Assembly (NCBI RefSeq): GCF_003254745.1
Contig: NZ_QKXH01000010.1
Location: forward strand, 62,001-126,000
Length of the DNA stretch: 64,000 bases
Direction: 5' to 3'
DNA from: Flavobacterium aquariorum
Lineage (GTDB): Bacteria; Bacteroidota; Bacteroidia; Flavobacteriales; Flavobacteriaceae
How positions within the stretch are numbered: the stretch's first letter is position 1; the number at the start of each line of letters is the position of its first letter. Of the stretch, positions 1 through 64,000 are shown piece by piece. The position numbers and the translations under genes were made by a program. The notes beneath the pieces were generated by a model. That model was not told where the DNA came from. It made no database searches and saw only the letters and a program-made list of their open reading frames with translations.

Positions 1-1253
1 GCTAAATCTGCCAAATGCTTAGTACCTTCAATATTGGTCAAGATTGCTTGCGATGGATTTTCCTCCATTAAGGGCACATGCTTATAAGCGGCGGCATGAT
101 ATACCACTTGCGGTTTATATAATTTAAAAACCCTATTCATTGCTTCCTTATTCCTAACATCGGCAATAACATTGTGAATTTTTGATTTCGAATGTATTTT
201 TTCCAATTCAAGACTTAAATGATGCAAAGGTGTTTCTGCTTGATCTAAAATAATCACTCTTTTAGGATTGAATGTCAAAACCTGTCTTACAATTTCACTT
301 CCTATAGAACCTGCTGCACCAGAGATTAAAACCGTTTTATCTTTCAACTGTTTTGAAATGGATTTATTATCCAAGACTATCGGTTTTCTTTCCAATAAAT
401 CTTCAATTTGAATATTCTTTACCTTTTGTGAAATCTCCTTCTGATTTTCCCAGTCAGTAATCAAAGGCACGGTATAAACTCTATAATTAAATTCTAAGCA
501 TTGATCCACAATAACCAATTGTTCTTCTTTTTCCAAGCTTTTATCGGCCATAATTACCGCCTCAGCCCCCACAGAACGCATTAGGGAAGGTAGTTTTTTC
601 TTCTGAACCAATATGGGTAAATCCAACATTCTTTTGGAAGCGTTTTGATTGTTTCGATCAACAAAACCAACAATTTTAAAACGGCTTGGAGTTTCAAACT
701 TCAAGGCATTGGCAACCGAAATAGCATTGGCATCAGTCCCATAAATGATGGTTCGTATTAATTTGGTTGCACTTTTCTCAGAAAGATACAATTCGAAAGT
801 TTGCTTGACAACAACGCGATATAAAAACAATCCACAAAAAGAAAGCACCACATTAATAAAAAGGGCAGTTGTCAAGAATACTCTTTCATTATACAATAAT
901 TCATAGGCGAAATTAAAAACTAAGAATACAACCAAAACTGCCATTTGTGAAAACAAAAGCTTTACTGCATCTATGTAAGAAGAGTGTCTGATAATTCCTG
1001 AATAGGTTCTAAACAACCAAAAAAAGAAAATATTAAATCCAAAAAAAGAACATATAAACAATACATCATGCGTAGTGTTGATATATTTCAAACCTGTACC
1101 TCTAAAAATAAGTAGAGTAAAGAAAAAGGCAACAATTAAAACTGAAAAATCAATCATAACTATAATCCACCTTGGAAGATAACTTAAATTACGAATGTTT
1201 AATTTTAAATTGTCTCTTGAAAAAAATCCAGAATGTAGAGAATTTTCATTCAT
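1..1253 (-). CDS. WbpM/CapD-type nucleotide-sugar 4,6-dehydratase, C-terminus outside the window
   Basis: This is a membrane-anchored dehydratase of the FlaA1/WbpM/CapD long form, which converts UDP-GlcNAc to a 4-keto-6-deoxy sugar at the inner membrane. I translated 417 complete codons from the ATG at 1253. Four hydrophobic segments lie near residues 29-50, 64-82, 101-120 and 126-148. A first Rossmann-like region (about 165-270) follows, and then the catalytic SDR domain starts with the NAD-binding loop SGAAGSIGSE at 311-320 and continues through YHAAAYKHVPLMEENP (385-400). The family is about 600-650 residues, so roughly the last third, including the active-site tyrosine/lysine, lies beyond position 1. 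It follows two initiating sugar-phosphate transferases, which fits QuiNAc or FucNAc supply. A box matching TAnnTTTG lies at 1295-1302. Confidence 0.93.
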   Translation of the reverse strand, partial: MNENSLHSGFFSRDNLKLNIRNLSYLPRWIIVMIDFSVLIVAFFFTLLIFRGTGLKYINTTHDVLFICSFFGFNIFFFWLFRTYSGIIRHSSYIDAVKLLFSQMAVLVVFLVFNFAYELLYNERVFLTTALFINVVLSFCGLFLYRVVVKQTFELYLSEKSATKLIRTIIYGTDANAISVANALKFETPSRFKIVGFVDRNNQNASKRMLDLPILVQKKKLPSLMRSVGAEAVIMADKSLEKEEQLVIVDQCLEFNYRVYTVPLITDWENQKEISQKVKNIQIEDLLERKPIVLDNKSISKQLKDKTVLISGAAGSIGSEIVRQVLTFNPKRVIILDQAETPLHHLSLELEKIHSKSKIHNVIADVRNKEAMNRVFKLYKPQVVYHAAAYKHVPLMEENPSQAILTNIEGTKHLADL

Positions 1254-1456
1254 TTTTACGATATTTAAATTTTTAAAGAAACGAAGAGTGTTAACAAAAA
1301 TACAAAATATTATCTGTATGAAAATGAATTAACAGAACATAAAAAAAATTTACAGATAAAAACCAAAAGACAAAGCATTAACGAATTGTTTTTGAGTTTA
1401 CTATCTTTTATTCTCCAAACATTTTTTTTCATCTGAAAAATAGCTTTCCTTATTAT

Positions 1457-2050
1457 TTACAATTCTGCTTTATATCTGTTAAACACTAATTTAAAAGTAG
1501 CAAAGATGACTTTCAAGTCACCTGAAAAACTTTGATGATAATAATATTCCAAACTCAGTTTCACTTTATCGGGGAAAAGAATTTTATCATTATACTCTAA
1601 GGGATGGACCTGCTTTTCCAATAATTCATCTTCATTATAATATTTCAAAGAAGCCAAGCTTGTTAAACCTGGTTTTAATTCGAGAATCTTTCGGTTTTCG
1701 CCTTCCAATAAATCATAATAGCCTTCAATATCAGGCCTAGGCCCCACAATACTCATCTCTCCTTTCAAAACATTAATCATTTGTGGTAACTCATCTAATT
1801 TATAATTTCGAAGAAATCTGCCAATTGCGGAAATTTGAAATCTCCCGGTATTGGCCACAATTTTAATAGTTCGTAATTTGTAAATTTTAAACCCTTTTCC
1901 AAATTGACCTATACGCTCTTGAGTAAAAATACCACTACTGCGAGTATCTATCATTGCAAAAAACCAAGCCAGAAGAATTAACCATAAAAAGAAGACAAGC
2001 ACAAAAGCCGAAAATGAAATATCGAAAAGTCGTTTAATAATTGGTTTCAA
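1457..2050 (-). CDS. Monotopic initiating sugar-1-phosphate transferase (PglC/WcaJ-type)
   Basis: This small phosphoglycosyl transferase (bacterial sugar transferase family) moves a sugar-1-phosphate from a UDP-sugar to undecaprenyl phosphate and so starts a repeat unit on the inner membrane. It has 197 residues, the short PglC-like form without the extra WcaJ membrane domain. One hydrophobic re-entrant segment covers residues 10-33. FTQERIG follows, then KLRTI, the catalytic Asp-Glu in YKLDELPQ and the GPRP motif near 102-105. The only start that keeps the membrane segment is TTG at 2050, because an in-frame TAA lies five codons upstream and no ATG precedes the domain. It lies next to a polytopic WecA/WbpL-type transferase, so two initiating enzymes are present. 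Confidence 0.9.
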   Translation of the reverse strand: MKPIIKRLFDISFSAFVLVFFLWLILLAWFFAMIDTRSSGIFTQERIGQFGKGFKIYKLRTIKIVANTGRFQISAIGRFLRNYKLDELPQMINVLKGEMSIVGPRPDIEGYYDLLEGENRKILELKPGLTSLASLKYYNEDELLEKQVHPLEYNDKILFPDKVKLSLEYYYHQSFSGDLKVIFATFKLVFNRYKAEL

Positions 2051-2262
2051 TTGAATAGCATTTTAGGCAAAGGAATACATTTTTACTTACTACAAACATT
2101 AATTTTTTTCGCTATATGCAAAAATAATCAGCATTTGATTTTAAACATATAAATCAAAAATATTCTTTGTAATGTTATGTAATTTTACTTAAATGAACTA
2201 TTAGTTTTACTTCATTTTATTCAAATTAAACTTATATGACTTATATATTTTAGAAATGTGTT

Positions 2263-2284
2263 CTACAAATGCTGTTATTTGTAG
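2263..2284 (-). terminator. 8-bp hairpin just after the GT4 stop codon
   Basis: CTACAAAT at 2263-2270 pairs perfectly with ATTTGTAG at 2277-2284 across a 6-nt loop. It begins only two bases after the stop codon of the WbpL-like gene. There is no good U-tract behind it, so it may stabilise mRNA or terminate only partly. Confidence 0.35.
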
Positions 2285-2286
2285 AG

Positions 2287-3243
2287 TTAAGCTATTTTTT
2301 CCAAATTAATGTTTTGAAGAACCCTATTTCTAATCCATAAATAAACCATGATTTGAAACAATAAAAAAGAGAAAACAATCGGAAGTGACAATTCTCCTAT
2401 TCTTTCCAAATAAATTAGCACAGCATTTATAAACAATTGAATACCTGAATACAATAACGATACTACAATATGAGAATAACCCAATTCATTTGCTAAATAT
2501 TGGTATAAGTGTGATCGATGGGGTTCAAGAATATTTTCTTTCTTTTTGATACGGATAAAAATCGTAATAACTGCATCAATGCCATAAACTGATAAAAAAA
2601 GTAGGTATCCAATTTGCCCTGAAACCAAAATTGTTTTAATCATAAAATACCCCAAAAACAAAGCCATACTGATACTTCCGACATCTCCTGCAAATGTTTT
2701 GGCTTTTTTTCTAACATTAAAAATTCCAAAGGCACAACAGGACATCCCCATAGTGGTTAACAAAGGAAGACTCCCTTTGTTAATGTCTAAAAAAGAAAAA
2801 GTAAAGATGGCAACAAATGCATACAAAACAGTGATTCCGTTGATACCGTCCATAAAATTGAACGCATTCACCCATCCAATCAACAAAATAAAAACAATAG
2901 GCAAAAGCCAAATTGTTTGGGAAAACAAATTCAAATCATAAAAAACCAAGGTTATAGCAATGGCATGGGAAGCAAACCTAGGCAACTGTGACAAAGGTTT
3001 TATGTCATCTATAAAACTAACCACCGCCACCAAAATCACTGCAACTGTTACTGCCCAAGAAACATATCCCAACAAACTAGCACTTAAAATAGCAATTGGA
3101 AAAATAATCCCACCACCACGCAAGGTAATGGATGTATGTGAAGAGCGATTATTTGGTTTGTCGATAATATTATAATGATCTGCAATCTTGAAATAAATTA
3201 ATTCAATACCGATGAATAAAATTAATAAAAGTATGTAGGTCAT
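2287..3243 (-). CDS. Polytopic phospho-HexNAc transferase (WecA/WbpL/TagO, MraY-like)
   Basis: This integral inner-membrane enzyme transfers GlcNAc-1-P, FucNAc-1-P or QuiNAc-1-P to undecaprenyl phosphate. It has 318 residues with about ten hydrophobic helices. Family signatures are in order: the RGGG loop at 42-45, the Asp pair in SFIDDIKP (79-80), NAFNFMDGINGI with D132, FAGDVGS with D187, and the cytosolic HRSHLYQ loop at about 243-249. The start is ATG at 3243. It sits with a WbpM/CapD-type dehydratase and an SDR 4-reductase (9221-10120). That set matches WbpL systems that start on a 6-deoxy-HexNAc. The substrate is inferred. Confidence 0.9.
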   Translation of the reverse strand: MTYILLLILFIGIELIYFKIADHYNIIDKPNNRSSHTSITLRGGGIIFPIAILSASLLGYVSWAVTVAVILVAVVSFIDDIKPLSQLPRFASHAIAITLVFYDLNLFSQTIWLLPIVFILLIGWVNAFNFMDGINGITVLYAFVAIFTFSFLDINKGSLPLLTTMGMSCCAFGIFNVRKKAKTFAGDVGSISMALFLGYFMIKTILVSGQIGYLLFLSVYGIDAVITIFIRIKKKENILEPHRSHLYQYLANELGYSHIVVSLLYSGIQLFINAVLIYLERIGELSLPIVFSFLLFQIMVYLWIRNRVLQNINLEKIA

Positions 3244-3334
3244 ATTGATAGAATGTGTGTTGTTTTCTTCTGTTTTTATTTTATTTTCTGCTAACTTATT
3301 TCTGCTGTCCGTTGTCTGCTAACACCAACGAATA

Positions 3335-4204
3335 CTATAGTTTATGCTTTAAGAGCCCCAGCAAATATTCACCATAACCAGATTTTTTTAAAGGCTCAGC
3401 CAAATCTCTCAACTGTTGTTCAGATATAAAACCTTGTCTCCAGGCAATTTCTTCAATACAACCCACTTTCAATCCTTGACGCTCTTCCAAAACCTGTACA
3501 AATTGTCCTGCTTGCATCAAACTATTAAAAGTTCCAGTATCCAACCAGGCAGTTCCTCTGCTTAAAATTCCAACTTTTAATTTGCCTTGTTCCAAATATA
3601 CTTTGTTAACATCTGTAATTTCATATTCACCTCTGGCGCTTGGTTTTATATTTTTGGCAATTTCTACAACCGAATTATCATAAAAATACAATCCGGGAAC
3701 TGCATAATTTGATTTAGGCTCCAAAGGCTTTTCTTCGATAGAAAGCGCTTTCAGATTTTTATCAAATTCCACTACACCATAACGCTCTGGATCTGAAACA
3801 TGATAAGCAAAAACGACTCCGCCTTCAGGATTGGTATTAGATTGCAATAGTTCATGCATATTGGCACCAAAGAAAATATTGTCTCCTAAAACCAAAGCAA
3901 CAGAATCCGAACCTATAAATTCCTCTCCAATCACAAACGCCTGAGCCAAACCATTTGGAATAGCCTGTTCAGCATAACTGAACTGACAACCAATTGCCGA
4001 TCCGTCTCCCAATAATTTCTTGAAATTAGGCAAATCGTGTGGAGTTGAGATAATCAATATTTCATGAATACCCGCCATCATCAAAGTCGATAACGGATAA
4101 TAAATCATCGGTTTATCATAAACAGGCATCATTTGTTTGCTCATTGCCAATGTTAATGGGTGTAATCGGGTACCAGATCCACCGGCCAATATTATTCCTT
4201 TCAT
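3335..4204 (-). CDS. rmlA: Glucose-1-phosphate thymidylyltransferase
   Basis: RmlA catalyses dTTP plus glucose-1-phosphate to dTDP-glucose, the first step to dTDP-L-rhamnose, in the cytosol. The 289-residue length is standard. The nucleotide-binding start [13 protein letters not shown] (6-18), the KPMIYYPL motif and VLGDNIFFG near residue 110 are all present. It lies about 0.8 kb after rmlD, with a repeat-rich segment and a broken DUF559 gene between them. That interrupts what is normally a tight rmlC-D-A series. rmlB is far away at 35.8-36.8 kb. Confidence 0.97.
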
Positions 4205-4263
4205 TATATTGTCTTGTTATTTAGATTATTTTTAATTTCATTTTTCATTACAACAAATATGTC

Positions 4264-4346
4264 AATTTCCGGTTCCCTTTAGGGTTGGGGCAAAACGGAA
4301 ATTCGCTTATTCCTTTTTCATCTCCCTACCCTAAAGGGTGCAAAAA
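4264..4346. repeat. REP-like hairpin repeat, copy 1
   Basis: Arms AATTTCCG (4264-4271) and CGGAAATT (4296-4303) are perfect 8-bp inverted repeats. They enclose a second small hairpin, CCCTTTAGGG, and a G-rich stretch. A tail CGCTTATTCCTTTTTC follows, then a mirrored CCCTAAAGGGTGCAAAAAATG block (4328-4346). The 54-bp core (4266-4319) recurs at 4397-4450 with only two or three differences. No coding capacity is apparent. With copy 2 it fills most of the 309-bp gap between rmlA and the DUF559 gene. Confidence 0.75.
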
Positions 4347-4394
4347 ATGAATAAGAACATTTATCATTTCAAGGATTTATTATACTCATCTGTT

Positions 4395-4478
4395 TATTTC
4401 CGGTTCCCTTTAGGGTCAGGGCAAAACGGAAATTCGCTTATTCCTTTTTCGACTCCCTTTAAGATTGGGCAAAAAATG
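4395..4478. repeat. REP-like hairpin repeat, copy 2
   Basis: This is a near-identical direct copy of the 54-bp core at 4266-4319, differing mainly as TCAGGG instead of TTGGGG. It has the same tail and a more degenerate CTCCCTTTAAGATTGGGC block ending in AAAAAATG. The ATTTCCG/CGGAAAT arms can still pair over 7 bp. Confidence 0.75.
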
Positions 4479-4513
4479 TAAATTCACAATTCCAATTTTG
4501 CAAACTCTTTAAT

Positions 4514-4847
4514 TTAATTTAAGACATTTGACAAATTCAACAATACCTCTTCATTTGTAAATCGAATCACTTTTAAACCCTGAAGTTCAATAGTATCAGT
4601 TCGCTCTTTATCCAAAATTATCTGCTCTTTGGTCTTATGATAACCACCATCAATCTCTATAACCAATTTGAGTTTATGACAATAAAAATCGGCTATGTAA
4701 ATACTTAATGGATGTTGTCTTCTAAATTTATACCCATCCAATTGATTTTCTCTCAACGCCAACCAAAGAAATTCCTCTGCTTCAGTTGCATTTTCTCGTA
4801 ATTTTTTGTGCATTCGCAAAAATTCTTGGCGAAGCACCTTTCCACAT
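4514..4847 (-). pseudogene. DUF559 / Vsr-like endonuclease-fold gene with a frameshift
   Basis: The main frame gives DGYKFRRQHPLSIYIADFYC, IEIDGGYHKTKEQ and LKVIRFTNEEVL, typical of the DUF559 family (PD-(D/E)XK-like, related to very-short-patch-repair nucleases). Family members usually begin with an ASPxIFxxAxxLR segment. That segment is present, but in another frame: an ATG at 4847 starts MWKGASPRIFANAQK. The two frames join perfectly (NAQK to LRENATEAEEFLW) if one A is removed from the six-A run complementary to 4802-4807. An intact shorter product could start at the ATG at 4813 (99 residues) or at 4852. It is flanked on both sides by REP-like repeats. A sequencing error in the homopolymer is possible. 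Confidence 0.75.
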
Positions 4848-4923
4848 ATCATCTGAACTAAATTGATTTTTATTCAATTTATTTAATATAAAATAAGTTT
4901 TTTTTTTACAAATCACTTGTCTA

Positions 4924-4964
4924 TTTTCGGCTCCCTTTAGGGCTGGGGCAAAACGGAAATTCTG
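4924..4964. repeat. REP-like hairpin repeat, copy 3 (partial)
   Basis: This copy shares the core CGGCTCCCTTTAGGGCTGGG plus CAAAACGGAAATTC with the copies at 4264 and 4395, in the same orientation. It lacks the downstream tail. It lies upstream of the DUF559 reading frame, so the nuclease gene is bracketed by copies of the element. Confidence 0.7.
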
Positions 4965-4970
4965 CAGCCC

Positions 4971-4989
4971 ACAACTCATAACCCACAAC
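4971..4989. repeat. Short intergenic motif ACAACTCAYAACYCA
   Basis: The motif lies just 3' of rmlD (minus strand). Close copies occur at 34985-35000 (leader of the SLBB gene) and 36971-36990 (just 3' of the UDP-HexNAc dehydrogenase). All three are between genes of the same locus. Its function is unknown. Confidence 0.4.
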
Positions 4990-4995
4990 AGAGTA

Positions 4996-5853
4996 CTACC
5001 CTTTCAACAACTCCATACACTTCACCAAGCTCTCCTTATATTCTGGAACAACAACTCCAAAAGCTTTTATTATCTTAGTTTTATCCAATAGAGAATATTG
5101 TGGACGTTTTGCAGGTGTCGGATAAGCCGAAGATGGAATCCCGTTAATTTCACAATCAAAACCACCAATTTCCTGAATCGACAACGCAAATTCATACCAA
5201 CTGATTTCTCCTTCATTCGAAAAATGATAGATTCCCGCTTGCCATTGCTCATGAGTAATGATAGTCATTATGGCTTGAGCCAGATCGGCTGCATAAGTTG
5301 GACTTCCTATTTGGTCATTAACTACACTCAAAGAATCTCTTTCTTGCATCAAACGTGACATGGTTTTTACAAAATTAGCACCAAAACTAGAATAAACCCA
5401 TGAAGTTCTTATAATAATTGAAGATGGATTTTCAAGTTGACAAGATATTTCACCTGATAATTTGGTTTTTCCATATACATTAATCGGACCTGTTAGAGCA
5501 GATTCTGTCAAGGGTGTTGCGGCAGTACCATCAAAAACATAGTCAGTAGAAATATGAATCAATTTACAATCGTTATTGGCACTCCATTTCGCTATAACCG
5601 TAACTGATTGGTTATTCAGAATATCTGATAATTCAAATTCTGATTCTGCCCTATCTACAGCGGTATGCGCTGCACAATTAATAATAAATTGTGGATTGAT
5701 TCTGGATAATTCAGAGGCTAAATTCTCTAAATTACACAAATCCAACTCTTCTCTATCTGTAAAAACCCATTCGAATTGGTTATAGTTTTTTGATAAAACG
5801 TTTAACTCCGAACCCAATTGTCCATTGGCACCAGTAACTAGTATCTTTTTCAT
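4996..5853 (-). CDS. rmlD: dTDP-4-dehydrorhamnose reductase
   Basis: RmlD reduces dTDP-4-keto-L-rhamnose with NAD(P)H, the last step to dTDP-L-rhamnose. It has 285 residues. The dinucleotide loop GANGQLGSE (8-16), the catalytic STDYVFDG at 102-109 and the Y127-x3-K131 dyad in VYGKTK are present. Its ATG shares one base with the rmlC stop codon, so the two genes are translationally adjacent. Its stop is followed by repeats instead of rmlA. Confidence 0.96.
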   Translation of the reverse strand: MKKILVTGANGQLGSELNVLSKNYNQFEWVFTDREELDLCNLENLASELSRINPQFIINCAAHTAVDRAESEFELSDILNNQSVTVIAKWSANNDCKLIHISTDYVFDGTAATPLTESALTGPINVYGKTKLSGEISCQLENPSSIIIRTSWVYSSFGANFVKTMSRLMQERDSLSVVNDQIGSPTYAADLAQAIMTIITHEQWQAGIYHFSNEGEISWYEFALSIQEIGGFDCEINGIPSSAYPTPAKRPQYSLLDKTKIIKAFGVVVPEYKESLVKCMELLKG

Positions 5854-6401
5854 TAAAATAAACTATTACATTCGTCAATAAATGGAAGAATTTGATCCTT
5901 TTCTGAAACGATTGCCTCATTTAAATCCATTCCCCAATCGATGCTCAATGAAGGATCGTCATATTTAATTCCACCCTCAGAAGCTTTATTGTAAAATTGA
6001 TCACATTTGTACATTACCGATGCAGTTTCGCTAATAACCGAAAATCCATGGGCAAATCCTTGCGGAACCAATAATTGTTTTTTATTCTCAGCAGATAATA
6101 AAACACTAAATGCTTTCCCATAAGTTGCAGAATCTTTTCTTAAATCTACAGCAACGTCAATTATTTCTCCTTCCAAAACGCGAACTAATTTAGTTTGCGC
6201 AAAAGGAGGATTCTGATAATGTAAGCCTCTCAAAGTTCCTTTCTTAGAAAAAGATTGATTATCTTGAACAAATTCAATATCTACACCTAAATCTTCAAAT
6301 TTTGTTTTACTATAAGACTCAAAAAAGTAACCTCTTTCGTCTCCAAAAACAGTTGGCTCAACAACTACTAAATCTTTTATAAATGTTTCTTCTATTTTCA
6401 T
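5853..6401 (-). CDS. rmlC: dTDP-4-dehydrorhamnose 3,5-epimerase
   Basis: RmlC epimerises C3 and C5 of dTDP-4-keto-6-deoxyglucose in the rhamnose pathway. It is a cupin of 182 residues, the usual length. It has ERGYFFESY (22-30), QDNQSFSKKGTLRGLHYQ with the catalytic His at 61, FAHGFSV (116-122) and the active-site Tyr in VMYKCD near 131. It overlaps rmlD by one base and follows a second, non-catalytic-looking cupin gene by 66 bp. Confidence 0.96.
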   Translation of the reverse strand: MKIEETFIKDLVVVEPTVFGDERGYFFESYSKTKFEDLGVDIEFVQDNQSFSKKGTLRGLHYQNPPFAQTKLVRVLEGEIIDVAVDLRKDSATYGKAFSVLLSAENKKQLLVPQGFAHGFSVISETASVMYKCDQFYNKASEGGIKYDDPSLSIDWGMDLNEAIVSEKDQILPFIDECNSLF

Positions 6402-6467
6402 ATTGTGTTTTTTTATTTTAAAAAAAATGAAAAGTAAAAATTCTTAAATTTTTAAACTCTTAAACCT

Positions 6468-6902
6468 TTAAATTGCCCACATCCCATTCTCAAACCGTAC
6501 CTCATCTTCTGAAATTCGACTCAGTGGTAAAGTTGAAAATGAAATTAATTTAGAATCCTTTTCTAACGATTCAATAGCATTCGCATAGCCTTCAGGAATA
6601 TGAAGAATATTACTTTGATTAGCACTAAGCACAACACTTTCAACTTTTAGCTTTTTCGAAGGCGATTCCCAGTTGTCTACTTTTACAAAATATACTCTTA
6701 TCACACCTTGCATGCAATAAAAATATTTGTTGTCTATTTTATGTCCTTGCCATGCTCTTAATGGATTTTCGGCAGAATTGCTGATAATATAAAACCTTTC
6801 AATCGTTTTAAATTTCATATCATTTACAAAGGAAATTTGTCCTCTATGATCGGCATGGATTCCTCCCTTAATTAATTGCGGATGTTTATTCTCTTTTGAC
6901 AT
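6468..6902 (-). CDS. RmlC/WxcM-like cupin, sugar-nucleotide-associated
   Basis: This 144-residue single cupin resembles the WxcM/FdtA and dTDP-sugar-isomerase-like families of the RmlC superfamily. Visible segments are HADHRGQISFVND near 17-29, LRAWQGHKIDNKYFYCMQG near 48-66 with the His of the cupin core, and LHIPEGYANAIE near 104-115. It could be a 3,4-ketoisomerase-like or epimerase-like enzyme acting on a dTDP-linked sugar made by RmlB. The His/Tyr pair of true RmlC is not clearly conserved, so I give no exact reaction. It sits between the rml genes and the GDP-fucose genes. Confidence 0.65.
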   Translation of the reverse strand: MSKENKHPQLIKGGIHADHRGQISFVNDMKFKTIERFYIISNSAENPLRAWQGHKIDNKYFYCMQGVIRVYFVKVDNWESPSKKLKVESVVLSANQSNILHIPEGYANAIESLEKDSKLISFSTLPLSRISEDEVRFENGMWAI

Positions 6903-7004
6903 ATTTTCATTTTAATAAAACAACCTATTTAAATTCCTTTTACTTAACTTCTATCATTAAATAACAATCAAACTTTAAACAATTTAAACTTTCATTATTG
7001 TTTC

Positions 7005-7937
7005 TTACTCCCACTCATTATCCTTAATTTCCTCATATACTTTCTTAATTCCTTCCTCCAAAGTGATTTTTGCTTTCCAGCCTAAATCATTCAGTTTGGA
7101 AACATCCATCAACTTTCTTGGAGTGCCATCAGGTTTGGTGATATCCGTTAAAATTTCACCTTCAAATCCAACTATTTTTTTTACCAAATGAGCCAAATCC
7201 AATATAGAAATATCATCTCCAATACCAATATTAACTAATCCAGAATCATTATAGTTTTCCATTAAAAACAAACACGCTTCTGCTAAATCATTGGCATGCA
7301 AAAACTCGCGTTTCGGACTACCCGTTCCCCAAATGGTTACGGATGCATCCCCCTTACGTTTCGCCATGATAAACTTGCGTAGCATCGCTGGCAACACATG
7401 GGAATTAGTCAAATCATAATTGTCATTAGGACCGTATAAATTAGTTGGCATTACCGAAATAAAATCACAACCGTATTGACTTCTATACCCATCACACATT
7501 TTGACACCTGCAATTTTGGCTATTGCATAAGGCTCATTCGTAGGTTCCAAAAGACCTGTCAATAAATAATCTTCTTTTAGTGGTTGTGGAGCCAATTTTG
7601 GGTAGATGCAAGAAGAACCCAAGAACATTAATTTCTTTACTTGATTGACATAAGACTGATGAATCACATTATTCTGAATCATCAAATTTTCGTATATAAA
7701 ATCAGCTCTAAAAGTATTATTAGCAATAATCCCCCCTACTTTAGCGGCTGCCAAAAAAACATAGTCTGGTTTTTCTTGTGCAAAAAAATCAACTACAGCT
7801 TGTTGATTACGTAAATCCAATTCTGCCGAAGTACGCAACAAAAAATTACTGTACCCCTGAGCTTGCAACGCTCTTAAAATAGCTGAACCTACCATTCCTC
7901 TGTGACCTGCAATGTATATTTTATCTTGTTTGTCCAT
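7005..7937 (-). CDS. fcl: GDP-L-fucose synthase
   Basis: Fcl (WcaG) epimerises and reduces GDP-4-keto-6-deoxymannose to GDP-L-fucose. It has 310 residues. The NADP loop AGHRGMVGSAI is at 10-20, the catalytic Ser-Cys in LGSSCIYPK at 107-114 and the Y137-x3-K141 pair in PYAIAKIAG. NLYGPNDNYD and the catalytic His in NSHVLPAMLRK follow. gmd lies immediately upstream with a 95-bp spacer, giving the complete two-step pathway from GDP-mannose. Confidence 0.97.
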   Translation of the reverse strand: MDKQDKIYIAGHRGMVGSAILRALQAQGYSNFLLRTSAELDLRNQQAVVDFFAQEKPDYVFLAAAKVGGIIANNTFRADFIYENLMIQNNVIHQSYVNQVKKLMFLGSSCIYPKLAPQPLKEDYLLTGLLEPTNEPYAIAKIAGVKMCDGYRSQYGCDFISVMPTNLYGPNDNYDLTNSHVLPAMLRKFIMAKRKGDASVTIWGTGSPKREFLHANDLAEACLFLMENYNDSGLVNIGIGDDISILDLAHLVKKIVGFEGEILTDITKPDGTPRKLMDVSKLNDLGWKAKITLEEGIKKVYEEIKDNEWE

Positions 7938-8032
7938 ATCTTTTTTATACTACATAACCTTTGTCAAAGTTTTAAACTTTAACAAAGGTTATAACTACTA
8001 TCTAATTCAATAAAAATTACTCAATCTTATTC

Positions 8033-9145
8033 TTAACACTTATACCCCGCTTCTCTCAACATTCTTTCTTTCTGAACTCTTGCCACATCACAAGCCATCA
8101 TTTCTTTCACCAATCCCGCCAAATCATACTTAGGCACCCACCCTAGTTTTGTTTTCGATTTTGTAGGATCACCAATAAGCAAATCTACTTCTGTAGGACG
8201 GAAATATTGAGGATCGACAGCAATAACTTGCTTTCCTATTTCAACAGAATAGTCTGGATTCGTACAAGTCTTCACATAGCCTTTTTCGTCAACGCCTTCA
8301 CCTCTGAATTCAATCTCGATGCCTACTTCGGCAAATGCCATTCTCACAAAGTCGCGAACATAGGTAGTTTCACCCATAGCAATTACGTAATCCTCTGGAA
8401 CATCTTGTTGCAAAATACGCCACATCGCCTCAACATAATCTTTGGCATGACCCCAATCGCGTTGGGCATCAAGATTCCCCAAATATAAACAATCTTGCAC
8501 TCCTAAAGCTATAGCAGCAGTAGCCATGGTAATTTTACGAGTCACAAAAGTTTCTCCTCGACGAGGCGATTCGTGATTAAAAAGAATTCCATTTGTAGCA
8601 AACATACCGTAAGCTTCACGATAATTTTTTGTAATCCAGAAACCGTAAATTTTAGCCGCTCCGTAAGGTGAACGTGGGTAAAAACGAGAATTCTCATCAT
8701 ACAATCCTTTTTCATTTTTATTTTCAGCCAAACCACCATACAATTCTGAAGTAGAGGCCTGATAAATACGGGTCTTCTTTTCCAATCCTAAAATTCGAAC
8801 AGCCTCCAAAATACGAAGTGTACCAATACCATCTACATTAGCCACATATTCAGGAGAATCAAAAGACACCTTTACATGACTCATTGCTCCCAAGTTATAT
8901 ATTTCATCTGGTTGCACCTCTTGAATAATTCGAATGATATTAGTAGAATCCGTTAAATCTCCATAATGCAACTTAAAATTCACATGATCTTGATGCAAAT
9001 CTTGGTATATATGATCGATCCTTTGGGTATTAAATGAAGAAGCTCTTCTCTTTATACCATGAACCATATATCCTTTCTCTAATAATAATTCTGCTAAGTA
9101 CGAACCGTCTTGTCCTGTAATTCCTGTGATAAGGGCTATTTTCAT
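8033..9145 (-). CDS. gmd: GDP-mannose 4,6-dehydratase
   Basis: Gmd makes GDP-4-keto-6-deoxy-D-mannose from GDP-mannose. It has 370 residues, the normal length. Signatures are [14 protein letters not shown] (8-21), the RR pair at 33-34 and QRIDHIYQD at 41-49 typical of tetrameric Gmd, the STSELYG catalytic stretch at 131-137, and Y161-x3-K165 in SPYGAAK. It is paired with fcl. Mannose activation genes (manB/manC) are not in this window, so GDP-mannose must come from elsewhere. Confidence 0.98.
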
Positions 9146-9220
9146 GTTAATGATTTTATTCTTAGTATATCTTTTCTTGATTAAATTCTAAACCATTCAA
9201 GAAAAATTTAAAAATCTATC

Positions 9221-10120
9221 TTATAAATTATTATTTTTCAAGTAATCTAAAACGGATTTAGGATTCCAACCCAACAATTCCCTTGCTTTTGAATCATCAA
9301 AAGTCAAATCGGAAGTGATTTTTTTTATTTTTGAAGAATTAATAGGAGCTTTGTCTCCCAATAAATCACCTGTATACCCCATTATCTTTGCAATAAATAA
9401 AGGTAGATTAAAAGGCATTTTTTTATTTCTCTGTTTTGAAATGACCCTACTTAACTCTTTAAAATCAGGATTAATCCCATCAGTTAGATTGTACGTTCCT
9501 CCAATAGCTGCAACTTTAGGGATAAAGGAGGCAACATCTTCAGCCAATACCATACTCTTTCTGGCTTTACCTCCTCCAATATTAAAATAATACCCTTTAT
9601 CGATTGCCTTTATCATTGCCCCTAAGTTACCTGGAGGATTTTTCCCAACCAATAATGGTAATCGCAAAATAGTGCAAACCACATTATATTTTTTACACCA
9701 TTCCATTACCAATACTTCGGCTTCAATTTTACTCAAACCATAAGCATCTTTAGCTTTAAGCTGATACTCTTCAGTTATTTCTATTCCATACTCCTGACCG
9801 TAAACCGAAATCGAACTTATAAAAACAAATTGCTCTGGTAATCCCACTTTCTCAAATCCTTTCAGAAAATTGAGTGTTCCTAAAACATTAACATCGTGAA
9901 ATTGTTGTTTCTCCTCCGCTGTACTCGGAATACTGTGTGCTTTACCTGCAGCATGAACAACTAAATCAAATTTTTGCTCAAAATTAGGAACTTCATTTTC
10001 TAAAGAAACTTGATAATCTCCCGAAGTTCTAGACAAGCTTTTTAAATTATTCTTATTTACCAATGCCTTAACAATATATTTCCCCAAAAAACCATTGGCT
10101 CCCGTTACTATTATTTCCAT
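9221..10120 (-). CDS. Extended SDR, probable UDP-4-keto-6-deoxy-HexNAc reductase (WbpV/WreQ-like)
   Basis: This 299-residue NAD(P)-dependent epimerase/dehydratase-family protein has the loop VTGANGFLGKYIV (5-17), HAAGKAH near 56-62, SSISVYG with Ser103, and Y127-x3-K131 in AYGLSK. Its overall look, including RLPLLVGKNPPGNLGAMIKA, resembles the C4-reductases that finish UDP-QuiNAc or UDP-FucNAc from the product of WbpM-type dehydratases. A WbpM/CapD-type gene and a WbpL-like transferase are in the same locus, which supports this role. The exact stereochemistry cannot be read from the sequence. Confidence 0.7.
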   Translation of the reverse strand: MEIIVTGANGFLGKYIVKALVNKNNLKSLSRTSGDYQVSLENEVPNFEQKFDLVVHAAGKAHSIPSTAEEKQQFHDVNVLGTLNFLKGFEKVGLPEQFVFISSISVYGQEYGIEITEEYQLKAKDAYGLSKIEAEVLVMEWCKKYNVVCTILRLPLLVGKNPPGNLGAMIKAIDKGYYFNIGGGKARKSMVLAEDVASFIPKVAAIGGTYNLTDGINPDFKELSRVISKQRNKKMPFNLPLFIAKIMGYTGDLLGDKAPINSSKIKKITSDLTFDDSKARELLGWNPKSVLDYLKNNNL

Positions 10121-10141
10121 TTAATGAATACTTTTAATCAA

Positions 10142-10888
10142 CTAGATAAATTGAGTTAAACGTTTAAATATTCGCAATGGCATTAAATGAACTGGGGCTT
10201 GTAAATTATTGTTTTTCCATGCTTTAAGTATCTCTTTATTTTGGTTAACTATATTTGTAAAACTCTGATTTGTAGCCCCCCCTAATCTCATTTTAATTAT
10301 CAATCTATTAATATATTTAGATTTAAAATTATGCTTTTTAAACATTCGTAACATTAATTCATAATCTGCCGCCAGTTTATACTGTAAATCAAACAATCCT
10401 GCCTCTTTATAAACTTTACTTCTAACAAATAATGACGGGTGCGGTGGAACATTGGCGTTCTCAAAAAAATTATTGCAATAGCTTTTTGATTTCCAATTCC
10501 GAACTACTTTATTGGTATCATCACTTTTCACATATACCAAATCTCCATACAATATGTCTAAATCAGGATCATTATTGAATTGTTCCATAACAGCTGCAAG
10601 AACATCCAAATCTTGATACAAATCGTCAGAATTTAATATCCCAATCACATCTCCTGAACAAGCCTTAATCCCCTTATTCATAGCATCATAAAGCCCTTTG
10701 TCCCTTTCGGAAACAAAATATCCAAGTTGGTCTTTGAATTCATCGATTAAATTGACAGTATTGTCTTTAGAACCACCATCTATAATAACATACTCAATAT
10801 TTTTATAGCTTTGTAAAAGAACCGACTTCATCGCTTCTTGTATTGTCTTCTCGTTGTTATAGACAACGGTTATTATTGATATTTTCAT
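10142..10888 (-). CDS. Family 2 glycosyltransferase (WcaE-like)
   Basis: This is a cytosolic GT-A glycosyltransferase of 248 residues. It begins with MKISIITVVYNNEKTI and has VIIDGGSKDNT (34-44). SERDKGLYDAMNKGI (60-74) is typical of the colanic-acid WcaE-like subgroup. The metal-binding NSDD is at 86-89, and a later AADYELMLR region is the usual acceptor-side motif. No membrane segment is obvious. It is the first of three consecutive GT2 genes, and the transferred sugar cannot be assigned. Confidence 0.88.
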   Translation of the reverse strand: MKISIITVVYNNEKTIQEAMKSVLLQSYKNIEYVIIDGGSKDNTVNLIDEFKDQLGYFVSERDKGLYDAMNKGIKACSGDVIGILNSDDLYQDLDVLAAVMEQFNNDPDLDILYGDLVYVKSDDTNKVVRNWKSKSYCNNFFENANVPPHPSLFVRSKVYKEAGLFDLQYKLAADYELMLRMFKKHNFKSKYINRLIIKMRLGGATNQSFTNIVNQNKEILKAWKNNNLQAPVHLMPLRIFKRLTQFI

Positions 10889-10897
10889 TATACACTT

Positions 10898-11605
10898 TTA
10901 ATTAATAAACGCTCTTTTAATTAAAAAAATAGACAAATAAATTCTATATTTAATTTTGAAGCATATTGAAGTCATTGAAATTAACCCGCCAGTTGATGCA
11001 TTACCATCATGCCTCCTATAGAGAATGAGTTTATTATTTAGAATCTTATGCTTATAAAAACAAGACCCAACTAAAAACAACCAATTATCATGAGTACATA
11101 ATTGTCTGTTTGCAGGAAAAGGAAGCGCTTTTTTTAATATATCCGATCGAAAAGCTAAACAACATCCTAAATAACTAAATTTAAAAAGATTACCCAAACT
11201 AGTTTTTTTTATACTCCTCAACTTAAAGTATGAATCTGCAATTATTTCATTTTCACTATTTATTATTTTACAATCTGAAACAACAAGATCATAGTTCTTG
11301 AGCTCTTCCAAACAAACTTCAACTTTATTACCCTCCCAAATATCATCTTGATCACTTAAAAATACAACATCTCCTTTAACTTGTTTAAGAGCATTTTCAA
11401 AGTTACTAGTATAGCCTTTTTCGTTGTTTAAAAAAAAACGAATCCTGGTGTCATTAAGCTTCTTAATAATACCGACAGTATTGTCATTAGAATTATCATC
11501 TGAAATAATAAGTTCGTCACAAACTGAAAGTTGAGCTAAAATTGAATCTATCTGTTCCTTTATGTATTTTTCTCCATTATAAGTAGCAATACAAACTGAT
11601 ATCAT
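10898..11605 (-). CDS. Family 2 glycosyltransferase (rhamnosyltransferase-like)
   Basis: This GT-A glycosyltransferase of 235 residues begins with VCIATYNGEKYIKEQIDSIL (4-23). ISDDNSNDNT follows, and the donor-metal motif is SDQDDIWEGNK (84-94). CTHDNWL near the C-terminal third fits the subgroup that includes alpha-L-rhamnosyl and fucosyl transferases. It is short compared with 280-300-residue relatives but shows no internal break. The gap to the next GT2 gene is 9 bp. dTDP-rhamnose is available in the locus, but the donor assignment is inference. Confidence 0.85.
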   Translation of the reverse strand: MISVCIATYNGEKYIKEQIDSILAQLSVCDELIISDDNSNDNTVGIIKKLNDTRIRFFLNNEKGYTSNFENALKQVKGDVVFLSDQDDIWEGNKVEVCLEELKNYDLVVSDCKIINSENEIIADSYFKLRSIKKTSLGNLFKFSYLGCCLAFRSDILKKALPFPANRQLCTHDNWLFLVGSCFYKHKILNNKLILYRRHDGNASTGGLISMTSICFKIKYRIYLSIFLIKRAFIN

Positions 11606-11665
11606 ATATAAAATTTATTCAAAGTTTTACTTTATACTTATTTTTTATTAAGACTGGAAATCTTT

Positions 11666-12508
11666 CTAATTATAAACGCCATACTTATTGTGACGGTAGT
11701 CAATATATCCTTTAATTACACTTTTAATTTTTAAAAATTTATTTTGCTCAAAAAAAATAATTTTCAATATATCATTCATAAACACTTTTCTTTCAATATT
11801 ATTAAAAATAGTTGAAAAATTTTTGTACTTATTTCTAACGTACAATCGATTCCTTGTAATATAATACCTTCTTAAACTAGAGTGATTCGTAACAATTATT
11901 TTAAAATTAAAAAAAGAAATATGTTTCGACTTACCTAATTCATGGGCTAAAATAACTTCAGGTAAATTAACTATCTTGTACCCTGCCTGTTTTAGTTTCA
12001 AACAATAATCAATATCTACATAATCAATAAATAGTTTATCTTCAAATCCATTCAATTCATTATAAACATCTAAATTTATGATATTGCCTGAAGTCATTAC
12101 CACAATAGGCTCACCATTCTCTTTAATATACTTATCATAAATAAATCCTTCTATTTGATAATTAGGATAATAGAGTGCGTTTTTCTTGTCTTTACAATTA
12201 AGTATGTCCATTTTTACACTTTCTTTCAACTGCTTAAACTCACTATCCTGATCCATTGTTAGAACCCACTTAAAACCACTTTTTATTGCTAACCGACATC
12301 CAATATTAAGTGCTTTAGCGATTCCTAAATTACCATTATTGAAAAAGTATTCTAGCTTATGAAGAACTGGAAACTCTTTAAATAAATTTTCATTTGAGAG
12401 ACTAGAATTATCTATAATATAAACTTTATCAACAAAATCTATATAAGCACAAATATTTTTTAAAATACCCTTTTCTGGATTATACAAAACAACGACAGCT
12501 GCAATCAT
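11666..12508 (-). CDS. Family 2 glycosyltransferase (WbbL/RfbF-type rhamnosyltransferase)
   Basis: This 280-residue glycosyltransferase starts MIAAVVVLYNPEKG. It has VYIIDNSS (29-36), FNNGNLGIAKALNIG (56-70), TMDQDSEF at 84-91 with the DxD-like triad, and FIDYVDIDYCLKLKQAGYKI near 171-191. This is the arrangement of RfbF/WbbL rhamnosyltransferases, which use dTDP-L-rhamnose. The complete rml set supports rhamnose as donor. AT content rises markedly from here towards 28 kb, consistent with laterally acquired serotype-specific genes. Confidence 0.85.
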   Translation of the reverse strand: MIAAVVVLYNPEKGILKNICAYIDFVDKVYIIDNSSLSNENLFKEFPVLHKLEYFFNNGNLGIAKALNIGCRLAIKSGFKWVLTMDQDSEFKQLKESVKMDILNCKDKKNALYYPNYQIEGFIYDKYIKENGEPIVVMTSGNIINLDVYNELNGFEDKLFIDYVDIDYCLKLKQAGYKIVNLPEVILAHELGKSKHISFFNFKIIVTNHSSLRRYYITRNRLYVRNKYKNFSTIFNNIERKVFMNDILKIIFFEQNKFLKIKSVIKGYIDYRHNKYGVYN

Positions 12509-12557
12509 TATATCTATTTTATAGTAAATACTTTTATAAGTAATTTTATACTTTTAT

Positions 12558-13586
12558 TTAAAATGTAATTAATTTTACGTAAAACAAATTAATTAATAAA
12601 AGACACACACCAATAAAAATCAAAATTGAGCGCGAAAAATATTTTGGTTCAAAAATATAAAATACGAATGGAATAGCAACTATTTCAACTATTGAAAACA
12701 ATTCACTAACTCTAGTTGCCAGTGGTGGCATGACAGCTAAAATTAAATATGATATAAGTGAAATAGAATAAATCTTCATTACTATAGAAGCATATTTATT
12801 ATTCTGAATAATTATTTCATATTTATACAATAGAAAATAAAAAATTATAATTTTTGCTATAAAAACTAAATTAAAAACATTTATTAAAATTGAACCTTCA
12901 TCTCCTAATTCCATCAACGTCTGATACATTTCAATTTTATTTTGTATCATTGGTATAGGAATTTTAGTTATTATATTTATTCCTAAAAAATAAATCACAT
13001 AAGCTATTGGCACTGATAATAGTAAAACTCGTTTTCTTGGTTTTTGATCTAAAAACCATAAGGGTAGTATTACAATAGCAGAATAATGGAACGAAAATGC
13101 TAAAGCAGAAAACAATAAAAAAATCTTCCAGTTTCTATCATATATTGGTTTTATGCACAAAAGAAGTAAAGCTGATGCAATTCCAACCCTAATTTGTGTC
13201 ATTTCATGAAGGATAAAAAAATTACTTAAATAAATAACCAATGATAAAAACCATAAATCTGTTATTTTTTTGATTGCAATTAATTTTAAAGTAACTCCTA
13301 ATATTGCAAAAATTACAAACAAAAAAACATAATTATCTCCAATATATGAGTGTATGAAAATAGAAATTAAAACAAAAGCTGGTTCAGTTGAAATAAATTC
13401 CTGTTGCTGAAACATCTCAATATAATTATTATAATCTCTGTCGACTCCTTCTCCTCTAAAACCAGCAATGGTTATCAACAAAAACCCTAAACATAAGAAA
13501 ATAATTTTTTTTGTAATTTTTTCTTTTGGGGGAAAAAGAGATATTAATGAAAAAATGAAAAATAAAAAAAGTAATAATAAAATCAT
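12558..13586 (-). CDS. EpsG-family polysaccharide polymerase (Wzy-like)
   Basis: This is a 342-residue integral membrane protein with about ten hydrophobic segments. Near its N-terminus is GFRGEGVDRDYNNYIEMF (42-59), the loop typical of EpsG/Wzy-like polymerases. Lengths and composition fit the enzyme that joins lipid-linked repeat units on the periplasmic face. It lies between glycosyltransferases and 3.3 kb from the flippase gene, as in Wzx/Wzy-dependent loci. Wzy proteins are poorly conserved, so the assignment rests on topology, this motif and context. Confidence 0.8.
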   Translation of the reverse strand: MILLLLFLFFIFSLISLFPPKEKITKKIIFLCLGFLLITIAGFRGEGVDRDYNNYIEMFQQQEFISTEPAFVLISIFIHSYIGDNYVFLFVIFAILGVTLKLIAIKKITDLWFLSLVIYLSNFFILHEMTQIRVGIASALLLLCIKPIYDRNWKIFLLFSALAFSFHYSAIVILPLWFLDQKPRKRVLLLSVPIAYVIYFLGINIITKIPIPMIQNKIEMYQTLMELGDEGSILINVFNLVFIAKIIIFYFLLYKYEIIIQNNKYASIVMKIYSISLISYLILAVMPPLATRVSELFSIVEIVAIPFVFYIFEPKYFSRSILIFIGVCLLLINLFYVKLITF

Positions 13587-13599
13587 AATAATAAGAAAA

Positions 13600-14673
13600 T
13601 CAAGATTTTAATATAAACTGAGCCAAATTTGTAGATTGGTTTACTTTAATTATTTTTTTAGCTATATTGATATTATTCTCATTTACCGACATTGGTTTCT
13701 TTATCTGAGAAAAAATTTCCATTTTAAAATAATCATATCCTAGCTTTTTATAATCACCTATTTCCTCAGATAATACAACCGGGATTAATCCATAGAACAA
13801 ATACTCTACTAATTTAGTAGGACAAGCTACTCTATTAACTATATTTTCATCTCTTAAAATGAAAGCATAATCCGCCGCAATATAATCTTTCCATAAGTCA
13901 GAGGGATTTCTACTGACTACTGTAATTAATTCTGGGTTAATTTTATTATTCTTAATTTTATCTTCAAAAATCTTCTTGTCTCCAGTAAGAATTGTATAGT
14001 AAATTTCTGGAGATTGATTATTTCTAATTATTTGCATCATTAAATCGATGTTTTGCCAACTTTGAGCACCACCACTATAAATTACATGTATTTTTTTATT
14101 ATTTTGTTCTTTTACAAATTTTACAGTTTCTTTATCAATGATTTGCAAATTATCTGGTATAATACTGTAAGTTAAAAACGTTCCGGTAAACCATTTATAC
14201 TTATTTTGATAATGGGCTTTCATTGCATCAGTTACACATATTGCATTCGTCAGACGTTTAAATATTTGTGTCTCAATAAAGTCATAATATACAGCTCGAA
14301 TTTTTGTTTTACCAAAATATTTTTCTTCTTCCGGAACGACACCATGAAGATCGAGAGTCATTGATGTTTGTTTTTTTGAAATAAACAGCCATAAAAAAGT
14401 CAACATATATATTGAGTGTGAGTAAATATGCTGATGGGAATATATTAACTTCAATATTGTTCTGAAATGAATCAGAAGATTTAAAGAATTCACTTCTACA
14501 ATACCATCACTATACTTTTTAGCCTTTATAAAACTTCTCAATGAAACATATAAATATGTGCGTGGTATATTTTCGAATAAGGTATCAATAGCTTTTACAC
14601 GACTTATCATCCCATCTTTATTATTTTCACTCGTCGGATATGGTGCTAAAATCAATAATTTACTTTCCATCAT
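13600..14673 (-). CDS. Family 4-like (GT-B) glycosyltransferase
   Basis: This 357-residue protein starts [21 protein letters not shown]. It has the features of a GT-B retaining glycosyltransferase: [15 protein letters not shown] near 197-211 in the donor domain, and [17 protein letters not shown] near 284-300, the usual glutamate-containing donor-binding motif. The start codon overlaps the wecB stop as ATGA (14670-14673), which suggests coupled translation. Its donor sugar is unknown, although the wecB overlap makes a ManNAc-type donor worth considering. Confidence 0.8.
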
Positions 14674-15779
14674 AAAAATGTTTTAACACAATTATAGCTT
14701 GCTAGTCCATCTCCGTAAGGATTATGCGCTTTACTCATTTTCTCGTATAAATTATCATCTGATAACAAGGTCATTGTTTGCTTAACAATTTCTGAAGTAT
14801 TGGTTCCCACTAAAACTACAGTGCCGGCCGCGACAGCTTCAGGCCTTTCAGTAGTATCTCGCATAACCAAAACTGGTTTTCCTAAACTAGGTGCCTCTTC
14901 TTGTACTCCTCCACTATCTGTAATTATAATTTTAGATTTTTTCATTAACCAAACAAAAGCTGGATAGGCCAAAGGTTCAATCAAATGAATAGTTGGAATG
15001 TCTCCTAAAATAGTGTGTACTGGTCCTTTTACATTTGGGTTTAAATGAACTGGATAAACGATTTGGACATTTTGTTCTAATGCTAATTGTTTGAGAGCTT
15101 TACAAATATTAATAAATCCGTCACCAAAATTTTCTCTGCGGTGTCCTGTGACTACAATTAATTCTTTAGAATTATCAATCAATGATTTTAAAAAATCAAT
15201 CTGTTTATCATTTATTTCCTCAACTTTATCTTTTGCCAATAAAAGTGCATCAATAACAGTATTACCAGTCACAAAAATAGAATTAGAATCAATTCCTTCA
15301 TCCATTAAGTTTTTTTTGGCTTGTTCAGTTGGAGCAAAATGCAAGTCTGCCAATCTCCCTGTTAATTGTCTATTCATTTCTTCTGGAAATGGAGATAATT
15401 TATTATGTGTCCTCAAGCCTGCCTCAATATGGCAAACTTTAGTTCCAGCATAAAACGAGGCTAAAGCAGTTGCACTCGATGTTGTTGTGTCTCCATGAAC
15501 AAAAACATAATCGGGCATAAAGTTTTCAAGAATAGGTTTCAATCCCAGTATTACATCCGCTGTCAATTGATATAAGTTTTGTCCTGGACGCATTAAATTT
15601 AAATCAAAATCAGGAATAACCTCGAAAAATTTCAAAACTTGATCTAACATCTCCCTATGTTGAGCCGTAACACATACTTTTATATCAAACTTATCTGGAT
15701 ATTTTTGAAATTCTTTTACCAAAGGAACCATCTTTATCGCCTCAGGTCTTGTCCCAAAAACTATAAGTATTTTTTTCAT
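14670..15779 (-). CDS. wecB: UDP-N-acetylglucosamine 2-epimerase (non-hydrolysing)
   Basis: WecB interconverts UDP-GlcNAc and UDP-ManNAc. I placed the start at the ATG at 15779 (369 residues, [16 protein letters not shown]) and not the TTG at 15794, which would overlap the preceding gene. Family motifs visible are [28 protein letters not shown] and [20 protein letters not shown] with TTERPEA. UDP-ManNAc could be oxidised to ManNAcA by the dehydrogenase at 36994-38277 or used directly as ManNAc. No dedicated wecC is nearby. Confidence 0.96.
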
Positions 15780-15783
15780 AAAA

Positions 15784-16881
15784 TTATTTTTCAAATGCTT
15801 TCAAAACCCTTTTTAGTTCCTTTAAATGGGCCAAACCATACTTTAAATCAGGCTCAAGATAATTACCTTCGCCCCATTCATTCCATGATTTAATAAAAGC
15901 GATACGTTCTTGATCTGGTTTATCTTTAATCTTTTCTAAAACTTCTGCAACATGTTTTCCAAACAATTCTGGGGTTGAATTAAGATAAACATGTCCTCCT
16001 AAACCACTTCGTGGAGTATGATCCCAATTTGGAATGATTGAGGGCATAACCTTTATTTCTGAATCTTCTTTCCCAACAAAACCCTTCATAGCATCTTTAT
16101 ATTGAAATATAAATGGTAATGAAAAGATTTCTCTTTTTAATTTATCTACAACTCTTCTAGTGAAACTCCTGCCATATCGTACAAATTCAAATAAACGCAC
16201 CACATTTACAGCATCAAATCCCTTACCTAATATTAAATCTCTTTTTTTTATGTTCGGAGTTTGTCCAACAAAATAAATACCTTCGAGTCCATTCTCTTTT
16301 GCCCATTTCTGCCATAATTGAATGAAATGACTAACCTCAGGAAATTCCAATGGCTTATATATCATAAATAATGGCTTATTATTCACTCGTATATAACGTT
16401 TGTCTTTAAAAGCAGGTAAAAGTACATCAAAATGTTCCCTATAATCCTCATCTCCCAAATAAAGTTGTTCTTGCAATATTTCTTTTTTACAAGTACCTTC
16501 ACTATTCCACAATTTAGCCATCCATGAATCATTTGCCCATGCTAAACAAAAAGGAAAGTCAGGCTCTCCAGAATTTACAACTTCATTAAACGGCTGTTCA
16601 ATTAATCTTTTCCCATTACCAAACCAATAATGCCAGTAACAGAATCCTTCTACACCATACTCTCTAGCCATATCAGCCTGTGCTTTACGAGTCTCTGCCA
16701 AACGTAAATCATAATAACCCAAATCAGCGGGAATTTTTGGCTGATTATGTCCTTTAAAAAGCTTTTTGGCTTTACCTACATTAGTCCATTCTGTAAATCC
16801 TTTACCCCACCATTCATTATTTTCAGGTATTGGGTGATATTGTGGTAAATAAAATGCGATAAGACGTGCTTTTGTCTTCAT
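15784..16881 (-). CDS. WbsX-like glycosyltransferase / GH99-like family protein
   Basis: This belongs to the WbsX family, found in many capsule and O-antigen loci and often described as a glycosyltransferase with a GH99-like barrel. The diagnostic start is [20 protein letters not shown], followed by [31 protein letters not shown] and [15 protein letters not shown] follow in order. I chose the ATG at 16881 (365 residues), because the longer ATG at 16908 would overlap the flippase gene. The family's reaction is not firmly established, so it may transfer or cleave a sugar. Confidence 0.85.
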
Positions 16882-16888
16882 AAATAAA

Positions 16889-18313
16889 TTATTTTTTAAT
16901 AAGTCCATTTATCATTTTAAAAGGATTAATGGAAAGCGTTAACGATAAAGCTATAATTACAACTGCTGACAGTAGAGATTTGAACATAATGGAATACAGT
17001 AGCGATTCTATATTAATCAGATAAACCAATGCATATATCGAAATACTTAATATCAATAAACTAATGAGAGGCCTAATGTGACTTATTTTCAACTGTGAAT
17101 ACCACATTGAAATTAGTAACATTATTGACATTGAAAAACTAGAAACAAGAGCAGCCACTATCAAACCAAATCTGGGAAGTAAAAAAATATTTAAAGAGAT
17201 ACTTATACTGGCTCCCGTAATGTTAATTAAAGAGTTTATTTTGGTCTTTGCTTTTGCAGTAATAATTGTCCCATAGAGCATACTTAGCGATGAACTATAA
17301 ACTCCAATTATAATCATAGGAACATACCAATAAGCACTGTGAAATTTAGCGTTTGACATAATTTGAAAAAATTCTTTCGAAAAAACACATAGAAAAAGCA
17401 CACCAATTTGCAAAACATAAACAAAACCATTTCTTATCTTCTCGAATGCGTTTAAAAACCCATCTGTACCCCATTTTTTAAAAATATAAGGTTCAAAAGC
17501 TTTATAGGCTCCATAAGAAAATATATTTAGAATTAATGCCAATGTTGCCGCTGTACTATAAATACCTAAGTCATTTAAATTAAGATATTTATCTATTAAA
17601 ATTCTATCTGAAATAGTTGTAACATAATAGGCTAAAGTTCCTGGAACAAGTGGCAAAGAAAACAACAATACTTCTTTTAACTGTCTAAAACATAAATTCC
17701 AAATAATATGTTCTCTCGAAATGTAAAGAAAAACAAATGCATAAATAAAATTCACTAGAAGAGCTGAAAACAATACTCCTAAGGCTGAATAATCAAAATA
17801 AATCACTAACACTAAAGTCAATATCAGAGTAATAATTCCTCTCGAAATATTAATAAGTGTAAGTACTAATGGATTCTCCAATAAACGATACAATGCCGAG
17901 GGAAGTATCGAGAAAATATTAAAAAAATTAGTCAAAATTCCTATTACAATGTATGGATAAAAAGAAATTTTACTTCCCAAAAAACCAAAAAAAGTGTCAC
18001 CAAATAATAAAAACAGAAACACTAATAACAAATTAAATAATATTACAAAAGAAGAAAGGTTTCCTAGCAACTTTTTTTGTTCAATACTATTTTCACATCT
18101 ATAGTAAAAAACCAAATAATAAGTATTAATGCATAAGAATCCAAGTGATAATAGAAATGTCGTTAAAGTATTTACATAATTCACAATCCCATAATCCGCA
18201 GGGGACAAATATCTAGTAAGAATAGGAAATGATATAAACCCTAATAGTCTCGGAACAATATCTCCTAATGCATAAATTGTAGTATTCTTAATTAAATTTT
18301 TGCTTTCTTTCAT
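16889..18313 (-). CDS. wzx: Wzx-type lipid-linked oligosaccharide flippase
   Basis: This 474-residue polytopic membrane protein has 12-14 hydrophobic helices. It starts with NLIKNTTIYALGDIVPRLLG (6-25), and FPILTRYLSPADYGIVNYVN follows. This is the classic opening of polysaccharide-biosynthesis (MOP superfamily) flippases. It moves the undecaprenyl-linked repeat unit across the inner membrane. The gene lies 5 bp from the next upstream gene's stop codon, so it is tightly linked to 18319-19602, which may act on the same repeat unit. Confidence 0.93.
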   Translation of the reverse strand: MKESKNLIKNTTIYALGDIVPRLLGFISFPILTRYLSPADYGIVNYVNTLTTFLLSLGFLCINTYYLVFYYRCENSIEQKKLLGNLSSFVILFNLLLVFLFLLFGDTFFGFLGSKISFYPYIVIGILTNFFNIFSILPSALYRLLENPLVLTLINISRGIITLILTLVLVIYFDYSALGVLFSALLVNFIYAFVFLYISREHIIWNLCFRQLKEVLLFSLPLVPGTLAYYVTTISDRILIDKYLNLNDLGIYSTAATLALILNIFSYGAYKAFEPYIFKKWGTDGFLNAFEKIRNGFVYVLQIGVLFLCVFSKEFFQIMSNAKFHSAYWYVPMIIIGVYSSSLSMLYGTIITAKAKTKINSLINITGASISISLNIFLLPRFGLIVAALVSSFSMSIMLLISMWYSQLKISHIRPLISLLILSISIYALVYLINIESLLYSIMFKSLLSAVVIIALSLTLSINPFKMINGLIKK

Positions 18314-18318
18314 AAAAT

Positions 18319-19602
18319 CTATTTAATCAAATCCTTAAGGATTGATAGGTCAAAACTCTGAATATAATCATGAACCAAACTATATTCCGACATAGCATTA
18401 TAACGCAACATTTTTTCGAGTTCATCTTCATCATTTGCAATCATTACTTTTTCATCAGTCCCATCAAATGGAGGAACCAACTTAAAACCTGCCATGTTAA
18501 TTCCTTCTTGATCTTTTGGTTCAAAAACAATGTAATTTACCCCGTTTATTAAAGATTCCAGCAGAACGGTTGAAGTTGCACCTATTACTAATGATGACCT
18601 ATTTAGCGAATCTTTAAGCGGTTCATTATCTGAAATGTAAAAATCCTGGTCTAAAAAAGCATGAACCCATTTTTTATCAATAGAGGGATGAGGTCTGTAT
18701 CTCGCTTTTTTAATACCTATTTTTTTCAAGACAGATTGTACCTTATATAAATATAATACAATCATGCTTTTGTCACTAATAACCGTATTATCGTACTCAT
18801 GCTGGTGCCAAAGTGCAGATGAAAGAGGAATAATCAAGATATTTGATAGATCTGAGCGTAAATTTTTATCTTTTTCTAAGCTCTTAAATTTTGGATTTCC
18901 GACGACTTTAATTTTTGAAAAATTAAATCCTGCATCAATATAATTCTTCTTAATTTTCTCACTCCATACCATTAAATAGTCAGATCTGTTGTCAACATCA
19001 AGTGAATAAATCCCTGGCATGCCATGTGAAAAAACAAAAGAAGGTTTTTGGATTTTTTTAAAAACATCTATAAAATATTTGCTATAAAAATATTGATCTG
19101 TATTAAGCAATAAAGCTTTGAAATTTTTCTCAGTATATTGATCTATAAAATGCGACTGAAACTTTTCGAATTCAGCATGAAGTTCTGGCTTCAGGTAAGT
19201 ATTAAAATCTTCTTTATGTATCAGCCTTTGAGTTTTCTTGTGCCAACTTATAGTTTTGAAATCTCCAAAAACGTTTTTTCTTTCTATAGGTTGCCAGACA
19301 GGAAAAAAAGAGTCAAATCCTAATTGTTTTAAGAGTGTCTTGTCCGAAAAATTTACTGTAGATAAGATATTTACATTTTCAGATACTTGTTTTGGGTTAT
19401 TCAATATAGCGCTGGAATACTGAAGCAATTCTATTGCTTTTTCCCTCCAGGTTATTGTTCGATTTCTATGATAAGATTTCGTTATATGCTTTTCTGAATT
19501 ATATATATGCCAATCTAATTCTGCTTTAAAAAAATCGATATATTTTGATGACAATTCATTTTCTGAATTATCCCTTAAATATTTAATAAGATATTTATCC
19601 AT
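18319..19602 (-). CDS. Putative GT-B-fold surface-glycan transferase, distant from known families
   Basis: I do not recognise a named family for these 427 residues. The C-terminal half has elements typical of CDP- or CMP-sugar-using GT-B enzymes such as polysialyl, CDP-glycerol and capsule transferases. These are FSHGMPGIYSLD near 201-212, VVGNPKFKSLEK near 246-257, ARYRPHPSIDKKW near 309-321, and SLVIGATSTVLLESLINGVN near 345-364. The N-terminal 150 residues look unrelated to anything I know. No signal peptide or membrane helix is evident. Its place between the flippase and the pseudaminic-acid genes makes it a candidate nonulosonate transferase, by inference only. Confidence 0.6.
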   Translation of the reverse strand: MDKYLIKYLRDNSENELSSKYIDFFKAELDWHIYNSEKHITKSYHRNRTITWREKAIELLQYSSAILNNPKQVSENVNILSTVNFSDKTLLKQLGFDSFFPVWQPIERKNVFGDFKTISWHKKTQRLIHKEDFNTYLKPELHAEFEKFQSHFIDQYTEKNFKALLLNTDQYFYSKYFIDVFKKIQKPSFVFSHGMPGIYSLDVDNRSDYLMVWSEKIKKNYIDAGFNFSKIKVVGNPKFKSLEKDKNLRSDLSNILIIPLSSALWHQHEYDNTVISDKSMIVLYLYKVQSVLKKIGIKKARYRPHPSIDKKWVHAFLDQDFYISDNEPLKDSLNRSSLVIGATSTVLLESLINGVNYIVFEPKDQEGINMAGFKLVPPFDGTDEKVMIANDEDELEKMLRYNAMSEYSLVHDYIQSFDLSILKDLIK

Positions 19603-19713
19603 GTATGTTTAAAATTTGATATTAAATTTTGTCATTTTTACTATTTTCAAAATTCCATATCAACTGCTCCAATTATAGCCTCAATTCAACCAATTTATTT
19701 TAAGTATTATAAG

Positions 19714-20385
19714 TTATTTTGAAAAATAATTTTTATAATTGCTGGCATCAATTTTTTTTATAATTAAATTAGGACTTGTTCCGAAAACTATAGAACCACT
19801 AGGAATATCCGTATCTTTTATATATGAATTTGCTGAAATAATGACATTATCCCCTATTGTCGAATTTCCTAAAACCTTAGTATTAGACAACATTTTTACA
19901 TTTTCACCAAATACAGGAAAAATACCTTTATTATTTCCAACAGTACAGCCCTGATTAAAAGAAAAATAATTTTTGAAGATACCTCTGCCAATTACAGTTC
20001 CCAAAGGATGGTCCAAAAAGAAAATATCCGGAAGATTAACCTCATAAAATAAATCACAAGAATTTAACATTCGATTGAGATAATAAATTTTGTCACAAAC
20101 AGTTCTATTATCCACTGATGATATAAAAATCGTATTACTTAAATAATATAAAAAAATACACCATTGACCCGAGTGAAATGGGTTAAAAAAAGCGACATCA
20201 TTTTTACTATAATACTTATTGTTGGTATTTACAAAACAATACTCAGTTCTTGATTTAGTTTCGCTAAAAGAGTCAATAATGATGTTTTTCTCTGCATCAG
20301 TTAATTTAAACAATTTTAATTGGTTAAATAATAAATCTAAAATATAGTCATCTTCAAAATCGGATAGCATCATTTTATCTCGCAT
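19714..20385 (-). CDS. Left-handed beta-helix acyltransferase-like protein
   Basis: The protein has 223 residues. The C-terminal half contains hexapeptide-type repeats in PLGTVIGRGIFKNYF, NQGCTVGNN, GENVKMLSNTKVLGNSTIGDN and VIISANSYIKD. It ends with the IPSGSIVFGTSPNLII loop typical of serine-acetyltransferase-like and NeuO/sialate O-acetyltransferase-like enzymes. The N-terminal ~110 residues are not recognisable. The start may be the ATG at 20385 or one of the two at 20373 and 20370. Context suggests O- or N-acylation of a sugar in the repeat unit. Confidence 0.65.
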   Translation of the reverse strand: MRDKMMLSDFEDDYILDLLFNQLKLFKLTDAEKNIIIDSFSETKSRTEYCFVNTNNKYYSKNDVAFFNPFHSGQWCIFLYYLSNTIFISSVDNRTVCDKIYYLNRMLNSCDLFYEVNLPDIFFLDHPLGTVIGRGIFKNYFSFNQGCTVGNNKGIFPVFGENVKMLSNTKVLGNSTIGDNVIISANSYIKDTDIPSGSIVFGTSPNLIIKKIDASNYKNYFSK

Positions 20386-20413
20386 TTAATTTATTATTGC
20401 TGTCAAAAACTTT

Positions 20414-21445
20414 TTAATTGACATTCAATTTTTGCAAATTTATTTTGGCAATATAGATTGCAGTTCCTGTAGAACATTCATGTGAAGAATAATAGCTTAC
20501 CCATAAATAATCATCTTTAATAACCATTCCCGGATAAGAACAGTCTCCTCCGCTTTTAATTGTCAAAAGTCTTTTATACGTTTTAGTTACTATATCGAAC
20601 TGTCCTAACATGACCTGATTATTTTCTCTTCCTGAAATTATCATAAAATTATTTTTCGTAAATAGAAAATTAGGTCCCCCAAAATTTTGAATAGGAATTT
20701 CACTAGACCAGTCCCATTTGCCATTAAGGTCAAAAGTTCGTCCAATTAAAGCTGAGCCGTTATTTCTTCTTGCTAAAATAAAAAACTCCCCGTTGTTAGA
20801 AACTCTTAAAGTTGATTCGGTCGGCAAATTACTAATATCACTAAATGATTTAATGTTTTTAAAAAAGTTACCTTCATCACTTTGATATAAGTCGAATATT
20901 CCATTTCCATTATAACCAATGCTGTATGCTTTGCCATTGTACCAGGTAATTCGCCATGGCCAGGATTCATTTCCTGAAATTTTTGCAGTATTAAGTTTTA
21001 AATTGTCTAAAACGACATTTTTTAGATCACCCCATTGTCCCGAAGAAGAATATTTTGAATTATAATCAGTAAAAGAAGATATTTTTTTATTTTCATACTT
21101 AGAGCCATGGATATAAAGCATCAGTTTATCCTTGTTTATTGCAAATTTAGGGTCTCGTAAATCTGTCCCATCTACACTGAATTCTTTTGTAAAATTCCAA
21201 TTAAAGCCGTCTGGACTAACTAATAATTTAATCACGCCATCCTGACCATCAGCATGTCTATCTGATTCTCGAAATGCTAAAAAAAATTGATTATTAAAAT
21301 AAACTAAGTCTGTAAACGCTTGGTTTTTATCGCTTATATCGGTAACTCTTCGAATTAGAAGGTCATCATTATCATCTTCATCTTGAGAAGTACAAGAAGT
21401 ACAAAAAAGAAACCCGAAAATCAAACTTAGTAAAATTTTTTTCAT
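20414..21445 (-). CDS. Surface lipoprotein with sialidase-like beta-propeller features
   Basis: The 343-residue protein has a signal peptide ending in a lipobox-like CTSC with the lipidated Cys probably at 18. The following SQDEDDNDD is an acidic run resembling the Bacteroidota lipoprotein export signal for display on the outer surface. The mature part looks like a multi-bladed propeller: FFLAFRESDRHADG, LLVSPDGFNWNFTKEF, TDLRDPKFAINKDKLMLYIH and ESTLRVSNNGEFFILARR. The FRES and S-x-D-G-x-x-W blocks recall the BNR-type repeats of sialidases. It sits directly after pseI, which is unusual for a cell-surface protein. Catalytic activity is unproven. Confidence 0.6.
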   Translation of the reverse strand: MKKILLSLIFGFLFCTSCTSQDEDDNDDLLIRRVTDISDKNQAFTDLVYFNNQFFLAFRESDRHADGQDGVIKLLVSPDGFNWNFTKEFSVDGTDLRDPKFAINKDKLMLYIHGSKYENKKISSFTDYNSKYSSSGQWGDLKNVVLDNLKLNTAKISGNESWPWRITWYNGKAYSIGYNGNGIFDLYQSDEGNFFKNIKSFSDISNLPTESTLRVSNNGEFFILARRNNGSALIGRTFDLNGKWDWSSEIPIQNFGGPNFLFTKNNFMIISGRENNQVMLGQFDIVTKTYKRLLTIKSGGDCSYPGMVIKDDYLWVSYYSSHECSTGTAIYIAKINLQKLNVN

Positions 21446-21449
21446 AAAA

Positions 21450-22487
21450 TTAGTTTATATGGTCCCACTTTAATGCGTCTCCCTTTTCCAGATCAAAAGT
21501 AACTTTTTTACCTAGAATATCCTTAAAAAATTTTGGATGCATACCAAAACCAGGTCTGATAGATCTAACGTTTTCCTCTGTAATTACATCCCCTGCTTTT
21601 ATATCCTGAACAACATATAATGATCTGGAAAAATCTTTTCCCTGAGCTTGTTTTTCGGTTAATTTATAATCTATAACACCAATTGCACTTTCAGCCTCTC
21701 GAACAGCTTTTACCATTTCAGTAAATTCTTTTTCATTCATGGAAAAAGATGCATCAGGCCCTCCAATTGAACGATCTAAGATGAAATGTTTTTCTATCAT
21801 TTTTGCTCCTAAAACTGTAGCAACTATAGGAACTGTTGCTCCCATGGTATGATCTGACAAGCCACTGATTACATTATATCTTTGTTTCAAATCACTAATC
21901 ATCGCCATATTAGCCTCCTCAATGGGAGCAGGATAACTTGTGGTGCATTTTAATAAAACAATATCAAAATTGCCCATTCTTTTACAAGCATCCAAAGCCA
22001 ATTCTATATCTTCTTCTTCAGCTATACCAGTTGATATAATTACCGGCTTACCTTTTGAAGCAATATATTCTATTAATGGTATGTCTGTAATTTCTAAAGA
22101 TGCAATTTTATAAGCAGGCACATTTAAACCTTCTAATAAATCAACAGCCGTTTTATCAAATGGTGAAGAAAAACAAACGAGCCCCTCTTCTTTAGCTACT
22201 CTAAATAGTTCTTCATGCCAATCCCACGGAGTGTATGCTTCCTTGTATAATGCGTGTAAATTTTGCCCTTCCCATATTGTACCTTTAACAATAAAGTCTT
22301 CTTTTTCAGAATTTATAGTCATTGTATCTGCTGTATAAGTTTGTAATTTTATACAATCAGCTCCAGCTCTCTTAGCTGCTTTTATTGTTTCAATAGCAGT
22401 TTCAATACTACCATTATGATTGGCTGATAACTCTGCAATAATAAAAACAGGTGAATTATCATTGATATCTATATTACCGATTTTCAT
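21450..22487 (-). CDS. pseI: Pseudaminic acid synthase (NeuB family)
   Basis: PseI condenses the 2,4-diamido-2,4,6-trideoxyhexose released by PseG with phosphoenolpyruvate to form pseudaminic acid. It has 345 residues. The NeuB barrel is visible in FIIAELSANHNGS, ADCIKLQTYTADTMT, SPFDKTAVDLL, CTTSYPAP and SGLSDHTMG. IEKHFILDRSIGGPDASFSM is the form seen in PseI. A C-terminal antifreeze-like (SAF) domain contains SLYVVQDIKAGDVITEENVR and SIRPGFGMHPK. I prefer PseI over NeuB or LegI because pseB, C, F and G are upstream. It lies 8.3 kb from pseB instead of being contiguous. Confidence 0.93.
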   Translation of the reverse strand: MKIGNIDINDNSPVFIIAELSANHNGSIETAIETIKAAKRAGADCIKLQTYTADTMTINSEKEDFIVKGTIWEGQNLHALYKEAYTPWDWHEELFRVAKEEGLVCFSSPFDKTAVDLLEGLNVPAYKIASLEITDIPLIEYIASKGKPVIISTGIAEEEDIELALDACKRMGNFDIVLLKCTTSYPAPIEEANMAMISDLKQRYNVISGLSDHTMGATVPIVATVLGAKMIEKHFILDRSIGGPDASFSMNEKEFTEMVKAVREAESAIGVIDYKLTEKQAQGKDFSRSLYVVQDIKAGDVITEENVRSIRPGFGMHPKFFKDILGKKVTFDLEKGDALKWDHIN

Positions 22488-22490
22488 ATT

Positions 22491-23207
22491 TTAATTTATT
22501 GATCTGATTAAACAAAATGCCTCTGCAAAATAACTTCCTATTACAACACCCCATCTTTGAGCCTGAATTTTTAAGGCCTCTGGTGAACGAGGGTGTGGAT
22601 ATTTGCGGCGTTCAAATTCATAACTTTCCATTCCTTTAATCTTTGCATCAACATCTTCATCAGAAACACTAAAAAACAAGTTTGGCAGAAAATGTTTAGG
22701 ATCTGACGGAGATCGCCATTCCGTGCCTGAAGGCGTTTCAAAGGTTATTATTATTTTCACTTTTTCATCTTGCATTGGCCTGCAGGCTGTAATAACTGAT
22801 TCAAAAGTTCTTTGATGATCAATATTTACATCACCCCCGTGATGAGTAAAGATAACATCAGGATTAAATTGAGTTTTTTCTTTTTCAACAACTTTAACTA
22901 AATCTAACAAAGCAACCGAATCAAACCTATTATCCGGAAAATCATAAATACTTGTACTATGATAACCAATTGCTTTTTGTGCATTCTTGATATTTTCGCG
23001 GTGTGTTTTGAGTTGACTCTCCCACAATTGAACATCTCTGGTTTCAGAACGAGAAGTAATTCCCTCACCAAGAATTACAACATGTGTCTCAACATTATAT
23101 TCATTAATTAATTTATGAAATGTTGCTCCTAATCCTAATAATTCATCATCAGGATGTGCAACCACAATCATAATTTTTTTATTTTTTAAAGATTCTAACA
23201 TTGGCAT
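22491..23207 (-). CDS. PIG-L/LmbE family N-deacetylase
   Basis: PIG-L proteins remove acetyl groups from GlcNAc-type amines using zinc. The 238-residue protein has the motif VAHPDDELLGLG (16-27), with ligands His18 and Asp21 and the general base Asp20. The third ligand is His131 in HHGGDVNIDHQ. An ENIKNAQKAIG segment and PDNRFD complete the pattern. The start is ATG at 23207 or 23201. Either overlaps the formyltransferase-like gene by 23-29 bp, so the two are translationally linked. A deacetylase beside an acyl-group-transfer gene suggests exchange of an N-acetyl for another N-acyl group. Confidence 0.88.
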   Translation of the reverse strand: MPMLESLKNKKIMIVVAHPDDELLGLGATFHKLINEYNVETHVVILGEGITSRSETRDVQLWESQLKTHRENIKNAQKAIGYHSTSIYDFPDNRFDSVALLDLVKVVEKEKTQFNPDVIFTHHGGDVNIDHQRTFESVITACRPMQDEKVKIIITFETPSGTEWRSPSDPKHFLPNLFFSVSDEDVDAKIKGMESYEFERRKYPHPRSPEALKIQAQRWGVVIGSYFAEAFCLIRSIN

Positions 23208-23859
23208 CTATTATTTTTTTATTTGACTGAAAATTTGCATTCGTAAATTCTATTTTAAATTCAGACGTTTCTATAAAAGCATGCGGGTATCCTTCGCAAT
23301 CTAACATTCTTATGAAATCGTAAACTTTTTCTAAATCGGACAATACGGCTAAATTACCATCATCCGGCTTTCTTCTTTTAAACTCTGTAATTTCACCAGC
23401 CTGAGGAACAGGTGTAATATCCTCTTTAATAATTTTTCTGATCATTTGTTCAACAATTGAAACAGATCTCTCGAATATTTCTCTAGCCGTACCGTTTAAA
23501 CTAAGTTCTTCCTTCAGATAAATATCACCGGTATCAAGGCCTTGTTCCACCTTAATGGCAGAAATTTTTGTTTTTGTAAAACCTCTCTCTATTAAATTTT
23601 GCAAAGGACTTCCTCCTCTTCCAAAAGGCAAGTCAGTCATATGAAAAACTATACATTCATAATTTTCATAAATTTCACTAGGAATTATATATGACCAATG
23701 CGGAATAAAAATTTTTGTTGGATTAAAAGCCTTTAAAACATCTAGATTAAAATTATCCTTGGAATCTATTAATATCCAATTTCCACTATTATTTTCTCCT
23801 AAATTATTTAAAAGGCTTTTATGCCAGCTTTTTTCAGATAAGATTATGTATTTGTTCAT
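23179..23859 (-). CDS. Formyltransferase-fold protein acting on an amino sugar (predicted)
   Basis: The protein has 226 residues. The core matches the methionyl-tRNA/sugar formyltransferase fold that uses 10-formyl-tetrahydrofolate: the FHMTDLPFGRGGSPLQN loop at 72-88 and VEQGLDTGDIYL at 104-115, with His73 and Asp109 in the catalytic positions. In classical formyltransferases an Asn lies two residues before the His. Here that position is Val71, so catalysis may differ or rely on Asn88. The C-terminal part (about 165-226) is a short separate domain. The substrate is probably a nonulosonic-acid precursor, and the overlap with the deacetylase supports a paired role. Confidence 0.75.
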   Translation of the reverse strand: MNKYIILSEKSWHKSLLNNLGENNSGNWILIDSKDNFNLDVLKAFNPTKIFIPHWSYIIPSEIYENYECIVFHMTDLPFGRGGSPLQNLIERGFTKTKISAIKVEQGLDTGDIYLKEELSLNGTAREIFERSVSIVEQMIRKIIKEDITPVPQAGEITEFKRRKPDDGNLAVLSDLEKVYDFIRMLDCEGYPHAFIETSEFKIEFTNANFQSNKKIIDANVRIFKK

Positions 23860-23870
23860 AAAAATATTTA

Positions 23871-24818
23871 TTACTCAATGTATTCGCTAAATCCTTTATA
23901 TAATTTTTTACCAATTGAATTAGCAGAATAATTAGAAATTGGGATATTAAGTTTGTCTTCAATTGACCATTCCATATCTTTAAAACCAAACAAATGTCTA
24001 AAACGAATTGTGCTGGAAAATCTTGGATTAATTTCAAAAACAACAGGCCCTTTAGATGTTAATCGGAGTTGCACATTAATACTTCCAACCAAAGATAATT
24101 TTTCGGCAATTTTAAAAAGTAAATTATCAATTTCAGAGTTATCAACTACTTCACCATAACCAGTTTGACTTCCCATTAATTCTCTTTTAATTATAATTGT
24201 TCTAATAATTCCATTTTTGCTTCTAAATAATCCGCAAGTGTATTCACCATTATCACCATCTAAAAATTCCTGAACAATAAAATCAGGATTATTCCTTTTA
24301 AGAGAAAGAAAAGTATCAAAATCATGTACAATACTAACATCTGAACTTCCTGATCCTGTTCTGGATTTCAGAATTACTGGAAAATTTTTGAGTAAATCAA
24401 CTTTTTCTATTGACTCAGTAATTGGAAATGGAAGATTGTTAATTTTTAAAAAATTTGCTGTTTCTAATTTGTCAAATCCGATTTGAAGAGCTAAATCCGA
24501 TGCCAATATTAATTCTGCCTTATCTATTTTATTAATTTTTTCTTTAGAAAAAAATCGTAGTTCTGGTTCAGAAATTGGTATAATAAAATCGATGTCATTT
24601 TCTTTTACGAATTTTTCTAAACTATCAATGTAATTTAAATCATTATATTTTAGGCCTAAAAAAAAATTAGGATAAATAAATTTCGCCGCATTTTTATCTG
24701 ATATATCGCAACCATATAGGTTATGGACAAGACTATATTCATTAAGAATTTTACCAATGCTTTGTCCTATATCACCTCCACAACCAGTCACTAATATATT
24801 TAATTTGTCTTTAATCAT
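23871..24818 (-). CDS. ATP-grasp ligase (carbamoyl-phosphate-synthase-like)
   Basis: The 315-residue protein starts with a pre-ATP-grasp Rossmann-like unit, ILVTGCGGDIGQSIGKIL (8-25). The ATP-grasp fold follows: VILKSRTGSGSSDVSIV (148-164) with the nucleotide-binding Lys151, IVQEFLDGDNGEYTCG (181-196) with Glu184, and the metal site GPVVFEINPRFSST (257-270) with Glu262 and Asn264. Such enzymes join a carboxylate to an amine or thiol through an acyl-phosphate. Lying between a formyltransferase-like gene and a phosphoesterase in a pseudaminic-acid island, it may attach an unusual acyl or amino-acid group. The substrate is unknown. Confidence 0.8.
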   Translation of the reverse strand: MIKDKLNILVTGCGGDIGQSIGKILNEYSLVHNLYGCDISDKNAAKFIYPNFFLGLKYNDLNYIDSLEKFVKENDIDFIIPISEPELRFFSKEKINKIDKAELILASDLALQIGFDKLETANFLKINNLPFPITESIEKVDLLKNFPVILKSRTGSGSSDVSIVHDFDTFLSLKRNNPDFIVQEFLDGDNGEYTCGLFRSKNGIIRTIIIKRELMGSQTGYGEVVDNSEIDNLLFKIAEKLSLVGSINVQLRLTSKGPVVFEINPRFSSTIRFRHLFGFKDMEWSIEDKLNIPISNYSANSIGKKLYKGFSEYIE

Positions 24819-24857
24819 AAATTTTTAATTATTATTTTTATAATAGTATGACTACTA

Positions 24858-25553
24858 TTATCTTGTCAATATTTTTACCGAATAACCTGCCTTCATTTCT
24901 ATCGACTTAATTTCCTCGATTAATTTAGTTGTATCGTAAGAACTGATTTTTGTTTCGTAGCTTTTATTAGATGTATTAATTACTACCCAATATGCATTCC
25001 CGCCTTTTTGTCTTGATTGTCCAACAGATCCGCAATTAATTAAGGTAGTGTTTTTACATCTGTATGAAAATGCATAATGAGAATGACCAATTAGTACAAA
25101 ATCATGGTTTTCTGAATTACATCTTTCTAATTGTGATATTGGAGCATCTGGATAAATATATTCATCAATACTGGATGTACTTCCATGATTCAATTGAAAA
25201 GATACTTGATCGATAGTAATTGATTTCTGTTTTGGTAGAGAAAACAGCCTATTCAGTGTGTTTGAATCAAGGTTATTCAATGCATATTCATGCCCTCTTC
25301 CGTATTTTTCAATTAATAATTCTGAATCAATTTTATTTTCATATAAATCCTGTAAAATTACTTCATGATTGCCTTTAATCAGCTCATAATCCCACTCTGA
25401 AAGCATCTGTAAAACTTTTTCCGGATGGTAATAATAACCAACTATATCTCCTAAAACAAAAATTTTACTCACTCCTATTTCCCTGGCTTCTTTTAATACA
25501 CTTTCCAGAGCATAGTGATTACCATGTATATCCGAAATAACTGCTATTTTCAT
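24858..25553 (-). CDS. Calcineurin-like metallophosphoesterase (YfcE/MJ0936-like)
   Basis: The 231-residue protein has the dimetal motifs in order: SDIHGNH (7-13) with Asp8 and His10, VLGDIVGYYYHP with Asp36, KGNHEVIL with Asn62 and His63, LNHGSTS, and IGHSHYAF near 155-162. NCGSVGQSRQKG follows. It resembles small phosphodiesterases of the YfcE group. The PseI route releases no sugar phosphate that would need it, so its role here is open; it might cleave a nucleotide or phosphoester of an acyl donor. Its ATG overlaps the SDR stop as ATGA at 25550-25553. Confidence 0.85.
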   Translation of the reverse strand: MKIAVISDIHGNHYALESVLKEAREIGVSKIFVLGDIVGYYYHPEKVLQMLSEWDYELIKGNHEVILQDLYENKIDSELLIEKYGRGHEYALNNLDSNTLNRLFSLPKQKSITIDQVSFQLNHGSTSSIDEYIYPDAPISQLERCNSENHDFVLIGHSHYAFSYRCKNTTLINCGSVGQSRQKGGNAYWVVINTSNKSYETKISSYDTTKLIEEIKSIEMKAGYSVKILTR

Positions 25554-26236
25554 GAGTAAAAATTAATTGTATCAAATATTTTTTCAGCAGCTTCTTCCGG
25601 CTTTACAAGTTTATCTTCTTCTTTTAAGGAACTAAAATACTTATTTTCAGGAAATTCATTTTTCCTGATATCTAATTGCATTTTAGTATCAAGGACTCCC
25701 GGATCAACACTATACAACTTTAAGCTTTTATTATTTAAATTCTCCTCTTCTAAAACTTTAAAAAACATTTTCATGTATGCTTTTGAGGAGCAATATAAAG
25801 ACCAATATTCTATCGGATTATTTCCTGCTCCGGAAGTTACATTAATCAAAATAGTTTTATTATTGTAAAAATTAGACAGTAATTCATTAATAAAATTTAC
25901 GGGATAATTAATATTAATATTGATTGAGGAGTAAATTTCATTGTTTTTAAAATTACCAATTTTATTAATTGGTAAAATTACTCCCGCATTATTAAAATAA
26001 TAAATAATTGAATCTTGATTTATTTCCTTTTTTAATATTTCAATAACTGCTGTAGAAAATGGCTCAGATAAATCGGTCTTAATTAATAATAATTTATTAG
26101 AATCAATTTCTTTATGATCTTCGTGTAGTGATCTGGAAATAGAAATAATTCTCGAATTCTTATCATTTAATGCAAGATCCACAAACGACTTACCAAGACC
26201 TCTGTTTGTACCAGTGATAATTACTATTTTTTTCAA
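25550..26236 (-). CDS. Classical short-chain dehydrogenase/reductase
   Basis: The 228-residue classical SDR has the cofactor loop TGTNRGLGKSF (8-18), FNNAGVILPI (81-90), and the catalytic Ser135 with Y148-x3-K152 in LYCSSKAYM. It resembles sepiapterin- or benzil-reductase-like SDRs more than the extended sugar-nucleotide type, so a small acyl or keto substrate is as likely as a sugar. The only usable start is TTG at 26236, directly after an in-frame TAG. It is translationally coupled to the metallophosphoesterase. It could make the hydroxyacyl group that the ATP-grasp enzyme then attaches, which is speculation. Confidence 0.8.
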   Translation of the reverse strand: MKKIVIITGTNRGLGKSFVDLALNDKNSRIISISRSLHEDHKEIDSNKLLLIKTDLSEPFSTAVIEILKKEINQDSIIYYFNNAGVILPINKIGNFKNNEIYSSINININYPVNFINELLSNFYNNKTILINVTSGAGNNPIEYWSLYCSSKAYMKMFFKVLEEENLNNKSLKLYSVDPGVLDTKMQLDIRKNEFPENKYFSSLKEEDKLVKPEEAAEKIFDTINFYS

Positions 26237-26256
26237 CTATTCAAATCTTATTTTCA

Positions 26257-26913
26257 TTAGTACAAGGTAATTTTATCCTTGTGCTTAAATGGATTTCCAA
26301 TTACAAAACTCTCTTCTTTTATATCCTTTGTTAAACAAGTTCCTATAGCAATAGTACTATTCCTCCCTATTGTTATATTATTTGCAATTGTTGAGCTGGT
26401 ACCAATAAATGACAGCTCGCCAACATTTATAAAGCCACTTAAACATACACCGGGAGCAATATATGTACACTTACCAATATATGTATCATGAGCAACAATG
26501 GTTGAGTTTAGAATTATTGAACCATCTTCGATTACAACACCCTGATCTATATTACAAAGAGGATAAATAATAACACCCTTTCCTATTTTGGCATTTTTAC
26601 TTACATAAGCTGTTGGATGAATAAAGCTAAAAATGTTATATTGTTTTTCGATTAAATAGTTTAAGATATCATATTTTAAGTTTTTACTGAGATAACCTAA
26701 AGTTGGTATAAAATGTAATTGCTTAAAAGCTTCTAATTTAAAATCATTAAATTTATATCTTCTTTCATTGCCGGTGCCAATGAGATCATCAGCGAAAATA
26801 TAAATATTCTCTTCTTTATAATTGTTTTCTAGTAATGTATTATACAACTGTTTTCCAACGCTTCCAAAACCAATTAGACCTATTTTAATATCATCATAAC
26901 TCATAGAATACAT
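26257..26913 (-). CDS. PglD/NeuD-like sugar acyltransferase
   Basis: The 218-residue protein has an N-terminal Rossmann-like unit, IGLIGFGSVGKQL (10-22), followed by a left-handed beta-helix of hexapeptide repeats from about residue 100. Examples are SKNAKIGKGVIIYPL, IEDGSIILNSTIV and GELSFIGTSSTIANN. It ends with the KEESFVIGNPFKHK loop. This is the architecture of PglD, which N-acetylates UDP-4-amino sugars, and of NeuD. It follows pseG directly and overlaps it by 20 bp (ATG 26913) or 11 bp (ATG 26904). With no GNAT-type PseH visible, it is the best candidate for 4-N-acylation. Confidence 0.8.
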   Translation of the reverse strand: MYSMSYDDIKIGLIGFGSVGKQLYNTLLENNYKEENIYIFADDLIGTGNERRYKFNDFKLEAFKQLHFIPTLGYLSKNLKYDILNYLIEKQYNIFSFIHPTAYVSKNAKIGKGVIIYPLCNIDQGVVIEDGSIILNSTIVAHDTYIGKCTYIAPGVCLSGFINVGELSFIGTSSTIANNITIGRNSTIAIGTCLTKDIKEESFVIGNPFKHKDKITLY

Positions 26914-27874
26914 TTTTTAAATTCGCGTACTGTTGATAATTATATATCTTTTTTTGATTTTCTATTAGAAAGTCAGAAGACTTTACTTCCTCTATTTTTT
27001 CTTTAAATAAATCAAAATTGAGGTTTCTATAATCTCCAATTCCAATTGCCAAGTTATTATCAACAAAATAATTATAAGGTTGAATCTGGTTATCAGCAAA
27101 AAAACCTGTTATAATTTTGCTACCGATACAGGCTGTTTCATTCAATAAGCTACTTGCAGGAACAATATTTATATCTGAACTAGCTATCAACATTGCAACT
27201 TCATTAGCACTTATATTTTTATGAATTTTTAAATTTTTAAATTTTTCCAAGCTAGGATAAAACTTATAGGCATCTCCTATCAATAAATTAATTTCAGAAA
27301 AAGAATTTAGTTCAGATAAAAACCCTAAAACTTTTTCGGAAATATTAAAAAAATCGGCTCCCCCAAATGATAGGAATATTTTATTCGGAATTTTTTTTAT
27401 TTGCCTATATTCTCTATTAAAAAATTCTTCTCTTAATAAAGCATAATCAGTTCCTAAATATAATTTAGTATACTTTTCTTTTTTAAATGAATTAGGTGTA
27501 AAACCCGGTATATTATTAATTAATGCATCACAAATATAATTTTTATCATTATGATCATCTATATAAATTAATTTACATCCTTTACTTTTAATTTTTATTT
27601 GATATTCTGATTCAAAAAAGTAATTATCTAAAACAACAATATCATCTTTATCTAAATAATCGAGAAACTCGTTATAGTGATTATCATTATCACTAAGTTC
27701 GATTAAACTATTACAAATTTTATTAATTTCTTTTCGTTGATAATCTGTTGGTTTTTGGGTTGCATATACACAATTGAATTCTTTATTGATCAAGGCGGCA
27801 AGCCCTAAAGTTCTAACAAAGTGACCATATCCAATTTCTGAATTACCATCTGATCTAAAAATTACTCTCTTCAT
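26894..27874 (-). CDS. pseG: UDP-2,4-diamido-2,4,6-trideoxy-beta-L-altropyranose hydrolase
   Basis: PseG releases UDP from the diacylated altrose intermediate to give the free sugar for PseI. It is a GT-B-fold, MurG-like enzyme of 326 residues. It has the N-terminal motif RSDGNSEIGYGHFVR (7-21) with the catalytic His18, IDDHNDKNY near 125-133, FLSFGGADFFN near 177-187, and a late SSLLNETACIGSK region that binds the nucleotide. Its upstream neighbours are pseF, pseC and pseB. Several Pse loci encode PseG and PseH as a fusion or neighbours, but here no PseH domain is attached. Confidence 0.9.
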   Translation of the reverse strand: MKRVIFRSDGNSEIGYGHFVRTLGLAALINKEFNCVYATQKPTDYQRKEINKICNSLIELSDNDNHYNEFLDYLDKDDIVVLDNYFFESEYQIKIKSKGCKLIYIDDHNDKNYICDALINNIPGFTPNSFKKEKYTKLYLGTDYALLREEFFNREYRQIKKIPNKIFLSFGGADFFNISEKVLGFLSELNSFSEINLLIGDAYKFYPSLEKFKNLKIHKNISANEVAMLIASSDINIVPASSLLNETACIGSKIITGFFADNQIQPYNYFVDNNLAIGIGDYRNLNFDLFKEKIEEVKSSDFLIENQKKIYNYQQYANLKNVFYEL

Positions 27875-27923
27875 TGCAATTGATTGTGAATTAAGTGAAA
27901 AAATACACCACTACAGTTCATAT

Positions 27924-28619
27924 TTAGAGTTTATTCTTTTGTAAGAGCTCATACTTTAATTCAGCAATATTCCAATCAACTTCATTATCAATATCCTGAC
28001 CTTCCATTTCAGAAATTATTATACTTCCACTATTATTTGTTAATATTTTTTTATGCTTTAGGCATATATCGGTATTAAGCCAATAAAATTGTCCTGCGTC
28101 ATGATAACTTCTTTCCAAATCCTGAGATCTTGACAAACTAAATTCAGGATAAAAAAAATTGATTTTTTCACCTTCGAATTTTAAAGCCCTTTGAATAGGA
28201 AACCCGAAAGGAATAACTGGAAAAACGCTATCATATTCCTGTGTTTCTAAAATTTTCAAACTCTCTGAAAGTCTATCGGAAGTAACAAAAGGAGCACAGG
28301 CATATAAGCAACATATAAAATCAAAATTTCTATTAATAGCCTGATATTTTTCCACTACCTCTTCTATTACATCAAAAGTGGTGGCGAAGTCTGTAGAAGT
28401 TTTTTCTGTTCGAAAAAAAGGGACGGTTGCTCCGTATTTATTTGCTATTTCTGCAATTTCATAATCATCTGTTGATACCATTACTTCATCAAACAGACCA
28501 GAATTTATAGCAGCTTCTATGGAATAAGCAATTATAGGCTTTCCTAAAAAAGGTTTAATATTCTTTCTGGGGATTCGTTTACTTCCCCCACGTGCAGGAA
28601 TTATACAAAGATTAGACAT
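27924..28619 (-). CDS. pseF: CMP-pseudaminic acid cytidylyltransferase
   Basis: PseF activates pseudaminic acid with CTP to give CMP-Pse, the donor for transfer to the glycan. It has 231 residues. The CTP-binding start IIPARGGSKRIPRKNIK (6-22), KPIIAYSIEAA, VSTDDYEIAEIA, CLYACAPF, and DAGQFYWLN near the C-terminal third match the PseF/NeuA family. It overlaps the pseC stop region by 8 bp (28612-28619), indicating co-translation. The presence of pseF means a CMP-linked donor is made, so a CMP-sugar transferase should exist in the locus. Confidence 0.94.
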   Translation of the reverse strand: MSNLCIIPARGGSKRIPRKNIKPFLGKPIIAYSIEAAINSGLFDEVMVSTDDYEIAEIANKYGATVPFFRTEKTSTDFATTFDVIEEVVEKYQAINRNFDFICCLYACAPFVTSDRLSESLKILETQEYDSVFPVIPFGFPIQRALKFEGEKINFFYPEFSLSRSQDLERSYHDAGQFYWLNTDICLKHKKILTNNSGSIIISEMEGQDIDNEVDWNIAELKYELLQKNKL

Positions 28620-29766
28620 TTAAGAATTCCAAAGTTTTTTTAATAACAAATTCTTGTTCTTCAATTGTCAACGTAGGATACATTGGCAGACTAATACATC
28701 TTGAATAATATTTTTCTGAATTACTCAAATCTGTCCCATTGTTGTATCCAATATTTTTATAATAAGGTAATTGATGCACTGGAATGTAATGAATTTGTGC
28801 ATAAATCTTATTGGCATGCAAATAATCATACAGACCCTTGCGATCTTCGACTTCTATAATAAAAAGATGATGTGCATTCAAAAAGTTATCCGGCAAAACC
28901 TGAAACTTAAATTTTCCTTCAAAAGCATCTTTATATTGTTGCGCAATTTCATTTCTTTTAGCAACTCCTTTTTCATTTCTGGCTAATTGCGATATACCTA
29001 ATGCTGCTTGAAAATCTGTGATTCTATAATTAAAACCTAATGTCTGCATTTCATAGAACCATCCTCCGTGATTCTCAGTCATATTTTCTTTTGTTATCCC
29101 ATGGGATCGCAACAACAATAATTTTTTGTAAACCTCTTCAGAATTAGTAGTTACCATTCCTCCTTCGCCGCAAGCAATATGTTTCACAGGATGAAATGAA
29201 AAAACCGCTGCATCAGCGTATACCCCATTACCACAAAATTGTTTCTGTTCTTTAGAATCTATAAAAAATCCTCCAGGCGCATGACAAGCATCTTCTACAA
29301 TCCAAAGATTATGCTCATTTGCCAAAGCTCTAAATGCCTCTAAATCGACAGGAAGTCCCGCAAAATCAACAGGAATAATACCTTTAAAAAAACCTTTCGG
29401 CTTACTTTCTATCAATTCTCTTGTTTTATCGAGGGATAATAAATAAGTGTCCCTATCAATATCAGCAAACCATACTTCAGCCCCTACAAAACGTGCACAA
29501 TTTGCAGATGCGGCAAATGTTATGGGAGTAGTAATTATTCTATCGCCTTTTTCTAATCCCATAGCCATAACGGCAAGGTGCAAACCAGCTGTAGCATTAT
29601 TCACAGCTACTGCATATTTAGCCTCAACATATTCTGCAAAATTTTGCTCAAATTCAGCTATCTTGGGACCTTGTGTTAAATAATCAGATTGAAGTGTATC
29701 AATTACAGCTTGAATATCTTCTGCTGTAATATCTTGCCTTCCATAAGGAATTACTTTTTTATCCAT
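28612..29766 (-). CDS. pseC: UDP-4-amino-4,6-dideoxy-L-AltNAc transaminase
   Basis: PseC is a pyridoxal-phosphate aminotransferase that converts the 4-keto product of PseB to the 4-amino sugar. It has 384 residues of the DegT/DnrJ/EryC1 family. It shows QGPKIAEFE (32-40), ATAGLHLA (58-65), VEDACHAPGG (157-166) with the PLP-ring aspartate, and the Schiff-base Lys195 in FSFHPVKHIACGEGG. GFNYRITDFQAALG follows. Its ATG shares one base with the pseB stop codon. Confidence 0.96.
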   Translation of the reverse strand: MDKKVIPYGRQDITAEDIQAVIDTLQSDYLTQGPKIAEFEQNFAEYVEAKYAVAVNNATAGLHLAVMAMGLEKGDRIITTPITFAASANCARFVGAEVWFADIDRDTYLLSLDKTRELIESKPKGFFKGIIPVDFAGLPVDLEAFRALANEHNLWIVEDACHAPGGFFIDSKEQKQFCGNGVYADAAVFSFHPVKHIACGEGGMVTTNSEEVYKKLLLLRSHGITKENMTENHGGWFYEMQTLGFNYRITDFQAALGISQLARNEKGVAKRNEIAQQYKDAFEGKFKFQVLPDNFLNAHHLFIIEVEDRKGLYDYLHANKIYAQIHYIPVHQLPYYKNIGYNNGTDLSNSEKYYSRCISLPMYPTLTIEEQEFVIKKTLEFLNV

Positions 29767-30776
29767 TATACTTCAAAATTAGTATCTACATGTTCTTTTA
29801 TCAAACTTCTCAATGTATCTACTGTTTCCCAGTCTTCATTAGATCCAGAGTTATAATTAAATCCTTCTTCGACTTTTACAGCGTTAAAATGATTTAAAAA
29901 CTCCTCTAATTTAAAATTAGGCACAGAAGGTAGAATAGTATAATACTTCCCTAAATCATATGTATAAAATGAATCTGATGCAGTAATCATCTCTTCATGT
30001 ATTTTTTCACCTGGTCTAATTCCCACCACCTCAATTGGACATTGTGGCGCTACAGCTTGTGCAACATCTGTAATTTTGTAAGAAGGTATTTTTGGTATAA
30101 AAATTTCGCCTCCCCAAGCATGCTCCATTGCATGCATTACCATATCTACTCCTCCTTGAAGTGATATATTAAAACGTGTCATTGAAACATCGGTTATGGG
30201 CAACTTCCCTTCTTTCTTTTTATTAATAAAAAAAGGAATTACAGAACCATTAGATCCCATAACATTTCCGTATCGAACTACTGAAAATTTAATTGGATTA
30301 AATCCTTTAATATTATTTGCGGCAACAAACAATTTATCTGATGTCAATTTAGTAGCTCCATACAAATTAATAGGAGCACAGGCCTTATCCGTAGAAAGTG
30401 CAACGACCCCTTGCACGTTGGTCTGTAAAGCAGCGTGAATTACATTTTGGGCACCTCCAATATTGGTTTTTATGCATTCATCAGGGTTGTATTCCGCCAA
30501 GTGAACATGCTTCATCGCTGCAGCGTGAATCACATAATCAACTCCTTGAAATGCCCTGACCAATCTGGCTTCATCTCGAACATCTCCAAGTAAAAAACGA
30601 ATTTGGGGATATTTGCTTTGAGGATATTCCTGAGCCATTTGGAATTGCTTTTGCTCATCTCTTGACAAAATAATCAATTTCCTGATTCCAGGAAACTTCT
30701 TTAAAATATGAGAAGTCAGTGCTTTTCCCAAAGACCCTGTTCCTCCTGTAATCAAAATTGCTTTATTGTCTAACAT
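29766..30776 (-). CDS. pseB: UDP-GlcNAc 4,6-dehydratase (5-inverting)
   Basis: PseB carries out the first step to pseudaminic acid: dehydration of UDP-GlcNAc with inversion at C5. It has 336 residues, is soluble, and lacks the membrane domain seen in the WbpM-like protein at 1-1253. It has ITGGTGSLGKAL (9-20), AAAMKHVHLAEYNPDECIK (85-103), the catalytic STDKA with Asp130 and Lys131, and Y139-x3-K143 in LYGATK. These correspond exactly to the triad of the FlaA1/PseB group. It opens the Pse island and follows a 305-bp non-coding gap after the Wzz-like gene. Confidence 0.96.
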   Translation of the reverse strand: MLDNKAILITGGTGSLGKALTSHILKKFPGIRKLIILSRDEQKQFQMAQEYPQSKYPQIRFLLGDVRDEARLVRAFQGVDYVIHAAAMKHVHLAEYNPDECIKTNIGGAQNVIHAALQTNVQGVVALSTDKACAPINLYGATKLTSDKLFVAANNIKGFNPIKFSVVRYGNVMGSNGSVIPFFINKKKEGKLPITDVSMTRFNISLQGGVDMVMHAMEHAWGGEIFIPKIPSYKITDVAQAVAPQCPIEVVGIRPGEKIHEEMITASDSFYTYDLGKYYTILPSVPNFKLEEFLNHFNAVKVEEGFNYNSGSNEDWETVDTLRSLIKEHVDTNFEV

Positions 30777-31081
30777 TTTCTAATAATGTATTATTTTAAA
30801 CTCTATTTTTTATTAACTGTCTCACTTGAATATTCAAAGGTTAAAACTTTTGAACGACAAATCCTTGCTCTTATTCATTTATTCATTATACTAAATCCAA
30901 TTTCCTGCTCTCTGTAGTGTCAGGCAAGTACAAAATTTTAGTTTAGAAAATATTGAAGCTATAGTGAACTTCAAATTCTTTACTATCTTCACTCTGGTTT
31001 CAATACAGTTTAAAACTTAAAAATTCTTAGCTTTTTTTTTTGCAAACTTTGCGATTAAAACCATTTAAATCTTAAACAATC
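30777..31081. other. 305-bp spacer between the Wzz-like gene and pseB
   Basis: I see no open reading frame, RNA gene or clear terminator. A box AACCTTTG (minus strand, 30835-30842) is one base from the TAnnTTTG consensus, but no -33 element stands at the normal distance. This may be a secondary promoter region for the Pse island. Confidence 0.4.
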
Positions 31082-32176
31082 TTAGGCTTGTAGTTCCCTC
31101 AATAACCGCTTCACTATCAAAAATAATATAGCTAAAAATCCAGCTAAAAATCCACCCAACACCAATCCTTTAGCTTTCCCAAAACGCTCTTTAGGCAACG
31201 GCAAAATAGGACGATCAATCACTTGTATCAATGGAGTTTCTTTTCGTAAGGTTACTTTCGCTAATTCGGTTTGTTTAACCAATTCGGTTAAGATAGCAGT
31301 ATTAGCCTGAACATCCACCTGCCGGCGAGCTGATGGAGTACGACGTACATTGAGCGCAGGATTCAACATGAAAGTATTATCCGTAGCCACAGCTACACCC
31401 GTGATGGCACTATTCAATTCTGCACGTATAGAATCGGTTTGTCGTTTCAGAATTTCCATATTCATACGAGCTTTTTTACTTTTCGTATCAACATAAAAAC
31501 GCCCTACTTGTCTTGCTAATGCTTCGCAAAAATAAAGTGAAAACAATTCATCGGTAGAAGTCACATCCATTGATATAATGGAAATTTTTTTATCTTTCTG
31601 GGCAACAGACAAAGAACTTTTAGACAAATTCCGGTACATTACACCCAATATACTGTCATGAACTCTTGTAAAATACTTGCGTTTGGTTTCAGGCAAAAAT
31701 TGGATGTTCTTAAATTTCGGATTTTTGTTCCAACTGTCTCTCCATTCATTATTTTGAATGTACATTTCAGCCAAAGAAATTACTTTCCCATTTACTGTTA
31801 CAGGTGATAATAACGTTTGCTCTACCATAGTACGGGATTTAAATAACTCAGTAAGGTTAGATCCTGTAAAAATACTCCCACCACCACCACCTAGATCCAA
31901 TCCAAGTGTACTAGCTAAACCCAAGGCACTGCCTAATCCTCCTCCTCCTTTTTCATCCTCTAATGCAAAAGACAAAGTAGCTGTATAAACTGGTTTTTTG
32001 ATAAAAGAATAAGTCACTCCCAGGGTAGCTCCAATTACACCCGCCAATACAATGATTCTCCATTGGGATAGCAAATAAACATACCATTCTTTTCCTTTTT
32101 CTATCAGTTCTTTTAAAGATATTTCGTCATTAGGTATTTCTTCTTTCATATTTGCGCTATCGTTTTTAGAATCCAT
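31082..32176 (-). CDS. wzz: Wzz/GumC-type chain-length determinant without kinase domain
   Basis: This 364-residue inner-membrane co-polymerase regulates chain length and assembly. Its first membrane segment is WRIIVLAGVIGATLGVTYSF near 39-58, followed by KKPVYTATLSFALEDEKGGGG. The second segment, GLVLGGFLAGFLAILFLIV, is near 337-355. Between them is a periplasmic domain with coiled-coil-like stretches. There are unusual glycine-rich runs around residues 77-102. It lacks the Walker motifs of the Wzc-like protein at 41761-44211. It directly follows the SLBB outer-membrane export protein gene, so the two probably form one export complex. Confidence 0.88.
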   Translation of the reverse strand: MDSKNDSANMKEEIPNDEISLKELIEKGKEWYVYLLSQWRIIVLAGVIGATLGVTYSFIKKPVYTATLSFALEDEKGGGGLGSALGLASTLGLDLGGGGGSIFTGSNLTELFKSRTMVEQTLLSPVTVNGKVISLAEMYIQNNEWRDSWNKNPKFKNIQFLPETKRKYFTRVHDSILGVMYRNLSKSSLSVAQKDKKISIISMDVTSTDELFSLYFCEALARQVGRFYVDTKSKKARMNMEILKRQTDSIRAELNSAITGVAVATDNTFMLNPALNVRRTPSARRQVDVQANTAILTELVKQTELAKVTLRKETPLIQVIDRPILPLPKERFGKAKGLVLGGFLAGFLAILFLIVKRLLRELQA

Positions 32177-32226
32177 AACTTAACCCTCTAGATTCAAACT
32201 CTGAAATTTTTATTCTTAATTCTATT

Positions 32227-32240
32227 TTCTGAATTCTGCC
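32227..32240. repeat. Intergenic motif TTCTGAATTCTGCC
   Basis: The same or a closely related motif occurs in other spacers of this locus: 36868-36882, 40731-40744 (TGCTTTCTGAAATC) and 35755-35770 (TCTGCATTCTGAAATC). All copies are between genes and in the same orientation relative to transcription. Its function is unknown. Confidence 0.4.
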
Positions 32241-32358
32241 TTCCAATTTCTGGGTTAATTTCTCATTGTCTAGGAATTTTAACCCCTTAAACGAACTGCC
32301 GTAAAATTCCCATACTTTTCGTCCCTTCACTCCTCACTATAAACTATTCACTGCTAAC

Positions 32359-34884
32359 CTACTTAAAAGCTGTAACCATAAGTGTTGCCAAACTTGTCAT
32401 TATGGCGCCAATACTTACCCATTCACCTGTTGTCATTTTCCTAGTCAATGGTTTCTCCGGCACTACAATTTGAGAGCCTGGTAATACTTTTGGATAGGTT
32501 CTAAAAACCAAAAATACAGGATTCGAAACTGCTGCTTTCCCATTTGGATAAATGACATAGGCTTTTTTCTTCCATCCTCTGGCATCCAATCCACCGACTG
32601 CATCCAAATAATAATTAAAACCTCTCCCCTTTGTATAAGGGATCTCAGAAGTCAAAAGTACATTTCCTGTAATTTTTACACTTTCATTATAAGTAGCCAC
32701 TTCAATCTCATCGTCTGGCAAAAGCGTTACATTAGTATTGTTGGCTGGATTTTTAATAATTTTTTTCCAATCAACTGGAATTGTGGCATATTTCTTTTCT
32801 TCCAATAATTTTTTAGCCAATTTATTTTGAATTGTATCTGATTTTACCCCTGAACCATTATTTTTTTCACCATCCTTTATTTTTTCGCCCTCAACATCTT
32901 CGATTTTGGAGCTTACATTCATGCTCACATTTTCCAAATCTTCAATTTGTTTGCCTTTTATAGGCCTTTTAATTTTTACTCCATCCAAATCGGCTACAGA
33001 AGTTAACCCTCCTGCTCTTTGAATGACATCGTAAATTTTTTCTTTTTTATTGGCCAAGACATATTTTCCGGTATATGCAACTGCTCCTGTGATTTTTACC
33101 ATTTCTGGTTTTTCGAACACGGCCATTCTTCTGACATTAATTACATCATATGGCTCTAATGCAAAGTTTTTAATTTGCTCATTGGAGTCAGCGTTGATTT
33201 CAAGATTAAACAATGTCGATCGGTTGGGATCATTATCATTAATAGTCTCCGACTTAATCATACGCGCAATCTCAACACGTTTGGACGCAGAACCCTTTAA
33301 TCCTCCGGCTTCAATCAGCAAATCATTCAAAGTCAAGCGATCATGATAATCATAAATGCCAGGTGTTTTAACCTCCCCGTCTATCGTTATCTTATATTCT
33401 TCCCTAAAATCCAAAATAGAATAAACAGTTACCTTATCTTCCTTGAGTAACGCAATATCAGCTTCACTATCCCCGGACAAAGCCTTTTCTAAATTAACAT
33501 TGACAACTTCGGTGGTCAAATCAGACTTCAAACGCACAATTACAGCTCTCTTTTTATAGGCATCTTCTTTTAGTCCTTCTGCTTGTCGAATCAAATCGGA
33601 TATTCTCATTCCTTCATAAAAAGAATAAGTATCTGGTCTAAAAACGGCTCCTTCGATAATAATACGGTTTTCAAATCGGTTTAAAATTTTGGAAACACGA
33701 TACACATCACCATTCAAGGGTATATAACTGCCATATTGCGCAGCTTGTATATCGGCTACTTTAAATTCTTTTCCTGTTTTTTGCAAAACATTAACCGATG
33801 CCGTATAAGCAAATTCATTGAATCCTGAAGCAAAATTTAATACGTCAGAAAAACGCTCACCTTTTTTTATCTCAAATATACCCGGACGTTTTACTTCCCC
33901 TTCAAGGGTTACCCTATCTGTATAAGCCGGAATCCGAATGACATCATTATCCTTTAGACCTACATTATCCGATTGATTTCCTGAAACTAAAAAACGATAT
34001 ATATCAATATTTTTTAAAACCTTATTGTTTCGGATCAGCTCTATGTTTCTATAACTTCCATTTTTTCCGGGTCCTCCACCTAAAAACAGAGCGTTATATA
34101 CTGTTGCCAAGGACGAAATAGAATAATTTCCAGGTTGTCTGCTGCCAATAATGGTTACTTTAATCGTTCGAATACGACTTAAACTTATACTAACTTGAGA
34201 TTGTCCGGAACGAACTGTACTATAGATTCGGGCGATAGCTCCCTTTATTTTTTGGGTCGCGGCTTCAATAGTCATTCCCGACACTGAAATTTGTCCTACA
34301 TATTGAATATTGACTTTTCCCTCTACAGTTACAGGCACATTATCATCAAACTCTTGAACACCGTTTACACTCACTTGCAATTCATCTCCAGGTCCTAAAA
34401 CATAATTTACGGGCGTGGCCAATTTCAAATTAGGTTGAAAATTCAATGTGGGATTATCAAATAACTCCGATCCAAAAACAAGTGAATTCAAACTGTCTTT
34501 TACTTTTTCGTTTTCGAATTTTTCTTGCTTTCGTTCGGTATCGTCACTATCGTCCTGTTCGTCTTCCGACTCTGTATCTTTTGTTTTCTTTTTGGTCTTT
34601 TTTTTGTCTGCCGTAGCTTTTGGTCCTTCCGGGAGAGCCAAACGTTTTTTCAATTTGGCAAATTCTGTAGCACTCATTCCTTTTGATAGCGCCATGGATT
34701 CCGCTTGATCTATGGAAACATTATTGCTTTGCAATTGCGATTTTATCTTTGCTATGTCTCCGTCGGATAAATAATCTACTCTTACATTGCTTAAGTCATT
34801 CCCTTTTAAAATATCCTGAGCCATCAAAGTGGTAGATTGAAAAAGTGCTACAAAAAGGACAACTGCTGTAATTATTTTTTTCAT
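32359..34884 (-). CDS. SLBB-domain outer-membrane polysaccharide export protein (Wza-like, large form)
   Basis: This is an 841-residue envelope protein with a cleavable signal peptide (residues 1-22, MKKIITAVVLFVALF followed by a Gln-Ala region). A highly charged linker at about 92-135, rich in Lys then Asp/Glu, comes next. The poly-export domain begins at about 155 with VNYVLGPGDELQVSVNG. Several SLBB repeats follow, of the form VTLEGEVKRPGIFEIKKGE, IIIEGAVFRPDTYSFYEGM and ITIDGEVKTPGIYDYHDRL. The C-terminus ends with a hydrophobic stretch near 820-838. It forms the outer-membrane portal for the polymer, paired with the Wzz-like protein. Confidence 0.92.
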   Translation of the reverse strand: MKKIITAVVLFVALFQSTTLMAQDILKGNDLSNVRVDYLSDGDIAKIKSQLQSNNVSIDQAESMALSKGMSATEFAKLKKRLALPEGPKATADKKKTKKKTKDTESEDEQDDSDDTERKQEKFENEKVKDSLNSLVFGSELFDNPTLNFQPNLKLATPVNYVLGPGDELQVSVNGVQEFDDNVPVTVEGKVNIQYVGQISVSGMTIEAATQKIKGAIARIYSTVRSGQSQVSISLSRIRTIKVTIIGSRQPGNYSISSLATVYNALFLGGGPGKNGSYRNIELIRNNKVLKNIDIYRFLVSGNQSDNVGLKDNDVIRIPAYTDRVTLEGEVKRPGIFEIKKGERFSDVLNFASGFNEFAYTASVNVLQKTGKEFKVADIQAAQYGSYIPLNGDVYRVSKILNRFENRIIIEGAVFRPDTYSFYEGMRISDLIRQAEGLKEDAYKKRAVIVRLKSDLTTEVVNVNLEKALSGDSEADIALLKEDKVTVYSILDFREEYKITIDGEVKTPGIYDYHDRLTLNDLLIEAGGLKGSASKRVEIARMIKSETINDNDPNRSTLFNLEINADSNEQIKNFALEPYDVINVRRMAVFEKPEMVKITGAVAYTGKYVLANKKEKIYDVIQRAGGLTSVADLDGVKIKRPIKGKQIEDLENVSMNVSSKIEDVEGEKIKDGEKNNGSGVKSDTIQNKLAKKLLEEKKYATIPVDWKKIIKNPANNTNVTLLPDDEIEVATYNESVKITGNVLLTSEIPYTKGRGFNYYLDAVGGLDARGWKKKAYVIYPNGKAAVSNPVFLVFRTYPKVLPGSQIVVPEKPLTRKMTTGEWVSIGAIMTSLATLMVTAFK

Positions 34885-35256
34885 ATATAAATACTATTTT
34901 GGATATTATAACTTAAAATTTAATGTTTTTAAAGCAATTATTTCGTAATTTACTTTTGCAACTTATTTAATGAGATTGCTATACACAACTCACAACCCAT
35001 TTTTCACCCTTTTACACGGCTCCGCCTCAGTGAGTCCCAATTTGGTTCACCGATTTTTAAGAATTTGCAAATTTATACTAAAAAAAAGGATTTTGCCCTC
35101 CTTTTACTGCGTTGATTTGGTGTTTTTATTTCAAAAATTTAATTAAAAACTAAAAACAGCACAAATAACTGATCACCAAATAATTAAAAACAACAATCAC
35201 TTTTTTATACTTTACTCTGTTGGGTGTGATTATACTTTGTATAAAAAACAATCATT
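34885..35256. other. 372-bp leader between the UpxY-like gene and the SLBB export gene
   Basis: No gene is visible. Read on the minus strand, the segment carries an intrinsic terminator (35076-35105) directly followed by a TAAATTTG -7-like box (35068-35075). The short repeat ACAACTCACAACCCAT lies nearer the SLBB gene (34985-35000). This is where an antiterminator encoded just upstream would be expected to act. Confidence 0.55.
35076..35105 (-). terminator. Intrinsic terminator in the capsule-operon leader
   Basis: On the minus strand AAAAGGA (35105-35099) pairs with TCCTTTT (35090-35084) around an 8-nt loop, followed by a run of T. It stands after the UpxY/NusG-like gene and before at least 30 genes on the same strand. 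It would stop the operon unless transcription is made resistant. Confidence 0.65.
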
Positions 35257-35721
35257 TTATTTTATTTTCACTTTAAGAATACATCCCAAAGACTCCAAAA
35301 CGAGTACATAGTGATTGTGTTTTACTTTCTGTACAATGGCCGACTGTGCCATAAATGGTCCGGATTCCAATACAATTTTATCTCCTTTTTGCCATTTGTC
35401 TACCATAACTTCAAAAGTATCTGGCACATCTAACCAATTTTGAATAGCCTCAATTTCTTTCTCTTTTACAATGGCTGGCTTTCCCAGCCAAAATAAATAG
35501 CGTATGGCACCTGTAACTTCAAAAATGACATTCCGATCCTTTTCATTGACTTGAACAAAAATATAGGAATTAAACAACGGCACCTGTATTTTCTTTTTAC
35601 GATCTGACCATTGACGTTCTTTGGTTATCAAAGGGCAATAGGCTTTAATCCCAATCTCATTCAACCGTTCCGCAACTTTCTTTTCCCACTTGGGCTTGGT
35701 ATAAACTACGTACCAGTTCAT
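35257..35721 (-). CDS. NusG-family transcription antiterminator (UpxY/RfaH-like)
   Basis: This 154-residue NusG paralogue has the N-terminal NGN domain: MNWYVVYTKPKWEKKVAERL (1-20) and AYCPLITKERQWSDRKKK. VPLFNSYIFVQVNEKDR and IRYLFWLGKPAIV complete it. A short KOW-like C-terminus contains WQKGDKIVLESGPF. This size and look match the UpxY proteins of Bacteroides capsule operons and RfaH, which load onto RNA polymerase in the leader and prevent early termination. A leader terminator lies just downstream. It is distinct from housekeeping NusG, which is not in the window. Confidence 0.88.
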   Translation of the reverse strand: MNWYVVYTKPKWEKKVAERLNEIGIKAYCPLITKERQWSDRKKKIQVPLFNSYIFVQVNEKDRNVIFEVTGAIRYLFWLGKPAIVKEKEIEAIQNWLDVPDTFEVMVDKWQKGDKIVLESGPFMAQSAIVQKVKHNHYVLVLESLGCILKVKIK

Positions 35722-35781
35722 ATTTTTTCTCTTATTGAACTTAAAAATCTAAAATCTGCATTCTGAAATCTAAAATTCTTA

Positions 35782-36828
35782 TCAAGAATACTGTTTCTCA
35801 TAATAAGAAGCATAAGCACCCGAAGTCACATTATTTAACCAATCTTGGTTATTCAAATACCAATCAATTGTAATTTCCAGCCCTTCCTCAAAAGTAACCG
35901 ATGGTTTCCAACCCAACTGTGTATTTATTTTGGAAGCGTCAATAGCATAACGCAAATCATGACCAGGTCGGTCTTTAACGTAAGTAATCAATTGAGCTGA
36001 TTCACCTAAAGTTCTTCCTAATTTTTGATCCATAATTTGGCACAACACTGTAACCAAATCAATATTTTTCCATTCATTAAACCCTCCAATATTGTAGGTT
36101 TCATGATTTTTGCCATGATGAAAAACCAAATCTATTGCCACAGCATGATCTTTTACAAACAGCCAATCTCTGGTATAATTCCCATCTCCATAAACTGGCA
36201 ATGGCTTATTATTGATAATATTATTGATAAACAATGGGATTAATTTTTCCGGAAAATGAAAAGGTCCGTAATTATTGGAGCAATTCGTAATTACATATGG
36301 CAATCCGTATGTTTCCCCATAAGCTCTCACAAAGTGATCTGAACTCGCTTTGGAAGCCGAATATGGCGAATTAGGATCATAAGCTGTAGTTTCCGTAAAT
36401 AAGCCTTCAGTTCCTAGCGACCCGTAAACTTCATCTGTACTTACGTGATAAAAACGTTTCCCATCAAAGTTTCCGATCCATTGTTTTTTGGCAGCATTCA
36501 ATAAATTCATTGTACCAATCACATTGGTTTTCACGAAAGCCAGAGGATCTTCGATAGAACGATCCACATGGGATTCAGCTGCCAGATGGATCACTCCGTC
36601 AAATTGTTTCTCTTCAAACAATCCATTTATAAAACTTTCATCGGTAATATCTCCTTTTACAAAAGTATAATTGGGTTCATTCTCAATATCTTTGATATTT
36701 TCCAAATTCCCTGCATACGTCAAGGCATCTAAGTTAAATATTTTATAATCTGGATAGTTCTGCACAAATCGTCTTACGACATGTGAACCAATAAATCCTG
36801 CCCCTCCTGTAATAAGTATCTTTTTCAT
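35782..36828 (-). CDS. rmlB: dTDP-glucose 4,6-dehydratase
   Basis: RmlB converts dTDP-glucose to the 4-keto-6-deoxy form, the second step to dTDP-L-rhamnose. It has 348 residues. The NAD loop TGGAGFIGSHV (7-17), AAESHVDRSI (83-92), STDEVYGSL near 130-138 with the catalytic Thr-Asp-Glu, and a YSASKASSD Tyr/Lys pair are present. It is separated from rmlA, C and D by about 29 kb, although all lie on the same strand. The product may also feed the cupin at 6468-6902. Confidence 0.97.
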   Translation of the reverse strand: MKKILITGGAGFIGSHVVRRFVQNYPDYKIFNLDALTYAGNLENIKDIENEPNYTFVKGDITDESFINGLFEEKQFDGVIHLAAESHVDRSIEDPLAFVKTNVIGTMNLLNAAKKQWIGNFDGKRFYHVSTDEVYGSLGTEGLFTETTAYDPNSPYSASKASSDHFVRAYGETYGLPYVITNCSNNYGPFHFPEKLIPLFINNIINNKPLPVYGDGNYTRDWLFVKDHAVAIDLVFHHGKNHETYNIGGFNEWKNIDLVTVLCQIMDQKLGRTLGESAQLITYVKDRPGHDLRYAIDASKINTQLGWKPSVTFEEGLEITIDWYLNNQDWLNNVTSGAYASYYEKQYS

Positions 36829-36993
36829 TTTTTTATATTTTCTATTTTTCAGCTCTCTTTATACTGCTTTCTGAATTCTGCCAACTGTTATCTTTATTCT
36901 ATTTTCTTTCAAATTGACATTGATATTGCCATTGCCATTGTTTTTTTCGACTTTTTTAAAACCAAAATCGACAACTCATAACTCATAACTCTT

Positions 36994-38277
36994 TCAAAGT
37001 TTTCCATCCACTCCATCCGTCAAAACCCCTTTAACATCATAAAGAATACTACATTTTTCCCTTAATGAATTGATATCAAGATTTATAAATTCGGCATGAG
37101 CCACTCCCAAAACTACTGCATCAAAACTAGTCTTTGGAACATCATTTACAATTGTTAAACCATATTCGTGTTCTACTTCCATTGGATTTGCCCAAGGATC
37201 AAAAATAGTCACTTGAATTCCATAATCTTCCAATGCCTTTATCACATCAACAATTTTGGTATTCCGAACATCTGGACAATTTTCTTTGAAAGTAATACCC
37301 AGCATCAACAAACGGGCACCATTAATAGTCACTCCTTTTTTGATCATTAGCTTCACTACTTGTGAAGCCACATATTCGCCCATACTATCATTCAAACGAC
37401 GTCCTGCCAAAATTATTTCAGGATGATAGCCTTTTTCTTGGGCTTTTTGAGCTAAATAATAGGGATCAACTCCTATGCAATGTCCTCCAACTAAGCCTGG
37501 CTTAAAGGGCAAAAAATTCCATTTGGTACCCGCCGCTTTAAGTACAGCAGCAGTATCAATTTCTAAAAGATTAAAAATTTTGGCCAACTCATTGACAAAG
37601 GCAATATTAATATCACGTTGGGAATTTTCGATTACCTTGGCGGCCTCAGCTACTTTTATGGAAGGCGCAAGATGCGTCCCCGCAAGGATAACAGATTGGT
37701 ACAATTCATTTACTTTTTGCCCAATCTCAGGTGTGGATCCTGAAGTTATCTTTAAAATTTTCTCTACTGTATGTTCCTTATCCCCCGGATTAATACGCTC
37801 TGGAGAATAGCCCGCAAAAAAATCGACATTGAATTGCAATCCCGAAACTTTTTCTAAAACGGGTACACATTCCTCCTCGGTAACACCTGGATAAACGGTC
37901 GACTCATAAATAACGATATCTCCTTTTTTCAAAACAGAACCGACAGTTTCACTGGACTTGTACAATGGGATTAAATCGGGTCGATTATTTTTGTCCACCG
38001 GAGTAGGAACTGTAACAATATAATAATTACAATCGGCGATGTCGGCTATTTTTGAAGAACAATACAATCCTTTTTCATCGCTTGGTTTTGAAACCAGAAC
38101 TTTTTGCAAAGTTTCATCATCAACTTCAAGCGTACTGTCGGTTCCCGACTGCAACGCTACAACTCTTGATGTATTAATATCAAAACCTACAACTGAAAAT
38201 TGGGTAGCAAATAATCGAGCCAAAGGCAAACCAACATAACCCAAACCTATTACTGCAATTTTTATGTCTTTATTCAA
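36994..38277 (-). CDS. tviB: UDP-HexNAc 6-dehydrogenase (TviB/VipA-like)
   Basis: This NAD-dependent nucleotide-sugar dehydrogenase oxidises C6 of a UDP-N-acetylhexosamine to the uronic acid. It has 427 residues. The N-terminal loop [14 protein letters not shown] (7-20), [26 protein letters not shown] and the catalytic Cys in [16 protein letters not shown] are visible. The last has the HCI form typical of the TviB/WbpO group, in contrast to the SCF of UDP-glucose dehydrogenases. The start is TTG at 38277 with AAGAAA before it, because an in-frame TAG lies four codons upstream. The epimerase at 40747 could convert the GlcNAcA product to GalNAcA. Confidence 0.9.
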
Positions 38278-38374
38278 TTTCTTAAACTATTGTTGGTTTT
38301 GAAAGTTTTATTTATAAAATAATTTTTCAGAATTGTAATGTATTTAACCTTAACTCTGAATGAAATTTAGCAGA

Positions 38375-38382
38375 CAAAGGTA
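38375..38382 (-). promoter_or_regulatory. -7 box TACCTTTG upstream of the UDP-HexNAc dehydrogenase
   Basis: It matches the Flavobacterium TAnnTTTG consensus exactly. The best -33 candidate is weak: ATTG on the minus strand, at 15 bp spacing. It would start transcription about 90 bp before the TTG of the dehydrogenase and drive unit 2. Confidence 0.5.
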
Positions 38383-38544
38383 GTAAAAATAAACTTCCAA
38401 TTTTACCCCAAAAAACCTATTCCAATCAAAAAAAAAGATTCTTATAAACTAAAATTGTAAACAACTAATAGTCAATAAAAATCTTTTTATAAAAATCCAA
38501 ACTGAAGGTGAAAAATCACAGGATAATGTATTAAAAGTAGTAGT

Positions 38545-38748
38545 GTGATAGCAGGCAACATCAAGGTATGTATTTATCCCAAAGATGTACAACGTATTAC
38601 CGGTAAAACAAACAGACAGGCAAGGTTGTATTTAAACAAAATTAAAGACAACTTGAATAAAGAACCACATCAATTAATTTCGATAGAGGAATTTTGTTCG
38701 TATTCAGGCCTTTAGCTAGAGCATGTTTTACGTTGTATAATCGGGTAA
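38545..38748 (+). pseudogene. Decayed small HTH-like Flavobacterium protein
   Basis: Reading on the plus strand from a GTG at 38545 gives CIYPKDVQRITGKTNRQARL, then YLNKIKDNLNKEPHQLISIE, then EFCSYSGL. A TAG stop lies at 38713-38715, and the same frame continues LEHVLRCIIG to a TAA at 38746. The YPKDVQxITGK and EFCxYxGL pattern recalls a small conserved protein of Flavobacteriaceae with an HTH-like look. The internal stop and lack of an ATG suggest decay. It lies opposite to the flanking capsule genes. Confidence 0.55.
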
Positions 38749-39132
38749 CATGTAAGGGAAAAATCTCTAGTCAATTACTCTAAAAAAAACACTAGTTCAG
38801 CAAGTAGTTCATAAAACAACAACCACTTAATAATAAAGCAGTAACAGATCGAAAACCGGCATCATCATAGCAAACGAATCAATTTATTTAATAAAAAAGC
38901 AAAAGCCTTACAAACAAAAAAAACTTATCCCCTCAACTGGGGAGAATATCGTGTTCGTAAAAGGGAGTCCCTCATACACCGAGTGAATACTATTAAGTGA
39001 AGTTCTTTTTTCACCCCTAAGTCTCTAAATTGAAGAATAAAGCTGTTTTCTTGTCGGTCTTCCCGCTTTCAAAGAAATTTACTAAACATTATCTATATAA
39101 TTGAAAACCATTTTTCAAACCTAATCAAGCAT

Positions 39133-39169
39133 AAAAAAGGGCTAACTTTATAAAATTAGCCCTTTTTTT
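39133..39169 (-). terminator. Bidirectional terminator ending capsule unit 1
   Basis: AAAAAGGGCTAA pairs with TTAGCCCTTTTT across a 10-nt loop, with A and T runs on both sides, so it can work on either strand. It lies about 120 bp beyond the ugd stop codon. Confidence 0.85.
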
Positions 39170-39287
39170 TATGAAAATTTTGTTCGTTAAATTTGATTCA
39201 TTTTTTTAATCAGGAATTTCATCTGCAATTTAGCCACAAACAAATTACTTCCCCATTTAGCATCCATCATTCACCATAACAAGACTA

Positions 39288-40679
39288 TTACGAACCGATA
39301 GCCTGATAAACAAAACCAATATTTTCTAATTCTGCTTTATTTAATATATTTCTTCCGTCAAAAACAAAAGCGGGTTTTTGCATCTTATCATATATTTTTT
39401 GCCAATCATAGTGTACAAATTCATCCCACTCAGTAAGTACCGCAATGGCATGTGCATTTTCACAGGACAAATACGGATTATCAAAAGTAATAATACTCCC
39501 TGCATTCTCCTCTGACGATCTTGTTTCAAGATAATCCAAGTCTGAAAGAATCTTTTTTCGAGAAACTTTTGGGTCATATACCGCAATATTTGCGTGTTCA
39601 TTAATCAAATCATTTGCCACATATATTGCAGCCGACTCTCTTGTATCATTGGTATCCTTCTTGAAAGCCCAACCCAAAAAAGCAATTTTTTTATCAGCTA
39701 CGGTATTATATAGCGTTTTCACTATATTATTGGAGAAACGACGTTTTTGATGGTCATTCATAATAATCACCTGTTCCCAATAATCAGCTACTTCATTCAA
39801 TCCGTATGATTTTGCAATATATACCAAATTCAATATGTCTTTTTGAAAGCAAGAACCTCCAAATCCAACGGAAGCTTTCAGGAATTTAGATCCAATTCGA
39901 CTATCCATTCCTATGGCTTTAGCAACTTCATTGACATCGGCACCTGTTTTTTCACAAAGTTCAGACATTGCATTAATGGAGGAAATTCGTTGAGCCAAAA
40001 AAGCATTTGCCGTTAACTTTGACAGCTCTGATGACCAAACATTTGTGGTCAATATTTTTTCTGGACTTACCCAATTCGAATAAACATCAACCAAAGCTTG
40101 GATTGCTTTTTGTCCTTCTTCTGTGGTGTCTCCTCCTATTAAAATACGGTCTGGATTTAATAAATCCTGAACTGCAGTACCTTCGGCTAAAAATTCTGGA
40201 TTTGACAGAATCTGAAACTGCACCCCATTCCCGGTAGAGTCAAGAATACTTTTAATAGCCTCGGCTGTTCGTACTGGGAGTGTTGACTTCTCAACAACAA
40301 TCTTATCGTCTTTTGCAACTTTTGCAATTTGTCTGGCACACAATTCAATATATTTCAAATCAGCAGCCATACCTTTTCCTTTTCCATAGGTTTTTGTAGG
40401 CGTATTTACCGATATAAAAATAATTTGAGCTTCGTCTATTGCCTTATCCACTTCAGTGGAAAAAAATAAGTTTCTCCCCCTGGCTTCAGCAACAATAGCA
40501 TCCAAACCAGGCTCATAAATTGGAATATTATCTGTATTTTCATCATTCCATGCTAAAATTCTTTCTGTATTCAAATCGACAACCGTAACTTGAATGTGAG
40601 GACAATTTTGTGCTATAACGGCCATGGTTGGCCCTCCAACGTATCCTGCCCCGATGCAACAAATTTTCGTAATTTTCAT
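39288..40679 (-). CDS. ugd: UDP-glucose 6-dehydrogenase
   Basis: Ugd oxidises UDP-glucose to UDP-glucuronate using two NAD. The 463-residue protein is the longer form resembling animal and plant enzymes. It has [17 protein letters not shown] (7-23), [45 protein letters not shown], and the catalytic Cys in [19 protein letters not shown]. It is the last gene of unit 1, 67 bp from the epimerase gene. UDP-glucuronate may be a component of the repeat unit or a precursor of other sugars. Confidence 0.96.
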
Positions 40680-40746
40680 ATTACTGTTCTTTTTCTCTAT
40701 TCTGCTTTCTCTGTTCTACTTTCTCAATCCTGCTTTCTGAAATCTT

Positions 40747-41733
40747 TTATCTACTAAGATTCTCCCAATACCAACCTACAGCTTCCTTCAGTCCTTCTTG
40801 CAAGGAAAATTTTGGATTATAGCCCAAAATTGCTTTCGCTTTAGCTATACTGGCTAATGAATGAGGAATATCTCCCACCCTGTTTGGACCATATTCAATT
40901 GCTACATCAGCAATCTTTGGATCATATTCTGCCAAAAAAGTTTTTAAGTAACCAACCAAATCATTTAATGTATTGCGATCTCCATAAGCGGTATTATAAA
41001 CGGTATTTACTGCTTTTTGATCTTCGACAGTCATCGCCAATTCATTCATCTGGATTACATTATCGATATATGTAAAATCCCTTGAATAATTTCCATCCCC
41101 ATTTATTTTTGGACTTTGGTGCTGCATTAATTGCATAACAAACTTTGGAATAACTGCTGCGTAGGCCCCATTAGGATCTTGCTTTCTACCAAAAACATTA
41201 AAATAACGCAAACCAATAGTTTCCAATCCATAAGTTCTGCTGAAAATTTCGGCATACATCTCATTTACATATTTTGTGATGGCGTAAGGAGAAAGTGGTT
41301 TCCCAATTACATCTTCTACTTTTGGCAACCCCACCGAATCCCCATAAGTTGAAGAACTGGCAGCATATACAAAACGCTTAACATGTGCATCTCTTGCCGC
41401 TACTAACATATTCAAAAAACCGGAAACATTCACATCATTTGTGGTAATTGGATCATTTATCGATCTGGGTACGGAACCCAATGCAGCTTGATGCAATACA
41501 TAATCTACTCCTTCTACCGCTTCTTGACATATTTCTAAATTTCGTATATCTCCTTCGATCAAACTAAAATTATCATTGTTTACAAAATCCTTCAAATTAT
41601 GACGATGACCAGTAGCAAAATTATCCAAACAAACCACTTTGTATTCTTTGGATAAAAAATACTCACATAAATTAGATCCAATAAATCCAGCTCCTCCCGT
41701 AATTAGGACTTTTTTCATGTTATTTCCAGTCAT
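40747..41733 (-). CDS. UDP-HexNAc 4-epimerase (WbpP/TviC-like)
   Basis: This 328-residue extended SDR has the loop ITGGAGFIGSNLCEY (11-25), LDNFATGHRHNL near 36-47, AALGSVPRSINDP near 85-97, the catalytic SSSTYGDS near 127-134, and a Tyr/Lys pair in SPYAITKYVNE. This fits the WbpP/TviC group that interconverts UDP-GlcNAc and UDP-GalNAc or their uronic acids. With the TviB-like dehydrogenase it would give GalNAcA. The start is ATG at 41733 or the internal ATG at 41718, five codons later. Confidence 0.9.
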   Translation of the reverse strand: MTGNNMKKVLITGGAGFIGSNLCEYFLSKEYKVVCLDNFATGHRHNLKDFVNNDNFSLIEGDIRNLEICQEAVEGVDYVLHQAALGSVPRSINDPITTNDVNVSGFLNMLVAARDAHVKRFVYAASSSTYGDSVGLPKVEDVIGKPLSPYAITKYVNEMYAEIFSRTYGLETIGLRYFNVFGRKQDPNGAYAAVIPKFVMQLMQHQSPKINGDGNYSRDFTYIDNVIQMNELAMTVEDQKAVNTVYNTAYGDRNTLNDLVGYLKTFLAEYDPKIADVAIEYGPNRVGDIPHSLASIAKAKAILGYNPKFSLQEGLKEAVGWYWENLSR

Positions 41734-41760
41734 TTTTAATTCATTTTAAAATAGAAGTAG

Positions 41761-44211
41761 TCATGATTTCTTTCTTCCAATTCTATCAATAATACTTTTT
41801 TTCTTTTCGCCCTCATGATAGCCGCTTGAATAATTTCCGCTTCCATAACCATACCCGTATCCATAACCACCACCATATTTGGCTTTATTTTCAAAACCAT
41901 TCAAAATAATGCTCGTATTATGCAGTTCTCCTCGATTTACCCTATTATTCAGCAAAGTTATCATTTCTTTTTTAGTGAAATTTTGTCTTACCATATATAA
42001 AGTAACATCACAATATTGCGCCAGCTCAAGAGAATCAGCAACCAAACCAACCGGTGGCGTATCCAAAATAATGTAATCGTATTTAGTTTTTAGTTCTTCT
42101 ATCAATTCTTTCATTCCGTCACTCATAATCAGCTCCGAAGGATTGGGAGGTATAGGCCCTGAAAATATTACATCTAAAAAAGGAACTGAAGTATGATTTA
42201 CAATTTCATCCAAACTTTTCTGTTTAATCAAATAATTGACAACTCCCGATGTATTGCTCAAATTAAATTCCTCAAACAATTTTGGTTTTCTTAAATCCAA
42301 ACCAACAATCACTGTCTTTTTTCCGCTTAAAGCAAAAACCGTAGCAATGTTTATGGAACAAAATGTTTTTCCTTCACCACTCACCGAAGACGTTATCATT
42401 AATGTTTTTGCCCCAGCGACATTACTCTTCTTGTACAAAAACTGAAGAGAAGAACGAATGGCTCTAAAGGACTCTGACAAGGCTGATTTTGGCTTTTCGA
42501 ATACGGCCAAATCATTATTATCAGTATTAACTCCAACTATACCAATCAACGGAATACTAGTTAACTTACTTATATCATCCGGGTTTTGAATGGTGTTATT
42601 GATAAAGAAAATTACAACGATAACTAACAAAGGCAGTAAGAACCCAATAAATAAGGCCAATATGTAATTCACCCCTGTCTTAGGTCCTATTAGACCTCCT
42701 CCAATATCTTTAGCCGAATCTATAAAATGAATATCAGACAGATTGGCTGCTTTTACGATATCAGCTTCACTCCTTTTTTGAAGAAAAGTACTGTAGATAT
42801 TATCATTTAAGTCGTATTTTCTTTTGATTTTTATCAATTCTTGCTGATCATCTGGCAGACGCTTTATCTTACTTTCAGCTTCATTCATTTTACTCTCCAC
42901 CATTGCCAAATCATAGTCCAAAGAAGTTTTTGCAGTAGTAATATTTTCCAATAAAACGTTTTTAACCGCTTCCATTTGATTATCAAAATCCCGAAATATT
43001 TTTTCACTTTTCACAGCATAAGCCATCTCCGATCGCTGAGTAGAAAGAGCTATTAATTTGGACACATTGACTGCAATATTAGGATCTTCAATTCCTGCCA
43101 CGGAAGGTGCAGGCAATTTTGAATAATCAACACTGTTTCTTAAATAAGATCTTAACGAATTATAATAAGCTATTTTTCGTTTTACAGCGTCTTTTTCTAC
43201 GTCGAAATTAAGAATTTTATCTGAAAATTTAGCCGCCCCTCCTTCTTCAACATCATAAATATTTTTATCTTTTCTAAAAGATTTTAACTCATCACCCGTC
43301 TGTTTGAGTTGAGATTCCATAGCAACAAGTGTGCTATCAATAAAATTAATAGTGTTTGTTGCAAATTGATTTTTACTATCTAGCTGTCTTTTAATCAGCA
43401 TATTTACAGTCGAATTCAGATAATCGACCATTCGGGCTTTATTAGTACCTTGCATTCCCAAAGTAATTATAGAACTTCCTTTGTCATCTGTTTTTACATT
43501 AATGTTTCTATAATTTGCAACTGTGCCGTCAAAGTCATTGAATCGCACAAAGTATTCATTCCCCTTGTACAAACCTGGATTGTCATTTATTTGCAATGTC
43601 CAATTCAAAAAAGGCAAAGATACTTTTTGTCCAACTTTGTATTTTTTTACAAATTCTCCTTCTACAACTGACGTGTTACTATAACTATTATCAGAATAAT
43701 GAATAAGTGAAACAGATGTTCTTTCAAAAGGAATTCTTATTTCATATTCATTTTCAGTAATAAATTTAATTCCTATCAGATTTCCTGCTACTTGACCCTG
43801 CTTTTCATCAATATCAAAATGAAACGGAACAGCTCCGTATGCATCTACAAGATTATACTCTCCTTGCACCAAATAATCAATATAGAATTGTAATTTATCA
43901 ACCACCAACTCATTGTGCGAGCGGGACTGCAAAGTGGTCGAGATAGTCTGCATTTGATCAGAAGCACCTCCCCAATTAAAAACCAAGTTGGTACTGGATG
44001 TAAAAAGCGGATTGGTTTCTTCCTTAACCGAAATTAGAGTTTCGATTCCGTAAATTTTCTCTTTGCGTATATTAACCTGATACGCAATCATTAATGCCAC
44101 AACTACAGATAGCAAAAACCATTTCCAATAACTTAATATCTTTATTAAAAAACCCTTAAAATCAAAACTGGGCTGATTTTCAAAAACCGAAAAATCTTTA
44201 ATATCTAACAT
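41761..44211 (-). CDS. wzc: Wzc-type tyrosine autokinase and chain-length regulator
   Basis: The 816-residue inner-membrane protein has an N-terminal Wzz domain with a membrane segment near 32-48, a long periplasmic coiled-coil part and a second membrane segment near 507-533. A cytosolic BY-kinase domain follows: Walker A SSVSGEGKTF near 610-619, Walker A' VIVGLDLRKPK, and Walker B DYIILDTPPVG. The C-terminus carries a tyrosine cluster, GGGYGYGYGYGSGNYSSGYH, the expected autophosphorylation tail. It follows the Wza-like lipoprotein by 15 bp. Phosphorylation cycling is known to control polymer export in this family. Confidence 0.94.
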   Translation of the reverse strand: MLDIKDFSVFENQPSFDFKGFLIKILSYWKWFLLSVVVALMIAYQVNIRKEKIYGIETLISVKEETNPLFTSSTNLVFNWGGASDQMQTISTTLQSRSHNELVVDKLQFYIDYLVQGEYNLVDAYGAVPFHFDIDEKQGQVAGNLIGIKFITENEYEIRIPFERTSVSLIHYSDNSYSNTSVVEGEFVKKYKVGQKVSLPFLNWTLQINDNPGLYKGNEYFVRFNDFDGTVANYRNINVKTDDKGSSIITLGMQGTNKARMVDYLNSTVNMLIKRQLDSKNQFATNTINFIDSTLVAMESQLKQTGDELKSFRKDKNIYDVEEGGAAKFSDKILNFDVEKDAVKRKIAYYNSLRSYLRNSVDYSKLPAPSVAGIEDPNIAVNVSKLIALSTQRSEMAYAVKSEKIFRDFDNQMEAVKNVLLENITTAKTSLDYDLAMVESKMNEAESKIKRLPDDQQELIKIKRKYDLNDNIYSTFLQKRSEADIVKAANLSDIHFIDSAKDIGGGLIGPKTGVNYILALFIGFLLPLLVIVVIFFINNTIQNPDDISKLTSIPLIGIVGVNTDNNDLAVFEKPKSALSESFRAIRSSLQFLYKKSNVAGAKTLMITSSVSGEGKTFCSINIATVFALSGKKTVIVGLDLRKPKLFEEFNLSNTSGVVNYLIKQKSLDEIVNHTSVPFLDVIFSGPIPPNPSELIMSDGMKELIEELKTKYDYIILDTPPVGLVADSLELAQYCDVTLYMVRQNFTKKEMITLLNNRVNRGELHNTSIILNGFENKAKYGGGYGYGYGYGSGNYSSGYHEGEKKKSIIDRIGRKKS

Positions 44212-44226
44212 ATTGGAAAATTGATT

Positions 44227-45018
44227 TTATTTTTTAAGCAACAAATAAGTGGTACTAACTAAAGACAATAATGTAATAAGAGTTGTCAAAGATTGAATTC
44301 CAGTACTCCCGGTTCCCCACGTTTTTTGTTTAAGTGGTTTTACATAAATATAATCGTTAGGCTGCAAAAAATAATAAGGTGAATTCATCACATTAATATT
44401 CGTTAAATCCAAATCCTTCATCTCGGTTCCATTCGGAGTTTGCCTAATAACAGTTACAGATTTTCTATCCCCAGTTGTGGTTATATCCCCAGCATTGGCA
44501 ATAGCCTCCATTATATTTACTTTTTCCTGAAACAAAGTTTTGGTCCCCATACTACCAACTTCTCCATTAATAGTATATCGAAAACCAGCTAATTTTACCA
44601 CTACAAAAATACTGGCATTATCTTTAAAATATTCTGCCAATAATCTTTTTTCAACACTAACACGTACTTCTTCTAAAGTAAATCCCATAACATTCATCTC
44701 TCCTAAAACCGGGATTCGAATATTTCCATGATCGTCTACAGTGAAACCATCAAAATACAAACCAGACTCTGATTGATCTGTTTCAGAACCATTCGCAGTC
44801 GGATTAAAAATAGTTACTAGTTTTGGATCTGAGGCTTTGATAGTGATACTTAATACATCGTGGGTTTGCAAACGATACGGTTTTGATTCCACCATTACGA
44901 CTGGTCCTTCATTGGAAGAATTATCCTTTTTTTGCAGATAAACCAAATCCTTTACAGGAATACAGGATGCAAATAACATACCTATAATTAAAAAAATAAG
45001 GAGTAAACGTTTGTTCAT
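44227..45018 (-). CDS. wza: Wza-like polysaccharide export lipoprotein
   Basis: The 263-residue outer-membrane lipoprotein has a signal peptide with the lipobox FASC (Cys19). A poly-export domain follows, with YRLQTHDVLSITIKASDPK near 48-66 and VDDHGNIRIPVLGEMNVMG near 94-112. An SLBB part contains YTINGEVGSMGTKTLFQEK. A C-terminal hydrophobic helix, LTTLITLLSLVSTTYLLL near 244-261, matches the position of the Wza outer-membrane-spanning helix. It is the first gene of unit 1. A TATATTTG box lies 18 bp upstream of the ATG. Confidence 0.93.
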   Translation of the reverse strand: MNKRLLLIFLIIGMLFASCIPVKDLVYLQKKDNSSNEGPVVMVESKPYRLQTHDVLSITIKASDPKLVTIFNPTANGSETDQSESGLYFDGFTVDDHGNIRIPVLGEMNVMGFTLEEVRVSVEKRLLAEYFKDNASIFVVVKLAGFRYTINGEVGSMGTKTLFQEKVNIMEAIANAGDITTTGDRKSVTVIRQTPNGTEMKDLDLTNINVMNSPYYFLQPNDYIYVKPLKQKTWGTGSTGIQSLTTLITLLSLVSTTYLLLKK

Positions 45019-45035
45019 TCGTGTTAATTTAGTAA

Positions 45036-45043
45036 CAAATATA
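45036..45043 (-). promoter_or_regulatory. -7 box TATATTTG at the head of capsule unit 1
   Basis: It is an exact match to TAnnTTTG placed 18 bp before the wza ATG, implying a very short leader. Near the -33 position sits the perfect palindrome AAGCAT-C-ATGCTT (45065-45077) in place of a clear TTTG. This could be an operator, or part of a weak recR terminator. Confidence 0.5.
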
Positions 45044-45086
45044 GTTTTTCAATTAGTATTAAAAAAGCATCATGCTTAATAAACCT

Positions 45087-45707
45087 TTAATTGTTTTTTA
45101 ATGATTTTTCAAAAGGCACCCTTTGCAGTATACTTCGCCCTAGAGTAACTTCATCTGCGTATTCCAATTCATCTCCAACAGCAATTCCTCTTGCGATTGT
45201 TGAAACCACTATTGGCAAATCTGCTATCTGTTTGTAGATATAAAAATTCGTGGTATCTCCTTCCATTGTTGAGCTCAAAGCAAATATTATCTCTTTGACT
45301 TGACCTAACTTGACTTTCTCTACCAACTTAGAAATAGTAAGCTGACTAGGCCCAACTCCATCAATAGGTGAAATTTTGCCTCCTAAAACATGATAGATAC
45401 CTCTAAATTGCCCCGTATTTTCGATTGCCATCACATCTCGTATATCCTCGACAACACAAATAATCTGATGATTTCTACCTGGATTGGCACAAATCTCACA
45501 AACTTCACTATCTGATATATTATGGCAGCTATTGCAATATTTAATTTCCTCACGCATTGTGACTAATGCTTGAGCTAAAAAAGCAGCCTGCTCTTTGGGT
45601 TGCTTTAAAATATGCAGAACCAATCGCAAGGCGGTTCTTTTGCCAATTCCTGGCAATTGAGCCATTTCATTAACTGCTTTTTCTATTAGTTTTGAAGAAA
45701 ATTCCAT
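45087..45707 (-). CDS. recR: Recombination mediator protein RecR
   Basis: RecR works with RecF/RecO to load RecA at gaps. I start at the ATG at 45707 (206 residues, [20 protein letters not shown]), since the longer frame uses TTG. The helix-hairpin-helix [14 protein letters not shown] (16-29), the four-Cys zinc motif Cys58, Cys61, Cys70 and Cys73, and the Toprim domain with [13 protein letters not shown] and GVGPSQLTI are all visible. A TACTTTTG box at 45713-45720 is so close to the ATG that the transcript may be nearly leaderless. Confidence 0.96.
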
Positions 45708-45978
45708 GAATACAAAAGTAAGCAATTTGACAAACTGCCATTTAGAAAATTGAATCTATTTTAAATACTGTATTTCAGTTTTAAAATAAAGGAAGCCATC
45801 TCTTTTTTACACAAAGCAAATACCTAATACTTTCAAAAAATCAAATCGTTTCAGTTAAAATTGTGTATTGATATGGCTTATCCCATATTGAATCGGCATC
45901 CCACTTTTTTTTGCGTGGATATAACAGACAGCCGAAAACTAGCGAAGCAAACTCACGAACTAAATAGATCCTAAAACA

Positions 45979-46347
45979 TTAATATTTATTTAATGTCAGC
46001 AGAACCAATGTGCAGGCTGCTTCATATTTTATATTATTCAATTCCAGCAATTGATAAAACTCTGGGTTTTCAGTTCCTGGGTTAAACAAAACACGTTTAG
46101 GCTTGGCATCAACAATATAATTATAATAATCCCTTTGACGCATTGGATTTATATATAACGAAATGGTATCAATATTTTTAACTGGAATTGCTTTGGTATT
46201 TATTTTAATTCCAGCCACTTCTCCAGCATTTTGTCCTAATGCAAGAACTGAATGTCCTTTAGCAACCAACATTTCAACAGCTTTGAATGCAGCCCTGTCT
46301 GGTTTTGTTGTAGCTCCAAGAACTAAGGTTTTTTTATTTTTTGTCAT
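45979..46347 (-). CDS. CoA-binding domain protein (YccU-like)
   Basis: This 122-residue single-domain protein has a Rossmann-like nucleotide-binding fold. It has KTLVLGATTKPDRAAFKAVE (6-25), an AKGHSVLALG turn, TISLYINPMRQRDYYNYIVD near 61-80 and RVLFNPGTENPE near 85-96, as in the CoA_binding_2 family. Members are widespread and bind CoA, but their role is unclear. It is not linked to a pathway here. A 271-bp spacer separates it from recR. Confidence 0.85.
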   Translation of the reverse strand: MTKNKKTLVLGATTKPDRAAFKAVEMLVAKGHSVLALGQNAGEVAGIKINTKAIPVKNIDTISLYINPMRQRDYYNYIVDAKPKRVLFNPGTENPEFYQLLELNNIKYEAACTLVLLTLNKY

Positions 46348-46366
46348 TTTAAATCAATATAAGATG

Positions 46367-46374
46367 CAAAAGTA
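46367..46374 (-). promoter_or_regulatory. -7 box TACTTTTG for the CoA-binding protein gene
   Basis: An exact TAnnTTTG match 20 bp upstream of the ATG at 46347. No convincing -33 TTTG stands at the usual spacing. Confidence 0.4.
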
Positions 46375-46558
46375 ATCAAAAAGGAGTAAGCACTAACTAA
46401 ATAGTTGTCACAAACATATTAATAGCCATTAATCAAAGTACCTTTTAACTAATTCTGCAATTAACTCTTTCATTTATTGAAATAAACAATTACATAACTC
46501 TTGTTTAAACTTATTTATACATAAATTCGTAATTTTACAATCAAAAAACCAAAACTGG

Positions 46559-47188
46559 ATGGATTTATTTATTTACTTATTTGTTGCTTTATTTTCTGTA
46601 TTAAATCCAATAGGAACAGTACCAATCTTTGTAGGTCTAACGCAAGGCGACTCCAAACAAGAATGTTCAAGAATTTCATTATGGACTTCCATAAATGTAT
46701 TTTTAATTCTTATCATTTCGTTTTTTATTGGAAAATATGTTTTGAGTTTTTTTGGCATTAGCATTGATTCCCTGCGAATTGCCGGGGGCCTGATCATTGT
46801 GAGCTCAGGCTTCTCCTTACTATCGGGAAAATTTAATAAAAAACGAGGTATCAACAAAAAGATAGAAACCGATGCTCAAAAACGAAATGACATTGCTTTG
46901 ACACCACTGGCTATTCCAATGCTTGCCGGCCCTGGTTCAATTTCTCTATTAATTGCATTTTACCAAGAACATAATTCCACCAACGAACTTATAATTGCCT
47001 CAATAGCCATATTAGCAATTGCGATTGCAATTTTTATTATTCTGAGAAGTGCACATTATCTAGCCCAAATACTTGGCGCATCTGGGATAGTAGCAATTTC
47101 AAGAATTGTAGGCTTTATAGTTATTGCAATTGGTATTCAATACATTGTAAGTGCCCTTATCAATATCATCAAAAGTAATTTGATGTAA
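46559..47188 (+). CDS. MarC family integral membrane protein
   Basis: This 209-residue inner-membrane protein has six hydrophobic helices. It starts MDLFIYLFVALFSVLNPIGT, then PIFVGLTQGD. The middle has LTPLAIPMLAGPGSISLLI near 112-130, and the end is GFIVIAIGIQYIVSALINII. The two NPIGTxP and AIPMLAGPG blocks are the family signature. Its transport role is uncertain despite the historical name. It is the only clear plus-strand gene in the window, converging on ctlX at a shared terminator. It diverges from the CoA-binding protein gene. Confidence 0.93.
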   Translation: MDLFIYLFVALFSVLNPIGTVPIFVGLTQGDSKQECSRISLWTSINVFLILIISFFIGKYVLSFFGISIDSLRIAGGLIIVSSGFSLLSGKFNKKRGINKKIETDAQKRNDIALTPLAIPMLAGPGSISLLIAFYQEHNSTNELIIASIAILAIAIAIFIILRSAHYLAQILGASGIVAISRIVGFIVIAIGIQYIVSALINIIKSNLM

Positions 47189-47203
47189 TCCTAAAAATTA
47201 GCA

Positions 47204-47256
47204 ATAAAAAAAACAAATTCCAATCGTCGTGAGTAATTGGAATTTGTTTTTTTATT
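47204..47256. terminator. Bidirectional terminator between marC and ctlX
   Basis: AAACAAATTCCAAT (47211-47224) pairs perfectly over 14 bp with ATTGGAATTTGTTT (47236-47249), with A and T runs outside. It serves both convergent genes. Confidence 0.9.
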
Positions 47257-47271
47257 TTAAAAATTCACCTT

Positions 47272-48207
47272 TTATTCTCTTGGCAAGAAAATTTCCGCCA
47301 TCATACAGCGGGCACTTCCACCACCGCAAGCTTCAATAGTATCCAAACTTGAACTCAAAATTGTTACATGTTCTTCTAATTGAGCAATTTGTTTTTTAGT
47401 CAAACTTTGATGCGCCGAAGCACTCATTACCAAATACCTTCTATCATCAACACCTTTTACTTCAAGCATATTTCCTGCAAAATTATTCACTTGCTCTTCG
47501 GTAATCAAAATGATTTCTTTTTCATCACCTTTAAGGCTTTCAAGAACCATTTTTCGCTCTTTTTTATCATCGATACAATCGGCACAAATAACAGCAAAGG
47601 TCTCTCCAATACACATCATTACATTAGTGTGATAAATCAGCTTTCGTTCGTTGTTAACAGTATGAAAGGCTTCAAAAATAACAGGTGTAAATTCAAAATC
47701 TTCGCAAAACTCAATGAACAACTCTTCATCTGCTCTTGGAGAAAGTGCACAATAGGCCTTCCCATTCTCCCTATCTAAAACTAAACTTCCCGTTCCTTCC
47801 AGGAAAAAACCATCTTCTTCGGCAGAAGTATAATCCATAATGTTATCGATTATAAATCCTTTATCTTCCAAAGTATCCAAAATATCTTCACGACGTTCCA
47901 GACGACGATTCTCTGCAAACATAGGATATAACGCCACGTCCCCGTTCTCATGAAAAGAAATCCAATTATTTGGAAAGATACTGTCAGGCGTATCCGAACT
48001 TTCTTTGTCATCAACCACCGTTACATCGACCCCAACCGAACGAAGTTTTTCAACAAAAACATCAAATTCCTGTTGCGCTTTTGCATTTACTGTTGCTGGC
48101 AAAAGACCGTCTAAAACTTTTTGATAATAATTATTAACCGCCGTTTGCTCATTCATACGGAATGCAACAGGCCGAATCATCAAAATGGAGTTTGTTGTTT
48201 GTTTCAT
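47272..48207 (-). CDS. ctlX: Amidinotransferase-superfamily hydrolase CtlX
   Basis: The 311-residue protein of the guanidino-group-modifying superfamily matches the CtlX group linked to citrulline use. It has SILMIRPVAFRMNEQTAVNN (8-27), DSIFPNNWISFHE near 89-101, FLEGTGSLVLDR near 134-145, IYHTNVMMCIG near 193-203, and the C-terminal CGGGSARCM with the probable nucleophile Cys301. The next gene upstream belongs to the same superfamily, so the pair may handle arginine- and citrulline-derived guanidino compounds. The exact substrate is not established by sequence. Confidence 0.85.
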   Translation of the reverse strand: MKQTTNSILMIRPVAFRMNEQTAVNNYYQKVLDGLLPATVNAKAQQEFDVFVEKLRSVGVDVTVVDDKESSDTPDSIFPNNWISFHENGDVALYPMFAENRRLERREDILDTLEDKGFIIDNIMDYTSAEEDGFFLEGTGSLVLDRENGKAYCALSPRADEELFIEFCEDFEFTPVIFEAFHTVNNERKLIYHTNVMMCIGETFAVICADCIDDKKERKMVLESLKGDEKEIILITEEQVNNFAGNMLEVKGVDDRRYLVMSASAHQSLTKKQIAQLEEHVTILSSSLDTIEACGGGSARCMMAEIFLPRE

Positions 48208-48275
48208 ATTTTTATGGTATTATCATTAAAAGGATCTATTGTCTAAAGTTAAACAATAAAACTCAAAACGAATTG

Positions 48276-49190
48276 TTAATCTCTAATTAATGGCAAAGTA
48301 GAACATCTCAATAACCCTTCTTGCTTTGCAATTTCGGCATATGGAATTTCCTCCACTGTAAACCCATTAGCTCTTAGCCAATTATTTAATCTTGTAAAAT
48401 TCTTTTCAGAAACAACTACATTTGTGTCTATCGAAAATACATTGGAATTCATATTATACATTTCATCGCGTGTAATATGAAACAAGTTTTCTTTTCCAAA
48501 AAGGTTTACTAGAAACATATAATCTGCCTCTTCCCTAAACCCTCTTTTGTAAATAATTCCTTTATCATTTCCTACTGGTTGAAAGCAACAGTCAAGATGC
48601 AAAGCATTATCGCGGGCTTCAATTTTTGATTTAACCAAATCAAAATCTTTTACAATTTTATTTGGGAACAATTCTTTTATAAATTTCACACCTTGCCAAT
48701 TCGTTCTGGCCGTTACATAACTTGCATAATCGCTCCCCTTGTAAGTTCCAACAAAAATATAATCATTCCAAAGCATTACATCACCTCCCTCAATGTGAAC
48801 TTCAGCGGGAGGACGAACTACTTTTACAGGATTCATTTGATCAATTACATATTGAATGGCATCCAATTCCCGTTCGCGATCCGGCAAAATATTTGATTTA
48901 ACAAAAGTATCGTCTATTACAAAACCAATATCTCTTGCAAATATCTGATTGTAATTTTCGATCATTTCTGGACGTAAAACAGTTACTCCATATTTTTGAA
49001 ACACTGAATTAAAAGCCTCCATTTCAACAACCATATCAGCCTCCATTGGGTAGGTATTCGCTAATATATGCTCTAAAGATTTAGGATCATAAGCTTCTTC
49101 CGCCTTTGGCGTAGGGCCATTGTTAACAGCAGAACCTAACACCACTAGCCTCAATTTTGAGGTCTCATTTTTTATGTTTAATTCTAGCAT
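48276..49190 (-). CDS. Arginine deiminase / amidinotransferase family protein
   Basis: The 304-residue protein belongs to the same superfamily as ctlX but the two differ clearly in sequence. I start at the ATG at 49190 (MLELNIKNETSKL), since the upstream alternative is GTG at 49229. The active-site parts are FARDIGFVIDDTF, VHIEGGDVMLWND with the Glu/Asp pair, LHLDCCFQPVGND with the catalytic His, and the C-terminal LLRCSTLPLIRD with nucleophile Cys296. It likely hydrolyses a guanidino group, as arginine deiminase does. It lies between ctlX and gltA. Confidence 0.85.
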   Translation of the reverse strand: MLELNIKNETSKLRLVVLGSAVNNGPTPKAEEAYDPKSLEHILANTYPMEADMVVEMEAFNSVFQKYGVTVLRPEMIENYNQIFARDIGFVIDDTFVKSNILPDRERELDAIQYVIDQMNPVKVVRPPAEVHIEGGDVMLWNDYIFVGTYKGSDYASYVTARTNWQGVKFIKELFPNKIVKDFDLVKSKIEARDNALHLDCCFQPVGNDKGIIYKRGFREEADYMFLVNLFGKENLFHITRDEMYNMNSNVFSIDTNVVVSEKNFTRLNNWLRANGFTVEEIPYAEIAKQEGLLRCSTLPLIRD

Positions 49191-49205
49191 TTTTATAACT
49201 TTTGC

Positions 49206-49213
49206 CAAAGATA
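49206..49213 (-). promoter_or_regulatory. -7 box TATCTTTG for the deiminase gene
   Basis: An exact TAnnTTTG match, 16 bp before the ATG at 49190. It is placed at the foot of the gltA terminator. Confidence 0.4.
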
Positions 49214-49243
49214 AAAAAAAAAGCTCCACCGTAAAGTGAAGCC
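49210..49243 (-). terminator. Intrinsic terminator after gltA
   Basis: On the minus strand GCTTCAC pairs with GTGGAGC (one G-U pair) around a short loop, followed by at least nine T. It lies 20 bp beyond the gltA stop codon. Confidence 0.8.
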
Positions 49244-49262
49244 TTAATAATCTATTTAAGAT

Positions 49263-50537
49263 TTATGATTTAACATATTCTCTCAAAGGATACCCAGTAT
49301 ATATCTGTCTTGGTCTTCCTATTGGTTCTTTATTTTCTCTCATTTCTTTCCATTGAGCAATCCAACCTGGCAATCTACCAATTGCAAACAATACTGTAAA
49401 CATATCAGTAGGAATACCTAAAGCTCTATAAATAATTCCAGAATAAAAATCAACATTAGGGTATAAATTTCTAGATTTGAAATATTCATCTTCCAATGCA
49501 GAAACTTCTAATTTTTTAGCGATTTCAAGAATAGGATCATTCACTCCCAAAGTTGCAAGTACTTCATCAGCTGCTTTCTTGATTATTTTTGCTCTTGGAT
49601 CGAAGTTTTTATAAACTCTATGTCCAAAACCCATCAATCTAAAAGGATCGTTTTTGTCTTTCGCTTTTGCTAAATATTTCTCAGCATCGCCTCCTGTAGC
49701 ATGAATTTCTTCTAACATTTCTAGGACAGCTTGGTTTGCACCACCATGCAATGGTCCCCATAAAGCAGACACTCCCGCTGAAATAGACGCAAAAAGACCA
49801 GCATGTGACGAACCAACCATTCTTACTGTTGAAGTAGAGCAGTTTTGTTCGTGATCCGCATGAAGAATAAATAATTTATCTAATGCGTCAATAACAATTG
49901 GATCAGCAGTATATGGCCCGGTAGGCAATTTAAACATCAAATTCATAAAATTCTCAACATACCCAATTGTATTATCATAATAATTCAAAGGATATCCCAT
50001 ACTTTTTCTATAAGTCCAGGTAGCAATAACTAAAAATTTAGCAATAGTTTTACAAACTGCATCATACATGTCTTTTTCGTTATCCGCATCTACAGACTTA
50101 GGATTAAAAGCAGTCAAAGCACTTGTCAAAGCAGACAGCACTCCCATAGGGTGAGCTGTTCTTGGAAAACCATCCAAAATAATCTTCATTTCTTCACTCA
50201 CTAAAGTGAATTTTCGAATGTCATTTTCAAATTGCTCCAATCTTTCTGTGGAAGGCAATTCTCCAAAAATTATTAAATATGAAACTTCTAAAAAATGAGA
50301 TTTTTCAGCTAATTCCTCAATCGAATACCCTCTATAACGCAAAATTCCAAGTTCACCATCCAAAAAGGTAATCTCACTTTTACAAGAACCAGAATTTTTA
50401 TACCCTGGATCAAGGGTAATTACGCCTGACATATCTCGTAATTTACTAATATCAACAGCAGCTTCATTCTCACTTCCTACAATTACGGGAAGCTCAAATT
50501 TATTACCATCAATTTCTAATATTGCTATTTTTGACAT
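49263..50537 (-). CDS. gltA: Citrate synthase (type II)
   Basis: GltA condenses acetyl-CoA and oxaloacetate at entry to the TCA cycle. It has 424 residues of the long, NADH-sensitive bacterial type. The N-terminal extra domain (ITLDPGYKNSGSCKSEITFL) is followed by YRGYSIEELAEKS, GSSHAGLFASISAG, WGPLHGGANQAVLEML and the active-site GFGHRVYKNFDPRA with its His. FYSGIIYRALGIP carries the catalytic Asp just before it. It has its own terminator and a TAGATTTG box 37 bp upstream. Confidence 0.97.
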   Translation of the reverse strand: MSKIAILEIDGNKFELPVIVGSENEAAVDISKLRDMSGVITLDPGYKNSGSCKSEITFLDGELGILRYRGYSIEELAEKSHFLEVSYLIIFGELPSTERLEQFENDIRKFTLVSEEMKIILDGFPRTAHPMGVLSALTSALTAFNPKSVDADNEKDMYDAVCKTIAKFLVIATWTYRKSMGYPLNYYDNTIGYVENFMNLMFKLPTGPYTADPIVIDALDKLFILHADHEQNCSTSTVRMVGSSHAGLFASISAGVSALWGPLHGGANQAVLEMLEEIHATGGDAEKYLAKAKDKNDPFRLMGFGHRVYKNFDPRAKIIKKAADEVLATLGVNDPILEIAKKLEVSALEDEYFKSRNLYPNVDFYSGIIYRALGIPTDMFTVLFAIGRLPGWIAQWKEMRENKEPIGRPRQIYTGYPLREYVKS

Positions 50538-50573
50538 ATTTTTTTATGAAATATAATTTAATTTATAATTTAC

Positions 50574-50581
50574 CAAATCTA
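50574..50581 (-). promoter_or_regulatory. -7 box TAGATTTG for gltA
   Basis: An exact TAnnTTTG match 37 bp upstream of the gltA ATG, between the eno terminator and the gene. A clear -33 TTTG is not visible. Confidence 0.4.
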
Positions 50582-50635
50582 AGGAATTCCACATTAAATT
50601 AAAAACTAATTGAACATTGAATTTGTTAAAAATTC

Positions 50636-50670
50636 AATAAAAAAGCCATTCATCATAGACGAATGGCTCA
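50636..50670 (-). terminator. Intrinsic terminator after eno
   Basis: AGCCATTC (50644-50651) pairs perfectly with GAATGGCT (50661-50668) around a 9-nt loop. On the minus strand it is followed by a run of T. Confidence 0.85.
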
Positions 50671-50691
50671 ATTACTACAATTTCATTACAA

Positions 50692-51996
<1,305 letters not shown>

Positions 51997-52021
51997 TTAT
52001 GTTATTAATTTGTATTTTACT

Positions 52022-52029
52022 CAAAATTA
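52022..52029 (-). promoter_or_regulatory. -7 box TAATTTTG for eno
   Basis: An exact TAnnTTTG match 38 bp upstream of the eno ATG. A TTTG lies farther upstream, at 27 bp spacing, longer than usual. Confidence 0.4.
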
Positions 52030-52102
52030 AGTAAAAAAAATCACAAGTCTTTATTCCAAAAACGTTAATGTACTTTTATTTATTAACGATAACGTTTTAG
52101 TC

Positions 52103-53206
52103 TTATACAGATTTGATATTTTCAATAAACTGATCAAAAAGATAAGAAGAATCGTGCGGTCCAGGACTTGCTTCGGGATGATATTGAACAGAAAAACAAT
52201 TTTTATTTTTCATTCTCATCCCTGCTACAGTTCCATCATTCAAATGCAAATGTGTAATTTCTAAATCTGGGTGATTATCAAGTTCTTCTTTATTTACGGC
52301 AAATCCATGATTTTGAGAAGTAATTTCACCTTTACCGGTTATTATGTTTTTCACAGGATGATTAATTCCTCTATGTCCATTGAACATTTTGTATGTTGAA
52401 ACACCATTTGCCAAAGCAATAACTTGATGCCCTAAACAAATACCAAATAAAGGCTTATCATTTTTAAGAATATCTTTTGCAACTTGTATTGCAGATTCCA
52501 AAGGATCAGGATCACCAGGTCCATTGGACAAGAAAAAACCATCTGGATTAAAAGATGCTAATTCTTGATAGGTTGAGTTGTATGGGAAAACTTTAACATA
52601 ACAATCTCTTTTAGCTAAGTTTCGCAGAATATTTTCCTTTATTCCTAGATCCAAGGCAGCAATTTTATATGTTGCATTTTCATCCCCGTAAAAATAAGGT
52701 TCAAGAGTAGATACTTTTGACGCCAGTTCCAATCCTTCCATCTCAGGAACTTCGGCTAACAATACTTTCAACTCTTCAACAGGAGTATCATCAGTACAGA
52801 TAACTGCATTCATTGCTCCGTTTTCACGTATGTAACTTACTAAAGCACGTGTATCTACATCCGAAATACAAATCAAATTCTGTTTAGCAAAATAATCTTC
52901 CAAACTTCCTGATGAGTCAACTCTAGAATAATTAAAACTAAAATTTTTACAAATCAAACCAGCAATTTTTATACTACTAGATTCAACTTCCTTGTCATTC
53001 ACCCCATAATTTCCAATATGAGCATTTGTAGCAACCATTAATTGACCAAAATAAGAAGGATCTGTAAAAATCTCTTGATATCCTGTCATACCTGTATTAA
53101 AACAAACTTCACCAAATGTTTTTCCACTTATTCCAATTGATTTTCCGTGGAATATGGTTCCGTCACTTAATAAAAGAATAGCGCTTTTTCGTGTTGTATA
53201 TTTCAT
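52103..53206 (-). CDS. carA: Carbamoyl-phosphate synthase small subunit
   Basis: CarA is the glutaminase subunit that supplies ammonia to CarB for arginine and pyrimidine synthesis. I start at the ATG at 53206 (367 residues), since the longer frame begins with TTG. The N-terminal half has LLLSDGTIFHGKSIG and FNTGMTGYQEIFTDPSYFGQ. The C-terminal class I glutamine amidotransferase domain has FLSNGPGDPD, the nucleophile in FGICLGHQVIALA, HRGINHPV, and the His-Glu pair in SVQYHPEASPGP. carB is not in the window. Confidence 0.97.
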   Translation of the reverse strand: MKYTTRKSAILLLSDGTIFHGKSIGISGKTFGEVCFNTGMTGYQEIFTDPSYFGQLMVATNAHIGNYGVNDKEVESSSIKIAGLICKNFSFNYSRVDSSGSLEDYFAKQNLICISDVDTRALVSYIRENGAMNAVICTDDTPVEELKVLLAEVPEMEGLELASKVSTLEPYFYGDENATYKIAALDLGIKENILRNLAKRDCYVKVFPYNSTYQELASFNPDGFFLSNGPGDPDPLESAIQVAKDILKNDKPLFGICLGHQVIALANGVSTYKMFNGHRGINHPVKNIITGKGEITSQNHGFAVNKEELDNHPDLEITHLHLNDGTVAGMRMKNKNCFSVQYHPEASPGPHDSSYLFDQFIENIKSV

Positions 53207-53224
53207 ATGTAATTTAATATTGTG

Positions 53225-53256
53225 CAAATTTAAATTTTTAAAACAGTGGACGCAAC
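53225..53256 (-). promoter_or_regulatory. Promoter of carA (GTTG, 20 bp, TAAATTTG)
   Basis: The -7 box TAAATTTG (53225-53232) matches the consensus exactly. GTTG (53253-53256) stands 20 bp upstream as a near -33 TTTG. The spacing is normal for Flavobacterium. Confidence 0.6.
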
Positions 53257-53438
53257 GTTTTTTATGAATAATTCAGTCAATTTAAAACTCAATGACACAG
53301 AGTAACAAAATGGCCATAAAATGTTCAAAAAAGACAAAATGAAATATTACAAAACCAAATTACATTAGCACTATTTCTACTTCTACTTCTGAATCAATTA
53401 ACGAAAACAATAATCAATCCATCAATTTAATTAAAAAT

Positions 53439-53474
53439 CAAAAAAAAAGGATAAACTATAAATAGCTTATCCTT
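53439..53474 (-). terminator. Terminator of the ribosomal-protein operon after rplQ
   Basis: On the minus strand AAGGATAA pairs with TTATCCTT across a 12-nt loop and is followed by a run of eight or more T. It starts about 28 bp after the rplQ stop. Confidence 0.9.
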
Positions 53475-53502
53475 GATTATTATCGAATGATTATTTTCAT
53501 AA

Positions 53503-53991
53503 TTATTCAGCAGCGTCAGTTGTAGTTTCTGCTTCAGCAATTGGAGCTTCAGTAGCCTCATCTGCTTTTTTAGCTTTTCCACCACGACGGCTTTTTGCTT
53601 TTTTAACTTCTTTTTTACCGCCGTTGTAAAGTTCATTGAAATCTACTAATTCGATCATTGCCATATCAGCATTATCTCCTAAACGATTTCCAACTTTAAT
53701 GATACGAGTGTATCCTCCTGGACGATCACCTACTTTAGCTGCAACATCCCTGAACAAGTCAGTTACTGCATATTTACTACGTAAGTAAGCAAAAACGATA
53801 CGACGATTGTGAGTAGTATCAGATTTTGATTTTGTTATAAGCGGCTCAACGAATTGTTTAAGCGCTTTAGCTTTAGCAACAGTAGTGTTAATACGTTTGT
53901 GCTCAATAAGAGAACAAGCCATATTTGCTAACATAGAACTTCTATGTGCAGTCTGTCTGCTTAAGTGATTGAATTTTTTTCCGTGTCTCAT
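53503..53991 (-). CDS. rplQ: 50S ribosomal protein L17
   Basis: The N-terminal 115 residues are the L17 core: [20 protein letters not shown], then [20 protein letters not shown]. The total is 162 residues, longer than the about 127 of E. coli. The extra C-terminal tail is rich in Lys, Ala and Glu, as is common in Bacteroidota. It is the last gene of the operon, followed by a strong terminator. Confidence 0.97.
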
Positions 53992-54027
53992 TGCTTTATG
54001 AAATTTAATCCCGCAAGCGGGATTAGA

Positions 54028-55020
54028 TTATTCTTTATCTAGTTTGTATTTTGCTAAATCCATACCGAAGGTTAAATTCTTAATTGCAACTAGTTCATCT
54101 AGCTCAGTTAAAGATTTTTTACCAAAATTACGGAATTTCATTAGGTCATTTTTATTGAACGATACTAAATCACCAAGTGTATCAACTTCAGCCGCTTTCA
54201 AGCAATTTAATGCTCTAACAGAAAGATCCATGTCAACAAGCTTAGTTTTAAGCAATTGTCTCATGTGCAATGACTCTTCATCATAAGATTCTGTTTGTGC
54301 AATTTCGTCAGCCTCTAGTGTAATTCTTTCATCAGAAAACAACATGAAATGGTGAATCAAAACTTTTGCAGCTTCAGTAAGAGCGTCTTTTGGATTTATT
54401 GATCCGTCAGTTTTTATTTCAAAAACCAATTTCTCATAATCCGTTTTTTGCTCTACACGGAAGTTTTCAATTGCATACTTCACATTTTTTACAGGAGTAA
54501 AAATTGAATCAGTAAAAATAGTTCCTATTGCAGCATTCTGTTTTTTGTTCTCCTCAGCAGGAACATATCCTCTACCTTTTTCGATAGTTAAATCGAAATT
54601 CAGTTTAATTTTACTATCTAAATTACAGATAACAAGTTCTGGATTCAAAACTTGGAAACCTGAAATAAATTTTTGAAAATCACCAGCTGTTAATTGATCT
54701 TTACCAGAAACAGAAATAGTAACTGATTCATTATCTATATCTTCAATTTGACGTTTGAAACGCACTTGTTTAAGATTAAGAATAATTTCGGTAACGTCCT
54801 CAACAACTCCTGAAATAGTAGAAAACTCATGATCTACACCTTCTATACGAACAGATGTAATTGCATAACCTTCTAATGCTGAAAGCAAAACTCTTCTAAG
54901 TGCATTACCAACAGTCAATCCGTAACCAGGTTCTAAAGGTCTAAACTCAAATTTACCTTCAAAATCGGTTGAATCGATCATGATAACTTTATCGGGCTTC
55001 TGAAAATTAAATATTGCCAT
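54028..55020 (-). CDS. rpoA: RNA polymerase alpha subunit
   Basis: It is 330 residues. The N-terminal assembly domain has [20 protein letters not shown] near 32-51, and the C-terminal domain has [20 protein letters not shown] near 270-289. [19 protein letters not shown] follows, the region contacting UP elements and activators. It lies between rpsD and rplQ as in other bacteria. Confidence 0.98.
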
Positions 55021-55041
55021 AAATTTCGACTAAGTCAATTA

Positions 55042-55647
55042 TTATTTGTTGTACAACTCTACGATTAATTGTTCTTTAATGTTTTCTGGAATTTGAAGTC
55101 TAGCAGGAACACTTACAAATGTACCTTGTTTAGTTTCATTATTCCAAGTAATCCACTCATAAACATGACTTGAATTAGATAAAGAACGTTCGATAGCCTC
55201 TAAAGATTTAGATTTTTCACGAACACCTACTACATCACCTGGTTTCAAGTGGTAAGAAGGAATGTTAACATTTTCTCCATTAACAGTAATGTGACGATGA
55301 GAAACGATTTGACGAGCACCTCTTCTAGAAGGAGCAATACCCATTCTAAAAACAACATTGTCTAATCTAGCTTCGCATAATTGTAACAATACTTCACCAG
55401 TTACACCTTTGGTAGCTGATGCTTTTTCGAATAAATTTCTGAATTGTTTTTCTAAAATCCCATAAGAATATTTAGCTTTTTGCTTTTCCATTAACTGAAC
55501 AGCATACTCAGATTTTTTTCCTCTTTTTTTTGCCATCCCGTGTTGTCCAGGAGGGTAATTTCTTTTTTCGAAAGCTTTATCGTCTCCGAAAATTGCCTCG
55601 CCAAATTTACGAGCGATTCTTGTACTAGGACCAGTATATCTTGCCAT
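55042..55647 (-). CDS. rpsD: 30S ribosomal protein S4
   Basis: S4 has 201 residues and starts [20 protein letters not shown]. The S4 RNA-binding domain has [20 protein letters not shown] and [19 protein letters not shown]4 is a primary 16S rRNA binder and, in E. coli, represses the alpha operon. A 92-bp spacer before it (55648-55739) is the longest in this block and may hold a regulatory structure. I could not define one. Confidence 0.98.
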
Positions 55648-55739
55648 TTTAAATTGTTTAAGATTGAGATTATGAATTCAGGTCTTATCCTTCGATAATC
55701 TATGTTCAATCTAGGTTATACTATAATTACTTTTGAGTA

Positions 55740-56123
55740 TTAAACTCTACGTCTTTTTGGAGGACGACATCCATTGTGCGGCATTGGAGTAACATCGATA
55801 ATCTCTGTAACTTCAATTCCACCGTTATGTAAAGAACGGATAGCAGACTCACGTCCGTTTCCTGGTCCTTTAACATAAACCTTTACTTTTTTAAGTCCAG
55901 CCTCAAGAGCTACTTTACTACAATCTTCTGCTGCCATTTGAGCTGCGTATGGAGTGTTCTTTTTAGAACCTCTAAAACCCATTTTACCAGCTGAAGACCA
56001 AGAAATAACTTCACCTTTTTTGTTAGTCAAAGAAATAATGATGTTATTGAAGGTAGCAGAAATATGAGCCTCACCCGTTGATTCAACGATAACTTTACGT
56101 TTTTTTGCAGTTGCTTTAGCCAT
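55740..56123 (-). CDS. rpsK: 30S ribosomal protein S11
   Basis: S11 has 127 residues. It has [40 protein letters not shown] and the C-terminal [18 protein letters not shown], all strongly conserved. It follows rpsM by 8 bp. Confidence 0.98.
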
Positions 56124-56131
56124 ATTACTTA

Positions 56132-56506
56132 TTATTTAGTTGCTTTTTTCTTGTTAGCAACAGTTTTTCTTTTACCTTTTCTAGTTCTAGAGTTGTTTTT
56201 AGTTCTTTGTCCTCTTAATGGAAGACCAGATCTGTGACGGATACCTCTATAACAACCAATATCCATTAAACGTTTGATGTTTAAAGAAACTTCAGAACGT
56301 AATTCTCCTTCAATTTTGAATGTTCCAACAGCTTCACGAATTGCTCCGATCTCGTCATCATTCCAATCTTGAACTTTTTTATCTTGGCTAACTTGAGCTT
56401 TTTCTAAAATCTCAATTGCTCTACTTCTTCCTAATCCGAAGATATAGGTTAGTGCTATAACACCTCTCTTATTTTTTGGGATATCTACCCCTGCTATTCT
56501 TGCCAT
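56132..56506 (-). CDS. rpsM: 30S ribosomal protein S13
   Basis: S13 has 124 residues: [20 protein letters not shown] at the start, IFGLGRSRA, and the conserved [20 protein letters not shown] near the C-terminus. It sits two bases from the end of rpmJ. Confidence 0.98.
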
Positions 56507-56508
56507 AA

Positions 56509-56625
56509 TTATCCTTGTCTTTGTTTAAATCTAGGATTCTTTTTGTTTATTACGTACAATCTCCCTTTTCTACGCACAATTTTGCACTCGGGACTTCTCT
56601 TTTTTACTGATGCTCTAACTTTCAT
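56509..56625 (-). CDS. rpmJ: 50S ribosomal protein L36
   Basis: This 38-codon gene starts at the ATG at 56625 and reads [20 protein letters not shown], then [18 protein letters not shown], stop at 56509-56511. It is L36 with only part of the zinc-ligand set: the single cysteine in PECKIVRRK and no paired CxxC. This suggests the zinc-free form. It lies between infA and rpsM as expected. Confidence 0.96.
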
Positions 56626-56637
56626 AGTGAATATCCT

Positions 56638-56853
56638 TTAATATCTATAAGTAATTCTTGCTTTTGACAAATCATAAGGACTCATTTCTAGTTTCACTTT
56701 ATCACCAGGTAATAATTTGATGTAATGCATACGCATTTTTCCAGAAATATGAGCAATTACAATATGTCCATTTTCTAACTCTACACGGAACATTGCATTA
56801 GACAATGCCTCAATGATTGATCCGTCTTGTTCTATTGCTGATTGTTTTGCCAT
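56638..56853 (-). CDS. infA: Translation initiation factor IF-1
   Basis: IF-1 has 71 residues and the S1-like OB fold: [20 protein letters not shown], then [20 protein letters not shown] and [20 protein letters not shown]. It occupies its common place between secY and rpmJ, 3 bp after secY. Confidence 0.98.
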
Positions 56854-56856
56854 AAG

Positions 56857-58203
56857 TTAAGCTACTGCTTTTCTATTTTTACCACTTTTCATCAAACCAT
56901 CATAATGTTTATTCAACAAGTATGAATTAATCTGCTGAATAGTATCTATTGCAACTCCAACCATAATTATCAATGAAGTCCCTCCAAAAAACATAGCCCA
57001 AGATTGTTGAACATCCATAAGACTTACAACAATGGCTGGGAACACAGCTATCAAAGCAAGAAATAAAGATCCTGGAAAAGTTATTAAAGACATCACTTTA
57101 TCAAGATAATCTGAAGTCTCAACACCCGGCCTAATACCTGGTATAAAACCACCACTTCTCTTTAAATCATCAGACATCTTATTAGTAGGAACTGTAATTG
57201 CTGTATAAAAGAAAGTAAATACAACTATTAATGTTGCAAAAACTAAATTATACCAAAAACCGAACATATTACTAAAAGCACCAACAACAGACTGAGAAGC
57301 ATCTGACTTAGACAAACCAGCAACAGCCGCAGGAATAAACATAATCGCTTGTGCAAATATAATAGGCATTACACCTGCTGCATTAAGCTTCAATGGAATC
57401 CATTGTCTATTACCACCCATCATATCTTGTTCGAAATCACCAGATGTTGTACGACGGGCATACTGTACTGGAATTTTTCTAATTGCCATTACAAGTAATA
57501 CACAAGATATAATCACAAGTAACCAGATAATGATTTCAACAACCAATAACATTGGTCCACCATTATTGTTAGTTACTCTAGTTGTAAATTCTTGAATAAA
57601 AGCTTGTGGCAACCTAGCCAAAATACCAACCATTATCAAAAGGGAAATTCCATTTCCAATTCCTTTATCAGTTATTTTTTCTCCCAACCACATGGCGAAA
57701 ATTGTACCAGTAACTAAGATTACAACTGAAGAAAATAAAAATTCAAAAGAGTTAAACCCCAAAATAAAAGCTGAACTAGGTAAAGTTCTGTAAAGATTGT
57801 AGATATAAGTTGGCCCTTGTACTAAAGTTATAACGATAGTTAACCAACGGGTAATTTGATTGATTTTCTTTCTACCACTCTCTCCATCACTCTGAAGTTT
57901 TTGCAAATAAGGAATTGCAATTCCCATAAGTTGCACAACAATAGATGCAGAAATATAAGGCATAATTCCCAAAGCAAAAACTGAAGCTTTCGAAAATGCA
58001 CCTCCGGTAAACATGTCTAGAATAGATCCTAATCCATTTTTAGTTTGCCCAGCTAATCCAGTTAATTGAGTTGCGTCAATTCCGGGAAGTGTAACATGGG
58101 CACCAAAACGATAAACAAGAAGTAGACCTAAAGTAATTAAAATTCTATTTTTTAGTTCTTCTATTTTCCAAACATTACTTATTGATTCAATAAATTTCTT
58201 CAT
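56857..58203 (-). CDS. secY: Preprotein translocase subunit SecY
   Basis: SecY is the main channel of the Sec translocon in the inner membrane. It has 448 residues and ten hydrophobic helices. It has RFGAHVTLPGID near 32-43, the plug-side LDMFTGGAFSKASVFALGIM, PYISASIVVQLM and the cytosolic GIRPGVETSDYLD loop. It follows rplO by 13 bp. Confidence 0.98.
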   Translation of the reverse strand: MKKFIESISNVWKIEELKNRILITLGLLLVYRFGAHVTLPGIDATQLTGLAGQTKNGLGSILDMFTGGAFSKASVFALGIMPYISASIVVQLMGIAIPYLQKLQSDGESGRKKINQITRWLTIVITLVQGPTYIYNLYRTLPSSAFILGFNSFEFLFSSVVILVTGTIFAMWLGEKITDKGIGNGISLLIMVGILARLPQAFIQEFTTRVTNNNGGPMLLVVEIIIWLLVIISCVLLVMAIRKIPVQYARRTTSGDFEQDMMGGNRQWIPLKLNAAGVMPIIFAQAIMFIPAAVAGLSKSDASQSVVGAFSNMFGFWYNLVFATLIVVFTFFYTAITVPTNKMSDDLKRSGGFIPGIRPGVETSDYLDKVMSLITFPGSLFLALIAVFPAIVVSLMDVQQSWAMFFGGTSLIIMVGVAIDTIQQINSYLLNKHYDGLMKSGKNRKAVA

Positions 58204-58216
58204 CTTAATTGTAATA

Positions 58217-58669
58217 TTACATGGTTACAGCTTCTCCACCAGCAGCTTCGATAGCAGCTTTTGCAGTAGCAGTAAATTTGTGAGCAGTTACTTTTAATTT
58301 TGCTTTCAATTCTCCTCTACCTAAAATCTTAACGATTTCATTTTTGGTAGCAAGACGATTAGCTACATAAACTGTCATATCAACAGTATCTGTAATTACT
58401 CCATTATCAACTAATAATTGAAGAGTATCAAGATTAACACCTTCGTATTCTTTACGATTGATGTTAGTGAAACCAAACTTAGGTACACGTCTTTGAAGTG
58501 GCATTTGCCCTCCTTCAAAACCAATCTTTTTAGAATAACCAGAACGAGATTTTGCTCCTTTGTGTCCTCTTGCAGAGGTACCACCTTTACCAGAACCTTC
58601 ACCTCTACCTAATCTTTTGTTTTGATTGTGTGTAGAACCCTCAGCAGGTTGTAAGTTACTTAAATTCAT
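58217..58669 (-). CDS. rplO: 50S ribosomal protein L15
   Basis: L15 has 150 residues. The Gly-rich N-terminus has KRLGRGEGSGKGGTSARGHK, and GFEGGQMPLQRRVPKFGFTN follows, the typical rRNA-binding part. It lies between rpmD and secY. Confidence 0.98.
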   Translation of the reverse strand: MNLSNLQPAEGSTHNQNKRLGRGEGSGKGGTSARGHKGAKSRSGYSKKIGFEGGQMPLQRRVPKFGFTNINRKEYEGVNLDTLQLLVDNGVITDTVDMTVYVANRLATKNEIVKILGRGELKAKLKVTAHKFTATAKAAIEAAGGEAVTM

Positions 58670-58680
58670 AACAGTATTTG

Positions 58681-58863
58681 TTATTTAGCTTCTTCAACAG
58701 AAACTAAGTGTTTAACTTTATTTATCATCCCAAGGATAGCAGGATTTGAATCATGCTCTACAACTTGTCCCATTTTACGTAGGCCTAAAGCTTCCAAACC
58801 TCTTTTTTGAGTAAGAGGACAGTTGATTTTGCTTCGAACTTGTTTTACTAATAATTTAGCCAT
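58681..58863 (-). CDS. rpmD: 50S ribosomal protein L30
   Basis: L30 has 60 residues: [20 protein letters not shown] and [20 protein letters not shown]. The short bacterial form. It fits the rpsE-rpmD-rplO order. Confidence 0.97.
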
Positions 58864-58875
58864 AATTTCCTTGAA

Positions 58876-59400
58876 TTAACCTTTAAAAACTTTTTCTAAA
58901 GAAACACCTCTCTGTTTTGCAACAGTGTAAGCGCTTCTCATTTGTAATAAAGCATCAAAAGTTGCTTTCACTACGTTGTGAGGATTTGAAGATCCTTGTG
59001 ATTTTGACAATACATCATGAATTCCTACTGATTCAAGAACTGAACGAACAGCTCCACCAGCAATAACTCCTGTACCATGAGAGGCAGGAATTAAAAATAC
59101 ACGTGCACCACCAAATTTACCTTTTTGTTCGTGAGGAACTGATTGTCCGTTCAAAGGAATTTTCACAAGATTTTTCTTTGCATCTTCTACTGCTTTCGCA
59201 ATTGCTTCAGAAACGTCTTTAGATTTTCCTAATCCATGACCTACAACTCCATTTTCATCACCTACAACTACAATAGCAGAAAAACCAAAAGCTCTACCTC
59301 CTTTTGTAACCTTAGTAACACGATTTACACTCACCAAACGATCTTTTAATTCAAGACCACTTGGTTTTACTAACTCTATATTCTTGTATTTATTAGACAT
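58876..59400 (-). CDS. rpsE: 30S ribosomal protein S5
   Basis: S5 has 174 residues. The double-stranded-RNA-binding-like domain has [20 protein letters not shown] and [20 protein letters not shown]. The C-terminal domain has [20 protein letters not shown]. It starts 6 bp after rplR. Confidence 0.98.
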
Positions 59401-59406
59401 AATATA

Positions 59407-59757
59407 TTAGAATTTAAGTCCAGCCGCTCTTGCGCCTTCCGCTAATGATTTAATACGACCGTGATATAAGTAACCTCCTCTATCGAAAGTAACTTCACTT
59501 ATACCTGCTTTCAAAGCTTTCTCTGCTGCAAGTTTCCCTACAGCTGTAGCCACTTCAATGTTCGTACCTTTTCCTATTTCTTTTTCTCTTGAAGAAGCAG
59601 CTAATATAGTAACTCCGTTTACATCGTCAATTAATTGAGCGTAAATTTCATTGTTACTTCTAAAAACAGATAGTCTCGGTTTAGTAGCAGTACCACTAAT
59701 CGTTTTTCTAATTCTGAATCTAATACGTTGTCTTCTTTCAGGTTTTGTTAATGACAT
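59407..59757 (-). CDS. rplR: 50S ribosomal protein L18
   Basis: L18 has 116 residues: [37 protein letters not shown], and the ending [20 protein letters not shown]. It binds 5S rRNA in the ribosome. Confidence 0.98.
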
Positions 59758-59768
59758 AATCTTATTTT

Positions 59769-60311
59769 TTAAGCTGATTTACCTGCTTTTCTTCTTAATA
59801 CTTCACCTACAAATTTAACACCTTTTCCTTTGTACGGCTCAGGCTTACGGAAACCTCTAATTTTTGCCGCAACTTGACCTAAAAGTTGTTTATCTAATGA
59901 TGTTAATTTTACAATTGGGTTTTTACCTTTTTCAGATATAGTTTCAAGAGTTACCTCTGGAGCTACTTCTAAAATAATATTGTGTGAGAACCCAAGCGCT
60001 AAATCTAACTTTTGTCCTTGATTTGAAGCTCTATAACCAACTCCAACCAATTCTAAAGATTTTGTAAAACCTTCTGTTACACCAATAACCATGTTATTAA
60101 TCAAAGATCTATACAAACCGTGTTTTGCTCTTTGGTCTTTATGATCAGAAGATCTTTCTACTAGAACTTGATCTCCCTCAACTGTAACAGTTACGTCCGA
60201 AAACTCCTGTGTTAGTTGACCGTTTTTTCCTTTTACCGTAATAATACCGTCGGCAACTGTAATAGTTACACCAGCTGGTATTGTTACTGGGCTTTTACCT
60301 ATTCTTGACAT
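59769..60311 (-). CDS. rplF: 50S ribosomal protein L6
   Basis: L6 has 180 residues: [20 protein letters not shown] at the start, the internal [20 protein letters not shown], and the C-terminal signature [20 protein letters not shown]. Confidence 0.98.
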
Positions 60312-60329
60312 CTTATATAGTCTTTAAAA

Positions 60330-60728
60330 TTAGTATACGTAACAAATTACTTCTCCACCTACATTTAATTGCTTGGCTTGTTTCCCTGTCATCAACCCTT
60401 TTGAAGTTGAAACAATAGCAATTCCTAATCCGTTAAGGATTCTCGGTATTTTAGAAGCACCTGTGTACTTACGTAAACCTGGTTTACTAATTCTTTGGAT
60501 ATCTTTGATTACAGGCTCTTTAGTATCTTTATCATACTTCAAAGCAATTTTGATTGAACCCTGAACAGCGTTGTCTTCAAATTTGTAACTTAAGATATAA
60601 CCTTGATCAAATAAGATCTTTGTTATCTCTTTTTTTAGATTAGATGCTGGAATTTCGACAACTTTGTGGTTTGCAGCCACAGCGTTTCTAACTCTCGTCA
60701 AATAATCTGCAATTGGATCTGTATACAT
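60330..60728 (-). CDS. rpsH: 30S ribosomal protein S8
   Basis: S8 has 132 residues: [20 protein letters not shown], then [17 protein letters not shown], and [20 protein letters not shown]. The 104-bp spacer before it contains two strong hairpins. This is unusual in an otherwise tightly packed operon and may bear on its expression, since S8 is the spc-operon repressor in E. coli. Confidence 0.98.
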
Positions 60729-60748
60729 ATGTATTGATTTGCGGTAAC

Positions 60749-60774
60749 GGTTTTCGATTAAACGTAATCGAACC
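60749..60774 (-). promoter_or_regulatory. Hairpin in the rpsN-rpsH spacer, proximal to rpsH
   Basis: TTCGATTA pairs perfectly with TAATCGAA around the tetraloop AACG. It is extended by GG/CC beyond a two-base bulge. It lies about 20 bp upstream of the rpsH ATG. Confidence 0.5.
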
Positions 60775-60800
60775 TGAAACCAGTTTATAAATGTGAAAAA

Positions 60801-60822
60801 CAGACGTGATTACTCACGTCTG
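60801..60822 (-). terminator. Terminator-like hairpin in the rpsN-rpsH spacer
   Basis: CAGACGTGA pairs perfectly with TCACGTCTG around a 4-nt loop. On the minus strand it is followed by five T. It begins about 10 bp after the rpsN stop. It looks like a partial terminator or attenuator inside the spc operon. Confidence 0.6.
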
Positions 60823-60832
60823 AATATTTTTT

Positions 60833-61102
60833 CTACCAAGATGCTTTTTTAACACCCGGTATCAATCCATTGTTTGCCATTTCACGGAATGTAACACGTG
60901 AAATACCGAATTGACGCATATACCCTCTTGGTCTACCTGTCAATTTGCAACGATTGTGCAAACGAACTGGCGAAGCATTTTTCGGTAATTTCTGCAAACC
61001 TACGAAATCTCCAGCTTCTAACAAAGCTTTTCTTTTCTCAGCATACTTAGCTACCGTTTTTTCTCTCTTAACCTCACGGGCTTTCATTGATTCTTTAGCC
61101 AT
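60833..61102 (-). CDS. rpsN: 30S ribosomal protein S14
   Basis: S14 has 89 residues, the medium-length form without the CxxC zinc pairs. [20 protein letters not shown] and [20 protein letters not shown] are conserved. The downstream spacer to rpsH carries the two hairpins. Confidence 0.97.
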
Positions 61103-61105
61103 ATC

Positions 61106-61657
61106 TTAATTCTTTTTAAAAGGTAAACCTAATTCAGCCAACAATGACTTTGCTTCTTTGTCTGTTTTTGCAGTAGTTACAAAAGAAATGTCCATTCCAG
61201 ATATTTTATTTACTTTGTCAATATCAATTTCTGGGAAAATGATTTGCTCTAAAACACCAAGATTATAGTTTCCTCTACCGTCAAAACCAGTAGCTTTAAT
61301 ACCACTGAAATCTCTAACACGTGGTAAAGCAGAAGTAATAAGTCTATCTAAAAACTCATACATTCTTTCACCGCGCAAAGTAACTTTTGCTCCAATAGGC
61401 ATCCCTTTTCTCAATTTGAAAGACGCAACGTCTTTCTTAGAGATAGTAGATACTGCTTTTTGTCCAGTTATCTTAGTTAATTCATCAACTGCATAGTCAA
61501 TCAATTTTTTATCAGATACTGCTGCACCAACTCCTTTACTCAAAACGATTTTTTCCAATTTTGGAACTTGCATTACGTTTGTGTAACCGAATTCTTCTTT
61601 AAGAGCAGAGATAACTCTACTCTTATATTCTTCTTTTAGTCTAGGTATATATGCCAT
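61106..61657 (-). CDS. rplE: 50S ribosomal protein L5
   Basis: L5 has 183 residues: the [20 protein letters not shown] start, [20 protein letters not shown], and [20 protein letters not shown] near the C-terminus. It binds 5S rRNA. Confidence 0.98.
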
Positions 61658-61659
61658 TA

Positions 61660-61974
61660 CTATAGTACTTGATTAGATTTTTTTGAAAATCTTACTTTCT
61701 TATCTCCTTCAACTCTAATACCTACTCTTGTTGTTTCCTTAGTTTTAGGATCAATTAAAGATATATTAGAAATTTGAATAGAAGCTTCTTTCTTTACAAT
61801 ACCACCTTGAGGGCTTTTTGCACTAGGTTTCGTATGTTTAGAAACCATGTTTACACCTTCAACAATTGCTTTGTTTTTCTCACGGTAAACACGTAAAACT
61901 TTGCCTTCAGCACCTTTATGGTCTCCAGCAATTACTCTTACGATGTCTCCTGATTTTATTTTTAGCTTTATCAT
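61660..61974 (-). CDS. rplX: 50S ribosomal protein L24
   Basis: L24 has 104 residues with an N-terminal KOW motif, [20 protein letters not shown] (6-25), followed by [20 protein letters not shown]. An early assembly protein of the large subunit. Confidence 0.98.
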
Positions 61975-61985
61975 CTTAAAACGAA

Positions 61986-62354
61986 TTAAAGCACTTCTGG
62001 TGCTAATGATACAATTTTCATGAATTGTTTTTCACGAAGTTCTCTTGCTACCGGACCAAAAACACGAGTTCCTCTCATTTCCCCTGCAGCATTCAAAAGA
62101 ACACATGCATTATCATCGAAACGGATATAAGAACCATCAGCTCTTCTTACTTCTTTTTTGGTACGTACAACAACTGCAGTTGAAACAGCACCTTTTTTAA
62201 CGTTTCCGTTAGGTGTTGCGTCTTTTATAGATACTACAATCTTGTCTCCAACAGAGGCATACCTTCTTTTGGTACCTCCTAAAACACGGATAGTTAAAAC
62301 TTCTTTTGCTCCCGTGTTATCTGCTACTTTTAGTCTTGATTCTTGTTGTACCAT
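61986..62354 (-). CDS. rplN: 50S ribosomal protein L14
   Basis: L14 has 122 residues: [20 protein letters not shown], then [20 protein letters not shown], and [20 protein letters not shown]. It lies between rpsQ and rplX. Confidence 0.98.
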
Positions 62355-62356
62355 AA

Positions 62357-62617
62357 TTATTTAGCTCTTTCTAGGATTTCAACTAATCTCCAACATTTTG
62401 ATTTACTCAAAGGACGCGTTTCGCTAATTCTTACAGTATCTCCTATGTTACAGTCGTTTGTTTCGTCATGTGCAACAAATTTCTTTGTTTTCAACACGAA
62501 CTTACCGTATAATGGGTGTTTTACTTTAGTTACCTGAGCAACCACAATGGATTTATCCATTTTATTTGAAGTAACAACCCCAACTCTTTCTTTTCTTAAA
62601 TTTCTTTTTTCTTCCAT
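62357..62617 (-). CDS. rpsQ: 30S ribosomal protein S17
   Basis: S17 has 86 residues: [20 protein letters not shown] and [20 protein letters not shown], then [20 protein letters not shown]. It starts two bases before the rplN ATG region with minimal spacing. Confidence 0.98.
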
Positions 62618-62634
62618 CTTTCAGCAGAATACAA

Positions 62635-62826
62635 TTATTGTAACTCTCTTTTAGTAAGTTCTGTAGCTAATCTTGCAACTGTTCTTCTTACACTTCTAAT
62701 TTGAAGTGGGTTCTCAATTGGAGAAATAGCGTGAGCCATTTTTAGGTCGGCATATGCCTTCTTAGTCTGGCTAAGTTTTTCTTGCAACTCCGCTGCAGAA
62801 AGATCTTTTATTTCTGATTGTTTCAT
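62635..62826 (-). CDS. rpmC: 50S ribosomal protein L29
   Basis: L29 has 63 residues from the ATG at 62826 (MKQSEIKDLSAAELQEKLSQ). A longer frame upstream uses TTG and overlaps rplP, so I reject it. The end is RSVRRTVARLATELTKREL. Confidence 0.96.
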   Translation of the reverse strand: MKQSEIKDLSAAELQEKLSQTKKAYADLKMAHAISPIENPLQIRSVRRTVARLATELTKRELQ

Positions 62827-62839
62827 AATATAATATAGA

Positions 62840-63265
62840 TTATGCTTCGAAATCTCTAGCAATAACGAATTTAGTTTTTACTGGAAGCTTTTGAGCTGCA
62901 AGACGTAATGCCTCTTTTGCAACTGACAAAGGAACTCCTCCAACTTCAAACATAATTCTTCCGGGTTTAACAACGGCAGCCCAATATTCAACGGCACCTT
63001 TACCTTTACCCATACGTACCTCAAGAGGCTTCTTAGTGATAGGTTTGTCTGGAAATATTTTGATCCATAATTGTCCTTCTCTTTTCATAAAACGAGTTGC
63101 AGCGATACGCGCAGCTTCGATTTGACGAGAGGTTAAGAACATTCCATCTTCATGTACAGATTTAATACCAAACATTCCATTAGAAAGTTCATGTCCTCTT
63201 TGAGAATTTCCTTTCATTTTACCTTTTTGTACCTTACGGTATTTTGTTCTTTTAGGCTGTAACAT
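62840..63265 (-). CDS. rplP: 50S ribosomal protein L16
   Basis: L16 has 141 residues: [20 protein letters not shown], the [20 protein letters not shown] segment, and [20 protein letters not shown]. It is positioned between rpsC and rpmC as usual. Confidence 0.98.
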
Positions 63266-63284
63266 TTTTCTTTAGTTTAAAAAT

Positions 63285-64000
63285 TTACTTTCGTTTACGA
63301 GCGTCTGGTTTTCCACCTTTATTAAAAGGCTTTCTGTCTCCTCTAGGAGAATCTCCACCTTTACCACCACCTGGTTGTTTTTTGTCCATTCCAGCAAGTG
63401 GAGAAAGATCTCTCTTTCCATAAACTTCACCTTTCATGATCCATACTTTGATACCCATTCTACCATAAGTAGTATGAGCTTCAGCCAAAGCATAATCAAT
63501 ATCAGCCCTGAAAGTTGATAGAGGAATTCTACCTTCTTTGAAACCCTCTGAACGAGCCATCTCAGCACCATTCAAACGACCAGAGATCAAAACTTTGATA
63601 CCTTCAGCGTTCATACGCATAGAAGCAGCAATAGCCATTTTGATTGCACGTCTGTAAGAAATTCTACTTTCGATTTGACGACAGATGCTTGTAGCAACTA
63701 GATACGCGTCAAGTTCAGGTCTTTTAATTTCAAAGATGTTGATTTGAACCTCTTTATCAGTAATTTTCTTAAGTTCTTCTTTCAACTTGTCTACCTCTTG
63801 TCCACCTTTCCCAATAATAATACCAGGTCTTGCAGTAGTGATAGTAACGGTTACAAGTTTCAAAGTTCTCTCGATGATTACTTTCGATACACTAGCTTTT
63901 GATAAACGAGCATGGATATACTTTCTGATTTTATAATCTTCGGCTAATTTATCACCGTAATCATTTCCACCATACCAGTTTGAGTCCCACCCTCTGATGA
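63285..64000 (-). CDS. rpsC: 30S ribosomal protein S3, N-terminus outside the window
   Basis: The frame is open to the window edge. It reads [20 protein letters not shown], then [20 protein letters not shown] and [20 protein letters not shown], the KH domain. RVNG-type S3 C-terminal signatures follow in [20 protein letters not shown]. Only about 15 residues are missing at the start. The C-terminal tail is Gly/Lys/Arg-rich with [15 protein letters not shown]. The apparent internal start at 63863 is not real. Confidence 0.97.

Follow-up and report, generated by a model that had tools for sequence, protein, structure and literature searches.

The window analysed here is a 64,000-nucleotide stretch of Flavobacterium aquariorum DNA, corresponding to positions 62001-126000 of contig C27 in the 4.38 Mb genome G000, and it encodes a NusG paralogue within or beside a surface-polysaccharide operon, as expected of the UpxY family. 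Read along the minus strand, genes for RecR, a Wza-like and a Wzc-like protein, an epimerase, two nucleotide-sugar dehydrogenases and RmlB (dTDP-glucose dehydratase) lead up to the paralogue, which is followed by a 372-nt gap and then by genes for an SLBB/Poly_export protein, Wzz, PseB, PseC and further products (Table 1). Same-strand genes run from the upxY leader to about 2.3 kb, a distance of ~32 kb, and many of them are glycan-related, with both PseB and PseC above their NCBIfam cut-offs; the original prediction of more than 30 kb of same-strand genes beyond the leader is thus confirmed. Elsewhere in the window, the 1,010 nt between the two nucleotide-sugar dehydrogenase genes (38278-39287) hold three TAnnTTTG boxes and no ORF of at least 100 aa, and the sole Rfam match at gathering level is the S4-Flavobacteria ribosomal-protein leader RF03141 (55668-55700, minus strand, 52.5 bits).

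Table 1. Features of the upxY leader and the genes beyond it, in window coordinates.
Feature	Position	Strand	Basis
upxY, UpxY-family NusG paralogue, 154 aa	35257-35721	-	NF033644, PF02357, AlphaFold2/Foldseek
Hairpin and T-run of the original prediction, located before the promoter; may weakly terminate the upxY transcript	35080-35105	-	Fold, leader comparison
Sigma-A -7 box TAAATTTG (TAnnTTTG of Bacteroidota), with a start predicted near 35063	35068-35075	-	Leader comparison and mapped placement
Conserved leader stem-loop UCGGUGAACCAAAUUGGGACUCACUGA	35027-35053	-	Fold and covariation in relatives
ops-like pause motif GGCGGAGCCGTG with GCGNAGC mini-hairpin, proposed UpxY loading site	35015-35026	-	R2 model, register
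SLBB/Poly_export protein for polysaccharide export (841 aa), opening the downstream operon	32359-34884	-	Pfam SLBB, SLBB_2, Poly_export
Remaining same-strand genes, proposed targets of the leader (presumably co-transcribed)	2287-32176	-	ORFs, NCBIfam, Pfam
Wzz	31082-32176	-	
PseB	29766-30776	-	NCBIfam
PseC	28612-29766	-	NCBIfam
GDP-mannose-dehydratase-like gene	8033-9145	-	
Epimerase gene	7005-7937	-	

The 154-aa product scores 135.6 bits against the UpxY model NF033644 (cut-off 100), and PF02357 matches its residues 1-93, the NGN domain, at 66.2 bits, which bears out its earlier description as a UpxY-like NusG paralogue. It also falls below the cut-off of the NCBIfam NusG model and below those of RfaH (TIGR01955; 72.1 versus 144.5 bits) and LoaP (43.8 versus 125 bits); we claim membership in the Bacteroides-type UpxY group for the protein alone and not for the operon layout. 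A PF02357 search of the 4.38 Mb genome returned two NusG-family genes, upxY itself and one on contig C30 that is taken to be the housekeeping NusG, and the nearest named match of UpxY is from Flavobacterium laiguense (86% identity). The AlphaFold2 model (37 sequences; mean pLDDT 83.1, pTM 0.59) combines an NGN domain with a C-terminal domain of beta structure, the linkage between the two being uncertain; the C-terminal part is modelled as all-beta and KOW-type, with no separate KOW family match among those listed. Foldseek matched the model to RfaH and NusG, with RfaH (8pen_P) aligning to the N-terminal part over 97 columns at 2.0 A. Across the 37 sequences 47 columns are invariant, including K9, which aligns with RfaH K10; no counterparts of the other RfaH ops-pocket residues are evident in the alignment, which counts against RfaH-like loading and at the same time agrees with a differing motif.

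Beyond upxY, and overlooked in the original prediction, the box TAAATTTG begins 4 bases past the end of the T-run noted earlier. TAnnTTTG lies within 75 nt upstream of the leader element described below in 67 of 70 leaders (69 named loci and the window, all with the element), whereas 30 shuffles gave 9.3 (sd 3.0, maximum 16), and the spacing from box to element is 11-20 nt in 63 of the 70. Start mapping in F. psychrophilum, as given in part of PMC9723704, places this flavobacterial sigma-A -7 box at -12 to -5, and transcription is therefore predicted to start near 35063. The predicted window promoter has no TTG in its customary place at -33 and may therefore depend on an activator or on an atypical upstream part. 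From upxY down to 2051, same-strand ORFs of at least 100 aa leave 25 gaps between them, and TAnnTTTG occurs in just two of these, this leader and the last gap (2051-2286, two boxes); 27 further boxes lie inside genes (2287-35256). Sigma-70 hexamer matches were discarded as promoter evidence, with 16 seen and 15.0 expected. In a sub-group of loci (for example L048, L049, L054, L064 and L076) the element sits about 50 nt past upxY with no box between, which counts against the proposal made here. Fifteen tandem 7-base repeats (AATAAAG) separate upxY from the promoter in the close relative L065.

Behind the box lies a composite element (35015-35053, minus strand) that had gone unnoticed in the original prediction: a stem-loop beginning 14 bases past the -7 box and, immediately after it, an ops-like motif whose consensus among relatives, GGCGNAGCCGTG, combines the register of ops and the consensus pause with a GCGNAGC mini-hairpin. 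The stretch 35026-35056 folds at -9.4 kcal/mol, a value matched by 3 of 200 shuffles. Of 105 loci, 65 match a first pattern for the element within 1.7 kb downstream of upxY, while control sequence of 1.75 million strand-bases gave 18 matches; the count is circular in that the pattern was drawn from the same loci. A looser pattern recovers 72 of the 105, and the 72 upstream segments, folded singly, have a mean z of -2.29 (60 below -1). The covariance model R1, with 19 distinct rows (L032 entered twice; L038, L056 and L081 omitted of 22 geometry matches), matched 69 of the 80 named loci with UpxY at E<=1 and 60 at E<=0.01, always downstream of upxY on the same strand, although the named loci share species with its seed set. 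On the window element R1 is weak (15.9 bits, E 1.49 in the genome), which counts against the proposal, and the fit to the model R2 is only moderate, at 25.4 bits (E 0.0046 over the searched loci, 0.02 genome-wide). A site at C27:33851 of G000 and the other weak matches in the window were rejected as spurious.

The stem is conserved as a structure. Because loop lengths differ, a MAFFT alignment is unsuited to pair counting and model-based alignments were used; these are fitted to the structure, so that pairing leans towards it, and with that limit 88.7% of cells are paired in 69 sites (65 distinct) as against 27-44% when the partner is slid, with 88 two-sided changes versus 25.4 in shuffled data, and the 32 sites outside the R2 seed (distant sites and other genera), fitted in the same way, are 86.7% paired with a covariation score of 0.410 versus 0.185 shuffled. 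The number of pairs with a two-sided change is not above the shuffled value in either set (9 of 12 versus 7.4, and 7 versus 6.3, respectively). The mini-hairpin motif GCGNAGC is present in 69 of 69 model matches (N being A in 59, T in 7, G in 3 and C in none), an invariance that is partly selection since R1 was built on GCGNAGC-rich sites, with N and the flanks left free; the outer pair of the mini-hairpin changes on both sides (G-C 49, C-G 6, U-A 2, A-U 1). A T stands three bases past GCGNAGC in all 69, and if this T is set at -1 the first G of GCGNAGC falls at -10 (69/69), with G-11 in 52, G-2 in 57 and G+1 in 58 of the 69.

This register resembles the consensus pause, G-11 G-10 ... G-2 Y-1 G+1, and ~13 nt separate the end of the stem from the presumed RNA end, close to the usual spacing of pause hairpins. 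d(GCGNAGC) is specially stable in DNA; folding of 9-mers as DNA did not separate GNA loops from GCA by energy and was uninformative, so this stability is quoted here from general background. The ops element itself matches the consensus pause, as stated in a passage of PMC7819879. Rfam gave no credible match to the element in the window leader and 14 related loci (a loose threshold gave 15 matches, each far below its gathering score), and we found no description of it in a literature search that lay mostly outside subscription papers.

The element accompanies UpxY across genomes. UpxY scores above its cut-off in 91 of 150 Flavobacterium genomes, and the element (E<=0.01) occurs in 58 of the 150, namely in 56 of the 91 with UpxY and in 2 of the 59 without; the Fisher value of 3e-14 is only a guide, because species are not independent. 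In one of the two exceptions (G143) the site lacks GCGNAGC and looks spurious; in the other (G064), where no NusG was found either, UpxY may have been lost from the assembly. Fifty of 69 Flavobacterium sites have a UpxY gene on their own strand no more than 2.6 kb upstream. Thirteen of 149 genomes in a scan of the family match. Of the 13 sites outside Flavobacterium, nine have a UpxY gene at a distance of up to 1.5 kb; all nine of these neighbours were tested and score above the cut-off (103.6-144.4 bits), and the element precedes upxY in five cases and follows it in four, always on the same strand. At 30 UpxY loci outside the family, a TGnGACT...GCGAAGC-like motif occurs near upxY in 5 of 8 from the same class (L265, L267, L270, L272, L280) and partially in 1 of 22 from other classes (L279), R2 recovering only L270, L267 and, weakly, L280. 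A scan of the phylum matched 17 of 198 genomes, including at least four probable coding matches (L233, L237, L241 and L243) that we rejected. Regular expressions found neither version of the element near 22 of 105 UpxY genes, which counts against the proposal.

The second of these versions belongs to a second UpxY clade. Eleven UpxY genes 55-60% identical to that of the window (L085, L087, L089, L091-L095, L098, L105 and L106) form one clade with L061 (support 100/98); their upxY faces a gene cluster on the opposite strand, with a homologue of the window's epimerase among the three nearest genes in 8 of 11. All 11 leaders carry GGGGNACCC (N being A in ten and T in one) 99-376 nt before the first ORF of the facing cluster, preceded by a stem, for example GAGTAGTTA...TAACTATTC, and a dinucleotide AC or AT; the GGGGNACCC pattern is found at none of the other 94 of the 105 UpxY genes. 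On the tree of the 105 proteins one change suffices for each element type. Two absences speak against full equivalence of the versions: 10 of the 11 leaders lack TAnnTTTG within 130 nt upstream, and the pause positions G-2 and G+1 are missing. The proteins associated with the two types differ at window residues W38, S52, P82 and K15, where W, S and K are invariant among type 1 proteins (n=72) and P occurs in 69 of them, and type 2 (n=11) has R in 9, H in 9, H in 11 and R in 9, respectively; these four positions are candidate specificity determinants.

Other sites lie away from upxY altogether. Nineteen sites do not adjoin it, and 14 of these precede glycan-like genes: five lead into a cluster that includes cytidylyltransferases and whose first ORF (141 aa) is CTP_transf_like in four of the five (at L211 the start of this ORF alone was seen and the cluster's CTP_transf_3 was found); four are followed by genes similar to the epimerase and GDP-mannose-dehydratase-like genes of the window; and the others precede SLBB, Wza/Wzc, a Wzt-like ABC gene (two sites) and a flippase gene. 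The remaining five are the spurious G143 site, a G070 site 2.8 kb downstream of upxY, and L212, L214 and L215, where the next gene encodes an ABC ATPase, an iron-sulfur flavin reductase and a Polysacc_synt match below cut-off, respectively. Within G000 the best R2 site is not the window leader, which ranks second, but L224 on contig C45 (483756-483797, plus strand; 28.9 bits, E 0.003), the third reaching 17.3 bits. This site lies ~40 nt before a Polysacc_synt_3 (Wzx-type flippase) gene followed by glycosyltransferase genes and is a possible UpxY target; with one UpxY gene and two sites in the genome, action in trans is plausible.

We propose, with a probability of roughly three in four, that a UpxY-family elongation factor loads at the leader element behind the -7 box and travels through the operon, and that the hairpin upstream is not the switch. 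RNA polymerase would initiate at the box and make a leader of ~50 nt, the nascent stem-loop folding as the polymerase arrives at GGCGGAGCCGTG, a putative consensus-pause sequence whose exposed non-template strand could fold into a hairpin of three base pairs around a GNA loop. At the paused polymerase UpxY would read the non-template strand, and perhaps the upstream duplex too, and bind the clamp; it would then stay with the polymerase and suppress pausing and termination over the ~32 kb that hold the export, Pse and other glycan genes. Distant glycan operons bearing the element would probably be served by this UpxY as well. It may be, however, that the RNA stem acts at the RNA level without the DNA mini-hairpin.

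In a rival explanation the element is an RNA-level leader to which some other factor binds; it would govern how the first gene is attenuated, translated or stabilized, and its link to upxY would reflect only that both belong to glycan clusters. The strongest signal is indeed a covarying stem of RNA type, many named loci have the element no more than 60 nt from the first start codon, and in G064 it stands beside Wza/Wzc without a UpxY match, in an assembly that also yielded no NusG. We nevertheless consider this explanation unlikely, because the element tracks UpxY although the first genes behind it vary (50 TviB, 11 SLBB and 8 other), because it may stand either before or after upxY, because a different version accompanies a different UpxY clade, and because its register equals that of the consensus pause.

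The original prediction, by comparison, placed the checkpoint at a hairpin and T-run, at which transcription from upstream, or from a start before the hairpin, would halt unless UpxY granted read-through to the export and Pse genes. The hairpin AAAAGGAGGGCAAAATCCTTTTTTTT exists on the same strand, AAAAGGA-GGGCAAAA-TCCTTTT followed by a T-run; 60 nt separate rfbB from upxY, which could be transcribed into the leader, and transcription from the upstream genes may read into the hairpin. According to the portion of PMC7819879 used here, UpxY of Bacteroides does prevent termination in leaders, although these lie upstream of upxY and the window leader downstream of it. The hairpin is less clear than was first thought, with two G-C pairs and -6.4 kcal/mol (z -1.67, 17 of 200 shuffles equally stable); a generic terminator scan, which needs three G-C pairs, listed nothing on the minus strand, its 2 matches equalling the 2.0 expected by chance. 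A terminator-like hairpin (at least two G-C pairs and a T-run) stands at the matching place in 2 of 67 promoter-aligned leaders, versus 1.1 in shuffled ones, the one case besides the window being L124, its nearest relative; hairpins that have a T-run but a smaller number of G-C pairs are visible in the leaders of L065, L070, L083 and L097. The hairpin is therefore real yet weak, and common at most to the closest relatives.

It is probably not the checkpoint, since RNA begun at the -7 box would exclude it, and at most it terminates the upxY transcript. The window has no credible loading element upstream of the hairpin. A strong promoter immediately downstream had been named beforehand as evidence that would speak against the checkpoint reading, and the predicted box, conserved in 67 of 70 leaders, comes close to that case despite the missing TTG; with this box behind it and its near-absence of conservation, the hairpin is rejected as checkpoint, and the model built on it appears quite improbable. 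The first reading thus had the right protein and the right neighbourhood and the wrong signal: a likely role for UpxY at the leader of the glycan and Pse operon stands, and the hairpin as its target does not. A further reading, that element and promoter serve the housekeeping NusG or a plain regulatory pause while UpxY has another target or is a relic, could accommodate the 22 UpxY genes lacking a recognized element and is nonetheless very improbable, as NusG is universal yet the element tracks UpxY, which is well conserved.

On comparative grounds the best-supported mechanism would be one in which UpxY loads, in the manner of RfaH, at a putative pause element close to the promoter, and it invites comparison with known systems. 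UpxY proteins were reportedly described by Chatzidaki-Livanis in 2009 as antiterminators of Bacteroides capsule operons, and UpxY is said, in a 2024 paper by Saba (Nat Commun 15:10862), to recognize the paused polymerase through non-template DNA with the help of RNA hairpins. To our knowledge, the recruitment of NusG paralogues encoded inside their target operons has been worked out for Bacteroides alone. Such recruitment, that of UpxY included, was called unknown in 2020 in a passage of PMC7593976, and Saba 2024 is cited for an upstream-duplex contact in a section of PMC12691694. The window system is like that of Bacteroides in its NCBIfam subfamily, its glycan operon and its NusG paralogue beside the target, but upxY is there the first gene with the leader upstream, whereas the window element has its own promoter downstream of upxY; the Bacteroides-like layout, with the element upstream of upxY, was seen in 5 of the 13 sites of other genera and not in the window. 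In addition, one UpxY here seems to serve more than one operon, and another clade goes with another version of the element. A search for the UpxZ partner (PF06603) was silent in all 198 genomes, and equally so in its controls.

The likeness to RfaH and ops extends to the consensus-pause register, the C:G-closed mini-hairpin predicted for the non-template strand, the distant operons and the N-terminal fold. In the RfaH-ops crystal, as far as the excerpted text of PMC5995543 goes, non-template C3:G8 closes a loop of G4-A7; the window C and G, by contrast, enclose a GNA loop of 3 nt where ops has 4, a covarying stem precedes the mini-hairpin, and the UpxY model has a beta rather than an all-alpha C-terminal domain. 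JUMPstart leaders include ops, and JUMPstart RNA (RF01707) likewise joins a stem-loop to ops, or here an ops-like motif, in the 5' leader of polysaccharide operons, but it is a gammaproteobacterial family without a match in the window leader or the 14 related loci. Its stem-loop in such leaders is described in part of PMC2864571. LoaP of Bacillota, also a specialized NusG paralogue acting at a leader hairpin (PMC12691694), differs in that the LoaP model cut-off is not reached by the window protein.

If this interpretation is correct, the element is a sharp candidate for the UpxY loading site in dozens of flavobacterial species and offers a way to predict which glycan operons fall under one factor, and the natural pairing of paralogue and element makes specificity testable by swaps of a few bases. 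More broadly, and as a tentative idea to which we do not quite give even odds, Flavobacteria and related Bacteroidota may possess an ops system of their own, in which UpxY paralogues would read short GNA-loop hairpins of non-template DNA as addresses, GCGNAGC and GGGGNACCC serving as two orthogonal codes per cell, each behind a pause-assisting RNA stem, and one or two UpxY steering several distant glycan operons in trans; the GGGGNACCC leaders weigh against this idea in that 10 of 11 lack the -7 box and their pause register is incomplete. The locus also carries a caution, namely that the nearest hairpin with a T-run need not be a regulated terminator.

Two minor observations concern unusual occurrences of the element. 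A contig labelled as a Klebsiella pneumoniae metagenome-assembled genome (L125, CALPPA020000076.1) carries a flavobacterial upxY (77% identity), the leader element and an SLBB gene, and is probably mislabelled or a contaminant. Genome G213 has four model matches (L238, L244, L245 and L246); at L244 a stem and AAGCGAAGCTCTG adjoin the sequence acaggtaaaacccctg..., nearly repeated in L245, which is perhaps a mobile repeat with an element-like hairpin.
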